Source of the DNA: Nevskia sp.
GTDB lineage: Bacteria > Pseudomonadota > Gammaproteobacteria > Nevskiales > Nevskiaceae
NCBI GenBank assembly: GCA_031291075.1
Contig: JARLJS010000235.1
Location: forward strand, 1 to 50,090
DNA: 50,090 nt
Reading direction: 5' to 3'
Part shown: positions 1-50,090 of the stretch, one piece after another
How positions within the stretch are numbered: position 1 is the first letter of the stretch
Layout: every line of letters starts with the position of its first letter
Translations under genes and position numbers: made by a program
The notes under the pieces: generated by a model
Told to the model about the DNA's origin: nothing
Seen by the model: the letters and a program-made list of their open reading frames with translations, nothing else
Databases searched by the model: none

Positions 1-2
1 CC

Positions 3-134
3 AAGCCGCCTTTCACCCCCCCGCCCGGCCAAGGCGCGCCCGGCACGGGCGCCGCGCCGGCCGTCGCCCGGCCCAGCCTGCACCTGTCGCCGCGCATGCG
101 CAGCCGGCTGATGGCCCATATGCATCGCCGCTGA
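3..134 (+). CDS. C-terminal fragment of an unidentified protein (runs off the left edge)
   Basis: A reading frame open from the window edge ends in TGA at 132-134. The 43 visible codons are proline/alanine-rich at first and end in a basic Met/His/Arg tail (SRLMAHMHRR). The stop lies 69 bases before hisI and just ahead of a promoter-like sequence, which fits a real gene end. The fragment is too short to assign a family, and a chance open frame in GC-rich DNA cannot be excluded. Confidence 0.35.
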   Translation, partial: KPPFTPPPGQGAPGTGAAPAVARPSLHLSPRMRSRLMAHMHRR

Positions 135-156
135 GACCGGGGGAGCACCCCTTTTG

Positions 157-165
157 TGCTATAAA
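157..165 (+). promoter_or_regulatory. Extended -10 promoter element upstream of hisI
   Basis: TGCTATAAA forms an extended -10 (TG, one base, TATAAA) 38 bases before the hisI start codon. No convincing -35 hexamer lies 17 bases upstream, as is usual for extended -10 promoters. This is inference from sequence only. Confidence 0.45.
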
Positions 166-203
166 AGCGGCCCCGCAAGACCCCCCGCGACAACCTGCAC
201 GTC

Positions 204-692
204 ATGAACACCAAGGCCGAACCCGATGTCCGCTTCTCCCCCCGCGTCTCCATCGAGCAGGTGGAGGAAGGGACCGAACTGGCGCCGAAATTCGACGAGC
301 ACGGCCTGATCGCCTGTGTCACCACCTCCGCCGCCACCGGCGAGGTGCTGATGCTGGGCTACATGAACCAGGAGGCCCTCAAGCGCACCATCGCCACCGG
401 CGAGGCACACTACTGGTCGCGCTCGCGCCAGGTGCTGTGGCACAAGGGCGCCACCAGCGGCCTGGTGCAAAAAGTGGTGGAGCTGCGCATCGACGACGAC
501 CAGGACGCGGTGTGGCTGCGCGTACAGATCCCCGGCGACGCCAGTTGCCACGTCGGCTACCGCTCCTGCTTCTACCGCTCGGTGCCGCTGGGCCCGGGCG
601 ACTTCCAACGCGCCCTGAAGTTCGAGGAAGACGAGAAGACCTTCGACCCGAAGAAGGTTTACGGCGACGCGCCGAATCCGACGAAGCTCTGA
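204..692 (+). CDS. hisI: Phosphoribosyl-AMP cyclohydrolase (HisI)
   Basis: This cytoplasmic enzyme opens the purine ring of phosphoribosyl-AMP, the third step of histidine biosynthesis. The 162-residue protein holds the whole HisI domain: [11 protein letters not shown] (about 49-59), [16 protein letters not shown] (70-86), the acidic metal site DDDQD (97-101), and the zinc cysteines in [13 protein letters not shown] (C115, C122). No HisE (pyrophosphohydrolase) domain is fused. In many HisI proteins the middle residue of the first acidic triplet is a third zinc cysteine (DCDxD); here it is Asp98. The tail after residue 130 is longer than in minimal HisI. No other his gene is visible. The ATG has no obvious Shine-Dalgarno, but the motif-rich region starts well after it, so the start is uncertain by a few codons only. 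Confidence 0.95.
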
Positions 693-706
693 GAGCAACC
701 TCCTCT

Positions 707-724
707 GGCCGCTTTCTAGCGGCC
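707..724. terminator. Short hairpin between convergent hisI and the next minus-strand gene
   Basis: GGCCGCT-TTCT-AGCGGCC forms a 7-bp stem 14 bases after the hisI stop and overlaps the stop codon of the convergent gene. There is no U-tract, so it is a weak terminator candidate at best. Confidence 0.3.
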
Positions 725-1051
725 CAGCAGGATCGGCGTGATGTCCTGCTGCGGCTGCGGCATGACCTGGATCGTGTAGATACGGCCGCCGATGCCGAGT
801 TGGTACGGCCCCGGCGCCAGGTTGTGGAAATAGTAGAAGCCGAAGGAATCCGTGTAAGTGCCGGTCAGCGGCACCCAGCCGTTCTGGAACCAGCGCAGCA
901 CTACCTCGGCGCCCGCCACAGGCACGCCACCGTTACCGTAAGCGGCAGGCATGTCCACCCGGCCGCGCAGTTCGGTGGCGACCGCGGCCGGCGCCAGGAC
1001 CGCCAGCAGGCCGGCCGCCAGCAGCCGGCCCAGGTGCGCCGGCCGGTTCAT
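716..1051 (-). CDS. Small secreted protein with a carboxypeptidase-regulatory-like beta-sandwich
   Basis: The 111-residue product begins with a Sec signal peptide (hydrophobic core about 9-22, likely cleavage near AVA-TE at 25-26). The mature part looks like a small Ig-like/carboxypeptidase-regulatory fold: LRGRVDMP at its start, AGAEVVLRW, then YTDSFGFYYFHNLAPGPYQLGIGG. That last pattern of 'added information, feature, output of a graceful loop' is typical of such domains. Its ATG overlaps the stop of the upstream membrane-protein gene by four bases, so the two are translationally coupled and probably work together at the cell envelope. No enzyme motif is visible and the function is unknown. 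Confidence 0.7.
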   Translation of the reverse strand: MNRPAHLGRLLAAGLLAVLAPAAVATELRGRVDMPAAYGNGGVPVAGAEVVLRWFQNGWVPLTGTYTDSFGFYYFHNLAPGPYQLGIGGRIYTIQVMPQPQQDITPILLGR

Positions 1052-1707
1052 GGCGCACCCCCGGTCGCGGCGGGCGTGATCGCGCCGTACGCGGGTTTCA
1101 CCACTGGCGCCGCCTGGGCGCTGACCGGGTCCGCGGCCGGCAGCAGGCCGCCCGCCTGGTAGGGGGTCTGGGCGGCGACCAGGATCGGGATCGGGCTGTC
1201 GATGGAGATGGTCCGGCGCTGCTCGTCGCGGGTGAGCTTGAGCCCGTCCGGGTGGCTCAGGTCCACCACTGTCGAACCGAGCTGGGGCACGCTGTAGGTG
1301 ATGATCGGGATGCGGTTGTTCTGCGCCACCACCGTCACCGTCACGCGGTCGCGGACCGACTGGAAGTACTGCGGCGTGGTCACCACGCCCACCATCTGGT
1401 CGCCCAGGCGCGCACCGGTGATGTCCTTGCCGCTGGCGTCGACCAGCTGGATGCGGCCGTCGATGGTCCAGCTCGGCGAGGTCTGCTCGGCGATCAGGTC
1501 GAACACCCGGTTGTCGAACGGGATGGCGCCCAGGAACACGATGAGATAGGCGGCGAAGGCCCCCGAGGTCTTCAGGGTCAGGCCGGAGAGCGGCCCCTTG
1601 GCCGCCACCTGCGTGTCGGGAAACAGCTTGTAGATGATGACCGCGGGCACCAGTGGCAGCGCGACGCTGAGCACCAGGGCGAAGACGGTCCAGTCGATCT
1701 CGTGCAT
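1048..1707 (-). CDS. Membrane protein of unknown function, two N-terminal TM segments
   Basis: The 219-residue protein has hydrophobic segments at about residues 7-26 and 46-64. A soluble beta-rich region follows, ending in an Ala/Pro-rich tail, most likely periplasmic. It includes short beta-strand-like stretches (VTVTVVAQNN, IITYSVPQLGSTVV) but no family motif I recognise. It is the first gene of a two-gene unit with the secreted protein at 716-1051 (four-base overlap). The pair may form a small envelope complex, but this is inferred from coupling only. Confidence 0.7.
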   Translation of the reverse strand: MHEIDWTVFALVLSVALPLVPAVIIYKLFPDTQVAAKGPLSGLTLKTSGAFAAYLIVFLGAIPFDNRVFDLIAEQTSPSWTIDGRIQLVDASGKDITGARLGDQMVGVVTTPQYFQSVRDRVTVTVVAQNNRIPIITYSVPQLGSTVVDLSHPDGLKLTRDEQRRTISIDSPIPILVAAQTPYQAGGLLPAADPVSAQAAPVVKPAYGAITPAATGGAP

Positions 1708-1858
1708 GTGATACCCCCCGTTATCACAAGACCGTACGCAGCATCGGCCAATTCGGCCGCGGGGTCTGATAACCGCATCACACTCCGCCGCGCGCCGGTT
1801 CGGGCGATCGTAACGATCCGGGCCGGCGGAGCTTGCCGGATATCACGGCAGCAACCGC
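1708..1858. other. Intergenic region with two inverted repeats
   Basis: GTGATA (1708-1713) and TATCAC (1722-1727) form a spaced inverted repeat directly upstream of the membrane-protein start and could be an operator. GATCGT-A-ACGATC (1806-1818) is a perfect 13-bp palindrome downstream of the PQQ-propeller gene; it lacks a U-tract. No coding potential is visible. Confidence 0.4.
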
Positions 1859-3451
1859 TCAGGGCAGCTTGAAGGCGTACAGCTTGTCGTTGCCCTTGCC
1901 GGTGACGATGAAGTTGTTGTAGCCCGAGCCCCAGTAGACCCAGCCGTCCACCACCGAGGGGCCGCCCATCACGGTGCCACCGCTGGCGAAGGTCCACAGG
2001 GATTTTCCGGTGGCGGCGTCGAGCGCCACCATGTCGCCGGACTGCGAGCCGGCGTAGAGCACGCCGTTCGCCACCGTCAGCGCGGCGGAGGAAGCCGCCG
2101 GCAGCAGCCCCAGCAGCGGGTTCATGCCCTGTTCCGGCACCTGCCAGATCATCGCGCCGGTGGCGGCGTCCAGCGCCGCCCAGGAACCGCCGCGGTGCGA
2201 CACCTTGAAGTCGGGCCCGAGTTTGTAGGATTTCAATTCCAGGTCGGTGATGGCGCAGTAGACGCGTGTGCCGTCGGTGGCGGAGCCCCACAGGATGCCG
2301 CCGTCGGTGCCGCCCGGCCCCACCTGCGTGTGCCAGACCACGCTGCCGTCGTCGGGATTCACCGCCCAGTAGTCGCCGCTCTTCTCGCCGGCGCCGAGCA
2401 GTTCGGTCGGCTTGCCGCCGATGCTGGTATTGATGACGTTCACGCCGGAGCCGAAGTCCGCGTCCGGCCCATAGGGATCGGGGCATTCCGGGTCCGCCTG
2501 GCCCAGCTCGCAGGTGAAGTTCCAGGCGTCCGACCCGCGGCCGAAGCGCTGGCTCCACTTGACCGTGCCGGTCTGCAGGTCCAGCGCCAGCACGGCGTCG
2601 ATGTAGTCGTCCGGGGCCAGGCAGTTAAGCTGCTGCAGCGTGGGGTTCGGCGTATTCTTGATGCAGGTGCTGACCGCCGCGGGCAGCGTGTAGTTGTTGC
2701 CGGTGGTGACGTAGAGCGAGCCGCGCTGCGCGTCCGGCACCAGGGTGCTGCCCCACACCGCGCCGCCGGTGTAGCCGTCCGGCACAGTGTAGAACTGCCA
2801 GACGATGGCGCCGCTGGCGAGGTCCAGCGCCACCACGCTGCCGCGGAAGTCGAGCGTCAGGTTGGGGTGGGCCAGGGCGGTGAGCTCCTGGTACGAGGAC
2901 ACGCCGACGTAGACGCGGTTGCCGAAGATGATCGGCGAGGTGGTGATGACCGAGGAGCGCCTGGTATCCACCGGCGTCTTCCACACCAACGCGCCGGTGG
3001 CCTTGTTCACCGCCATCACGGTGGCGGTGGTACCGGTGCCCATGCTGCCGATCACCGCGACGGTGTCGCCCAGCGCGGGACTGTTGCGTGAAAAGGCGGT
3101 GCTGCTTCCCATGTACTCGGACACGTGGTGCTTCCACAACACCTTGCCGCTGGCACGGTCGAGCTTGGAGACCAGGCCGCCCCAGTCGGTGACGTAGACC
3201 GCGTCGGCGTCCACCGTGGGCGTGTCGGGCACGTTGCCGCCGGTGGTATAGACCCAGTCCTTCCTGAGCCCGGGTACCGTCTGCAGGCCGAGCGCGGTTT
3301 CCACGCTGCTGCTGCGCATGTTGTCGGTGGTGTTGCCCCAGAAGGGCCAGACCGCCGGCGGGCCTGCCGCATGCGCATCCGCGCAGACTAGTACTACAGC
3401 GGCACAAACCCGTACCCAACCGCGCACCAACGCCGTCCGCCGGATTTCCAT
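1859..3451 (-). CDS. Secreted PQQ-binding-like beta-propeller protein (outer-membrane/periplasmic alcohol-dehydrogenase-like)
   Basis: The 530-residue protein has a Sec signal peptide (core VCAAVVLVCADAHA) and then repeated propeller blades. Each carries the tryptophan-docking pattern of PQQ dehydrogenases, for example ALDLASGAIVWQF, ALDLQTGTVKWSQ, ALDAATGAMIWQV and ALDAATGKSLWTF. The fold matches polyvinyl-alcohol/quinoprotein alcohol dehydrogenases, but there is no CxxCH cytochrome domain, so electrons would go to a separate acceptor if it is an enzyme. Cysteines occur in pairs around the middle. I start at the ATG at 3451 because AGGAGG lies seven bases upstream and the signal peptide follows at once; an ATG 14 codons earlier lacks this. 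Substrate is unknown, and a BamB-like non-enzymatic role is less likely given the alcohol-dehydrogenase-like blade order. Confidence 0.8.
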   Translation of the reverse strand: MEIRRTALVRGWVRVCAAVVLVCADAHAAGPPAVWPFWGNTTDNMRSSSVETALGLQTVPGLRKDWVYTTGGNVPDTPTVDADAVYVTDWGGLVSKLDRASGKVLWKHHVSEYMGSSTAFSRNSPALGDTVAVIGSMGTGTTATVMAVNKATGALVWKTPVDTRRSSVITTSPIIFGNRVYVGVSSYQELTALAHPNLTLDFRGSVVALDLASGAIVWQFYTVPDGYTGGAVWGSTLVPDAQRGSLYVTTGNNYTLPAAVSTCIKNTPNPTLQQLNCLAPDDYIDAVLALDLQTGTVKWSQRFGRGSDAWNFTCELGQADPECPDPYGPDADFGSGVNVINTSIGGKPTELLGAGEKSGDYWAVNPDDGSVVWHTQVGPGGTDGGILWGSATDGTRVYCAITDLELKSYKLGPDFKVSHRGGSWAALDAATGAMIWQVPEQGMNPLLGLLPAASSAALTVANGVLYAGSQSGDMVALDAATGKSLWTFASGGTVMGGPSVVDGWVYWGSGYNNFIVTGKGNDKLYAFKLP

Positions 3452-3591
3452 GGCCGCCCTCCTGGCCTCGCCTGCTGTCGCCGCGGCCGTCAACCCTGCC
3501 GCACGTCACGCACCCAGTGTGTGCCGCCCAACCGGAAAATGGGACTGCCTACCCGACGAAAGGTTCCGGAGGGCGCCGGCCGTTTCTAGGT

Positions 3592-5964
3592 TCAATCCAG
3601 GTCGGTCGGCACCGCTTCCGCCGCGGCACGCCACAGCCGCGGGTGCTCCTCGCTCCAGTCGTGGGCGGCGCCGACGCCGTCGGCACCCACGTGCACGCTG
3701 ACGGCGCCGCCATTGCCCGTCATATGCGGTTCGGCGCCGGCCAGGAGATAGCGGGCCACCACCGGCGCGCGCGGGAAACGGAAGCGGTTGTGCCAGCCGG
3801 AAGGGAAAATCACCAGCAGCGGCTGGGCGGCGTCGACCAGGCCCTGGGTGGACGAGGTCTTGCTGCCGTGATGCGGCGCCAGCACCACGTCCGCCCTTAG
3901 CAGGCCGGGATCGCCGGCCAGCAGGCGCTTCTCGGCCGGCGCCTCGATGTCCGCCGGCAACAGCGCGGCGTGCCCGCCGCTGCTCACGCGCAGCACACAG
4001 CCGCCGTTGTTGCGCGACCAACGCTGCGAGTGCGGCGGATCGGCATCGCTCTGCGCCGGCGGATTGAGGATCTGGAAGGTCACGCCATCCCAGTCCCAGC
4101 GCTGGCCTTCCACGCAGGGCAGCGGCGACAGCGCGCCGATCTCGCGCAGCACCTGCAGCGAGCGCCGCACCGAGGGGGCGCCGCCGCGGTGGTCGAGATC
4201 CGCTTGTGACACGATCATCATGTCCAGCTCGCTCACGCCCTGGCCCAGCAGGAACGGCACCACCTCGGAACGGCCGGCGTCGGCCACGTCCTCGAAGGCC
4301 GGCCCGGTGTCGAACAGCAGCGTGTGGTGCGCGGTGCGGACCACCACCGACAGGCCCTGCCCGACGTCGAGCGCGGTGAGGTCGAAACCCTCGCGCGGCG
4401 CGCGGTCGAGCGGCAGGAACAAGGGCAGGAAACAAAGCGCGGCGAAACCACGCAACGGCACGCCGCGCGGCGCAAGCAGGAAAACCATGCCGAGCATGGC
4501 CAGCAGCAGCAAGGCCGGCTCCGGGCTGGCGGCGATCCAGGCCTGCGGCGCGTGCTCCGCCGCCCAGCCCAGGCCCTCGCGCACCCACAGGATGCCGTGC
4601 GCGACGAAGTGCAGCAGCGGCACGCCCGCCGCCGGCCAGGCCCAGCTCAGCAGCAGCGCCACCAGCAGCAGCGGCAGCAGCACGGTGAAGGCCGGCACCA
4701 CGGCCAGGTTGGCCAATGGCCCGAGCCAGCCGCCGCCCTGGAAGAAGTAGAAGGTGAGCGGCAGCAGCACCAGGCTCAGGGTGAGCTGCAGCAACAGCAG
4801 GGAGCGCAGGCCGTGCCGCGCCTGCAGCCGGCCGGACAGGACGTAGAGGATGGCGGCAACCGCCGTGAACGACAGCCACAGGCCGGGACTGAGCAGGGCG
4901 GTGGGACTGGCGGCGACGATCAGCAGCCAGGCCAACGCCAGGGCCCGGCCGACCTGGCTGGCACGGTCGGTCCACAGCGCGGCGAAACCGAACAGCAGCA
5001 TCAGCAGGGCGCGCTGCGCCGGCGGCTCGAAGCCGGACATCAGCGCGTAGACCACCGCCGCCAGCACCGCGCCCAGCATACCCGCCTTCTGCGCCGGCAG
5101 CCGCAGGCAGAGGGAGGGGAACAGCACCCACAGCCAGCGCAGCACGAAGTAGACGGCGGCCACCACCATGCCGATGTGCAGGCCGGCGATAGCCATGAGA
5201 TGACTGGTGCCGGTGACGCGGAAGGTGTCCCAGTCCGGCTCCCGCAGCAGCGCGCGGTCGCCCACCGCCAGGCCCGCCACCAGTCCCAGCGCGGGATCGC
5301 CCGGCAGCCAGTGCTCCAGCCGGTCGGCCACTGCCTGGCGTGCGCGCAGGAGCAGGTAACCGCCGCCGGCCGCGCAGGGCTCGGCCGCGCGCACGGTGGC
5401 GGTGGCGCCGATGCCCTGCTCGAACAGCCAGGCCTCGTAGTCGTAGCCGCTCGGGTTGAGCGAGCCGTGCGGCGCGCGCAGGCGCAGCCGGAGGCGCCAG
5501 CAATCGCCGCCGCGGACGGCCTGGTCGCTGCGGTACCAGGACACGCGAATCAGCGGCAGGCCAGCATCGTCCGGCGCGAACAGGAAGTGCAGATCGCGCT
5601 TCGGACCATCCGCCTCCGCCACATCGGACAGCTCGGCTTCCTCGTGCTGGCCGGGCGAGAGGCGTTTCTGCGGCAGCGAGGCGATGCGCCCCTGCACCGT
5701 CAACTCGCGGTCGCTGTCCGCCAGCGGCCAGCGCGTGTCGAGCAGGTGCTGCACGCGCAGCACCGTGAGCAGCGCGCCGAGCAGGGCCACGGCGTAGAGC
5801 CTGCGCCAGCGCCAGGGCAGCAGCGCCGGAACCGCCAGGGCCGCCAGCCAGGACAGCGGGGGCAAGGCCGGCAAGGCCAGCACGGCAAGGGCGCCGGCGG
5901 TGAACAGGAGGACGACGGGCAGCAGCCCGCCGTCAGAAGTCTCCGGCTCAGGCGGCCGGCGCAC
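3592..5964 (-). CDS. comEC: ComEC/Rec2 DNA-uptake channel protein
   Basis: This inner-membrane protein passes single-stranded DNA into the cytoplasm during natural transformation. The 790 residues hold an N-terminal helical pair and DUF4131 region (about 15-190), a polytopic Competence domain (about 205-470, with the typical [15 protein letters not shown]), and a C-terminal metallo-beta-lactamase domain (about 525-770) with LDVGQG near 530 and APHHGSK near 698. The metal motif usually written SHxDxDH reads SQADLDH near 586, so the first histidine is glutamine (codon CAA). Whether the domain still acts as a nuclease is open. The start overlaps lolD by 17 bases, and lolC-lolD-comEC order recurs in Xanthomonadales. 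No other competence gene is in the window. Confidence 0.93.
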
Positions 5965-6667
5965 TCGCGGCAGCGTCGTAGGGCCGCAGGCTGCCCCCTT
6001 CGAGCTGCCAGATGCGGTCCATGCGCGCCGCCAGGCGCAGGTCGTGGGTCACCACCACCAGGCTGGTGCCGAGCTCGCGGTTGAGCTCCAGCATCAGCTC
6101 GAACACCGATGACGCCGTGCGCATATCGAGGTTGCCGGTCGGTTCATCCGCGAGCACGCAGGCCGGCCGTGTCACCAGCGCGCGCGCGACGGCCGCACGC
6201 TGCCGCTCGCCGCCGGACAGCTCGCCCGGCTTGTGCTGCAGACGCTCGCCCAGGCCCACCCGCTTGAGCAATGCGGCGGCGGTGTCGAACGCCTGCTCGC
6301 GCGGCGTGCGCCGGATCAGCAGCGGCATCGCCACGTTCTCCAGCGCGGAGAACTCCGGCAGCAGGTGATGGAACTGGTAGACGAAGCCGAGCGCCTGGTT
6401 GCGCAACCTGCCGCGCGCGGCGTCGGACAGCTCGCTCATGCTGCGGCCAGCCACCCACACCTCGCCCGTGCTCGGCGCGTCGAGCCCGCCGAGGAGGTGT
6501 AGGAAGGTGCTCTTGCCGGCGCCGGAGGCCCCCACCACCGCCACGCGCTCGCCGCGGGACAGGGTGAAGTCGATGCTGGAGAAGACCTGCAGCCGCAGGC
6601 GGCCGTCGTCGAAGGTCTTGCCCAGGTTCTTGCAGGCCAGGACGTAGCCGTCGAGGGGGGTGGTCAT
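5948..6667 (-). CDS. lolD: Lipoprotein-releasing ABC transporter ATPase LolD
   Basis: The 239-residue ATPase powers release of lipoproteins from the inner membrane to LolA. Visible motifs are Walker [10 protein letters not shown] (46-54), Q-loop Gln98 in [18 protein letters not shown] (a LolD/MacB-type stretch), signature LSGGERQ (150-156), Walker B VLADEP (171-176) and H-loop His208. It overlaps comEC downstream by 17 bases. The partner permease (7523-8770) lies upstream on the same strand, separated by an unusual 0.85 kb repeat-filled gap. ATG at 6667 fits family length. Confidence 0.95.
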
Positions 6668-6691
6668 GGGCGGGTTCCCGTGCTCCGGGGG

Positions 6692-7499
6692 GCGCTTTGA
6701 AGCTTTGGTGCGTGCGCTTGCGCGCGTGCCGGGTTTTTCCCAGTTTGAAGCCGTGTATTCCGCCTGCGGCGGGTTCCTTTTCTTGTATCGACAAGAAAAG
6801 GAACCAAAAGAAACGACCCCGGAGCCTGCGCCCGTTCATCGCAAAAAGCGCGATGAACGGGTCCCCTGCGCTTCTCGCCCATGGCGGGTTCCGCACACAG
6901 GCCATCCATGGCCTGCGTGCGGAAGCTTCGGTATCCTGCCTCGCCCCGCGCGAACACACGCGCGGGCCTATATCGCCATGGGCTGCGATGCTCGGCGCAG
7001 GCAACGGGGGGGCACGTCAACAGCGAACAGCGAACAGCAACATCAAAAGCGCAACGCTCTACGATCCTGCCGGGTGCGGCGGTGTGAACGCTCGAAAACT
7101 GGATTCCCGCCTGCGCGGGAATGACGGGGTGGTTATTGTGTGCCGTTGCCGTTGCTTTGCTTTTGACGTTCATCCCCGTTGGCTGCGCCGAGCATCGCAG
7201 CCCGCGGCGATACAGGCTCGCGCCTGTTTGGCGCGAGGCGAGGCAGGATGCCGAAGCGTCCACCGTCAGGCCAGGGACGGCCTGTCGGTGGACCCCGCCG
7301 TGGGCGAGAAGCGCAGAGGACCCTCTCATCGCGCTTCTGCTTCTTGCGATGAGAGGGCGCAGCCGCCGGGTCGCCTTTCTTCTGGTTACTCTTCTTTGGC
7401 GACGCAAAGAAGAGTAACCCGCCGCAGGCGGAATACGCACTTTCAACTCCGGGAAAGCACTACACGCGCGCAAGCGCATGCAAGCAGGCTTCAAATCGC
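6692..7499. repeat. Large imperfect inverted repeat of two ~350-bp structured elements between lolC/E and lolD
   Basis: The 855-base gap 6668-7522 holds no credible gene. It is filled by two homologous copies in opposite orientation: left about 6692-7042, right about 7145-7499 (reverse complement). Within each copy there are four local hairpins at matching places. Left stems are 6772-6786/6791-6805, 6832-6842/6850-6860, 6889-6896/6917-6924 and 6945-6952/6959-6966. Right stems are 7384-7398/7405-7419, 7322-7332/7346-7356, 7258-7265/7286-7293 and 7217-7224/7230-7237. Where the copies differ inside stems, both sides change together (GGTTCCTTTTCTTGT versus GGTTACTCTTCTTTG, each with its perfect complement). 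Similar intergenic sequences are widespread in Xanthomonadales-type genomes as far as I know, but I cannot name a formal family. Long open frames crossing the region are by-products of base composition. Confidence 0.85.
7103..7122. repeat. dRS3/REP-like short palindrome in the centre of the large inverted repeat
   Basis: ATTCCCGC-CTGC-GCGGGAAT is a perfect 8-bp stem with a 4-base loop, followed by GACG. It matches the common 'ATTCCCGCxxxxGCGGGAAT' repeat known from many proteobacteria (dRS3-like in Neisseria). It sits in the spacer between the two arms of the 6692-7499 element. Confidence 0.7.
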
Positions 7500-7522
7500 A
7501 AAGCGCGCCAGCGATAGGCAAG

Positions 7523-8770
7523 CTACTCATACCGCAACGCCTCCGCCGGCTGCACCCGCGAAGCCCGCCAAGCCGGATACAGCGTCGACAACAACCCCAG
7601 CGACAACGACAGCACGCTGATCTTCACCACGTCCGACAGCTTCAGCTCCGACGGCAGGTCGCTGATGTAGTAGATGCTGGGATCCAGGAACTGGTGCCCG
7701 GTGGCCGCCTGCAGCAGCGGCACCAGGGTCTTGACGTTGAGCGCCAGCGTCACGCCCAGCACCACGCCGACGAAGGTGCCGACGAAGCCGATCACCGAGC
7801 CCTGCACCAGGAAAATGGTCATGATCGAACGCGGGGTGGAGCCGAGCGTACGCAGGATGGCGATGTCGGCCTGCTTTTCCTGCACCACCATCGACAGGGT
7901 GGAGACGATGTTGATCACCGCCACCAGCACGATCAGCGACAGGATCAGGAACATCACGGTCTTCTCGGTCGCCACCGCGCGGAAGAAATTGGCGTGCTGG
8001 CGGGTCCAGTCGCTGATGTAGACGAGCTGCGGCAGCTGCTGCGCGATCTGCCGCGCCACCATCGGCGCCTCGAACAGGTCGTGCAGCTTGAGGCGCACGC
8101 CGGTGACGCGGTCGCCCATGCGGTACAGCGTGGCGGCGTCCTGGATGTTGAGCAGCACCAGGCCGCGGTCGAACTCGTACATGCCGACCTGGAAGGTGCC
8201 GACCACGTTGAAGCGGCGGAAGCGCGGCAGCAGGCCGGCCGGGGTGGCGCTGACCAGCGGGATCATCAGGTCGATCTTGTCGCCGATCTCCACGCCTAGC
8301 TGCTGCGCCAGCTCCACCCCCAGCACGATGTTGAACTGCCCGGGCACCAGGTCTTCGAGCTTGCCGGACTTCATGTGCGCGCCGATCTCGGACACCTTCT
8401 GCTCCAGCACCGGGTCGATGCCGCGCAGCAGGGTGCCGGACAGATCCCCGCCCTCGCGCAGCATGGCCTCGCCCTCGACGTAGGGCGCGGTGGCCTCCAC
8501 CTTGGGGTTCTGCGCCGCCAGCTGGGCCAGTTCCTGCCAGTTCTCGATGCCCTCGCCGGGCTTGTAGATGACGGCGTGGGAGGCCATGCCGAGGATGCGG
8601 CTGCGCATCTCGCCCTCGAAGCCGTTCATCACCGACAGCACGGTGATGAGCGCAGTGACGCCGATGGCGATGCAGATGATCGCCACCGCGGTGATGAACG
8701 AGATGACGCGGTTGCTGCGCTTCGCGCGCGTGTACCGCAGGCCGGTGAACAGCTCGTAAGGAATGCGCAT
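7523..8770 (-). CDS. lolC: Lipoprotein-releasing system permease, LolC/LolE family
   Basis: The 415-residue inner-membrane protein is the permease of the Lol exporter. It has the expected layout: TM1 near residues 20-45 (VISFITAVAIICIAIGVTAL), a large periplasmic domain to about 265, then three TM segments (about 270-295, 315-345, 375-400). The C-terminus is YPAWRASRVQPAEALRYE, typical of LolC/E and MacB-type FtsX permeases. ATG at 8770 starts the family-typical MRIPYELFTGLRYTRAK. Only one permease is visible, so it could be LolC with LolE elsewhere, or a LolF-type homodimer. Its ATPase lolD follows only after the repeat element. Confidence 0.92.
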   Translation of the reverse strand: MRIPYELFTGLRYTRAKRSNRVISFITAVAIICIAIGVTALITVLSVMNGFEGEMRSRILGMASHAVIYKPGEGIENWQELAQLAAQNPKVEATAPYVEGEAMLREGGDLSGTLLRGIDPVLEQKVSEIGAHMKSGKLEDLVPGQFNIVLGVELAQQLGVEIGDKIDLMIPLVSATPAGLLPRFRRFNVVGTFQVGMYEFDRGLVLLNIQDAATLYRMGDRVTGVRLKLHDLFEAPMVARQIAQQLPQLVYISDWTRQHANFFRAVATEKTVMFLILSLIVLVAVINIVSTLSMVVQEKQADIAILRTLGSTPRSIMTIFLVQGSVIGFVGTFVGVVLGVTLALNVKTLVPLLQAATGHQFLDPSIYYISDLPSELKLSDVVKISVLSLSLGLLSTLYPAWRASRVQPAEALRYE

Positions 8771-8820
8771 GGGTGTGAGGGTGTCGTGGCGCCAATTAGA
8801 CCACAGCGGCCGGGTACAAT
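8771..8820 (+). promoter_or_regulatory. Divergent intergenic region with -10 element TACAAT
   Basis: The 48 bases between the lol permease and the glycosyltransferase must hold promoters for both directions. GGGTACAAT ends at the first ATG of the glycosyltransferase, so TACAAT (8815-8820) is a good -10 but overlaps that ATG. This raises the chance that translation starts at the TTG at 8849. No clear -35 is seen. Confidence 0.4.
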
Positions 8821-10363
8821 GCGCCACCACCGGACCGCGACAACCGCCTTGACCCCAGCCGTCACCTCCGACACCGCCCGCAGCGAAAGATTCCTGCCCT
8901 GGCTGTTGCTGCTGGCGCTGGCGCTGATCACCGCCTACCGCGGCTACTGCCTCTACCACGACGGCCTCGACCTGTACGTCGACGAGGCGCAGTACTGGAC
9001 CTGGGCGCAGAAGCTGGACTGGGGCTATTACTCCAAGCCGCCGGTGATCGCCGCGGTGATCGCCCTCACGACCTCGGTGTGCGGCGACGGGCCATTCTGC
9101 GTCAAGAGCGGCGCCTTGCTGCTGTACCCGCTCAGCACCTTGCTGCTGTGGGCGCTGGCGCGGCGCCTGTTCGGCGGCCGCACCGCATTCTGGTGCGCGC
9201 TGGCCTTCCTGCTGCTGCCTGGCGTGTCGCTGTCGTCGCTGATCATCTCCACCGACGTGCCGTTCTTCCTGTTCTGGACGCTGGCGCTGTACGCCTATTG
9301 GCGGGGCACCGAAAACGGCGCCTGGGGCTGGTGGCTGCTGGCCGGGCTGGCCGCCGGAGCCGGCCTGCTGACCAAGTACACGATGGTGATCTTCGCCCTG
9401 TCGGTGCTGCTGCACCTGGCGCTGACGCCGTCTTTGCGCCGCTACCTGCGCGACCCGCGGCCCTACGCGGCGAGCCTCGTCGCCCTGCTGGTGCTCACGC
9501 CGAACCTGTGGTGGAACGCCCGCCACGGCTGGCCCACCCTGCGCCACACCGAGGACATTTCGCACCTGAACGGCGACGCCGGCCTGCACTGGAATCACCT
9601 CGGCGATTTCCTCGGCGGGCAGTTCGCGGTGATGGGACCGCTGTTCTTCGGCACCTGGCTGGCGCTGACGCTGTGGCGCCCGCGCGGCTGGTACGCCGAT
9701 CCGCGCTACCGCTTCCTGGCCTGCTTCTCGCTGCCGTTCCTGGGGCTGATCAGCCTGCAGGCGCTGCTCGGCCGGGCCAACGCCAACTGGGGCGCGATGA
9801 CCTACGCCACCGCCACCATCTTCCTGGTGGCGCTGCTGCTGCAGCGCGGCCGCACCTCGCTGTTCGCGGCCGGCCTGGCCTTCAACGCGCTGCTGATGCC
9901 GATCGCCTACCACTTCGACGACCTGACCCGCTATTTCGTCGTCGACCTCAGCGCCAGGACCGACCCCTACAAGCGGGTGCGCGGCTGGGCCCAGCTGTGC
10001 CGGCAGGCGCAGTTCCTGCGGACGCAGTACCCGCAGGCGCTGTTCCTGGGCGACTCGCGCGAGGTGCTGGCCGAGCTGATGTACTACGTGCAGCCACACC
10101 CGCTCGACGCGGTGTTGTGGAACCCGCACCGGGTGATGGACAATCACTACGCGCTGAGCACCAGCATGGACGACAAGCTCGGTCGCGATTTTCTCTACAT
10201 CACCGAGGCGGACCGGCTGCCGCCGGAGATGCTGGCCGGCTTCGATGGAGTGGAGGCACTGCCGCCGCTGCATGTCACCGTGCACCGCGACTATGCGCTG
10301 GACTACCGGGCCTGGTACCTGCAGGGCTTCAAGGGATATGTGAAGGGGGAGCAGCAGCGATGA
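8819..10363 (+). CDS. ArnT/PMT-like membrane glycosyltransferase (GT39/GT83 superfamily)
   Basis: This polytopic inner-membrane enzyme probably moves a sugar from a polyprenyl-phosphate donor to an envelope acceptor. About 514 residues carry the PMT_2/ArnT signature: a first TM near residues 25-45, then the catalytic first loop with DLYVDEAQYWTWAQ and YYSKPPVIA, and more than eight hydrophobic segments followed by a C-terminal periplasmic domain. Its stop overlaps the ATG of the PAP2 phosphatase by four bases, so the two are coupled. The pair suggests lipid A or undecaprenyl-phosphate metabolism, which is inference. The ATG at 8819 coincides with a -10 element; an in-frame TTG at 8849 may be the true start. 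Confidence 0.85.
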   Translation: MRHHRTATTALTPAVTSDTARSERFLPWLLLLALALITAYRGYCLYHDGLDLYVDEAQYWTWAQKLDWGYYSKPPVIAAVIALTTSVCGDGPFCVKSGALLLYPLSTLLLWALARRLFGGRTAFWCALAFLLLPGVSLSSLIISTDVPFFLFWTLALYAYWRGTENGAWGWWLLAGLAAGAGLLTKYTMVIFALSVLLHLALTPSLRRYLRDPRPYAASLVALLVLTPNLWWNARHGWPTLRHTEDISHLNGDAGLHWNHLGDFLGGQFAVMGPLFFGTWLALTLWRPRGWYADPRYRFLACFSLPFLGLISLQALLGRANANWGAMTYATATIFLVALLLQRGRTSLFAAGLAFNALLMPIAYHFDDLTRYFVVDLSARTDPYKRVRGWAQLCRQAQFLRTQYPQALFLGDSREVLAELMYYVQPHPLDAVLWNPHRVMDNHYALSTSMDDKLGRDFLYITEADRLPPEMLAGFDGVEALPPLHVTVHRDYALDYRAWYLQGFKGYVKGEQQR

Positions 10364-11085
10364 GCGCCGAAGCGGAAGACCGGTCCCTCGTCTCCTGGGC
10401 CTGGCACTGGCTGCAGGAGCTGCTGCCCGGCCTGATCGTGGCGGCGCTGGTGTTCGACCTGCTGCCCACGCTCGACCTGCAGCTGAGCGGGCTGTTCTAC
10501 TGGCCCGGCGCCGGCTTTTTCCTGGAGCGCGCCTGGCCGGTACGGGTGCTGTATTACGGCACGCCCTGGCTGGTCGGCGCGATCGGGCTGGGGCTGATCG
10601 GCGCGCTGGTCTGGGCCAACCTGTCGCGCCATCCGCAGGCGCGGGGCGTCAACGGTGTGGCCACCGTCTCCCTGGTGGCGCTGGCGCTGGGGCCCGGCCT
10701 GATCGCCAACGCGCTGTTCAAGGACCACTGGGGCCGGCCGCGGCCGGAACAGATCGTCGAGTTCGGCGGTAACAGCCACTACGTGCCGCCGCTGCTGCCG
10801 AGCAGCCAGTGCCGGCACAACTGCTCCTTCGTCAGCGGCCACGCCGCCGTCGGCTTTTTCCTGATCACCGGCGCCTGGGTCTGGCCGCACCGGCGCCGCA
10901 CCTGGTATGCCGTCGGCATCGTCGCCGGCAGCCTGATCGGGCTGGCGCGCATCGCCCAGGGCGGCCACTTCCTGAGCGACGTGGTGGGGGCATTCGCGGT
11001 GGTCTGGCTCACCGACGAACTGCTGTATCGCTTCATGCTGAGCCGCGGCTGGCTGGAACCTCCGCCGGCCAAGAAACCGAAGTAG
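10360..11085 (+). CDS. PAP2-family membrane phosphatase
   Basis: The 241-residue integral membrane protein has all three phosphatase motifs of the PAP2/LpxE class: KDHWGRPRP (121-129), SFVSGHAAVGF with SGH at 159-161, and RIAQGGHFLSD with Arg197, His203 and Asp207. Such enzymes remove phosphate from lipid A, polyprenyl pyrophosphates or phosphatidyl-glycerophosphate on the periplasmic face. Two cysteines (151, 155) before the SGH motif may form a periplasmic disulfide. Translation is coupled to the ArnT-like transferase upstream (ATGA overlap), so I favour a shared role in lipid modification; the exact substrate cannot be read from sequence. Confidence 0.9.
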   Translation: MSAEAEDRSLVSWAWHWLQELLPGLIVAALVFDLLPTLDLQLSGLFYWPGAGFFLERAWPVRVLYYGTPWLVGAIGLGLIGALVWANLSRHPQARGVNGVATVSLVALALGPGLIANALFKDHWGRPRPEQIVEFGGNSHYVPPLLPSSQCRHNCSFVSGHAAVGFFLITGAWVWPHRRRTWYAVGIVAGSLIGLARIAQGGHFLSDVVGAFAVVWLTDELLYRFMLSRGWLEPPPAKKPK

Positions 11086-11122
11086 GCGCATCCAAATTCC
11101 CGCATGCGTCCGTATCAGGCGC

Positions 11123-12931
11123 ATGAACACCCGCACCCTGCTGTGCCGCTTCGGCGCCCTGCTGCTGTTCCTGACCACGGCGGCCCGGGCCGCCGAGGGC
11201 GGCATCCACTGGAACACGGTTCTCGACCAATCCGTGTTCGCGCAGGCGCAGCGCGAACACCGCCTGGTGCTGCTCGACCTGCAGGCGGTGTGGTGCCACT
11301 GGTGCCATGTGATGGAGCAGCAGACCTATGCCGATCCCCAGGTCGCCGCGCTGATCGGCGACCACTTCCTCGCGGTTAAAGTAGACCAGGACGCGGACCC
11401 GGGACTGTCCAACCGTTACGGCGACTGGGGCTGGCCGGCCACCATCGTGTTCGCGCCGGACGGCAGCGAGCTGATCAAGCACCGCGGCTTCATCCCGCCA
11501 CAGAACATGGCCTCGCTGCTGCAGGCGGTGGTGGACGATCCCACCCCGGGGCCCTCGGTGGTGGCGGATACGCCGGTGGTCGCGGCGGCCGGCGCGCTGA
11601 CGGCGCAGCAGCGGCAGCGGCTCGAGCGGCAGTTCGGCGAAGCCTACGACGCGCAGCACGGCGGCTGGGGCGACGGCCTGCGCTTCGTCGACGCCGCCGC
11701 GCTGGAGCTGGCGCTGGAGAACGCGCAGAGCGGCGACGCCAGGGCCGCCGGGATGGCGCGGCAGACGCTGGACGGCAACCTCAGGCTGATCGACCCGGTG
11801 TGGGGCGGCGTCTACCAGTACTCGGAGGAGCCGGACTGGAGCGCGCCGCACTTCGAGAAGATCATGTCATTCCAGGCCGACGACCTGCGCCTTTACGCCC
11901 TCGCCTACGAGCGCTGGCAGGATCCGCGCTACCTGCAGGCGGCGCAGGCGATCCGCGATTACCTGCTGAACTTCCTGCGCGGCCCGGACGACGCCTTCTA
12001 TGTCAGCCAGGACGCCGACCTCAGCGCCGCCGTCACCGGGCACACCTATTACGCCCTGCCGGATGCGCGTCGCCGGGCCCTGGGCCTGCCGCGCATCGAT
12101 CATCACCAGTACGCCCGCGAGAACGGCTGGGCCATCGCGGCGCTGTGCCGCTACGGCGACGCCAGCGGCGATGCCGCCGCGGTGCAGGCCGCCACCCGTG
12201 CCGCACAGTGGGTGCTGGCGCACCGTGCCCTGCCGGGCGGCGGCTTTAGGCATGACGCACAGGACCGCGGCGGGCCTTATCTCGGCGACACCGCGGCGAT
12301 GGGCGAGGCCTTCCTCGACCTGTACCGGTCTACCGGCGACCGCGCCTGGCTCGGTCATGCGACCGCCGCGCTGGAATTCATCGACCACCACTTCCGCGAC
12401 GGCGACGGGGGCTTCGACACGGCCGCGGCGCCGCCCAAGGCCCAGGGCGTTTTCTCCCGGCCGGTGCGGCTGTACGAAGAGAACGTGCAGGTCACCCGCT
12501 TCGCCAACCTCGCCTTCCGCTATAGCGGCGATCCGCGCTGGCGGGCGCTGGCCGAACAGGGCATGCACTACCTCGCCGCCCCGGCGCTGGCGGACTCCAG
12601 CCGTTTCCTGCCCGGCGTGCTGCTGGCCGACCGCGAGTTCGCGCAAGAGCCGGTGCACATCACCGTGGTCGGCCCGAAACAGGACGCCACCGCGCAGGCC
12701 CTGCACGCCGCCGGGCTGCGCTACGCGGCGGATTACCTGCGGGTGGACTGGTGGGACCGCGCCGAAGGGCCGTTGCCCAACCCCGACGTGCAGTACCCGC
12801 CGCTGTCCAGGCCGGCAGCCTTCGCCTGCACCGGTGAGGCCTGCTCCGGGCCGGTGTTCGACCCGGACAAGCTGGGGACCACGGTGGACAAGCTGCGCGA
12901 GGCGGTGACGGCGGATCGGACTGGGGGGTAG
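11123..12931 (+). CDS. Secreted DUF255 thioredoxin-fold / six-hairpin domain protein (YyaL-like)
   Basis: The 602-residue protein has a signal peptide (about 1-23, LLFLTTAARA), then a DUF255 thioredoxin-like domain with VWCHWCHVME (Cys58, Cys61). The rest is a long alpha/alpha barrel region resembling YyaL/SSP411 proteins. The export signal is of interest because many YyaL homologues lack one. The CxxC could handle periplasmic disulfides, although family function is unresolved. The gene starts 37 bases after the PAP2 gene on the same strand, so it may share its transcript. A late Cys pair (ACTGEACSG) lies near the C-terminus. Confidence 0.85.
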   Translation: MNTRTLLCRFGALLLFLTTAARAAEGGIHWNTVLDQSVFAQAQREHRLVLLDLQAVWCHWCHVMEQQTYADPQVAALIGDHFLAVKVDQDADPGLSNRYGDWGWPATIVFAPDGSELIKHRGFIPPQNMASLLQAVVDDPTPGPSVVADTPVVAAAGALTAQQRQRLERQFGEAYDAQHGGWGDGLRFVDAAALELALENAQSGDARAAGMARQTLDGNLRLIDPVWGGVYQYSEEPDWSAPHFEKIMSFQADDLRLYALAYERWQDPRYLQAAQAIRDYLLNFLRGPDDAFYVSQDADLSAAVTGHTYYALPDARRRALGLPRIDHHQYARENGWAIAALCRYGDASGDAAAVQAATRAAQWVLAHRALPGGGFRHDAQDRGGPYLGDTAAMGEAFLDLYRSTGDRAWLGHATAALEFIDHHFRDGDGGFDTAAAPPKAQGVFSRPVRLYEENVQVTRFANLAFRYSGDPRWRALAEQGMHYLAAPALADSSRFLPGVLLADREFAQEPVHITVVGPKQDATAQALHAAGLRYAADYLRVDWWDRAEGPLPNPDVQYPPLSRPAAFACTGEACSGPVFDPDKLGTTVDKLREAVTADRTGG

Positions 12932-12976
12932 CAGAAGTTCGGCTGGCCACACGGAGCGCGGCCAGTCGCTTTCTGC
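12931..12976. terminator. Nested inverted repeat between convergent genes
   Basis: Outer arms GCAGAA (12931-12936) and TTCTGC (12971-12976) enclose CTGGCC (12943-12948) and GGCCAG (12960-12965). This sits exactly between the convergent DUF255 and DUF2063 genes and could end transcription from either side. No long T-run is present. Confidence 0.4.
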
Positions 12977-12993
12977 GCGCGGCGCCTGCGGGA

Positions 12994-13785
12994 TCAGCCC
13001 TGATCCAGTTCCACCACGACGCCGTCCACCACCCAGCGCTTGAGCAGGCCGGCTGCCTGCGTAGGCGCCTGTTCCGGCTCCGTCCACTCGCACAGCAATT
13101 CGCAGATCTCACCGAAGCTGCGGCCCTCGGCCGCGGCGTCCAGCGCGGCGGCCTCGTCGCCGGACAGCGGTCGCCAACGCAGGTCCAGGCCGGCGTCGCG
13201 CCACAGCAGCCAGTGCTGCAGCTGCCGTTTCCGCCGCGGTGCCGGCAGCGGCTTGCCGGCCTGGTGGGCCTTGAACAGGTCAGGCGCGTTCCAGCGCAGG
13301 TCCAGCCGGCGCGACGCGGGGTTGAGCAACAGGCGCATCGCAGGCCAGTTCTCCGGCGGCACCGCCGCCACCGCCTGCAGCTCCAGCGCCTCGGCGCCGG
13401 GGGCGTCGAACACCTCGCCCTGGCTCCATTCGAAGCGGGCCAGTTCCGCCAGGATCGGCTCGCCAGCGGCATCCGGATCGCGTCGCAGGAAGTCCGGCAG
13501 GTGCCGGCCGAACCAGCGCGCAGAAGGGGTATCGGACGGGTGCGCCTCGATGTAGGCCAAGCCGAGCGCGTCGAAGCGCTCCTCACCCGCCAGGGCGCGC
13601 AGCACCGGGTAGTCGCTGCCCAGCACTTCCAGCAAGCGCAGCCGGTAGGCGTCGCCGTACACCCCCAGGCGAGTGGCGGCATCGGCGCGGGCGTCGCCGG
13701 CGACGAGCGCCTCCGCGCCTGCAGCGCCGCGCAGGATGTAGCCCTGCAGCAGATCCTGCAGCCGGGCCAGCTCCGGCGCGCTCAT
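12994..13785 (-). CDS. bufC: DUF2063 (HvfC/BufC-like) partner of the MNIO enzyme
   Basis: The 263-residue cytoplasmic protein starts with the DUF2063 N-terminal helical domain ([12 protein letters not shown], then [24 protein letters not shown]) and ends in a winged-helix-like part. In bufferin and related pathways this protein binds the MNIO enzyme and helps it recognise the precursor peptide. Its ATG overlaps the upstream DUF692 stop by four bases, which fixes the start and indicates a shared complex. It is the last gene of the three-gene unit. Name by analogy with bufC. Confidence 0.88.
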
Positions 13786-14627
13786 GCGGCCTGTGCCAGC
13801 GTGCCGACGGCGATGGCGCGGGCGCGGTCCAGCTCGGCCACCAGCTCCGCCAGCGGCGGGATGCGGTCGTCGCGCTCCACCATGGCGGCCACCGGTCCGA
13901 ACAGGCGCACCGCCTCGGCGTAGAGCGCCCACACCGGTTCCGGCACCGGGTGATCGTGGGTGTCGATCAGCAGCTCGCCGCTGCGGCTGTGGCCGGCCAG
14001 GTGGATTTGCTGCACCCGCCGTGCCGGCACCGCGCGCAGGTAGTCGAGCGGGTCGAAGCCGTGGTTGTGGCTGTTGACGTAGATGTTGTTGACGTCGAGC
14101 AGCAGCAGGCAGTCGGCGGTCTCGGCCACCGCGCCCAGGAATTCCCATTCGGGCACCGCCGAATGGTTGAAGGAAACGTAGCTGGAGACGTTTTCCAGCA
14201 GGATGCGGCGGCCCAGGAAGTCCTGCACCTCGCGCACGCGGGCGGCGACGTGGCGGACCGCCTCCTCGGTATGCGGCAGCGGCAGCAGGTCATGCAGGTT
14301 GCGGCCGGCGACGCCGGTCCAGCACAGGTGGTCGGAGATCCAGGCCGGCTCGAAGCGCTCGGCCAGGGCCTTGAGCCCGATCAGGTAGGCGCGGTCCAGG
14401 GGATCGGTGCTGCCGATCGACAGCGACACGCCGTGCAGCACCAGCGGGTAACGCTCGCGGATGCGTTCCAGCCACCGCAGCGGGCGGCCGCCGCCGACCA
14501 TGTAGTTCTCGCTGATGGCCTCGAACCAGTCGACGCGCGGCCCCTCGGCCAGGATCGCCTCGTAGTGGTCGGTCCGCAGGCCAAGCCCGAAGCCGAGGGC
14601 GGGCAACGTGGGGTGTGCAGCCTTCAT
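13782..14627 (-). CDS. bufB: DUF692/MNIO multinuclear iron peptide-modifying enzyme (BufB-like)
   Basis: The 281-residue TIM-barrel protein belongs to the multinuclear non-heme iron oxidative (MNIO) family, whose members oxidise cysteines in peptide precursors, for example to thiooxazoles in bufferins. Family signatures visible are [83 protein letters not shown] and [15 protein letters not shown]. These supply the His/Asp/Glu metal ligands. The substrate is very probably the Cys-rich peptide encoded just upstream (14683-14946). It is coupled to the DUF2063 gene downstream. Length is normal for the family. Confidence 0.93.
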
Positions 14628-14646
14628 GCGTGTGCGGAACGAATAA

Positions 14647-14670
14647 CCGGCCGCCCTCGCGGGCGGCCGG
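14647..14670 (-). terminator. Strong GC hairpin between precursor gene and MNIO gene (attenuator candidate)
   Basis: CCGGCCGCCC-TCGC-GGGCGGCCGG is a perfect 10-bp stem with a 4-base loop in the 55-base gap after bufA. Read on the minus strand it is followed by the T-rich TTATTCGTT. Such a partial terminator would leave the precursor mRNA more abundant than the enzyme mRNA; this is inference. Confidence 0.6.
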
Positions 14671-14682
14671 CGTTCGACCGTG

Positions 14683-14946
14683 TTACTTCGGAGCTTGGTA
14701 CTTGCCGCCGGCCTTGTCGCAATCGGCCTTGCTCATGCTGCTCCAGCCCTGACCCTTGCAGGAATTCTGGCCCTTGCAGGAGTTGCTCTTGCTCTTGCAG
14801 GAGCCCTGGCCTTTGCAGGCATTGGCGCCGGCGCACTTGCCGGTCGCCCCCGCCGTGTCGTCCGCCGAGGCCATCGGTGCTGCCAGGAACAGCGCAGCCG
14901 CCGCAGTGGCCATGGCAATCCCGCTCATCTTGGTCGCTACTTTCAT
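14683..14946 (-). CDS. bufA: Bufferin-type cysteine-rich RiPP precursor
   Basis: The 87-residue precursor has a Sec signal peptide (about 1-28, ending ASA) and a short mature part with six cysteines at 38, 44, 50, 57, 63 and 76, in CKG/CKS repeats rich in Gly, Lys, Asn and Gln. No aromatic core is present apart from Trp68 and Tyr83. Together with the adjacent MNIO and DUF2063 genes this is the architecture of bufferins, exported modified peptides that bind copper. I cannot assign a bufferin subgroup: the repeat CKGQxxCKG pattern differs from the DUF2282-type precursors I recall. GGAGA lies six bases before the ATG. No sigma factor, DoxX or anti-sigma gene is adjacent. Confidence 0.85.
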
Positions 14947-15238
14947 AACAGTCTCCGAGGCCGGATCGGCCTGATTGGTGTGGTACCGCTGATTGATCGT
15001 CGGCCCCGAGCAGGCCGCAGCAGCCCCGCCCGTTCCGCCCGATCATCCTCCCGCAGCCGCCGTTACACCGCCAGATTCGGGCGTTCGGCTTTCATGTCCG
15101 CTCGTCCGCGGACTGGAGTGTTACGGCGCATGCCGCGACTAATACTCTACTCCCCGCATTACGGATGCGGGACAGCTGGTGCACGGCATCCCGGCGGATG
15201 CTATATTCAGTTACGGTCTGCCTGCGGAATCAACGACT
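14947..15238. other. Divergent intergenic region, bufA promoter side
   Basis: These 292 bases must carry the promoters of bufA (minus) and the small secreted protein (plus). A -10-like TATATT lies near 15202-15207 on the plus strand. I found no convincing -35 for either gene, no strong palindrome and no coding signal. Confidence 0.35.
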
Positions 15239-15577
15239 TTGCTCAAGACAGAGTTATTTTTCTGCTGCACCTTGGCGCTGGGTTTCGCGGCCCAAGGGGA
15301 TGACATCGCCATGCCGCAGGCAGCAGCGCAAGCGGCCACTCCGGTCAGCCTGCCCGCCAAGGGCGAGGACATGAAGGCCGTGGTCCGGCGTTACGGCGAG
15401 CCGCAGCAGAAGCACGCGCCGGCCGGCGGTGACTCGCCCAGGCACCCGCCGATCACACGCTGGGACTACCCCGGGTTCTCTGTGTTCTTCGAGCATTCTC
15501 ACGTGGTGGACGCCGTGGTTCCCGGCCGCCCGCCGGAGATCTATCACACCGAACAGCTGCAACAGGCGACCAAATAA
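15239..15577 (+). CDS. Small exported conserved protein upstream of aguA
   Basis: Read from the TTG at 15239 the product is 112 residues, with a hydrophobic N-terminus (LFFCCTLALGFAAQG) that looks like a signal peptide. A soluble part follows with VVRRYGEPQQKHAPAGG, PPITRWDYPGFSVFFEHSHVVDAVV and HTEQLQ. I recall similar proteins near polyamine or unrelated genes in Xanthomonadales-like genomes but know no function. An ATG at 15179 in the same frame would add 20 non-hydrophobic residues before the signal, so I prefer TTG. It ends 51 bases before aguA and may be co-transcribed with it. Confidence 0.65.
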   Translation: MLKTELFFCCTLALGFAAQGDDIAMPQAAAQAATPVSLPAKGEDMKAVVRRYGEPQQKHAPAGGDSPRHPPITRWDYPGFSVFFEHSHVVDAVVPGRPPEIYHTEQLQQATK

Positions 15578-15628
15578 AGTAGAGTCGCCGCCCCTTCCGC
15601 TGGTGCCGGCCCGCGCCAGGAGCTGTCC

Positions 15629-16669
15629 GTGACCGAACGCATGTCCTCCTTCCTGCCGCCCGAGTGGGCACCGCAGTCCTGCGTGATGCTCACCTGGCCA
15701 CGCTGCGACGGCGACTTCGCCCGCCACTTCGAGGCGGTGGAGCACAATTTCCTCGCCATCGCCGCGGCCATCGCCCGTTACGAAAACCTGCACGTCAACG
15801 TAACGACGGACGTGCCGGGCCTGACCGCGCGGCTGATCTCCGCCGGGGTGCCGCGCGAGCGGCTGCGCATCTATGAGCTGCCCAACGACGACGTGTGGGC
15901 ACGCGACCACGGCCCGCTCACGGTGATCCGCGGCGGTCGCCTGGTACACCTCGACTTCGGCTTCAACGGCTGGGGCGGCAAGTTCCCGGCCGAGCGCGAC
16001 AACCTGCTGACCCGGCGGCTGGCCGCGGCCGGCGCCTGGGACGCCCCGGTGGAAACGGTGGACTTCGTGCTGGAGGGCGGCAGCATCGAGGTGGACGGGG
16101 CCGGCACCCTGCTCACCACCGAGCGCTGCCTGCTGGCGCCGACGCGCAACCCGGGCTACGACAAGGCCGGGGTGGAGGCGGTGCTGAAAGAGCGCCTGGG
16201 TGTCAGCCGCGTGCTGTGGCTGCGCCACGGCGACCTGCTGGGCGACGACACCGACGGCCACATCGACACCATCGCCCGCTATTGCGACGCCGGCACCATC
16301 GCCTACCAGGCCTGCGACGACCGCGCCGACCCGCACTACGCCGAGCTGGCCGCGATGGCGCAGGAACTGGCCGCCTTCCGCAGCGCCGCGGGCAAGCCCT
16401 ACCGCCTGGTGCCGCTGCCGCTGCCGGCAGCGGTCCACGACCCGGACGACGGCCGCCGCCTGCCGGCCGGCTACGCCAATTTCCTGATCGTCAACGGCGC
16501 GGTGCTGGTGCCGGTGTACGGCGACCCGCGCCACGACCCGCTGGCGCTGGAGCGCCTGCGCCCCTGTTTCCCGGGCCGCGAGGTGGTGCCCATTGAATGC
16601 CGCGCCCTCATCCAACAATATGGCAGCCTGCATTGCGTGACGATGCAGATTCCCGCTCCGCCGCAGTGA
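15629..16669 (+). CDS. aguA: Agmatine deiminase (AguA)
   Basis: This cytoplasmic enzyme of the peptidyl-arginine-deiminase fold hydrolyses agmatine to N-carbamoylputrescine and ammonia. The 346 residues show the family pattern: PPEWAPQSCVMLTWP near the start, DDVWARDHGP, GWGGKF, LEGGSIEVDG, LLGDDTDGHIDTIARY, and the catalytic cysteine Cys336 in GSLHCVTMQIP at the end. The GTG at 15629 follows AGGAG at six-base spacing, so I prefer it to the ATG four codons later. It is followed by a small membrane protein and aguB. Confidence 0.95.
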   Translation: MTERMSSFLPPEWAPQSCVMLTWPRCDGDFARHFEAVEHNFLAIAAAIARYENLHVNVTTDVPGLTARLISAGVPRERLRIYELPNDDVWARDHGPLTVIRGGRLVHLDFGFNGWGGKFPAERDNLLTRRLAAAGAWDAPVETVDFVLEGGSIEVDGAGTLLTTERCLLAPTRNPGYDKAGVEAVLKERLGVSRVLWLRHGDLLGDDTDGHIDTIARYCDAGTIAYQACDDRADPHYAELAAMAQELAAFRSAAGKPYRLVPLPLPAAVHDPDDGRRLPAGYANFLIVNGAVLVPVYGDPRHDPLALERLRPCFPGREVVPIECRALIQQYGSLHCVTMQIPAPPQ

Positions 16670-16677
16670 GGTCGCTG

Positions 16678-16899
16678 ATGCCCAAGCTCTCCGACATCGT
16701 CAAGGATGTGGTCGCCGATCCGCGCCGGGCCGCCCTGACGGGGGCCGCCGCTGGCGCCGTCAAGGGTCTGGTGGTGGGCGCCGTCACCGGCAAGGTGCTG
16801 CTGTTCACCGCGCTGGGCGCTGCCGGCGGCGCGGCGTTCTCGCTCGCGGCATCCCACCTCGCACGGCGGGCGGCGGCAGCGCGGGAGATGCTCACTTGA
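16678..16899 (+). CDS. Small glycine-rich membrane protein between aguA and aguB
   Basis: The 73-residue protein has a short charged N-terminus (PKLSDIVKDVVADPRRAAL) and one long Gly/Ala-rich hydrophobic stretch (about 20-60) with GxxxG-like spacing such as GAAAGAVKG and GAAGGAAF. It ends with Arg/Ala residues. This resembles glycine-zipper membrane proteins; no function is known to me. The start is nine bases after the aguA stop, and its stop overlaps the TTG start of aguB by three bases, so all three genes form one translational unit. Confidence 0.7.
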   Translation: MPKLSDIVKDVVADPRRAALTGAAAGAVKGLVVGAVTGKVLLFTALGAAGGAAFSLAASHLARRAAAAREMLT

Positions 16900-17783
16900 G
16901 CCGCCTGCTGCGCGCCGGCCTGGTCCAGCAGAGCTGCGACGACAACCGCGAAAGAAACCAGCTGGTGTCCGCCGCCGGCATCCGCGAGGCGGCGGCGCAG
17001 GGCGCCCAGCTGGTGCTGCTGCAGGAGCTGCACTCCAGCGTGTACTTCTGCCAGCACGAGTCGGTGGCGCTGTTCGACTTGGCCGAGGCCATTCCCGGCC
17101 CGTCCACCGAGCACTTCGGCGCGCTGGCCAAGGAGCTCGGCATCGTCATCGTCTGCTCGCTGTTCGAGGAGCGCGCGGCCGGCCTCTACCACAACACCGC
17201 GGTGGTGCTGGAACGCGACGGCAGCATCGCCGGCAAGTACCGCAAGATGCACATCCCGGACGACCCGGGCTACTACGAGAAGTTCTATTTCACCCCGGGC
17301 GACCTTGGCTTCACCCCGATCGACACCAGCCTCGGCCGGCTGGGCGTGCTGGTGTGCTGGGACCAGTGGTACCCGGAGGCCGCGCGGATGATGGCGCTGG
17401 CCGGGGCGGAGCTGTTGCTCTACCCCACCGCGATCGGCTGGAACCCGGACGACGACACCACCGAGCAGGCGCGCCAGCGCGAAGCCTGGATCACCATCCA
17501 GCGCGGCCACGCCATCGCCAACGGCGTGCCGGTGCTGATCGCCAATCGCACCGGCTACGAGGCCGATCCCAGCGGCCAGACCAGGGGCGCGCAGTTCTGG
17601 GGCAGCAGCTTCGTCGCCGGCCCGCAGGGCGAGCTGCTGGCGCAGGCCGAACCCGGCCGCGACCAGGTGCTGGTGGTCGATATCGACCGCGAGCGCACCG
17701 AGGACGTGCGCCGCTGGTGGCCGTTCCTGCGCGACCGCCGCATCGACGCCTACGGCGACCTGACACGGCGGTTCAGGGACTAG
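16896..17783 (+). CDS. aguB: N-carbamoylputrescine amidase (AguB)
   Basis: The 295-residue nitrilase-superfamily enzyme hydrolyses N-carbamoylputrescine to putrescine, finishing the AguA route from agmatine. The catalytic triad is visible: Glu44 in LVLLQELHSS, Lys117 in KYRKMHIPDDPG, and Cys154 in LVCWDQWYPE. The sequence also has FYFTPGDLGF and GAELLLYPTAIGWNP typical of carbamoylputrescine amidases. The TTG start overlaps the previous gene's stop. No agmatine-forming speA is in view. Confidence 0.95.
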   Translation: MSRLLRAGLVQQSCDDNRERNQLVSAAGIREAAAQGAQLVLLQELHSSVYFCQHESVALFDLAEAIPGPSTEHFGALAKELGIVIVCSLFEERAAGLYHNTAVVLERDGSIAGKYRKMHIPDDPGYYEKFYFTPGDLGFTPIDTSLGRLGVLVCWDQWYPEAARMMALAGAELLLYPTAIGWNPDDDTTEQARQREAWITIQRGHAIANGVPVLIANRTGYEADPSGQTRGAQFWGSSFVAGPQGELLAQAEPGRDQVLVVDIDRERTEDVRRWWPFLRDRRIDAYGDLTRRFRD

Positions 17784-17790
17784 CGCCGGC

Positions 17791-18405
17791 TCAGGCGCCG
17801 GCGAAACCGGTCTTCAGCTCCGCCAGGCCGCGCCGCACCAGGCGAGCCAGGTCGGGCTCGCCGCCCGCCGCCACCCAGCGCTCCACCGCCGCGCGCACCA
17901 CCGCCAGCACCGCCGCCGCCAGGATGGCAGGGCGCGGATCGTCCTTGCGCAGGCGCTTGAAGCGCGGGGCGACCGCGTTCGACAGCGCGGCCTCGTAGCC
18001 GGTCTGCAGCTCGACCGCCTTGGCGCGCAACGACGACGAGGCGTTCAGCGCCTGCCCCTGCAGCAGGAGCAGGTCCCGCTCCGCGGTGGCCGCGGGTTCG
18101 AGCTTGCGGAAGGTCCAGATCAGCGTATCGATCGGTCCCAGCCCCGGCGGCGCGTGGGCAAGCGCCTCCACCAGCGCGGTCAGGCGCTTCTCGTAGAAGC
18201 CGACGCTGAGCGCCGCTTCCCTGGATTCGAAATAGCGAAAGAAGGTGGCCCGGCCCACCCCGGCCCGCGCGGCGATGTCGTCGGCGGAGATCGCCTTCGC
18301 CCCCCGCTCGCGCATCAGCGCCATCGCCGCCTCGACGATGCGCTCGCGCACCTGCCGCTTGTTGCGCTCGCGCAAGGAGGGCCCGGTTGACAGGGCAATC
18401 GCCAT
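17791..18405 (-). CDS. TetR/AcrR-family transcriptional regulator
   Basis: The 204-residue protein has an N-terminal TetR HTH (ISADDIAARAGVGRATFFRYFESREAALSVGF, about 40-72) and a helical ligand-binding C-terminal domain. It is read away from the SDR gene at 18560, and a clear palindromic operator lies immediately before its ATG, so autorepression and control of the divergent SDR are likely. The ligand is unknown. It converges on aguB with only eight bases between stops. Confidence 0.9.
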   Translation of the reverse strand: MAIALSTGPSLRERNKRQVRERIVEAAMALMRERGAKAISADDIAARAGVGRATFFRYFESREAALSVGFYEKRLTALVEALAHAPPGLGPIDTLIWTFRKLEPAATAERDLLLLQGQALNASSSLRAKAVELQTGYEAALSNAVAPRFKRLRKDDPRPAILAAAVLAVVRAAVERWVAAGGEPDLARLVRRGLAELKTGFAGA

Positions 18406-18409
18406 AAAA

Positions 18410-18446
18410 TGATACTTAGTATCAAATAATACTTGGTCTCATTATA
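18410..18446 (-). promoter_or_regulatory. TetR operator array and -10 box of the regulator gene
   Basis: TGATACTTAGTATCA (18410-18424) is a perfect 15-bp palindrome four bases before the tetR ATG. AGTAT-CAAATA-ATACT (18418-18433) repeats the half-site, making three ATACT/AGTAT half-sites in a row. On the minus strand TATAAT (18446-18441) is a consensus -10, so the operator lies around and after the transcription start. Confidence 0.7.
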
Positions 18447-18559
18447 TCCGGAGCCGCCCACCCGAGCCCGCCGGGACAGGACCTGGGATCCGATTCCTCC
18501 GCCGGCGGGCATCGCATCCACTGCTGTCATATCCGGTCGTCCGCACCCACAAAGTCCAA

Positions 18560-19486
18560 ATGCAAGCCACCACCACCCCGCTTCGCGGCAAAACCATCCT
18601 CGTCACCGGTGGCGTCGCCGGCCTTGGCCTCGGCTGCGCCCTGCGTTTCGCCGGCATGGGCGCCAACCTCGTCCTGGCCGACCGCAACGAAGGCACCGCG
18701 GCCGCGGCGTTGCAGCAGCTCGATGCCGCGAGGGGCGGCGGGCGGCACGAATTCCACCGCGTCGACCTTTCCGACGCGGCGGACGTGCGGCGCGCGGCCG
18801 GCGAAGTGCTGGCGCGTGGCCGGCCGCTGGATGTGCTGGTGAACAACGCCGGCATCTACCCGCCTTCACAGCGCACGCTGAACGCCGAGGGCATCGAGCT
18901 GACCCTTGCCATCGCCCACTTCGGCCATTTCCGCCTGACCCACGCACTGTTGCCGCTCCTGCGGGCGGCCCGGAACGCGCGCGTCGTCACCGTGACCAGC
19001 CTGACCCATCGGCGCGCCCACCTCGACCTGGACGACCTCGGCCTGCAGCACGGCTACATGCCGATCCGGGCCTACGCGCGGGCCAAGCTCGCCAACCTGT
19101 TGTTCGCCCTGGAGCTGCAGCGGCGGCTGCACGGCGTCGGCATCCTGAGCCTGGCTGCCCACCCCGGCGTGACGCGCACCTCGATCGGCAGGAACCGCCG
19201 CATCGCGGCGGACGACCGCTGGTACCAACGCTTCTCGTCCGCGTTTTTCGCCTACACCCAGGCGCGCCTGGGCCAGTCGCCGGAGCAGGGCGCCGAGCCG
19301 GTGGTGCTCGCCGCGACCGACCCGGACATCGCCCCGGGCGCATTCCTCGGCCCCACCGGCTTCCTGGAGGCATCCGGCCCGGTACGGGTGGTCCAGCCCA
19401 GTCCCACGGCCAGGGACCCCGGACTTGCCCGGCGGCTATGGGAGAAGACCGAGGCGGTCACCGGCCTGTACGGCCTCGCCGGCTGA
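18560..19486 (+). CDS. Short-chain dehydrogenase/reductase
   Basis: The 308-residue NAD(P)-dependent oxidoreductase has the Rossmann motif TGGVAGLG (16-23), NNAG (95-98), Ser147, and Tyr172/Lys176 in AYARAKLANL. The sequence resembles the retinol dehydrogenase/WWOX-like branch, which acts on alcohols, ketones or lipids. ADR at residues 40-42 suggests NAD preference at the end of beta-2, although Arg42 keeps NADP possible. It is divergent from the TetR gene, whose operator lies about 130 bases upstream, so control by that regulator is likely. Substrate unknown. Confidence 0.88.
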   Translation: MQATTTPLRGKTILVTGGVAGLGLGCALRFAGMGANLVLADRNEGTAAAALQQLDAARGGGRHEFHRVDLSDAADVRRAAGEVLARGRPLDVLVNNAGIYPPSQRTLNAEGIELTLAIAHFGHFRLTHALLPLLRAARNARVVTVTSLTHRRAHLDLDDLGLQHGYMPIRAYARAKLANLLFALELQRRLHGVGILSLAAHPGVTRTSIGRNRRIAADDRWYQRFSSAFFAYTQARLGQSPEQGAEPVVLAATDPDIAPGAFLGPTGFLEASGPVRVVQPSPTARDPGLARRLWEKTEAVTGLYGLAG

Positions 19487-19493
19487 CGCCCGA

Positions 19494-19523
19494 TTGGCCA
19501 AGCGTGCGCAGGCGCGCTAGATT
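19494..19523 (+). promoter_or_regulatory. Candidate promoter for the DUF1329 gene
   Basis: TTGGCC (19494-19499) and TAGATT (19518-19523) are spaced by 18 bases, about 100 bases before the DUF1329 start. The match is moderate and untested. Confidence 0.35.
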
Positions 19524-19619
19524 TTGGTATGGGGTGCGGCGTGTGAGGTAAAAAACAATGCCCCGGCCGGTCCGGCACGGATCGTGACCGGCTGACCTGG
19601 CGAGGAGGAGAAGTCGACG

Positions 19620-20996
19620 ATGAAAACAAGGCTGACCGCAGCAACGTTCGTGCTCGTCGTCTGCACCGGCATGCCGATGCAGACCGCGCTGGCCAAGGCG
19701 CCACCGGAGCAGGTGGCCGAGCTGGACGGCCCCAAGTACACCTGCATGGGCGCCGAGCGCGCCGGCAGCGCCGCCGGCGTGGCCGCCTACACCGGCAAGT
19801 ACGTGGGCACCTGGCCCGGCATCCGCGGCAAGTCCGGGTATGAACCCGGGCCCTACGCGGACGAAAAGCCCCTGTTCACCATCACCGCGCAGAACGTGGC
19901 GCAGTACCAGGACAAGCTGAACGACGGCGAAAAAGCGCTGCTCGCCAAGTACCCGCAGGCGTTCCGCATGAACGTCTACACCAGCCACCGCGACTTCGGC
20001 TATCCCTCCTGGGTCTGCGACGTGACCAAGAAGAACGCCGCCACCTCCGAGGTGGTGCACGACGGCAAGGGCGTCACCGGCATCGGCGGCAGCATCCCGT
20101 TCCCGTTCCCGCAGAGCGGCATCGAAGCGGTATGGAATACGGTCGACCCGTTCCGGCCGTGGAACGAGGATGCCATCGTCGACATCGCCGACGTCTACGC
20201 CGGCGGCAACATCGCCTGGGGCAAACAGCATTTCTTCACGCTGTCGCTGTCCAACGACCCCAACAAGCGCGGCTCCTACCAGGACAAGATCAACGCCTAC
20301 TTCTACACCGGCTACATGCTGCCGGAGCGCGAGAAGGGCTTCACCGCGGTGGGCTACCAGCCCAACGACTTCGACCACGACGCCACCCAGTCCTGGCAGT
20401 ACATCCCCGGCATCCGCCGCGTGCGCGAGGCGCCGGAGGTGGGCTTCGACTACCCGGTGCCGCCGGCCGGCCAGCGCACGGTGGACGACGACTACGGGTT
20501 CAACGGCTCGCCCGAGCGCTACACCTGGAAGCTGATCGGCAAGAAGGAACTCTACGTCCCCTACGCCAACTTCAAGGTCAACGACACCTCGATCAAGTAC
20601 AGCGACCTGATCAAGCCCGGCACCATCAACCCCGACTACGTCCGCTACGAGCTGCACCGCGTATGGGTGATCGAGGGGACCCTCAAGCAGGGCATGCGCC
20701 ACATCTACAGCCGGCGCCTGCTCTACGTCGACGAGGATTCCTGGCTGACCATGTGGGCCGACAACTTCGACGGCCGCGGCCAGCTCTGGCGGGTGACGCT
20801 GATCAACTACCACTACTCGCAGGAATCGTCATCGTGGCACCGCGGCCTGTCGGTGTACCACGACCTGACCGCAAGCAGCTACGAGGCGACCTACCTGGTG
20901 AACGAGGAGCCTGGTGAAAAATGGTGGAAGCTCAACCGCGCCACCATCACACCGTCACTGTTCACGCCGGATGCGGCGGCGCGCGGCGGGCACTGA
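19620..20996 (+). CDS. DUF1329 exported outer-membrane-associated protein
   Basis: The 458-residue protein has a signal peptide (about 1-24, core TFVLVVCTGMPMQTALA) and the long beta-rich LolA/LolB-like DUF1329 fold, with typical stretches such as GGSIPFPFPQSG, YVRYELHRVWVIEGTLK, YSRRLLYVDEDSW and QLWRVTLINYHY. Proteins of this family sit in the periplasm or outer membrane of gammaproteobacteria near RND-type or hydrophobic-compound genes; the molecular role is not settled. GGAGGAG lies about 10 bases before the ATG. The steroid-reductase-like gene follows after a repeat. Confidence 0.9.
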   Translation: MKTRLTAATFVLVVCTGMPMQTALAKAPPEQVAELDGPKYTCMGAERAGSAAGVAAYTGKYVGTWPGIRGKSGYEPGPYADEKPLFTITAQNVAQYQDKLNDGEKALLAKYPQAFRMNVYTSHRDFGYPSWVCDVTKKNAATSEVVHDGKGVTGIGGSIPFPFPQSGIEAVWNTVDPFRPWNEDAIVDIADVYAGGNIAWGKQHFFTLSLSNDPNKRGSYQDKINAYFYTGYMLPEREKGFTAVGYQPNDFDHDATQSWQYIPGIRRVREAPEVGFDYPVPPAGQRTVDDDYGFNGSPERYTWKLIGKKELYVPYANFKVNDTSIKYSDLIKPGTINPDYVRYELHRVWVIEGTLKQGMRHIYSRRLLYVDEDSWLTMWADNFDGRGQLWRVTLINYHYSQESSSWHRGLSVYHDLTASSYEATYLVNEEPGEKWWKLNRATITPSLFTPDAAARGGH

Positions 20997-21123
20997 CGGT
21001 GAGGAGCGAGGGGGGAGGTCGCTCGCTGCGCTCGCCGTGAGGGGACGAGCTTGCTCCCCCTCCACGCAAGTCGCCTCTCGTCTGACCGGTACGCCTGGGA
21101 GATTCTGATCAATTCGCGATCCG

Positions 21124-21185
21124 GGGAATTCAGCGCGGCGCTGTGGGCCCTGGACCCCGGCTTTCGCCGGGGTGACGATTGATCA
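21124..21185 (+). repeat. REP-like repeat, copy 1
   Basis: A 62-base block containing the hairpin CCCCGGC-TTT-CGCCGGGG is found again, same strand, at 39834-39896, with one mismatch and one extra G. Both copies lie just downstream of a plus-strand gene. The core pattern 'GACCCCGGCTTTCGCCGGGG' type is common between genes in proteobacteria. Confidence 0.85.
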
Positions 21186-21196
21186 AACCTTCTCCT

Positions 21197-21982
21197 ATGC
21201 ACTTCCTGCTCACTCTAGACCCGGACCGCTATACCCTGTTCCTATATTGCTGGGGCGCGCTGGGCCTCGTGTCGGCGGCCTCAATCTACTTCCTGCGCAT
21301 GCTGCCGCTCAGCAACCGCATGGAGGGCCCGCAGCGCGGCAGCCGCGGCGTGATCGACAAGCGGCTCGGCTGGGTGCTGATGGAAGTCCCGGTACTGGCC
21401 ACGGTGATCTGGTGTTACTGGGCTTCGGCAAAGTCGATCAATTATTCGATCATCATGGTCGCCGCCTTCGTCTTCCACTACATCAACCGGGCCTTGATCT
21501 ATCCCTGGCGCGTGAAGGTGCGCGGCAAGAAGATGCCCATCGGCACCATGCTGTCGTCGATGCTGTTCTACATCGTCAACGGTTACCTGATCGGCTACTA
21601 CTTCGGCGCGCTGCGCGCTTACCCGGCAAGCTGGCTGTACGATCCGCGCTTCATCGCCGGCATGCTCATGTTCGTCGCCGGCTTCGCCGTCAACGTCCGC
21701 TCCGACAACATCCTGATCGGGCTGCGCAAACCGGGCGAGAGCGGTTACAAGATCCCCACCGGCGGCATGTTCAGGTACATCTCCTGCCCCAACTACTTCG
21801 GCGAAATGCTGGAGTGGGCGGGCTTTGCCGTGATGAGCTGGTCGCTGCCCGGCCTGGTCTACGCGCTGTGGGTGGATCTGCCGCTGTTCGCGCAGGCGCT
21901 GCTGGCGCATCGCTGGTATCTGCAGACGTTCGGGAAGGAGTATCCGCCGGAGCGGAAGGCGGTTATTCCGGGGGTGATTTGA
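21197..21982 (+). CDS. Steroid 5-alpha-reductase-like membrane oxidoreductase (DUF1295/SRD5A family)
   Basis: The 261-residue polytopic protein resembles 3-oxo-5-alpha-steroid 4-dehydrogenase: an N-terminal half with several TM segments and a C-terminal half with the conserved YKIPTGGMFRYISCPNYFGEMLEWAGF and YLQTFGKEYPPERKAVIP. Family members reduce the delta-4 double bond of steroids or related enones with NADPH. The ATG at 21197 is preferred over an upstream TTG at 21179, because the latter lies inside the repeat. The gene follows the DUF1329 and SDR genes on the same strand, which might mean sterol or lipid handling, but a repeat separates them. Confidence 0.88.
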   Translation: MHFLLTLDPDRYTLFLYCWGALGLVSAASIYFLRMLPLSNRMEGPQRGSRGVIDKRLGWVLMEVPVLATVIWCYWASAKSINYSIIMVAAFVFHYINRALIYPWRVKVRGKKMPIGTMLSSMLFYIVNGYLIGYYFGALRAYPASWLYDPRFIAGMLMFVAGFAVNVRSDNILIGLRKPGESGYKIPTGGMFRYISCPNYFGEMLEWAGFAVMSWSLPGLVYALWVDLPLFAQALLAHRWYLQTFGKEYPPERKAVIPGVI

Positions 21983-22021
21983 ACGAGGCGGAGTCGCAGC
22001 GAACGGGCGATGGCTTACTGA

Positions 22022-22306
22022 CTAGAGTCCGGACGGCCAGCGTCTGCGCGCGTGGAATACACGTAGGATTTCCACACGCTGGCCTCGCACCCTGTAAGGA
22101 ATGATGTACGGCGTCTCCGCAATCACCAGTTCACGCGTGCCCGGCACCCGGCCTGCGCGCCCGAGAGCAGGGTGTTCCGCCAACAACGCAACCGCGGCTT
22201 CGATTTTCGCCACGACCCGTGCCGCAGCCCGGGGATCGTCACGGGCGATGTAGTCGAACTCCTCGTTGAGATTTCGCAGCGCAGCCGCCAGCCATCTAAG
22301 CTCCAC
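22022..22306 (-). CDS. ParE/RelE-family toxin
   Basis: The 94-residue protein shows the type II toxin fold: WLAAALRNLNEEFDYIARDDPRAA, LAEHPALGRAGRVPGTRELVI, YIIPYRVRGQRVEILRVFHARRRWP. The ending RVFHARRRWP matches the RelE/ParE superfamily. ParE members poison gyrase while RelE members cut mRNA; the sequence alone does not decide. It starts with GTG and overlaps the antitoxin by 11 bases, the normal order. Confidence 0.9.
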   Translation of the reverse strand: MELRWLAAALRNLNEEFDYIARDDPRAAARVVAKIEAAVALLAEHPALGRAGRVPGTRELVIAETPYIIPYRVRGQRVEILRVFHARRRWPSGL

Positions 22307-22538
22307 GGCTGCGCGCGCGACGGAAGAACGCCTTCACCTCGGCCTCGGACGCGAACTCGCCACGGTCCGCCTCCGCGACTGCCTTGCGGATCTCGCCGAT
22401 CTGCCACTCGTTGAGCTCCAGGTATTCGCGAATCGCCTCGGCGGCGAGGAAGGAGCGGCTGCGCTGCATCGCTTCGGCCAACTGGTCCAGACGTTCCCGC
22501 GTTTCGTCTTCCAGCCGGACGGTCATGGTGGTGGACAT
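22296..22538 (-). CDS. CopG/ParD-type ribbon-helix-helix antitoxin
   Basis: The 80-residue protein starts with an RHH DNA-binding strand and helices (TMTVRLEDETRERLDQLAEAMQRS, SFLAAEAIREYLE) and ends in a charged, flexible toxin-binding tail. It precedes and overlaps the toxin gene. Two CACA/TGTG palindromes lie just upstream and are probable operator sites for autoregulation. Confidence 0.9.
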   Translation of the reverse strand: MSTTMTVRLEDETRERLDQLAEAMQRSRSFLAAEAIREYLELNEWQIGEIRKAVAEADRGEFASEAEVKAFFRRARSRGA

Positions 22539-22552
22539 CGAGCACCTCTACG

Positions 22553-22579
22553 CACAATGTGTACAAATTAACACATGTG
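22553..22579 (-). promoter_or_regulatory. Operator sites of the toxin-antitoxin module
   Basis: CACA-A-TGTG (22553-22561) and CACATGTG (22572-22579) are two small palindromes centred about 19 bases apart, directly upstream of the antitoxin start. TGTGT-N8-ACACA (22558-22575) bridges them. Paired sites of this kind suit RHH antitoxin dimers. Inferred only. Confidence 0.5.
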
Positions 22580-22611
22580 GTCAGCCAAGTCAGTCCATGG
22601 CCAGCCGATGT

Positions 22612-24216
22612 TCAACGTCGGAGACCCACGTCCTCAACCATCACCACGGCCGGCGTGCGCCACGCGCTCCGCACGCCCCAGGCATAGAACCCCAGCGCCG
22701 CCAGCGCCACCAGCAACTGGTCCCAGCCGTAGCCGATGTAGCCGCGCCCCTCGAACTGCGCGCTGCCGGCCCATGAAAGCATGGCGACGCAGGGCAGGTA
22801 GGTGATCAGCCACCAGGCGCCGTGGAGCTGGCGGCGGAAGTCCTGCCAGCCTTTCCTGGCCTCGTAGTAGAAGTACAGCGGCAGCGCCGCAGCCATCAGC
22901 AGGATGATCTGGCCGGTTTGCGGCCAGCGCGCCCAGTAGAGCATCAGCGTGGCGAGGACGAAGGCCAGCGGCGCCAGCAGTTGCAGGCCCGGCACGCGCA
23001 GCGGGCGGTGCAGCGCGGGCGCGGTGCGGCGCAGGGCCACCACGCTGACCGGGCCGACCAGGTAGGTGACGATGGTCGCCACCGAGATCACCGCCGCCAG
23101 CTTGCCCCAGCCGTGGTAGAAGAACAGGAAGAGAAAGGACACCAGCAGGTTGAACCACATCGCCGGGCGGGGAATGCCGAAGCGGGGATGCACCTTGCCG
23201 AGGATGGCCGGCAGGGTGCCGCTGCGCTCCATCGCATAGACCATGCGCGCGGTGGTGGCGGTATAGGTCATGCCGGTGCCGCTGGGGCTGGCGAAGGCGT
23301 CCGAGTACAGCAGGATGGCGAGCCAGTTGAGATTGAGCGCCAGTGCGAGCGGCGCGAAGGGCGAGCTGTACTCCAGCGCGGCCCAGCCCTGTTGCAGGTG
23401 TTCCGGCGCCACGGCGCCGAGGAAGGCCACCTGCAGCAGCAGGTACACCACCGTGCTCAGCGCCAACGAGCCGAAGATGCCGAACGGCACGCTGCGGCCG
23501 GGGTTGCGCGCCTCGCCGGCCATGTTCACCGGGCTCTGGAAGCCGTTGTAGCTGAACACGATGCCGCTGGTGGCCACCGCGGTGAGCACCGCCGCGGCGT
23601 CCGCCACATGGGCGCCGCCGTGGATGCCGACGCTGAAGTTCTCCCGATGGAAACCGCTGGCGATCAGCGCGGCCGCGGTGAGCGTGGGCACCACCAGCTT
23701 GAAGAAGGTGATGGCGCCGTTGGTCTCGGCGAACACCTTCACGCTCCAGAAGTTGACCAGGAAGTAGACGATCACCAGGGCGCCGGCAATGACCAGTCCC
23801 GGCGGCGTCAGCTCGCCCTGGCCGTTGGCGGCGTGCTGGTACAGCCCCTGGGCCCAGGCCCAAGGCCAGGAGCTCATGTACTGGACGGAAGCCTCCGCCT
23901 CCACCGGGATCACCGAGACGATGGCAATCCAGGCCGCCCAGCCGGCGAAGAAACCGACCAGCGAGCCGTGCGAGTAGTGGCCGTAGCGCACCGCGCCGCC
24001 GGACTCCGGGAACATGGCGCCCAGCTCGGCGTAGGAGAACGCCACGCACAGGATGATGGCAGCGCCGATGATCCAGGCATACACCGCGCCCGGGCCGGCC
24101 AGCTGCGCCGCGCGCCAGGCACCGAACAGCCAGCCGGAGCCGATGATCGAGCCCAGCCCTGTGAACATCAGGGCCACGGCGCCCACCTCGCGGCGGATGG
24201 CGTTCTCGTTGGACAT
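22612..24216 (-). CDS. APC-family amino acid permease
   Basis: The 534-residue inner-membrane transporter has about 12-14 TM segments. Features include the N-terminal GSIIGSGWLFGAWRAAQLAGPGA (helix 1, APC unwound segment), VAFSYAELGAMFPESGGAVRYGHYSHGSL, and FSYNGFQSPVNMAGEARNPGRSVPF in helix 6. These are typical of the APC superfamily (amino acid/polyamine/organocation). Substrate cannot be read from the sequence. The gene is divergent from the marR-emr operon and shares its control region. Confidence 0.88.
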   Translation of the reverse strand: MSNENAIRREVGAVALMFTGLGSIIGSGWLFGAWRAAQLAGPGAVYAWIIGAAIILCVAFSYAELGAMFPESGGAVRYGHYSHGSLVGFFAGWAAWIAIVSVIPVEAEASVQYMSSWPWAWAQGLYQHAANGQGELTPPGLVIAGALVIVYFLVNFWSVKVFAETNGAITFFKLVVPTLTAAALIASGFHRENFSVGIHGGAHVADAAAVLTAVATSGIVFSYNGFQSPVNMAGEARNPGRSVPFGIFGSLALSTVVYLLLQVAFLGAVAPEHLQQGWAALEYSSPFAPLALALNLNWLAILLYSDAFASPSGTGMTYTATTARMVYAMERSGTLPAILGKVHPRFGIPRPAMWFNLLVSFLFLFFYHGWGKLAAVISVATIVTYLVGPVSVVALRRTAPALHRPLRVPGLQLLAPLAFVLATLMLYWARWPQTGQIILLMAAALPLYFYYEARKGWQDFRRQLHGAWWLITYLPCVAMLSWAGSAQFEGRGYIGYGWDQLLVALAALGFYAWGVRSAWRTPAVVMVEDVGLRR

Positions 24217-24266
24217 GCGGCCTGCTCCCGAACGGCGGAAATTTTTCCTTGCGATTCAATCGCTCA

Positions 24267-24287
24267 CGCTACGTTGTCACTGTAGCG
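24267..24287 (-). promoter_or_regulatory. Inverted repeat between APC permease and marR
   Basis: CGCTAC-N9-GTAGCG is a perfect 6-bp inverted repeat with a 9-base spacer in the divergent region, 50 bases before the APC gene start. It could bind a regulator of the permease; no clear -10/-35 for that gene was found. Confidence 0.4.
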
Positions 24288-24289
24288 GC

Positions 24290-24328
24290 TTGACCGGCCC
24301 CGCGTCATGTACATAATTAGCTGCCTAA
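24290..24328 (+). promoter_or_regulatory. marR promoter with overlapping MarR box
   Basis: TTGACC (24290-24295) and CATAAT (24312-24317) are spaced 16 bases apart and form a good sigma-70-type promoter. TTAGCTGCCTAA (24317-24328) starts at the -10 and has the TTAG-N4-CTAA form of SlyA/MarR sites. The arrangement predicts autorepression of the marR-pump operon. Confidence 0.65.
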
Positions 24329-24350
24329 GCAGTCAATGCCGAGGCAGAAG

Positions 24351-24833
24351 ATGTCCAAGCAGTATTACCATACCGATGGCTACGCTGCCCGCAACAGCGT
24401 CGGCTACCTCGTAAAGCGCGCCCACGGCCTGATCCTCGACGCCATGGAGCCGGCGATGGCCGAGCACGGGCTCAGCTTCACCCAGTTCGCTGTGCTGATG
24501 TCGCTGCGCGACAACCTGGCCATCAACCCCAAGGACATCTGCACCGCGCTGCGCCACGACAGCGGCGCGCTGACCCGGGTCATCGACCAGTTGGAGGAAC
24601 GGGGGTGGGTGGAGCGCAAGCGCAGTTCGTCGGACCGCCGGGCCATCGAGCTGCATCTCACCGACGGCGGCCGCGAAGCGCTGAAGTCGGCGATCCCGGT
24701 GGTGGTCGACAACCTCAACGGCTCGCTACGCGATTTCAGCCACGCCGAGATCGAGGGACTGCTGCGCCTGCTCAACAAGCTGGTCTTGGGCGTGCAGGAG
24801 CAGGTCACGGCCAACGCCAGGGACGGATCATGA
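24351..24833 (+). CDS. MarR-family transcriptional regulator of the pump operon
   Basis: The 160-residue protein has a MarR winged-helix domain: LSFTQFAVLMSLRDN, PKDICTALRHDSGALTRVIDQLEERGWVERKRSSSDRRAIELHLTDGG. The Asp-Arg-Arg in the wing is typical. I prefer the ATG at 24351 (GAGGCAG upstream) over one five codons earlier. Its stop overlaps the ATG of the outer-membrane factor (ATGA), so it is the first gene of a four-gene efflux operon and most likely its repressor, responding to pump substrates. Confidence 0.93.
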   Translation: MSKQYYHTDGYAARNSVGYLVKRAHGLILDAMEPAMAEHGLSFTQFAVLMSLRDNLAINPKDICTALRHDSGALTRVIDQLEERGWVERKRSSSDRRAIELHLTDGGREALKSAIPVVVDNLNGSLRDFSHAEIEGLLRLLNKLVLGVQEQVTANARDGS

Positions 24834-26260
24834 AACGGATGCGATTTGCTGCCGCGGCGCTGGGGCTGTCGCTGCTGGCCGGCTGCGTGCTGCCGCCAAA
24901 GGACGAGCCGCGCACCGCGGCGATCGACGGCGACGGACTCGGCCTCAGCACCGTCGCGGCGGCCCAGCCCGGCCCGGCTTGGTGGGAAGCCTACGGCGAC
25001 CCGCAGCTCAACCACATCGTCGAGCAGACGCTGGCGCACAACCCGACGCTGGACCAGGCCATGGCGCGCGTGCGCGAGGCGCAGGCGCAGGCCGCGATCG
25101 CCCGCGCCGGGCTGCTGCCGTCGGCGGCCTACGACGCCAAGGACACGCGGCAGCGCTTCTCCGCCAACGACATCATCCCGCCGCCCTTCAACGGCAAGGT
25201 GTACTGGGAAGGCCAGCAGGGTGCCAACCTGTCCTGGGACATCGACTTCTGGGGCAAGCAGGCCGCGCTGCTGCGACAGGCGCGCTCGCAGACCGCGGCG
25301 GCCGCGCTCGACACGGCCAGCGCACGCCTGGCCCTGGCCGGTGCGGTGGCGCAGGCGTACGTCGATCTCCACCGCAACTATGCGCTGGCCGACGTGGCCA
25401 AGCGCACCGAGGAGCAGCGCCTGCACATCCTCGACATCACGCGCAGCCGCGTACATGCCGGGCTGGACACCAACGTCGAGCTGCGCGAAGCCGAGGGCGC
25501 AGTGCCGCAGGCGCATGTCGACCTGACCCAGGCGCAGGCGGCGCAGTCGCTGTCGGTGCACCAGCTCGCCGCGCTGACCGGCCGCGGGGCCGATGCGTAC
25601 GACGAGATCGGCCGCCCGCACCTGAACCTGGACGCGGCGCTGCCGCTGCCCCATGCGCTGCCGGCCGACCTGCTCGGCCGCCGCCCGGACGTGCTGGCCG
25701 CGCGCCTGCGCGTGGAGGCGGCCAGCGCCGGCCGCGCAGCGGCGAAGGCGGCGTTCTATCCGGACGTGAGCCTGTCGGCCTTCGCCGGCAGCAGCGCGAT
25801 CGGGTTCGACACGCTGTTCCGCGCCTCCTCCGCCGCCTATGGCTTCGGCCCGGCCATCCACCTGCCGCTGTTCGACGCCGGCCGCTTGAAAGCCGGCTAC
25901 CGCGGCGCCACCGCGGAGATCGACGACGCCGTGGCAGGCTACAACGACGCGGTGCTGCAGGCGGTGCGCCAAGTGTCCGACCAGCTCACCCTGATCGACT
26001 CGCTCAACTACGAGCTGGGCGAACAGCAGAAGTCGCTCGACTCCGCCGAGGAGGCCTACAAGCTCGCCGGGGAACGCTACCAAGCCGGGCTGTCCGGCTA
26101 CCTGTCCGTCCTCACCGCCGAGACCCAGGTGCTGGACGCGCGGCGCCAGCGCGTGCAGCTGGTCTCCGCCCAGGCCATCGCCCGCGTTTCGCTGCTGCTG
26201 GCCCTGGGCGGCAGCTTCGATCCGCAGGCGCCGCTGCCGGTGCAGCTGGCGGCCGAGTGA
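24830..26260 (+). CDS. Outer-membrane efflux lipoprotein (NodT/OprM family)
   Basis: The 476-residue protein has a lipobox LLAGC (Cys19) and the TolC-like OEP repeats, including WWEAYGDPQLNHIVEQTLAHNPTLDQAMARVREAQAQ and a second-repeat equivalent near ADLLGRRPDVLAARLRVEAASA. It makes the trimeric outer-membrane channel of the tripartite pump. It is coupled to marR upstream and lies 25 bases before the membrane-fusion gene. Confidence 0.94.
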   Translation: MKRMRFAAAALGLSLLAGCVLPPKDEPRTAAIDGDGLGLSTVAAAQPGPAWWEAYGDPQLNHIVEQTLAHNPTLDQAMARVREAQAQAAIARAGLLPSAAYDAKDTRQRFSANDIIPPPFNGKVYWEGQQGANLSWDIDFWGKQAALLRQARSQTAAAALDTASARLALAGAVAQAYVDLHRNYALADVAKRTEEQRLHILDITRSRVHAGLDTNVELREAEGAVPQAHVDLTQAQAAQSLSVHQLAALTGRGADAYDEIGRPHLNLDAALPLPHALPADLLGRRPDVLAARLRVEAASAGRAAAKAAFYPDVSLSAFAGSSAIGFDTLFRASSAAYGFGPAIHLPLFDAGRLKAGYRGATAEIDDAVAGYNDAVLQAVRQVSDQLTLIDSLNYELGEQQKSLDSAEEAYKLAGERYQAGLSGYLSVLTAETQVLDARRQRVQLVSAQAIARVSLLLALGGSFDPQAPLPVQLAAE

Positions 26261-26285
26261 ATCCAAGCGAATCGGGAGAACCTTC

Positions 26286-27488
26286 ATGAGCACGACCGAA
26301 ACCCCTGCCGCCGCGCCCCGCCCCAACGGCAACGGCCGCCGCCGCAACCTGCTGCTGCTGGCGCTGCTGGTGCTGCTCGCCGGCGGCGGCTACGGCGCCT
26401 ACTGGTACACCTACGCCCGCCACTACCAGAGCACCGACGACGCCTACGTCAGCAGCGACATCGTGCAGATCACCAGCGAGGTGCCGGGCACGGTGATCGC
26501 ACTGCACGTGGACGACACCCAGAACGTGGGGCGGGACCAGGCCCTGCTCGAGCTCGACCCCGCCGACGCCAGGGTGGCGATGAGCGGCGCCGAAGCCAAC
26601 CTGGCCCGCGCGGTACGCCAGGTGCGCACCCTGTTCGCGCAGACCGACCAGCTGCGCGCCCAGATCGCCGAGCGCGAGACCGAGCTGAAGCGCGCCGACG
26701 ACGACTACCGCCGCCGCGCCGGGCTGGTCAGCGACGGCGCGGTGTCGAGCGAGGAGCTGTCGCACGCCAAGGACAACATCGCGCAGCTACGTGCCTCCCT
26801 TACCGCGGCACGCGAGGAGCTCAACGCCACCACCGCGCAGATCGACGGCACCACGGTGCCGACCCATCCGCAGGTGCTGGCCGCCGAAACCGCGGTGCGC
26901 GACGCCGCGCTGGCGCTGCGCCGCACCCACATCACCGCGCCGCTGGCCGGGGTGGTGGCGCGCCGCTCGGTTCAGCTGGGACAGCGCGTCGCGCCGGGCA
27001 CGCCGCTGCTGGCGGTGGTGCCGCTGGAGGACGCCTGGGTCGACGCCAATTTCAAGGAAGTGCAGCTGCAGAACATGCGTGTCGGCCAGCCGGTCACGCT
27101 GCGCGCCGACCTCTACGGCGGCGGCATGCAATACCACGGCCGGCTGGCCGGGCTGGCCGCCGGCAGCGGCACCGCCTTCGCCCTGCTGCCGGCGCAGAAC
27201 GCTTCCGGCAACTGGATCAAGATCGTGCAGCGGGTGCCGGTGCGCATCGCGCTCGACCCGCAGGAGCTGCAGAGCCACCCGCTGCGCGTAGGCCTGTCGA
27301 TGACCGCACGCGTCGACGTGCACGACACCTCCGGCGCGCTGATCGCCGGGCAGGTGCGCAGCCAGCCGCTGCCGGCGCAGGCCAGCCTGGCCGACGATCC
27401 CGCGGTGGAGGCGCGCATCGCCCAGATCGTGGCGGCGAACGCCGGTGGTTCGCTGGTTGCCGCCGCGGCGCACAGCATGAGTAACTGA
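26286..27488 (+). CDS. emrA: Membrane fusion protein, EmrA/HlyD family
   Basis: The 400-residue protein has one N-terminal TM helix (about 21-41), a beta-barrel/lipoyl region (STDDAYVSSDIVQITSEVPGTV), a coiled-coil hairpin (about 95-190), and a second lipoyl half with THITAPLAGVVARRSVQLGQRVAPGTPLLAVVP. It links the EmrB-like transporter in the inner membrane to the outer-membrane channel. The AGGAG-like GGAGAACC precedes the ATG. Name by architecture and neighbours. Confidence 0.94.
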   Translation: MSTTETPAAAPRPNGNGRRRNLLLLALLVLLAGGGYGAYWYTYARHYQSTDDAYVSSDIVQITSEVPGTVIALHVDDTQNVGRDQALLELDPADARVAMSGAEANLARAVRQVRTLFAQTDQLRAQIAERETELKRADDDYRRRAGLVSDGAVSSEELSHAKDNIAQLRASLTAAREELNATTAQIDGTTVPTHPQVLAAETAVRDAALALRRTHITAPLAGVVARRSVQLGQRVAPGTPLLAVVPLEDAWVDANFKEVQLQNMRVGQPVTLRADLYGGGMQYHGRLAGLAAGSGTAFALLPAQNASGNWIKIVQRVPVRIALDPQELQSHPLRVGLSMTARVDVHDTSGALIAGQVRSQPLPAQASLADDPAVEARIAQIVAANAGGSLVAAAAHSMSN

Positions 27489-27496
27489 GGCGCGCC

Positions 27497-29032
27497 GTGA
27501 TCGACCAGGCACGGATGTCCCCGGGAGCGAAGGCGCTCACTGCTTTCGCCCTCGCCCTCGGCACCTTCATGCAGGTGCTGGACAGCTCCATCGCCAACGT
27601 TTCCATCCCGACCATTTCGGGTGATCTCGGGGTGTCGGCGGACCAGGGCACCTGGGTCATCACCTCGTTCGCGGTGAGCAACGGCGCCTCGGTGCCGCTT
27701 ACCGGCTGGCTGATGCAGCGCTACGGCGTGGTGCGCACCTTCGTCTTTTCGATGCTGCTGTTCACCATCGCCTCGTTTCTCTGCGGCGCCGCCTGGAGCC
27801 TGCCTTCGCTGGTGTTCTTCCGGGTGCTGCAGGGCGGGGTGTCGGGGCCGATGATCCCCGGCTCGCAGGCGCTGCTGCTGTCGCTGTTCCCGCCGGAGAA
27901 GAAGGGCACCGCGCTGGCCATCTGGTCGATGACCACGCTGGTGGCGCCGATCTGCGGCCCGATCCTGGGCGGCTACATCTCCGACAACTACAACTGGCCC
28001 TGGATCTTCTACATCAACCTGCCGGTGTGCCTGTTCGCCTGCTTCGTCTGCTGGCAGAGCCTCCACCGGCGCGAAACGCCGACGCGCAAGCTGCCGATCG
28101 ACCGCATCGGCCTGGCGCTGCTGTTCCTGTGGGTGGGCACCCTGCAGGTGATGCTGGACAAGGGCAAGGACCTCGACTGGTTCGCCTCCAACACCATCGT
28201 GGTGCTGACCGTGATCGCGGTGGTGAGCCTGGCCGCCTGGATCATCTGGGAGCTGGGCGAGAAGCACCCGATCGTCGACCTGTCGCTGTTCAAGTCGCGC
28301 AACTTCACCCTAGGCACGCTGGCGCTGTGCTTCGGCTACGCCGTGTTCTTCGGCAACGTGGTGCTGCTGCCGCTGTGGCTGCAGACGCAGGTGGGCTACA
28401 CCGCCACCTGGGCCGGACTGGTGTCGGCGCCCAGCGGCGCGGTGGCGGTGATCGTGACCGTGTTCGTCGGCCGTTTCCTGCAGCGGGTCGACGCGCGCTG
28501 GTTCGCCACGCTGGCCTTCGTCGCCTTCGGCGCCTCGTACTTCATGCGCGCCGGCTACACCGCCGACGCCAGCTTCTGGAACTTCGTGATGCCGCTGCTG
28601 ATGTTCGGCGTGGGCATGGGCAGCTTCTTCATCTCGCTGGTGTCGATCACGCTGGCCGACCTGCCGCCGGAACGCATGCCGGCGGGCACCGGCATGTCCA
28701 ACTTCCTGCGCATCACCGCCGGCAGCTTCGCCACCTCGCTCACCACCACCCTGTGGGACCGGCGCGAAGCGCTGCACCAGAGCCGGCTGGCCGAGCACTC
28801 CAGCCAGCTCGACATCGGCCTGCAGGATTCGATGACGCAGCTCGGCCACCTGGGCCTGGACACCGCGCAGTCGGCCGGCGCGCTGACGCGGGGCCTGGTG
28901 AACCAGGCCTACCTGCTGGCCTCGATCGACTATTTCTGGCTGTCCGCCTGGATCAGCCTGGCACTGGTGGGACTGGTGTGGCTGACGCGCAAGCCGGCGG
29001 CCGGCGGCAGCGTGGTGGCGGCTGCGGACTGA
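27497..29032 (+). CDS. emrB: DHA2-family MFS drug transporter, EmrB/QacA type
   Basis: The 511-residue transporter has 14 predicted TM segments. Its start matches EmrB: LGTFMQVLDSSIANVSIPTISGDLGVSADQGTWVITSFAVSNG, with the motif-D1-like Asp in helix 1, followed by LTGWLMQRYGVVRTF (motif A). It is expected to drive proton-coupled export of hydrophobic toxicants through EmrA and the outer-membrane factor. GTG start with GAGG nearby, eight bases after emrA. It ends the operon. Confidence 0.94.
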   Translation: MIDQARMSPGAKALTAFALALGTFMQVLDSSIANVSIPTISGDLGVSADQGTWVITSFAVSNGASVPLTGWLMQRYGVVRTFVFSMLLFTIASFLCGAAWSLPSLVFFRVLQGGVSGPMIPGSQALLLSLFPPEKKGTALAIWSMTTLVAPICGPILGGYISDNYNWPWIFYINLPVCLFACFVCWQSLHRRETPTRKLPIDRIGLALLFLWVGTLQVMLDKGKDLDWFASNTIVVLTVIAVVSLAAWIIWELGEKHPIVDLSLFKSRNFTLGTLALCFGYAVFFGNVVLLPLWLQTQVGYTATWAGLVSAPSGAVAVIVTVFVGRFLQRVDARWFATLAFVAFGASYFMRAGYTADASFWNFVMPLLMFGVGMGSFFISLVSITLADLPPERMPAGTGMSNFLRITAGSFATSLTTTLWDRREALHQSRLAEHSSQLDIGLQDSMTQLGHLGLDTAQSAGALTRGLVNQAYLLASIDYFWLSAWISLALVGLVWLTRKPAAGGSVVAAAD

Positions 29033-29148
29033 GCAGCCGCGCGGCCGGCTGGGAACGGCCGGCATTTCCAAGTACGATCTGAGCCCGACCGAAGCTCATC
29101 ATAATTCGCCCTGCGGCCGTCCGCGCGCCGGGCCCGGGGGAACCGATC

Positions 29149-30717
29149 TTGGACATGCACACCGCGCCGCGCTCCGCGTCCGACCGTCGCGCGCGCCTGG
29201 CCGAGTGGATCGGCGAGCCGCGCCACGGACTGCTGCTCGTCCTGCTGCTGGCGGCAGCCGCACGCGTGACGGCGATGGTGGTCTTTCCGAGCCTGTACGG
29301 TCCGGACGAAAACTTCCAGTTCCTCGAGGCGGCCCATCGTATTGCCTTCGGCTACGGCATCAAGACCTGGGAGTTCGTCGAAGGGTTGCGCTCGCTGCTG
29401 TTGCCGACCCTGTTCGCCAAGCTGCTATGGCTGGCGGACCAGGCCGGCGTGGGTCCCGAAGGCTATATCCTGATCGCGCACCTGCTGCTGGGCGCGACGT
29501 CCCTGATCGGCGTGGCGGCGGTCTACCGCATGGGCTTGCGCAGCGGACCCGCGCACGCCCTGTTGGCAGGACTGGTCAGCGCAACCTGGTTCGAGCTGGT
29601 TTATTTCTCGTTCCGGCCGCTGAACGAGGCCATCGCCTGCGATTTCCTGCTGGTCGCGCTGGCGCTCGGCTCAGCCCCCGCGACGGAATATACGCGGCGG
29701 CGCCTGCTGGCCATCGGATTTTGCCTGGGCCTGTGCCTGATGCTGCGGCTGCAACTACTACCGGGACTGGGCCTGGCGATGCTGTGGATCGGGCGGCTGC
29801 GGATCCGCACGCGCTGGCTGCCCATGATCCTGGGCGCGCTGCTGCCGGTCTGTGTATTCGGCCTGTACGACCGCGTCACCTGGGGCCAGGCGTTCCATTC
29901 CTACGTCACGTCCTACCGGGCCAACATACTCCTGGACGTGGCCGCCAAGTTCGGCACCGAGCCGTTCTACTGGTACCCGCAATCCATCGCGGCCGCGTGG
30001 GCGGGTGCCTTGCCGCTGCTGCTGGCCTTGCTGGCCTTGCGCTTGCGCTCCTCCGCCCTGTGGCTGTTGGTCGCCGCGGCGATCCTCGCCAGCCATTCGC
30101 TGATCCAGCACAAGGAAGCGCGTTACGTGCTGCCCGCGATCGTGTGCCTGGTGGTGGTGGCGGCAATGGGCTCCGCCGACCTGGTGGAGCGTGCGCGAAC
30201 GCTCCTGGGCGAACGCGCCTATGCGCCCTGCCTCGCCGGCGCCGCCGTGTTCTGGCTCGCCACCTCGGCATCGCTGGCGTTCGCGCCCGGTTTCGGCGCC
30301 AACTGGTTCCGCGCTCGCGACCTGTTGCAGGTCTCGTACTGGCTCAATGCGCAGCCGGGCCTGTGCGGGCTGATGTTGTACGACCGCAATTGGTACGACA
30401 CCGGCGGGTATGCCTACCTGCACCGCAACGTGCCGATCTACAGCCGCCTGCTGGACAAAAACGATCCGCCCGATGCGGAGTCGGCGTACAACTTCGTCCT
30501 GCTCGACCGCAAGTCGCTGCCACGCTACACCGCGCCGTTCGGCATCGACGCCTGCTTCGGCGAGCGTCCCGACGACCTGTGCCTGATCTCTCGCCCCGGG
30601 AACTGCCAGCTGGTGGACGATCTCCGCTCTATCCTCGACAAGCATCGGCGGGAAAACTCCGACTCGCCGATGCCGCTCGAAGAGTGGCTGCGTTCGGCCT
30701 TGCCGGAGCGACATTGA
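29149..30717 (+). CDS. GT22-like membrane mannosyltransferase-family protein
   Basis: The 522-residue polytopic protein has a luminal-type first loop with YGPDENFQFLEAAHRIAFGYGIKTWEF and about ten TM segments. The internal HKEARYVLPAIV resembles the HKEeRF signature of the Alg9/PIG-B (GT22) family. A C-terminal periplasmic domain follows. Such enzymes use lipid-linked sugars; the acceptor here is unknown and no glycan locus surrounds it. A TTG (29149) with GGGGGA upstream or the ATG two codons later may start it. The last codons are duplicated 111 bases downstream with the terminator. Confidence 0.82.
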   Translation: MDMHTAPRSASDRRARLAEWIGEPRHGLLLVLLLAAAARVTAMVVFPSLYGPDENFQFLEAAHRIAFGYGIKTWEFVEGLRSLLLPTLFAKLLWLADQAGVGPEGYILIAHLLLGATSLIGVAAVYRMGLRSGPAHALLAGLVSATWFELVYFSFRPLNEAIACDFLLVALALGSAPATEYTRRRLLAIGFCLGLCLMLRLQLLPGLGLAMLWIGRLRIRTRWLPMILGALLPVCVFGLYDRVTWGQAFHSYVTSYRANILLDVAAKFGTEPFYWYPQSIAAAWAGALPLLLALLALRLRSSALWLLVAAAILASHSLIQHKEARYVLPAIVCLVVVAAMGSADLVERARTLLGERAYAPCLAGAAVFWLATSASLAFAPGFGANWFRARDLLQVSYWLNAQPGLCGLMLYDRNWYDTGGYAYLHRNVPIYSRLLDKNDPPDAESAYNFVLLDRKSLPRYTAPFGIDACFGERPDDLCLISRPGNCQLVDDLRSILDKHRRENSDSPMPLEEWLRSALPERH

Positions 30718-30831
30718 GTCCCCTGCGGCCCGCCGGCGCAGCCATCCATGGCGAGGCCGTGCGCTCTTTCGGAACCCCCGGCCCGGCCATCCATGGCCGG
30801 GCGTTCGGCCTTGCCGGAGCGACATTGAGTC
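30690..30831 (+). repeat. 111-bp offset duplication of the gene end
   Basis: The 31 bases at 30690-30720, which include the stop codon of the glycosyltransferase (SALPERH-stop), recur exactly at 30801-30831. The insert holds two smaller GCCATCCATGG copies. Only the second 31-base copy is followed by the second arm of the terminator hairpin. Confidence 0.9.
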
Positions 30832-30845
30832 GCTCCGGCAAGGCC
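30807..30845. terminator. Perfect 17-bp hairpin between convergent genes
   Basis: GGCCTTGCCGGAGCGAC (30807-30823), loop ATTGA, then its exact complement to 30845. It lies directly before the stop of the convergent aldo/keto reductase gene and after the glycosyltransferase. No T-run follows, but the stem is strong enough for a bidirectional terminator. Confidence 0.6.
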
Positions 30846-31838
<993 letters not shown>

Positions 31839-31869
31839 TGTGTTGCTCCTGTTTTCGGTAAAGGCCGAT

Positions 31870-32991
31870 TCACTGCACGCCCGCGCCGGCGCCGCTGACA
31901 CGTACCGGCGTGTAGTAGCCATCCGGCTTGTCGCCGATGGTGGCGCCGCCGGAGATCATTCCCTGCAACTCCGGCTCGAAGAAGAAATAGGGGAACTGCC
32001 GCTGCGGCCGGCTGGCTTCCTCCAGCCGCGCCGCCAGTTCGGCCGGCAGCCTGAAGTCCAGGGCCTTGAGGTTGTCCTCGAGCTGCTCCAGCTTGCTGGC
32101 GCCGACGATCAGCGAGGCGATACCGGGACGATGGGCCGCCCAGTTGAGCGCCACCTGCGCCATGCTGCGGCCAACCTGGGCCGACACCTCCTGCAGCGCG
32201 CCGACGATGCGCCAGTTGGCCTCGGTGAACTTCTGGAAGGCCGGGTTGGCGTTGTCCTTGAGCTGCTGCAGGCGTCCTTCGCCGCCGACGCCGCCCTTGC
32301 CAGGCCGATACTTGCCGGACAGCAGGCCGCTCGCCAGCGGGCTCCACACCATGATGCCCATACCGAGCTGCTGCGCCAGGGTGGTGAACTCGCGCTCGAT
32401 GTTGCGCTCCACCAGCGAGTACTCGAGCTGCAGCGCCGCCAGCGGCTCCCAGCCACGCAGCTCGGCCAGGGTCTGCGCCCGCGCCGCGTACCAGGCCGGC
32501 ACGTCGGAGAAACCGACGTAGCGCACCTTGCCGGCGCGTACCAGGTCGTCGAAGCTGCGCATCACCTCCTCCGGCGGCGTGATGCGGTCCCAGGCATGCA
32601 TCAGGTAGAGGTCGATGTAGTCGGTACCGAGGCGCTTCAGCGAACCTTCCACCGCGCGCATGATGTTCTTGCGGTGGTTGCCGCCGGCGTTGGGATCAGG
32701 CCGCGTGCCCTGGCCGCCGTTGAAGGTGAACTTGGTGGTGAGCACCACGCGGTCGCGCACGCCGGCCTCCCGGACGAACTTGCCCAGCAGGGTTTCGCTG
32801 GTGCCGCCGGTGTAGGCGTCGGCGGTGTCGAGAAAATTGCCGCCGGCATCGAGGTAGCGGTCGAAGATGGCGCGGGCCGCTTTCTCCTCCGAGCCCCAGC
32901 CCCACTCGGTGCCGAAGGTCATGGTGCCCAGCGCCAGGCGGGAAACGCGCAGGCCACTGCGGCCCAGGGTGTAGTAGTGGTCGACGGACAT
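31870..32991 (-). CDS. Aldo/keto reductase
   Basis: The 373-residue enzyme has Asp55, Tyr60, Lys87 and His132 ([22 protein letters not shown]) as its catalytic set. The start at 32991 ([10 protein letters not shown]) has AGGAAG upstream. It is the promoter-proximal member of a two-reductase operon. Identity with the neighbour is low, so the two probably act on different aldehydes or ketones. A tail of about 30 residues after the barrel ([13 protein letters not shown]) is longer than in the first. Confidence 0.92.
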
Positions 32992-33007
32992 TGTGGGCTT
33001 CCTCGCT

Positions 33008-33023
33008 GTTCGCGGCGGCGAAC
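33008..33023. promoter_or_regulatory. LysR-type binding site between reductases and lysR
   Basis: GTTCGC-GGCG-GCGAAC is a perfect inverted repeat with the T-N11-A spacing typical of LysR boxes (T33009, A33021). It sits in the 105-base divergent region. Confidence 0.5.
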
Positions 33024-33096
33024 CGTTCGCTGCCTTCACGGGAAGCATCCTGCACCTTGCGGATTCCGCGAAAAACCCGGACTATCTAAAAGCGTT

Positions 33097-34011
33097 ATGA
33101 AGCCACACTTCACAATCGGCCCCGACCAACTCCCGGCGCTGGCGGCCTTCGCGCGGGTGGCGCAGCGCGCCAGCTTCACCAAGGCCGCCGCGGAACTGGG
33201 GGTGAGCCCGTCGGCGCTGTCGCAGACGGTGCGCAGCCTGGAGACCCGCCTGGGTGTGCGCCTGCTCAACCGCACCACCCGCCGGGTGGGCGTGACCGAG
33301 GCCGGCGCGCAGTTCCTGCAGCGGGTGCTGCCGGCGCTGGAACAGCTCGGCGCCGCGGTGAGCGAACTCGATGAACTGCGCGACAAACCCACCGGCACGC
33401 TGCGCCTGAACCTGTCCCGCTTCGCCCTCAAGACCATCGTGGCGCCGATCCTCGGCGACTTCTGCCGCGCCTATCCCGAGGTGCGGCTGGACATCACCGC
33501 CGACGACGCCCTCATCGACCTCGTCGCCGGCGGCTACGACGCCGGCATCCGTCTCGGCGAACGGCTGGCGCAGAATATGATCGCGGTGCGCGCCAGCCGG
33601 GCGCAGCGCCTGGCGGTGGCGGGCTCGCCCGACTACTTCCGCCGCAACCCGGTGCCGCGTGAACCCGCCGACCTGCACGAACATCCCTGCATCCGCTTCC
33701 GCCTCGCCACCAGCGGCAGCATCTACCGCTGGGAGTTCGGCCGCGACGGCGAGGAGTTCGAGATCGACGTGGACGGCCCGCTCATCGCCAACGACAACGC
33801 CCTCGCCATCACCGCCGCGCTGGAAGGCCTGGGCCTGGTCCACATCATGGAGGACTTCATCCGCGAGGAACTGGCGAGCGGCACACTGGTGCGCGTGCTG
33901 GAGGACTGGTGTCCGCCCTTTCCCGGCTTTTACCTGTATTATCCCAGCCGGGCGCAGATGCCGCTGAAGCTGCGGGTGTTCATCGATTTTTTGCAGGCGC
34001 GGCTGGGGTGA
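33097..34011 (+). CDS. LysR-family transcriptional regulator
   Basis: The 304-residue protein has an N-terminal LysR HTH (RASFTKAAAELGVSPSALSQTVRSLETRLGVRLLNRTTR, about 24-62) and the substrate-binding fold (YDAGIRLGERLAQNMIAVR, SPDYFRRNPVPREPADLHEHPCIRFR). This is the branch that commonly sits next to aldo/keto reductases or quinone reductases. It is divergent from the two reductase genes and likely regulates them. Confidence 0.93.
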   Translation: MKPHFTIGPDQLPALAAFARVAQRASFTKAAAELGVSPSALSQTVRSLETRLGVRLLNRTTRRVGVTEAGAQFLQRVLPALEQLGAAVSELDELRDKPTGTLRLNLSRFALKTIVAPILGDFCRAYPEVRLDITADDALIDLVAGGYDAGIRLGERLAQNMIAVRASRAQRLAVAGSPDYFRRNPVPREPADLHEHPCIRFRLATSGSIYRWEFGRDGEEFEIDVDGPLIANDNALAITAALEGLGLVHIMEDFIREELASGTLVRVLEDWCPPFPGFYLYYPSRAQMPLKLRVFIDFLQARLG

Positions 34012-34230
34012 GCTGCAGCCTGTTCCGATTCATGCCATGCAGTTCAAGTAGGGCGGATCGTGATCCGCCTTCCGCGGGGCACGGTAAACGGCGGGTCGCG
34101 ACCCGCCCTACCGCGCTGCAGCCCGTTCCGATTCATGCCATGCAGTCCCGCTGATTATGGCCGGTTGTGTAGGGCGAATCGTGATCCAGGGTCTCGACCC
34201 GCCCGCGCTAAGCCGCAGTCCCGCCGCAGG
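34012..34230. repeat. Tandem ~103-bp unit with paired REP-like palindromes
   Basis: Two 32-bp direct repeats with one mismatch (34012-34043, 34115-34146) bracket GGCGGATC-GT-GATCCGCC (34052-34069) and the perfect palindrome GGCGGGTCGCGACCCGCC (34090-34107). TAGGGCGG and CCGCCCTA form the outer arms. A second, decayed unit continues to about 34230. This resembles the BIME-type arrangement of REP sequences. Confidence 0.75.
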
Positions 34231-34272
34231 CAAAGCGGAGGCGGGATTGTCGGATTGAGAAACTCGTGGGCA

Positions 34273-34635
34273 TCACGATCCACCCTGAATCTGCCTCTCG
34301 ACAGCACTCGGGCACAAGACGATTAGCGTAACGTGATCTTGCCCTGTCCAGCGACCGCGAGTGACAAGCAAGCCGGCCGGCCCTAGATAGTCTGCTGCGA
34401 AGGGTGTTTTGAATCTCCCCACGCGCCAGGTCAGCGACGGATCACGACTTGATTGCACTAGGAAGGTGTCGCTCTTGTACTTGACGCTTCGCCCGACAAT
34501 TTGAGCCTCCTCGCAACGGGCCGGACCAGTTGGCTCAAACGCATATGAACCGATTGCAGCACTGACGGCAAGGGTCAGGGCGAAGCCTATTCCGCCTCCA
34601 ACCGTCTTCGAAATACGAACTGATCTTGTGCTCAC
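34273..34635 (-). CDS. Hypothetical protein with N-terminal membrane anchor
   Basis: The 120-residue product has a hydrophobic segment near residues 13-31 (GGGIGFALTLAVSAAIGSY) and a small soluble domain with two cysteines and Trp residues. The start is GTG with an AGGTGG upstream. The gene and its 200-base flank are less GC-rich than the neighbourhood and its codon use is less biased, hinting at transfer or relaxed selection. I recognise no family. It may not be translated. Confidence 0.5.
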   Translation of the reverse strand: MSTRSVRISKTVGGGIGFALTLAVSAAIGSYAFEPTGPARCEEAQIVGRSVKYKSDTFLVQSSRDPSLTWRVGRFKTPFAADYLGPAGLLVTRGRWTGQDHVTLIVLCPSAVERQIQGGS

Positions 34636-34686
34636 GCTCTCGCCACCTAACGATTAGACCAAACAGGTTTGCGACATGAATTGATC

Positions 34687-34724
34687 GTGAAAATTTCACC
34701 CGGAGTTTGTCCTACGTCAAACTC
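34687..34724 (+). promoter_or_regulatory. Two adjacent palindromes upstream of the amidohydrolase
   Basis: GTGAAA-A-TTTCAC (34687-34699) is a perfect 13-bp palindrome. Three bases later GAGTTTG-N8-CAAACTC (34703-34724) is a perfect spaced inverted repeat. They may be operators for the TetR encoded at 36807 or another regulator. A further inverted repeat, CACTCT/AGAGTG (34776-34781/34793-34798), lies in the presumed leader. Confidence 0.5.
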
Positions 34725-34834
34725 TTTCCTTAAGGCGATCAAGAGTCGTCCCCGCCGGCCAACTTAGATTGCGCCCACTCTCTTTCTTTTGTAGAGTGAC
34801 GGCAGCCACGAGAATCCAGGAGGAGAGCCCGACC

Positions 34835-36637
34835 ATGGCCAGCAGCCAGCCCTACGAGCTGATCGTCAAGAACGGGCGTTATTTCGACGGCACCGGCGGG
34901 CCGTCCGCGGTCCGTCACCTCGGCATCCGAGGCGGCAAGGTCGTAGCCGTATCGAACACCGCGCTGGACGAAAGCGGCTGCCGCGAGGTGCTCGACGCCG
35001 CCGGCAAGTGGGTGATGCCCGGCTTTCTCGACACCCACACGCATTACGACGCCGAGCTGCTGGCGAGTCCCGGCCTGAAGGAAAGCGTGCGCCACGGCGT
35101 GACCACCGTGACCTTCGGCTCCTGCTCGATCGGCATGGTCTGCTCCGAGGCGGAGGACTGCTCCGACATGTTCACGCGGGTGGAGTCGATCCCGCGCGAG
35201 CACGTACTGCCGCTGCTGCGCAAGGCCAAGCGCTGGGACACGCCGGCCGGCTACGTGGCGCACCTGGAGAGCATGCCGCTGGGGCCGAACGCCACCGCGT
35301 TCCTGGGCCACTCCGACCTGCGCGTGTCGGTGATGGGCCTGGGCCGCGCGGTGGACCGCGACCAGCGGCCGACCGAGCCGGAGCTGCAGCGGATGGAGCA
35401 GGTGCTGGAAGACGGGCTCGACGCCGGCCTGCTGGGCCTGTCGACCATGACCACCAAGTGGGACAAGCTCGACGGCGACCGCTACCGCTCCGCCTCGCTG
35501 CCCACCACCTACGCGCGCTGGAGCGAGTACGCGCGGCTCAACAAGATCCTGCGCCGCCGCGGCAAGATCCACCAGGGCGCGCCGAATATCGTCACCAAGG
35601 TGAACACCTTCCTGTTCCTGGGGGCGAGCCTGGGCATCTTCCGCAAGAAGCTGAAGACCACGCTGATCACGCTGATGGACGTGAAGTCCGATGGGCTGAT
35701 GCACCGCGTGGTGGGCAAGCTGGCGCATTTCTGCAACCGCTTCCTCAACGCCGACTTCCGCTGGCAGGCGCTGCCCTGCCCCTTCGAGGTCTACGCCGAC
35801 GGCATCGACCTGGTGATCTTCGAGGAGTTCGGCGCCGGCCAGGCGGCGCTGCACCTGCAGAACGAAATGGAGCGCAACCGCCTGATGCAGGACGAGAGCT
35901 ACCGCCGCTGGTTCCGCAGGAACTACGAGAATCGCTTCGGGCCGCGCGTGTGGCACCGCGACTTCCACGACGCGCGCATCGCCGCCTGCCCTGACGCCTC
36001 GCTGGTCGGGAAGTCCTTCGGCCAGGTGGCGGACGAGCGCGGCATCCACCCGGTGGACGCCTTCCTGGACCTGGTGGTGGAGCACGGCCGCAAGCTGCGC
36101 TGGCACACTACCATCGGCAACTACCGCCCACATCGCCTGAAGAAGATCGTGCAGGACAAGGGCGCCATCCTCAGCTTTTCCGACGCCGGCGCGCACATCC
36201 GCAACATGGCTTTCTACAACTTCCCGCTGCGCATGCTCAAGCTGGTGCACGACGCCGAGCGCGAAGGCCGGCCGTTCATGCCGCTGGAAAAGGCGGTGTG
36301 GCGCCTGACCGGCGAACTCGCCGACTGGTTCGACGTCGACGCCGGCCGCCTGCGCCTGGGCGACCGCGCCGACCTGGTGATCGTCGACCCGCGCGGCCTG
36401 GACGATGCGCTCGGCGCCTACGCCGAGGCGCCCATCGCCGAATTCGACGGCCTGATGCGCATGGTCAACCGCAACGATGCGGCGGTGAGCGCCACCGTGA
36501 TCAACGGCCGCATCGCCTGGCGCGACGGCGCCTTCGCGCCGGACTACGGCCTGGTGCGGGGTTACGGCCGCTTCCTGCGCGCCGGCGAGCACCCGGCGCG
36601 CGAAGTGCTGGAGACGGCGCTGGAGAAAGCGGCGTAA
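34835..36637 (+). CDS. D-aminoacylase/amidohydrolase-family protein
   Basis: The 600-residue cytoplasmic metal-dependent hydrolase resembles N-acyl-D-amino-acid deacylases: N-terminal ELIVKNGRYFDGTGGP, the metal motif GFLDTHTHYDAE, GVTTVTFGSCSIGM, and the C-terminal LSFSDAGAHIRNM and RLTGELADWFDVDAGRLRLGDRADLVIVDP. AGGAGGAG lies about 10 bases before the ATG at 34835. Related proteins often sit near genes of unknown lipid or steroid pathways, so amino-acid deacylation is not certain. It is followed by TetR, a monooxygenase and a hydrolase. Confidence 0.87.
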   Translation: MASSQPYELIVKNGRYFDGTGGPSAVRHLGIRGGKVVAVSNTALDESGCREVLDAAGKWVMPGFLDTHTHYDAELLASPGLKESVRHGVTTVTFGSCSIGMVCSEAEDCSDMFTRVESIPREHVLPLLRKAKRWDTPAGYVAHLESMPLGPNATAFLGHSDLRVSVMGLGRAVDRDQRPTEPELQRMEQVLEDGLDAGLLGLSTMTTKWDKLDGDRYRSASLPTTYARWSEYARLNKILRRRGKIHQGAPNIVTKVNTFLFLGASLGIFRKKLKTTLITLMDVKSDGLMHRVVGKLAHFCNRFLNADFRWQALPCPFEVYADGIDLVIFEEFGAGQAALHLQNEMERNRLMQDESYRRWFRRNYENRFGPRVWHRDFHDARIAACPDASLVGKSFGQVADERGIHPVDAFLDLVVEHGRKLRWHTTIGNYRPHRLKKIVQDKGAILSFSDAGAHIRNMAFYNFPLRMLKLVHDAEREGRPFMPLEKAVWRLTGELADWFDVDAGRLRLGDRADLVIVDPRGLDDALGAYAEAPIAEFDGLMRMVNRNDAAVSATVINGRIAWRDGAFAPDYGLVRGYGRFLRAGEHPAREVLETALEKAA

Positions 36638-36671
36638 GGCTCATGCGATATACGGCAGCAACCTTCCTTTC

Positions 36672-36790
36672 GCCTCTCCCGCTGGGAGAGGCCGTGCCGC
36701 CAGGTGCGGGTGAGGGCGCGCAGTCAACGGGGCACGCACCTCGTCCATTCCGCCGCCGCCCTCACCCAGCCCTCTCCCAGAGGGAGAGGG
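36672..36790. repeat. Nested CCTCTCCC-type hairpins
   Basis: GCCTCTCCC-GCT-GGGAGAGGC (36672-36692) and CCCTCTCCC-AGA-GGGAGAGGG (36770-36790) are two perfect hairpins. Between them GGGTGAGGGCG (36708-36718) pairs with CGCCCTCACCC (36757-36767). This fills the gap between the amidohydrolase and tetR and may act as a terminator or mRNA stabiliser. Confidence 0.75.
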
Positions 36791-36806
36791 GACCGGGCGG
36801 GTTGCG

Positions 36807-37478
36807 ATGAAGACCGCCGCCACCGCCCCAGCCCGCCGCACCCAGCGGGAGCGCAGCGCCGCCACCGTGCGCAAGCTGCTGGAAGCAGCCACCGACGCGC
36901 TGATCGAGGTGGGCTACGCCAACACCAGCGTGCAGGAGATCTGCGGCCGCGCCGGCATCTCGCACGGCGGGCTGTTCCGCCACTTCAGCTCGCGCATCGA
37001 GCTGCTGATCCGCGTCGCCGATCATGTCGGCGAGGGCCTGCTCCAGTTGTACCGGCGCGATTTCGAGCGGCTGCGCAAGTCGGCCCCGAACGAGTTGATC
37101 CTGGCGCTGCAGCTGCTGCGCACCAACACCAGCTCGCGCCTGCACCAGGCCTGGTTCGAGCTCCTGATGGCGGCGCGCACCGACCGCACCCTGCACGACG
37201 CCCTGGTACCGATCTGGAAACGGCGCGACGAGGCCACCCAGCAGCTGGCCCTCGCCCTGCTACCCGACGCGTCGCGCACACTGCCGGAGTTCCCGGTGCT
37301 GGTGGACGTGCTCGTCACGCTGTTCCACGGCGAGGCGGTGGACCGCTTCCTGCGCGAGGATCCGGAAGGCGAGCGCCGGCGCATGGCCTGGCTTGAGAAG
37401 ATGCTGGCGCTGCTGTTGTCGAACCAGAAGGAGCCCGCCGCCGTGGGCCGCAACACGAAACCGAGGAGAGCACCATGA
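36807..37478 (+). CDS. TetR-family transcriptional regulator
   Basis: The 223-residue protein has a TetR HTH (NTSVQEICGRAGISHGGLFRHFSSRIELLIRVADH, about 39-73). Its stop overlaps the monooxygenase ATG by four bases. It probably regulates the monooxygenase-hydrolase unit it is coupled to, and possibly the amidohydrolase. Ligand unknown. Confidence 0.9.
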   Translation: MKTAATAPARRTQRERSAATVRKLLEAATDALIEVGYANTSVQEICGRAGISHGGLFRHFSSRIELLIRVADHVGEGLLQLYRRDFERLRKSAPNELILALQLLRTNTSSRLHQAWFELLMAARTDRTLHDALVPIWKRRDEATQQLALALLPDASRTLPEFPVLVDVLVTLFHGEAVDRFLREDPEGERRRMAWLEKMLALLLSNQKEPAAVGRNTKPRRAP

Positions 37479-39022
37479 ACGCTGCCGTCAAACCCCTGCT
37501 GGCGGACCCCCAGGCCGAGGCTCCGGCACAGCCCGCCGCCAAGGCCCTGTACGAGGCCGTCATCGTCGGCTGCGGCTTCGGCGGCATGGGCGTGGCGATC
37601 CAGCTCGGCCGCATGGGCATCGACGACATCCTGATGCTGGACCAGTCCGACGATCTCGGCGGCACCTGGCACCAGAACACCTATCCCGGGCTGGCGGTGG
37701 ACATCCCGTCCGTGACCTACTCGTATTCCTTCGAGCCCAACCCCAACTGGTCGCGCCTGTATGCGCCCGGCGCCGAGCTGAAGTCCTACACGCAGCACGT
37801 GGCCGACAAGTACCGCCTGCGTCGCTTCATGCGCTTCAACGCCACGGTGGAGAAGGCGGAGTTCGACGAGGGCCGGCAGCACTGGACCGTGCACGTGGCC
37901 GGCCAGCCGCCGGTGCGGGCGAAGGTGCTCGTCATCGCCACCGGCTACCTGTCGCACCCGAAGCGGCCGGACATCCCCGGCCTGGACAGCTTCGCCGGCA
38001 AGGTAATCCACACCGCCCGCTGGGACCATGGCTACGACCTCGCCGGCAAGCGCGCCGCGGTGATCGGCACCGGCGCCACCGCGGTGCAGCTGCTGCCGCG
38101 GATCGCACCGCTGCTGACACAGCTCGACGTGTACCAGCGCACGCCGATCTGGGTGTCGCCGAAGTACGACCCGAAGATCACCGCCTGGGTGCGCAGGCTG
38201 TTCGCCGCGCTGCCGTTCACGCAGCGGCTGGCGCGCTTCGCCACCTCGAGCTTCCTGGAGGCGATCACCTACGGCGGCGTGCTGCACAACCGCAGCTTCG
38301 CCTTCATGACGCGCTCGGTGGAGCAGACCTGCAAGGCGCACCTGGCGCGGCAGATCAAGGATCCGGAGCTGCGCCGCAAGCTCACGCCGCAGTACAGCTT
38401 CGGCTGCAAGCGCCCGACCTTCGCCAACAACTACTATCCCACCTTCAACCGCTCCAATGTCGAGCTGGTGACCGACCCCATCGAGCGCATCGAGGCGGAC
38501 GGCATCGTCACCCGCGACGGCCGCAAGCGCGCCATCGACACGCTGATCCTCGCCACCGGCTTCAAGGTCTGCGAACGCGGCAACTTCCCCGCCTTCGAGG
38601 TGGTGGGCCGCAACGGCATGGAGCTGGGCGACTGGTGGGAGCGCGAGCGCTACCAGTCCTACGAGGGCATCACCATGCCGGGCTTCCCCAACCTGTTCCT
38701 GCTGCCGAGCCCGTACTCGTACACCGGGCTGTCGTTCTTCTTCACCGTGGAGGGCCAGATGAAGCACATCAAGCGCTGCCTGGGCGAGATGCGGCGGCGG
38801 CAGGCGCGCACTTTCGAGGTGACGCGCGAGGCCAACGACGCCTACGTGCGCCGCATGAAGGCGCGGCTGGCGCAGACCGTGTTCCTCAACGGCAACTGCG
38901 CTTCCGCCAACAGCTATTACTTCGACCGCAACGGCGAGGTCAGCATCGTGCGGCCGATGCCGGTGGCGACGATGCATTGGCGCTCCGCGCACTTCCCGCT
39001 CAGCGACTACCGGTTCGCCTGA
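37475..39022 (+). CDS. Flavin-dependent (Baeyer-Villiger-type) monooxygenase
   Basis: The 515-residue enzyme has the FAD motif GCGFGG (32-37), DDLGGTWHQNTYPGLAVDIPS, the Baeyer-Villiger fingerprint FAGKVIHTARWD (173-184, FxGxxxHxxxWD), and the NADPH Rossmann motif GTGATA (198-203). Such enzymes insert oxygen next to a ketone to give an ester or lactone. It starts inside the tetR stop and its own stop overlaps the next ATG, so it is coupled with both. The hydrolase downstream suits cleavage of the ester. Substrate unknown. Confidence 0.92.
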   Translation: MNAAVKPLLADPQAEAPAQPAAKALYEAVIVGCGFGGMGVAIQLGRMGIDDILMLDQSDDLGGTWHQNTYPGLAVDIPSVTYSYSFEPNPNWSRLYAPGAELKSYTQHVADKYRLRRFMRFNATVEKAEFDEGRQHWTVHVAGQPPVRAKVLVIATGYLSHPKRPDIPGLDSFAGKVIHTARWDHGYDLAGKRAAVIGTGATAVQLLPRIAPLLTQLDVYQRTPIWVSPKYDPKITAWVRRLFAALPFTQRLARFATSSFLEAITYGGVLHNRSFAFMTRSVEQTCKAHLARQIKDPELRRKLTPQYSFGCKRPTFANNYYPTFNRSNVELVTDPIERIEADGIVTRDGRKRAIDTLILATGFKVCERGNFPAFEVVGRNGMELGDWWERERYQSYEGITMPGFPNLFLLPSPYSYTGLSFFFTVEGQMKHIKRCLGEMRRRQARTFEVTREANDAYVRRMKARLAQTVFLNGNCASANSYYFDRNGEVSIVRPMPVATMHWRSAHFPLSDYRFA

Positions 39023-39804
39023 TGGAGGTCCAGGTACAGGGTCACCAGGTCCACTTCGAACGCAGCGGCAAGGGTCCGCCGGCGCTGTTCCTGCACGGAG
39101 TGCCGGACACCGGCGACATCTGGAAGGACGTCATCGCCGGGGCGCAGCAGCGCTATACCTGCTATGCGCCGGACCTGATGGGCATCGGCCGCTCGCAGGA
39201 GAACCCGGGCTTCGACTACTCCTTCGACGGCTACGCCGACTGGGTGGAGGCGCTGGTGCAGGCGCTCGGCATCACCGAGCCGGTGACCCTGGTGGTGCAC
39301 GACTGGGGCGGCCTGATCGGCCTGGCCTGGGCCAGCCAGTACCCGCAGCGCATCGCGCGGGTGCTGATCATGAACACCGCCTTCACGCCGCTGTACCGCT
39401 GGCACTTCTGGGCGCGGGTGTGGCGCACGCCGTTGCTGGGCGAGTTCTCCATGCTGGTGATGAACCGCGCCCTGTTCCGGCAGCAGTTGCAGCGCGGCTC
39501 GCGCAAGCTGACCCTGGCGCAGATCGACGAGGCCTACCACGCCTTCCACCCTGCCGCGCGCGCGGTGGTGCTGCGGCTCTACCGCTCCGCCGATCCGCCC
39601 AAGCTGGTCGGCAAAGAGACCGCCTTCGCCGCGCTGGCGCAGCGCGTGCCGGTGAAGGTGCTGTGGGGCGAGCACGATCCCTACGTGCCGCGCTGGGTAG
39701 CCGCCACCTTCCACACGGAGGACGTGGAAATGCTGCCGGACTCCGGCCACTGGGTGCCGCTGGAGGAATCGGCCAAGGTCGCCGAGGCCCTGCTGCGGAT
39801 GTAG
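39022..39804 (+). CDS. Alpha/beta hydrolase, haloalkane dehalogenase/epoxide hydrolase-like
   Basis: The 260-residue hydrolase has the oxyanion region FLHGVPDT (23-30), the nucleophile elbow VVHDWGG with Asp94 followed by Trp95, LWGEHDPYVP for the acid, and DSGHWVPLEES for the catalytic His. An Asp nucleophile is the mark of haloalkane dehalogenases and epoxide hydrolases rather than Ser esterases. It overlaps the monooxygenase by one base (TGATG), so cooperation on one substrate is likely. Actual reaction uncertain. Confidence 0.85.
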   Translation: MEVQVQGHQVHFERSGKGPPALFLHGVPDTGDIWKDVIAGAQQRYTCYAPDLMGIGRSQENPGFDYSFDGYADWVEALVQALGITEPVTLVVHDWGGLIGLAWASQYPQRIARVLIMNTAFTPLYRWHFWARVWRTPLLGEFSMLVMNRALFRQQLQRGSRKLTLAQIDEAYHAFHPAARAVVLRLYRSADPPKLVGKETAFAALAQRVPVKVLWGEHDPYVPRWVAATFHTEDVEMLPDSGHWVPLEESAKVAEALLRM

Positions 39805-39833
39805 GCGCGGCGCCGTGTCGCAGGCGGATTCCA

Positions 39834-39896
39834 GGGAATTCAGCGCCGCGCTGTGGGCCCTGGACCCCGGCTTTCGCCGGGGGTGACGATTGATCA
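39834..39896 (+). repeat. REP-like repeat, copy 2
   Basis: This is the second copy of the block at 21124-21185, same orientation, differing by one substitution and one added G. It lies between the hydrolase and the convergent TIR gene and contains the hairpin CCCCGGC-TTT-GCCGGGG-like core. Confidence 0.85.
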
Positions 39897-39904
39897 GGCC
39901 TTCC

Positions 39905-42040
39905 CTAGGGAACCGAGCGGCACGTGGCTTCGCCGCGCCGCTTGCGCTGGGCGCACAAGGCGGCGCGGATGCGCGCCAGGAAGGGCTGGCGGTCCCCGGT
40001 CGCGACCAGCTGGCGGTAGCCGGCATCGCCACCGGCGAGGTCGCCTTCGAGGTAAGCGTAACGTGCGCGCAGTTCGAGCACCTCGTGGCTCTGGTTGGCG
40101 GTGCCGATGGCGTCGAGCAGCTTGTGCGCGGACTGCAGCTCGGCGGTGGCGGCCGACCTGTGCGGTCCAATCGCTTCGGCCTGGATCAGGTGGGCGCGCA
40201 GGATCGACTGGCCGGCGATGTCGTCCGGCTCGACGCCTTGCCAGAGCGCCAAAACCTGCCGGGCGGCATCCTGAGCCGCGACCGTATCGCGCCGCAACAA
40301 CAGGGCGAGGTCGGCGGACACCAGCAGACCATTGCTGTAGGCGGTGCGCGACTTGAGCTGCGCCGGGTCGCGGCGGAACACCTGTTCCAGCGTAGCCTGC
40401 CCTGCGCGGCAGAGCTGTTGGGCCGATCCGCTCTCGCCGCGCTTGAGCTGCAGCACACCCAGGCGGAGCTGGATCGCGCCGCGCCAGGCCAGCCATTCCA
40501 TGTTCCGTGGATCGTGCTCCACCAGCCGGCGGCTGATGCCATCAGCCTCGGTCCAGTCGCGCAGGCTGGCTTCGAAGTCGCCGTCCGCCTCGGCCATGGC
40601 GCCGGAGTGTTCGAGGAAACGCGCCAGCGAATATTGCCATTCCACGTCACCGGGATCCGCCGCCAGTTGCCGGCGCGCGAAGGCCACGGTCTCCGCGTTG
40701 GCGGCGCGGGCCTCCTTCAGCCGTCCCAGGAAGTACAGCTCGTAACCGCGCCAGGCCAGCTCCTGGCCGAGCGACGACGACGCCGTGCGCAGTTGCGGCG
40801 CCTCGGCGTGCAGGGCCTGCAGGTAAGCGACGGCGGCCTCGGTGTGGCGCAGCGCGGAGGCGTAATCGGCGGCGCCGATGTCCAGCATGGCGAGCTGGTC
40901 TTCCGCGTCGGCCAGCTTCTCGCGCGCAGCGCGGCTGCCGCGGTCCAGCGCCAGCACGCGGTCCATGGTCTGGCCGAACTCACGGTAGCCGGCGCGCGCG
41001 GCTTCGGCATCGCCGGCGTCGAGCTGCAATTCGGCGACGGTGGACAGCGCGTCGCCGAGCACGAACAAAACCGATACGTCGGCCGGATGGCGGCGCGCCT
41101 GTTCGCGTCCGATCCCGACCGCCTCCCTGGCCGCGGCAATGCCCGCGGCGAGCTGACCCTGGGCGCTGCGATAGCGGGCGATCTCGACCAGCGCCGTGGC
41201 GCGGGCGGCACGGCTGGCGTCGCCGGGGTGCCCCTGGTCGACGGCATCGAAGTAGGCCAGCGCCTTCTGCGCCACGGCGTCGAGCACCTCGAGGCGACCG
41301 ACCGGCTGCAGCTTGTCGCGCAGGTCGCCCAGCATGAAGTTGATCAGGGCTTCCGCCTGCACCCGGCGCTGCTCCGCCTGGTCGCGCGCGCGGTAGGCTT
41401 CCAGCGCCAGCCCGGCGGTCACCGCGCCGAAGGCGACCGCCGCCGCGCTCACCAGCGTGAGCCGCCGCTGGCGGCGTTGCAGTTCGCGCCGGCGCAGTTC
41501 CTCGAAACCGACCCCGAGCAGCGCGGCCGCGATCTTCAACGCGGCATCGTGCCTGCCATCCGCGCCGCGGCGCACGTCGGCCGCCAGGTGCTCGCCGAAA
41601 GTGAGCCCGTCATCGGAACGGAGCAGGGCCGGCGCGAAACAGCCGCGCCCTTCCGGCGGAGGCGGTGCCTGGGGCACTCCCTCGACGATCAGGCAGTGGA
41701 TCGCAGCGCCGCGGCCCAGCGCGCGGAAGGCCCGCACCTCCGCGTTGACCCAGCGCGAAGCGGCCGCCGCCGGGCTGCAGATGACGATGAGATTCTGCGA
41801 TTGCGCCAGCGCCTGCCGCAGCGTTGCGCCGAGATCGCTGGAGGTGGCGAGTTCGGTGCGATCGCGGAATACCCGGCCGATGCGGCGCAGCAGCTGCCGG
41901 CCGTCCTGCAACCGGCCCGACAGGTGCGGCGGCACGCGGAAGCGTTCCAGCTTGCGCTGCAGCCAGGCGGCCCAGCGGGCATCCGCGTGGCTGTAGCTGA
42001 TGAAGGCGCGGTAACGGAAACCCTCCCCGCTGTCCGCCAT
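39905..42040 (-). CDS. TIR-domain protein with TM segment and TPR-like repeats
   Basis: The 711-residue protein starts with a TIR domain (about 8-180): RYRAFISYSHADARWAAWLQRKLE, IGRVFRDRTELATSSDL, QSQNLIVICSPAAAASRWVNAEVRAF. The Glu101 in SRWVNAE sits where catalytic glutamates occur in NAD-cleaving TIR domains. A hydrophobic helix (about 194-215) follows, then helical repeats resembling TPRs to the end (AARAGYREFGQTM, LARFLEHSGAMAEADGDF, LRDWTEADGISRRLVEHDP). The order cytosolic TIR, one TM, soluble repeats suggests the repeats face the periplasm, or that the helix is a hinge. Bacterial TIR proteins act in defence or signalling; no other defence gene is next to it. Confidence 0.88.
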   Translation of the reverse strand: MADSGEGFRYRAFISYSHADARWAAWLQRKLERFRVPPHLSGRLQDGRQLLRRIGRVFRDRTELATSSDLGATLRQALAQSQNLIVICSPAAAASRWVNAEVRAFRALGRGAAIHCLIVEGVPQAPPPPEGRGCFAPALLRSDDGLTFGEHLAADVRRGADGRHDAALKIAAALLGVGFEELRRRELQRRQRRLTLVSAAAVAFGAVTAGLALEAYRARDQAEQRRVQAEALINFMLGDLRDKLQPVGRLEVLDAVAQKALAYFDAVDQGHPGDASRAARATALVEIARYRSAQGQLAAGIAAAREAVGIGREQARRHPADVSVLFVLGDALSTVAELQLDAGDAEAARAGYREFGQTMDRVLALDRGSRAAREKLADAEDQLAMLDIGAADYASALRHTEAAVAYLQALHAEAPQLRTASSSLGQELAWRGYELYFLGRLKEARAANAETVAFARRQLAADPGDVEWQYSLARFLEHSGAMAEADGDFEASLRDWTEADGISRRLVEHDPRNMEWLAWRGAIQLRLGVLQLKRGESGSAQQLCRAGQATLEQVFRRDPAQLKSRTAYSNGLLVSADLALLLRRDTVAAQDAARQVLALWQGVEPDDIAGQSILRAHLIQAEAIGPHRSAATAELQSAHKLLDAIGTANQSHEVLELRARYAYLEGDLAGGDAGYRQLVATGDRQPFLARIRAALCAQRKRRGEATCRSVP

Positions 42041-42094
42041 GTTGGTGTCCCGGCCCCGTATCCGGCAGCCCGCGGTCAGGTGCGGGCAGGGTGG

Positions 42095-42123
42095 AGGCTA
42101 GGCAAGGCCGCGGGCAGCGTCAA
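42095..42123 (-). promoter_or_regulatory. Candidate sigma-70 promoter of the TIR gene
   Basis: On the minus strand TTGACG (42123-42118) and TAGCCT (42100-42095) are spaced by 17 bases, about 55 bases before the TIR ATG. The -35 is strong and the -10 is weak. Confidence 0.45.
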
Positions 42124-42134
42124 GGTCTGGCGGA

Positions 42135-42902
42135 CTACAGCTTCTCCTTGAAGAACGCGATGACCCGGTCGCGCGCTTCGCGCGTCGGGTGCCCCTGGCG
42201 GTCGACGAAATGGTGCGTCAGCATCGAGTGCGCGCGGGACGAGATGCCGTGCGGATTGCCGGGGGAGGAGTCGATCTCGATGGCGCGGAACGCCGGGCCG
42301 AACGTCTGGCGCAGCGCTTCGTAGCGCTCGCGCGGTACGTAGGGATCGCTGCTGAAGCGCAGGCACATCAACTCCACGCCCTGCTCGCGCGAGCGGGCCA
42401 CTGCGCGCTCCAGGTCGGCGGATGACACGCCGGGATGGCGGCGCAATTCTCCGCTCAACGGCATCGGCTGCGACGGCTGGCTGGCGACCGGGGCCAGCAC
42501 TTCGTCGTCGGCCATCAGCGAGATGGCGAAGTTGCCGGTGAAGCACATGCCGATGGCGCCGACACCCTTGCCCGGGCACTCGGCGCGCGCCTTGCGGCAG
42601 AGCGCGCGCAACCAGTCCACCACCGGGCTGCTGCCGCAGTTGGCGAGCAGGTGGAACTCGCGGCTGACGCAGACATACGCCAGGTACTTGAGCGTCTTCC
42701 ATTCGCCCGGCTTGCCGAACAGCAGCGGCAGGTAGACGGTGAAGCCCTGGGCGGCGATCTCGTCCGCCAGGCCGATGCACGCGTCGCTGAGGCCGGGGAG
42801 TTCGTGGATCACCACCACGCCGGGCCCGCCGCCGCGCTTGTACACGGGATGGGCGATGCCGCCGTCGCTGAAGTCGGACACGGCGTAGTCGGCGATGGGC
42901 AT
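42135..42902 (-). CDS. Dienelactone hydrolase-family protein
   Basis: The 255-residue alpha/beta hydrolase has Glu34 in VVIHELPGL and nucleophile Cys120 in GMCFTGNFA, the mark of dienelactone hydrolases, with a C-terminal HHFVDRQGHPTREARDRVIAFF that can supply the His. It hydrolyses lactones or esters. It lies upstream of the TIR gene on the same strand, separated by 94 bases with a promoter, so it is not clearly co-transcribed. Substrate unknown. Confidence 0.9.
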   Translation of the reverse strand: MPIADYAVSDFSDGGIAHPVYKRGGGPGVVVIHELPGLSDACIGLADEIAAQGFTVYLPLLFGKPGEWKTLKYLAYVCVSREFHLLANCGSSPVVDWLRALCRKARAECPGKGVGAIGMCFTGNFAISLMADDEVLAPVASQPSQPMPLSGELRRHPGVSSADLERAVARSREQGVELMCLRFSSDPYVPRERYEALRQTFGPAFRAIEIDSSPGNPHGISSRAHSMLTHHFVDRQGHPTREARDRVIAFFKEKL

Positions 42903-43017
42903 TCTGAACCCCCGGTGGACCAGCGATCAGTGGCTGGTGACCAGGCGGCTCTCAGTTACCTCCAGCTTCTTCCGGCCACCGACCTAGCCTGGTCACCCGC
43001 CACCAGAGCATTCTCTC

Positions 43018-43081
43018 TTTACGTGCACACATCTTCCCCTCTCCCGCAAGCGGGAGAGGGGAACAAACATGTATGCATCTA
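43018..43081. repeat. Hairpin repeat, copy A (CCCTCTCCCG family)
   Basis: TTCCCCTCTCCCG-CAAG-CGGGAGAGGGGAA (stem 43034-43046/43051-43063, 13 bp perfect) is preceded by TTTACGTGCAC and followed by CATGTATGCATCT. Copy B at 46617-46681 has the same flanks. Each copy lies just downstream of a minus-strand gene's stop, which suggests transcription termination. Confidence 0.8.
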
Positions 43082-43094
43082 AACCAAAGACGCT

Positions 43095-44438
43095 CTAGTT
43101 TAGTGTCCCGCCGCAACCTTTGAACACCTGGTCCGGCGACTTCGGATAAGCCGCGGCCAGCGTCTGGAAGGTGGCGACCCTGCAATAGACGATCTGCGGT
43201 GCGTACGACCCCATCCCGCCACTGCCGATGGCCCCCTGGAAACCGGGTGCCGCCAGCATCTGCCTATAGATCACCGCGCCCGGTGATTGCGGACCGAACG
43301 GCATCCAGTTGAAGCCATGGGCGGCATCGGCGCCGGCGGGCGCGGTGCTCTGCACCGTCACCGCCACGTTGTAGTACCCGCCGGAGTCGAGCACCGCCTG
43401 CCGGTCGCCAACGCAGCCGACCACTTCCGTGCTGGTCGAAGTGTCCTGGCAGATGGACCAGTAGCGGACGTTGGCGGCGCTGCCCGCCGGCACGGTGGCC
43501 GAGGACGTGAAGCTCGGCGCCTTGCCGCGGACGATGTACAGATAGCCCGCCGGCAGGCCGAGCGTGGCCGACATGTAGCGGTTATCGCCGTTGACGGCGG
43601 CGCCGGCACCGTTGAACACGCTGAACGACGGCGCCTGCGGCGCACCGAACGGCGCCTGCCCCGGCGGACTGTTCACCGCGTACAGGGCGTTCTGCAACTC
43701 CTGCGATGCCGTGTCCTGGCAGGCGGCGGTCTGGACGAGGGTGGAAAGCGGCTGCCCGCCGACGGTCAGAGTCGGCAGCGGGACGTCGCCCGAAGCGGTG
43801 CTGCCGTACGGCATGTAAACGCGGTAGAGCAGATAGAGATGCTGGCTGGATGCCGGGACCGGTCCGAACAGCGTGCTCTGCGGGGGCACGTAAAGGGTAT
43901 TGGCGGCCGGCGATGCGGGTGGCGCGCCGAACACGATGAAGGCGGTGTACGGCTGCCCGGCCGCCGTCGACGCATCGGCCTGGGTACGGCCGGCGGTGGG
44001 CTTGGTCCCCGTCTGTGTCTGCAACTGGTAGTCGCTCAACGCGCCGATCAGCTTCCAGCCCGAATCGTACAGGCTGATGGAGAAGTAGCGCGCATTGGGA
44101 AACTGGCCGTCGATGCGGACCTGCATGCCCGCGGTGCCGCTTTGCGGCGGGCTGGCCTGCCAATAAGTGGCGTTCGCCTCCGGGAAGGCGAAGTTCTGCG
44201 TCGCGGTATCGCCGTAGATCGGCGACCAGTCGCAGCCCTGGGCAAGCGGCACGGCGGAGCGGTAGCTCGGCACGTTCGGCGACACGATCTGCGCGTAGCC
44301 ATACTTGCCGGGCGTGTATTGCCCCTGATCGGGCGGTGGCGTTCCGGAACCCGCGGCCGCGACCGTCAGCGGCAGCGCGGCGCAAATACCATGGACAACA
44401 ATGCATCCTGCACGACGAAGTGCATATCGCATAAGCAT
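43095..44438 (-). CDS. Secreted protein of unknown family
   Basis: The 447-residue product has a signal peptide (about 1-29) and a large mature region with the stretches VRIDGQFPNARYFSISLYDSG, LYLLYRVYMPYGSTASGDVPLP and RYWSICQDTS, eight or so cysteines and many aromatic residues. It resembles DUF1254/DUF1214-like secreted folds only vaguely, and I assign no function. Two start codons (MLM) are two residues apart. It is followed by the hairpin repeat at 43018-43081. Confidence 0.7.
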   Translation of the reverse strand: MLMRYALRRAGCIVVHGICAALPLTVAAAGSGTPPPDQGQYTPGKYGYAQIVSPNVPSYRSAVPLAQGCDWSPIYGDTATQNFAFPEANATYWQASPPQSGTAGMQVRIDGQFPNARYFSISLYDSGWKLIGALSDYQLQTQTGTKPTAGRTQADASTAAGQPYTAFIVFGAPPASPAANTLYVPPQSTLFGPVPASSQHLYLLYRVYMPYGSTASGDVPLPTLTVGGQPLSTLVQTAACQDTASQELQNALYAVNSPPGQAPFGAPQAPSFSVFNGAGAAVNGDNRYMSATLGLPAGYLYIVRGKAPSFTSSATVPAGSAANVRYWSICQDTSTSTEVVGCVGDRQAVLDSGGYYNVAVTVQSTAPAGADAAHGFNWMPFGPQSPGAVIYRQMLAAPGFQGAIGSGGMGSYAPQIVYCRVATFQTLAAAYPKSPDQVFKGCGGTLN

Positions 44439-44668
44439 GGCCCTCTGAGCAAGGCACCTTGAACCATCTTTGGGCGCTGCAGTCCTGCCGCGCCGGGTGC
44501 CGTTCCCGATCTGACGTCCGGGATTACACCAGATCAGACCGCGCCGATCGCGATTGGTTTGCTGCGTCTCTGGAATCTTCTATGCAAAGAACGTACAAGC
44601 GCCGTGAACTGGATCACTGGCTGTTCCGTGCAGTCCTCCCTGCGGGGGACAATGCGGTCAGGGATGGG
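44439..44668. other. Intergenic region, inverted repeat GATCTG/CAGATC
   Basis: The 230 bases upstream of the secreted-protein gene hold GATCTG (44508-44513) and CAGATC (44530-44535), a spaced inverted repeat. An open frame across it has no SD, no motif and overlaps the FIST gene antisense, so I see no gene here. Confidence 0.35.
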
Positions 44669-46051
44669 TCAGGACTTCGTCGTGACGTTCAAGCCGAGCG
44701 TGCCTTCCTCCACACGCTGATCGAGCGTGCGCACCTGCTCCAGCACGGCGCGCTGTAATCGCTGCTGCTGCTGCGTCGCCAGCGCGGCCGGCGACAGCCG
44801 CCGGCCGATCACCAGCGCCGCGACGGCGGCGTCGTTGTGACGGCTCTGGCCGTCGCCCCCTGCACCAGCCGCGCCGAAGCCGCAGCAGCCCAGCACCGGT
44901 GCGCCACCCAGGGCGCCGCGCGCGCCCTCGATCTCGTCGCCGACGGCCGTTTCGCCCAGCAGGCGTGCGCGCAGTGCGCAGTAGTGGAGCAGCGCCAGCA
45001 CCGGCTCGGACACGCCGCCGCGGGCGACGGCCTGCTGCACCACCTCGGCGCCGGTGGCGAACGCCATCATCGGGTCGGCTTCCATCAGGGTGAGTACCGT
45101 CCCTTCGGCCACCGGTTGCGTCAGCCGCAGGCCGCCGCGTGGCGTGAAGTAGCCGGGCAGGTTGAGCGAGTAGCGGCCGCTCGCATCGGCCGATCCGAGC
45201 GCGCGGCCGCTGGCCAGCGTCAGGTGCTTGTTGTGGAAGGCGGCGCGGTTCGAGCCGAGCAGCTGGCTGTAGACGTCTGCGGCGATGCGTCCGTCGAGCG
45301 CCAGCACTTCGTTGCCTTCGACCGCACTCACCGTGACACGCGCCGCGGTGGCACGGAAACCATGCGACAGGGCCACGCCGAACTCGAGCCCGGTTTCCAC
45401 CACGGCCAGCAGCAGCGCGTCGCCCAGCACCTGCGATCCGGCGAACACGCTGTTGGCTTCCATGCGCCAGTCGTCGGTGGCACAGGTGCCGAAGATGGGA
45501 TAGCGGCCGAACGATTTGCTCCTGAGCGCTTCCACGATCTCGAACGCCGCCGACGCGGCGTGCCGCGTGGCACCGGGCATCAGGCACAGCAGCAGCACCG
45601 AGGCACCGCGCGCGGCCAGGTCCCGCTGCGGGTCCAGCGTCGGCTCGAAGTAAGGAGCGATGCCGGCGGCGGCGGTGACCTCGTCCACTGCTTTGCGCCA
45701 GTCCTGCGACACGCCGGCGGCCGCCGCCCAGCGCACGCGCAGGTGCGGCGAGGCCAGGGCCACCACCAGCACACCGCCTTCCTGCAGCTGGTTGCAGATC
45801 TCGCCCGCGGTGGTGGCGCCGAGCACCGGCACCTCGCCCACGCTGTGCCGCACGCCGTCGAGCAGGCGCTGCAGATCGCAGTCGGCGGAGGCGTACACCA
45901 GCACCAGCGACAAGGCATGCGTGCCGATGAACGAGCGTGCCTCCGCCGCCGCGTCGGCGCCGGCGGCAAAAGCGTCCTGCCCCGTCCTGCGACGGTAACC
46001 GTAGCCGAACTCGATCTCCGGGACCGACCCGGATTCGGTTCGCGCGGTCAT
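44669..46051 (-). CDS. FIST sensory-domain protein
   Basis: The 460-residue cytoplasmic protein has FIST_N (about 30-230: VLGATTAGEICNQLQEGGVLVVAL, FGTCATDDWRMEANSVFAGSQVLGDALLLAVV) and FIST_C (to about 390: HNKHLTLASGRALG, PVLGCCGFGAAGAGGD). FIST domains are thought to sense small molecules, often amino acids. Here no kinase or cyclase domain is fused and none is adjacent, so the output partner is unknown. The Cys-Cys-Gly at the end of the C-terminal domain is typical. I start at the ATG at 46051; longer extensions in frame are charged and unlike the family. Confidence 0.88.
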   Translation of the reverse strand: MTARTESGSVPEIEFGYGYRRRTGQDAFAAGADAAAEARSFIGTHALSLVLVYASADCDLQRLLDGVRHSVGEVPVLGATTAGEICNQLQEGGVLVVALASPHLRVRWAAAAGVSQDWRKAVDEVTAAAGIAPYFEPTLDPQRDLAARGASVLLLCLMPGATRHAASAAFEIVEALRSKSFGRYPIFGTCATDDWRMEANSVFAGSQVLGDALLLAVVETGLEFGVALSHGFRATAARVTVSAVEGNEVLALDGRIAADVYSQLLGSNRAAFHNKHLTLASGRALGSADASGRYSLNLPGYFTPRGGLRLTQPVAEGTVLTLMEADPMMAFATGAEVVQQAVARGGVSEPVLALLHYCALRARLLGETAVGDEIEGARGALGGAPVLGCCGFGAAGAGGDGQSRHNDAAVAALVIGRRLSPAALATQQQQRLQRAVLEQVRTLDQRVEEGTLGLNVTTKS

Positions 46052-46211
46052 GCCGGACACCTGTGCATCGCCTGCCTCCTCGTGCCTGCGGACCGATCTG
46101 CGCAGTCCGGGCCTTGCTATATCGACCGCTGCCGCGCGCACCGCAGCAGGTGCGCGACATACGGCACACGTGAGCGCACGAACGCCCTTGCGGCCGTGGC
46201 ATGATGGTGCC

Positions 46212-46604
46212 ATGTCCATCGCCATCGTCCGCCTGGGAACGCCGCGCCTGCGGGACGAGGGCCTGCGCATCGGCACCGTCCGGCGGCCGCCACGCGGCGT
46301 GCCCAAGGCGGAAATCGCGGCACGCGACTATTACGACGTCTGGCTGCCTCTGCTCTCGCCCAGTGCGGAGCTGTTCCGCGAAGCCCGCGCGATCGAGGAC
46401 GAAGCCTCGTGGCAGGCATTCCGGCGCAAGTTCCGGGCCGAGATGAAGCGCCCGGACGCCAGCCGCACCCTCGACCTCATGGCGGCGCTTTCGCACCGCA
46501 CCAGCCTGTCCGTCGGCTGCTACTGCGAGAACGAGTCGCGCTGCCACCGCAGCGTGCTGCGCGAGCTGCTGGCCGAGCGCCAGGCCGATATCGCCTCGAG
46601 CTAG
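46212..46604 (+). CDS. DUF488-family protein
   Basis: The 130-residue protein has the DUF488 pattern: an N-terminal VRLGTPRLRDEGLRIGTVRRPPRG, AARDYYDVWLPLLSP, and the Cys-rich VGCYCENESRCHRSVLREL at the end. DUF488 proteins are small alpha/beta proteins of unknown function. ATG at 46212; no SD is obvious. It is divergent from the FIST gene (160 bases) and followed by the hairpin repeat. Confidence 0.85.
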   Translation: MSIAIVRLGTPRLRDEGLRIGTVRRPPRGVPKAEIAARDYYDVWLPLLSPSAELFREARAIEDEASWQAFRRKFRAEMKRPDASRTLDLMAALSHRTSLSVGCYCENESRCHRSVLRELLAERQADIASS

Positions 46605-46616
46605 CGCACTTTCACT

Positions 46617-46681
46617 TTTACGTGCACGCAGTCTTTCCCCTCTCCCGCACCCGGGAGAGGGGAAAGACCATGCATGCGTCT
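46617..46681. repeat. Hairpin repeat, copy B (CCCTCTCCCG family)
   Basis: GTCTTTCCCCTCTCCCG-CACC-CGGGAGAGGGGAAAGAC (46631-46647/46652-46668) is a perfect 17-bp stem with a 4-base loop. TTTACGTGCAC precedes and CATGCATGCGTCT follows, as in copy A. It sits between convergent DUF488 and acyl-CoA dehydrogenase genes and may terminate both. Confidence 0.8.
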
Positions 46682-46688
46682 CGAAGGC

Positions 46689-48485
<1,797 letters not shown>

Positions 48486-48613
48486 GGTGCTCCTCCGGCA
48501 TTTATGGGTGCGCCCCCGCGCGGCCCGGCCGGGAGCCGTGCATCGATTCTACCCGCGGCGCCCGGGCGGGGTTATCCTGCACCTATTCCCAAAACAATCG
48601 CTCCGGAGAACCG

Positions 48614-49789
48614 ATGTCCACCGCCACCCGCCCCGCCCAGCCCGCCGCCGACGCCGCCGAACTGGAACTGTTCCGCGACAACGTGCGCCGCTTCTTCGCC
48701 GCCGAGGTGGAACCGCACATCGAAAGATGGGAAAAGGACGGTCGCGTGCCGCGCGAGTTCTACTACCGCATGGGCGAGGCCGGCCTGCTGTGCGTGGACC
48801 AGCCGGAGCAATACGGCGGCAGCGGCGCTGGCTTCGAGTTCTCCATGATCGTGCTGGAGGAGGCGGCACGCATGGGCTTCCTGGCGCTGTCCTCCAATCT
48901 CTCCGTGCACTCGGACATCGCCGCGCCCTACATCCTGCACCTCGGCAGCGAGGAGCAGAAAGCGCACTGGCTGCCGAAGATGGCCAGCGGCGCCGCGATC
49001 GGCGCCATCGCCATGACCGAGCCGGCCGCCGGCTCCGACCTGCAGGGCATCAAGACCACCGCCCTGCCCGATGGCGAGGGCGGCTACTTCATCAACGGCT
49101 CCAAGACCTTCATCACCAACGGCCAGAACGCCGACGTGATCGTGCTCGCGGTCAAGACCGACCCCAAGGCCGGCGCCAAGGGCACCACGCTGTTCCTGGT
49201 GGATGCCACCCTGCCCGGCTTCAAGCGCGGCCGTAACCTGGACAAGATCGGCCAGCACAGCGCCGACACCTCCGAGCTGTTCTTCGACAACGTGCGGGTG
49301 CCGGCCTCGGCGGTGCTCGGCCGCGTCGGCAACGGCTTCGGCCACCTGGTGGACGAATTGCCGCGCGAACGCCTGGCCATCTCCGTCACCGCCGTGGGCC
49401 ATTCCCGCGGCGCGCTGGAAAAGACCATCGACTACGTCACCACGCGCAAGGCCTTCGGCGCCGCCATCGCCAGCTTCCAGAACACGCGTTTCAAGCTGGC
49501 CGAGATGAAGACCGACATCGAGGTCCACCAGGCCTTCATCGAGAAGTGCACGCACAAGTACATGGCGCACCAGCTGGACGTGCCCACCGCGGCGATGATC
49601 AAGCTGGCCACCACCGAGCTGGAGGCGCGCGTCACCGACGGCTGCCTGCAGCTGTTCGGTGGCTACGGCTACATGGTGGAGTACCCGATCTCGCGCTACT
49701 ACGTCGACGCGCGCATCCAGCGCATCTACGGCGGCACCAGCGAGATCATGAAGGAGGTGATCGCGCGCTCGCTGGTGGGACGCGGCTAG
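48614..49789 (+). CDS. Acyl-CoA dehydrogenase (long-chain/isovaleryl-like type)
   Basis: The 391-residue enzyme has GAIAMTEPAAGSDLQGIKTTA, FITNGQNADVIVLAVKTDPKAG, the helix-G region LVDELPRERLAISV near 245-256, and RIYGGTSEIMKEVIARS at the C-terminus. The usual C-terminal catalytic Glu (YEGTS) is Gly here, so the base is most likely the Glu in DELPRERL, as in LCAD and isovaleryl-CoA dehydrogenase. GGAGAA precedes the ATG. Substrate length unknown. Confidence 0.94.
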   Translation: MSTATRPAQPAADAAELELFRDNVRRFFAAEVEPHIERWEKDGRVPREFYYRMGEAGLLCVDQPEQYGGSGAGFEFSMIVLEEAARMGFLALSSNLSVHSDIAAPYILHLGSEEQKAHWLPKMASGAAIGAIAMTEPAAGSDLQGIKTTALPDGEGGYFINGSKTFITNGQNADVIVLAVKTDPKAGAKGTTLFLVDATLPGFKRGRNLDKIGQHSADTSELFFDNVRVPASAVLGRVGNGFGHLVDELPRERLAISVTAVGHSRGALEKTIDYVTTRKAFGAAIASFQNTRFKLAEMKTDIEVHQAFIEKCTHKYMAHQLDVPTAAMIKLATTELEARVTDGCLQLFGGYGYMVEYPISRYYVDARIQRIYGGTSEIMKEVIARSLVGRG

Positions 49790-50090
49790 GGCCTGTTGAC
49801 CATTACTTTGGCACTGCGACGGGGTGCGGCGGCGACACGGCGCCGCGAAGCGTGGGTGCGGGAGCCGCCGCATACGGCCCCTCCCGCTCCACCGCGCTTC
49901 GCGCGCTCCGAGTCGGGGCCGTTTTTCGCGCAGTGCAAGGAACGAACGACGCGGTGTACTGGAAGTACATAAGGAGTGAGAGACGTGGCAATGCGCGAAA
50001 ATAGCCCCCGTCCCGAAGGGTTGGCCCCGGATTTGCGGCCAGGCGGCGTTGCTCGTCGCTTACGTACTCCCAGTACGCTACGCTCCTCGC
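49790..50090. repeat. Intergenic repeat with two inverted, co-varying hairpins; cut by the window edge
   Basis: No gene is seen in these 301 bases. TGTACT-GGA-AGTACA (49955-49969) and CGTACT-CCC-AGTACG (50063-50077) lie in inverted orientation about 108 bases apart, with similar flanks. The first T-A pair in one copy is C-G in the other. The 5' part (GGGCCTGTTGACCATTA) resembles repeats I have seen next to genes in many proteobacteria. The element may continue beyond the window. Confidence 0.6.

Follow-up and report, generated by a model that had tools for sequence, protein, structure and literature searches.

A dispersed inverted pair of co-varying structured arms between lolC and lolD of Nevskia sp.

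The unit between lolC and lolD

The window analysed here, a stretch of 50,090 nucleotides from Nevskia sp., carries between the genes lolC and lolD an inverted repeat unit of about 810 bp, which is composed of two arms of about 345 nt each with about 120 nt between them. Both flanking genes are transcribed leftwards. The upstream operon gene, lolC, encodes a lolCE-type permease (7523..8770, minus strand; NCBIfam TIGR02212, 512.5 bits, cut-off 362.45), its start having been taken from the comparison of lolC-lolD loci, and the downstream operon gene is lolD (5948..6667, minus strand; NCBIfam TIGR02211, 326.3 bits, cut-off 307.75). The left arm (6692..7035) reads inward on the plus strand, with the minus strand as its outward, proposed RNA strand, and the right arm (7156..7499) reads inward on the minus strand and outward on the plus strand. 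R1, a covariance model covering the stem-F domain described below (built from 19 arms, 38 pairs), matches them at 6863-6999 and 7184-7319, respectively. A repeat search of the window aligned the inverted arms over the stretches 6692-6784/7407-7499 (77% identity), 6818-6849/7339-7370 (84%), 6846-6954/7228-7336 (83%) and 6956-7027/7156-7227 (85%). The two inverted copies of about 350 bp claimed by the first-pass annotation are thereby borne out and, being 77-85% alike by stretch, they are not the identical recent duplicates that it had considered as a contrary outcome. Long open reading frames (ORFs) cross the pair on both strands in the window's ORF list, but a coding role was set aside because the stems account for the letters. 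The spacer (7036..7155) contains a dRS3/CGTC-type palindrome at 7103-7126, ATTCCCGCC...GCGGGAATGACG; similar palindromes flank several units of genome G028, and records from Neisseria and elsewhere match this dRS3-like part.

The orthologous lolD locus was obtained from 15 genus genomes, namely that of the window (G000) and 14 relatives. The two genes are separated by at most 20 nt, or overlap, in nine of the 14, including the nearest two with an orthologous locus (G001 and G003), where the gap is -5 and the element is absent. The gap measures 108-123 nt in three relatives and about 495 nt, with other sequence inside, in two, whereas in G000 it spans 858 nt and holds the pair, which is found there in none of the 14 relatives. 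Since the pair is absent from the gaps of the relatives and present in G000 only, the unit was gained between lolC and lolD in the lineage of the window. The lolC-lolD comparison was too diverged to define the precise insertion site or a target duplication, and no clean empty site was found at two further genus loci compared; the lolD loci of other genomes (n=80, searched with a loose regular expression) yielded three chance-like matches and no convincing element. Three relatives (L230, L232 and L234, from G002, G013 and G010, respectively) carry another repeat-like insert of 108-123 nt, GTGAATCC...GGAGATTCAGCG, between the two genes, and the presence of a different insert marks this junction as an insertion hot spot.

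A common fold kept through compensated changes

Read inward from its outer edge, the left arm begins with two terminator-like, inward-facing hairpins on the plus strand: hairpin A (6704..6733), found by the terminator scan, and hairpin A' (6759..6773), a small G+C hairpin followed by a T-rich tract, with compensated pairs in its helix. These are followed by hairpin B (6772..6805, plus strand), whose pyrimidine 5' arm and purine 3' arm are 100% complementary (6772-6786/6791-6805) and show compensated pairs, and by a purine tail (6806..6813, plus strand), which is a mirror image of that 3' arm and a possible third triplex strand. Further in lie the 5' side of stem G (6817..6832, plus strand), an inverted repeat that pairs with 6994-7009 and keeps its outermost C-G pairs, and hairpin C (6831..6861, plus strand; 6831-6842/6850-6861, 100% complementary), which covaries. 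Stem F (6877..6983, minus strand; pairing 6877-6886/6974-6983) encloses hairpin D (6889..6924, minus strand; outward loop A-UGGA-U), a mini-hairpin with GGA in its outward loop (6930..6940, minus strand) and hairpin E (6945..6966, plus strand, read from the sequence). In the right arm, stem F pairs 7200-7209 with 7296-7305 around hairpin E (7217..7237, plus strand), the mini-hairpin GGC-AGGAT-GCC (7242..7252, plus strand) and hairpin D (7258..7293, plus strand; outward loop A-GGGA-C), hairpins E and D being again read from the sequence. Outside it lie, on the minus strand, hairpin C (7321..7357; 7321-7332/7346-7357, 100% complementary), the mirror-image purine tail (7376..7383), hairpin B (7384..7419; 7384-7398/7405-7419, 100% complementary) and the terminator-like, inward-facing hairpin A' (7418..7432; terminator scan). 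The outward consensus comprises, in this order, a C-rich start that pairs with a distal GGG, the conserved GCCGAGCATCGCAG, stem F, hairpin E, the mini-hairpin, hairpin D, the closing side of stem F, the conserved CGAGAAGCGCAGG, hairpin C, stem G, a pyrimidine tract and hairpins B and A'. An extra inner hairpin, GAACTGCTCAGGTCGGAACCGCTGCGCGGTTCCGACTAC, lengthens several pairs of the window's own genome at their inner ends (L028, 1935-1975 and 2640-2700; also L029, L030 and L032).

Each arm keeps this common fold through compensated changes. When the window arms are folded as RNA, whichever strand is used, their energies are 6.6-8.5 sd lower than those of their shuffled versions. Among 117 distinct arms, 91.1% of the cells are paired (67.1% in shuffles), 35 of the 38 pairs have two-sided changes (26.6 in shuffles), the cells with two-sided changes number 870 (257 in shuffles) and the covariation score is 0.450, compared with 0.119 in shuffles and at most 0.075 with partners slid; the count of further pair types, 86 against 80.6, is barely above the shuffles, 36 of 500 of which reach 86. 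Alignment A3 was fitted to the covariance model, a step that works in the model's favour; alignment A4 was not. RNAalifold, applied to 29 full arms, predicts 66 pairs, 51 of them with compensatory changes, and stem F also co-varies between genomes. The four hairpins (B, C, D and E) reported by the first-pass annotation in both arms are present as described, and its counts of changed pairs (four, two, four and two) are correct on comparing the printed letters. Its statement that every change is compensated stands for these four hairpins, though not for all differences between the two arms, as stem F has one A.C, in inward orientation, in the right arm of the window. The proposal made there that structure rather than sequence is selected agrees with the covariation found over many copies, by counting of pair changes rather than with R-scape, and selection very probably acts on single-strand structure.

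Wobble pairs are expected to be tolerated on the folding strand. When 29 arms are read outwards, G.U outnumbers A.C by 44 to 12 cells, or by 25 to 11 distinct column/type events (p=0.029), counts that are uncorrected for kinship. The same holds for stem F (35 G.U against 5 A.C, outward, in 87 arms, these being the best 111 of 150 rows after de-duplication) and for hairpin B (51 against 7, outward, in a set of 98 hairpin-B-like units that includes spurious ones), likewise uncorrected for kinship. Since the wobbles fall mainly on the outward strand, this strand is indicated as the one that folds, and selection likely acts on the strand that runs from the centre of the unit to its edges. Hairpins D and E are nearly pure Watson-Crick, with almost no wobble of either kind; such a scarcity of G.U is unusual for an RNA family and counts against an RNA reading.

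Spread and duplication of the pair

BLAST searches with the window element gave 27 matches in its own genome and matches in 28 of 61 relatives, a copy count that is low because seven contigs end within or beside the element. Model R1 has at least 18 matches in the same genome and matches at least 17 of 18 genus genomes and at least 32 of 100 relatives, with 30 arms or more in the richest genome (33 candidates at most being scored in each), and its matches reach two other families of the class (G093 and G098). Of 398 genomes sampled across the phylum, 12, from eight families of one class, contain a 31-base piece covering hairpin B and its tail with up to three mismatches, and the reversed control of this piece has zero matches in the 398 genomes. 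Judged by eye, the same layout occurs on a Variovorax chromid, and a reduced layout, with hairpin B and tail at each end, in Pasteurella multocida. Phage records match the window pair by the spacer palindrome only (one record) and 11 plasmid records, each covering less than 80%, by hairpin B or the spacer palindrome only; the window pair was therefore not taken to stem from a phage or plasmid, the record matches being limited to these parts. The Variovorax element matches 13 plasmid records, among which that of a Comamonas odontotermitis plasmid, with 41% of the element covered, looks like the same element.

The unit is multi-copy and, in G028, it was duplicated as an entire pair. Eleven G028 pairs align whole, spacer included, over about 830 columns with a mean identity of 88.5% (84-93%), and share the inverted ends GCTACTGCCTGTT...AACAGGCAGTAGC. 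The arms of one pair belong to different subtypes in G028, as they do in G002 and G013, and since pairs of such unlike arms align whole, the copied entity is the pair and not the arm. At G028 unit borders (L149, L150, L152, L218, L220 and L221), GTAGC marks the outer end and precedes a CGCGAAGCGCG hairpin, an arrangement that resembles a GTAG-type REP adjoining or sharing the unit border.

The unit is almost certainly dispersed and mobile-like, and is best described as belonging to a dispersed, non-coding, non-autonomous repeat family, BIME/MITE-like, of gamma- and betaproteobacteria. Like a MITE, it has terminal inverted repeats in G028. With REP/BIME/REPIN elements of the GTAG and CGTC families it shares an intergenic location, its nature as a many-copy inverted heterodimer that spreads as pairs (as set out in the available text of PMC3733652) and, at the outer border in G028 only, the GTAG; it differs from them in that their arms measure 20-40 nt and its own about 345 nt, and in that RAYT does not co-occur here. 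The RAYT-like gene suggested by the first-pass annotation as a companion is therefore not supported. PF01797 is unmatched in the R1-positive genomes G003, G017, G062 and G077, and it is present in many genomes from which the element is absent; as PF01797 does not follow the element, a RAYT/Y1 transposase was rejected as the general mover, the search for a parent transposase having covered Y1 transposases only. Additionally, the element may be likened, by description only, to the Haemophilus intergenic dyads, which according to the available part of PMC4144887 are thought to promote the mobility of gene loci; Pasteurella, a relative of Haemophilus, carries the reduced version of the window pair.

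Candidate functions and rival explanations

No description of the whole paired element was found in open-licence PMC literature, so that the earlier remark that it has no established name holds for the unit as such. It does not extend to the parts, as the core is related to TwoAYGGAY/RsmW, and hairpin B with its tail belongs to the potential intrastrand-triplex class. A CsrA/RsmA site is a hairpin whose loop contains GGA, and such hairpins usually come in twos; TwoAYGGAY is predicted to bind CsrA (PMC4333381, in part). In the window arms, hairpin D and the mini-hairpin under stem F show the TwoAYGGAY layout of two GGA-loop hairpins within one closing stem. GGA is present in the outward loop of hairpin D in 103 of 112 distinct arms, in that of the mini-hairpin in 103 and in both in 101, a sample reduced from 150 rows to 112 by removal of 13 antisense, partial or truncated rows and then of duplicates. 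The GGA loops are kept while their closing pairs vary (C-G, A-U or G-C), whereas the loop of hairpin E takes 42 different forms in the same arms.

According to the Rfam searches, no family reaches its threshold in the window, including TwoAYGGAY (RF01731, gathering 43 bits). Related arms at nine of 11 loci tested, and at L163, do pass the gathering score of this family, always on the outward strand; the passes correspond to eight distinct places, as two loci repeat the place of another, in G002, G005, G009, G013 and G016, and the score was missed at L207 and L213. The best-scoring, sub-threshold member of its clan in the window is RsmW (RF02809), with 34.7 bits (E=0.00068, below the gathering score of 52) on the outward strand of the right arm (7176..7298, plus strand) and a weak resemblance, also below gathering (E=0.098), on that of the left arm (6884-6971, minus strand). 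RsmW similarity below gathering recurs on the outward strand at L028, L030, L031, L042 and L159, the best score being 40.2 bits (L031), and the CsrA-binding clan is unmatched at E<=1 in L029, L032, L150 and L202, and at E<=0.1 in L167, L168, L199, L200, L201, L209 and L210. With TwoAYGGAY the element shares a closing stem around a pair of hairpins whose loops read (A)NGGA(U), but here this domain lies within an arm of about 345 nt that also holds stem G, hairpins C, B and E and the triplex-type tail, and the arms form inverted pairs in many copies per genome, features that go unmentioned in the available portions of PMC2864571 and PMC4333381. The CsrA-titrating small RNAs of the RsmW type (Rfam clan CL00106) share with it the GGA loops and the weak, repeated outward-strand similarity, and differ in that the element is sub-threshold and a dispersed repeat, with no sigma-70-like promoter found in 6600-7600. 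In Xanthomonas, an RsmA-binding RNA, RsmU, can be cut from a 3' UTR, according to the available part of PMC7694677. CsrA is matched in 29 of 32 element carriers, against 53 of 68 other genomes; the three carriers in which it is unmatched (G010, G016 and G022) have genomes that are 79-91% complete, and G016 keeps the GGA loops though it has no CsrA match. The chances that GGA-type arms bind CsrA/RsmA, as predicted from their loops, appear evenly balanced. A variant in G030 and in part of the G038 arms has a GTTTGAG-type hairpin in place of the GGA hairpins, and the Variovorax and Pasteurella elements are without the GGA domain, from which it follows that CsrA binding is not the purpose of the whole family.

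The purine tract behind hairpin B mirrors the purine arm of the hairpin, and arm and tract change together across genomes. The mirror is perfect in 20 of 27 distinct combinations of purine arm and tail, and in 14 of the 19 asymmetric combinations, in which mirror and self-symmetry are separable. In another set, of 38 combinations, 20 are perfect, and shuffling of the tails gives at most 12. That the purine arm is repeated directly rather than as a mirror was ruled out at fixed register, where direct registers explain at most five of the 19; when the register is chosen freely, direct repetition and mirror account for about equal shares of the letters (0.87 and 0.81). This is the layout of intrastrand triplexes, which exist in a purine and a pyrimidine motif, only the latter being allowed in RNA (PMC4666352, in part). 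Hairpin B and its tail constitute the purine motif when read inward and the pyrimidine motif when read outward, so that the outward strand is indicated once more. The PIT elements (BoxC/TM_ECO; ITxF) have the same order of pyrimidine arm, loop, purine arm, turn and mirror purine tract (class II, or class IV on the other strand), and TM_ECO occurs likewise as inverted pairs of two types, and also in unstable loci, as far as the available text of PMC4666352 goes; hairpin B differs from them in being A/G-mixed, without the CCCTCNCCC/GGGNGAGGG motif, and in forming a single helix within a large fold that is conserved. For another triplex motif, footprinting in vivo revealed no stable triplex (PMC4666352, same portion), and it is doubtful that hairpin B and its tail, although predicted to do so, form one in the cell. 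The Variovorax element has a TM_ECO/BoxC-type motif nested within its spacer, and similar motifs are present in G030 (L201, 1199-1310; spacer of L168). G014 and G016 (L235 and L236) also have inverted pairs of TM_ECO/BoxC-like motifs between lolC and lolD, around a possibly DUF559-like ORF. Different triplex-type repeats seem to share sites.

Several other explanations have to be weighed against a regulatory RNA. The unit could be a DNA-level element whose fold serves as a single-stranded or cruciform substrate of a recombinase (HUH, tyrosine or other, as in REPIN/IS200-like systems), the RNA being incidental. Whole-pair copying, the inverted ends, the GTAG/CTAC at the G028 border and the position of some copies beside the REP-like hairpin point in this direction, as does the near-pure Watson-Crick pairing of hairpins D and E, which a two-stranded cruciform needs; moreover, inverted heterodimers are normal for REPs (PMC3733652, in part) and the triplex motif works as DNA too (PMC4666352, in part). 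However, Y1/RAYT does not follow the element, no target-site duplication is seen in the alignment of the 11 G028 pairs, and both the wobble bias of the outward strand and a loop conservation that fits an RNA-binding protein are left unexplained, which makes this explanation rather unlikely. At the level of sequence, the arms might instead be handles for homologous recombination and horizontal transfer around cassettes, in the manner of an integron-like cargo holder. Three pairs of the window's own genome (L028, L029 and L030) enclose 0.8-1.4 kb with ORFs, the lolC-lolD gaps of relatives contain different inserts, and attC-like letters were noticed, by eye only, near the cargo ORFs of L029 and L030. 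The pair may thus be a landing place for gene cassettes, but most of the 34 inverted pairs with both arms scored (pairs with less than 600 nt of flank left out) enclose just 78-240 nt and no gene; one of them, L209, with 2,028 nt and a long ORF between the arms, probably represents two separate elements. Five cargo ORFs (L028 2080-2625; L029 2236-2613 and 2697-3203; L030 2688-3191; L032 322-1533) have zero Pfam matches, and a role as cargo holder is improbable.

The unit may also be a bidirectional terminator and stabiliser of mRNA 3' ends, which would end convergent transcripts and block 3' exonucleases through its folds. Seven terminator-like sites, against 1.2 expected, fall in 6600-7600, with inward-facing ones at both outer edges, and around the 34 pairs (longest-ORF rule, raw counts) the neighbouring ORFs are convergent in 17 cases and divergent in one. 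Codirectional ORFs account for the remaining 16, the lolC-lolD operon included; moreover, a tolerated selfish insert would show convergent placement too, and termination needs no two co-varying arms of 345 nt with conserved unpaired motifs. While the predicted bidirectional terminator activity is as open to acceptance as to doubt, that it explains the unit is possible but on the whole not to be expected. Finally, the stems could be kept perfect by template switching (quasipalindrome correction) without any selection, as the excess of two-sided changes (870 cells) over one-sided G.U steps (about 30 cells) and the few alleles of the hairpins, mixing between copies within genus g1, would suggest. 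Such a mutational artefact accounts neither for conserved loops with varying closing pairs and conserved unpaired motifs nor for stem F, whose two sides lie far apart, or the mirror relation among three strands, and is highly improbable.

The reading towards which we lean is that of a non-autonomous dispersed repeat at gene 3' ends, whose outward strand is proposed from the sequence to hold a CsrA-type RNA domain and a triplex hairpin. As RNA, the outward strand would fold into a junction domain with two GGA-loop hairpins able to bind a CsrA/RsmA dimer, and hairpin B would be joined by the neighbouring pyrimidine tract in a triple helix of U.A-U and C.G-C triples. Because the arms are inverted, a read-through transcript from either neighbour would contain one arm, and only one, in the orientation that folds; the orientation of the unit would hence be irrelevant, one arm folding in the crossing transcript either way. 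The inward-facing, terminator-like hairpins at both edges would end or weaken transcription from both sides, and the unit, tolerated at the 3' ends of genes, would spread and add CsrA/RsmA sites to adjacent RNAs. A bolder and quite unlikely version, likewise drawn from sequence, is that of an orientation-proof mobile regulatory RNA, which would bring one CsrA/RsmA-binding and triplex-capped domain, correctly oriented, into every transcript crossing the unit, and each insertion of which would add a Csr/Rsm sponge tied to the expression of the neighbouring gene.

The proposed repeat would link TwoAYGGAY, an orphan candidate RNA, with the orphan intrastrand-triplex motifs and with inverted heterodimeric repeats, subjects that the literature consulted handles separately. 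It also provides many natural triplex candidates that co-vary, in which three strands change together, and makes the relevance of triplexes in bacteria testable. Should the arms bind CsrA/RsmA, changes in how many copies of a mobile repeat a genome has could re-tune a global regulator, and differences between close relatives would be readable from the genome.
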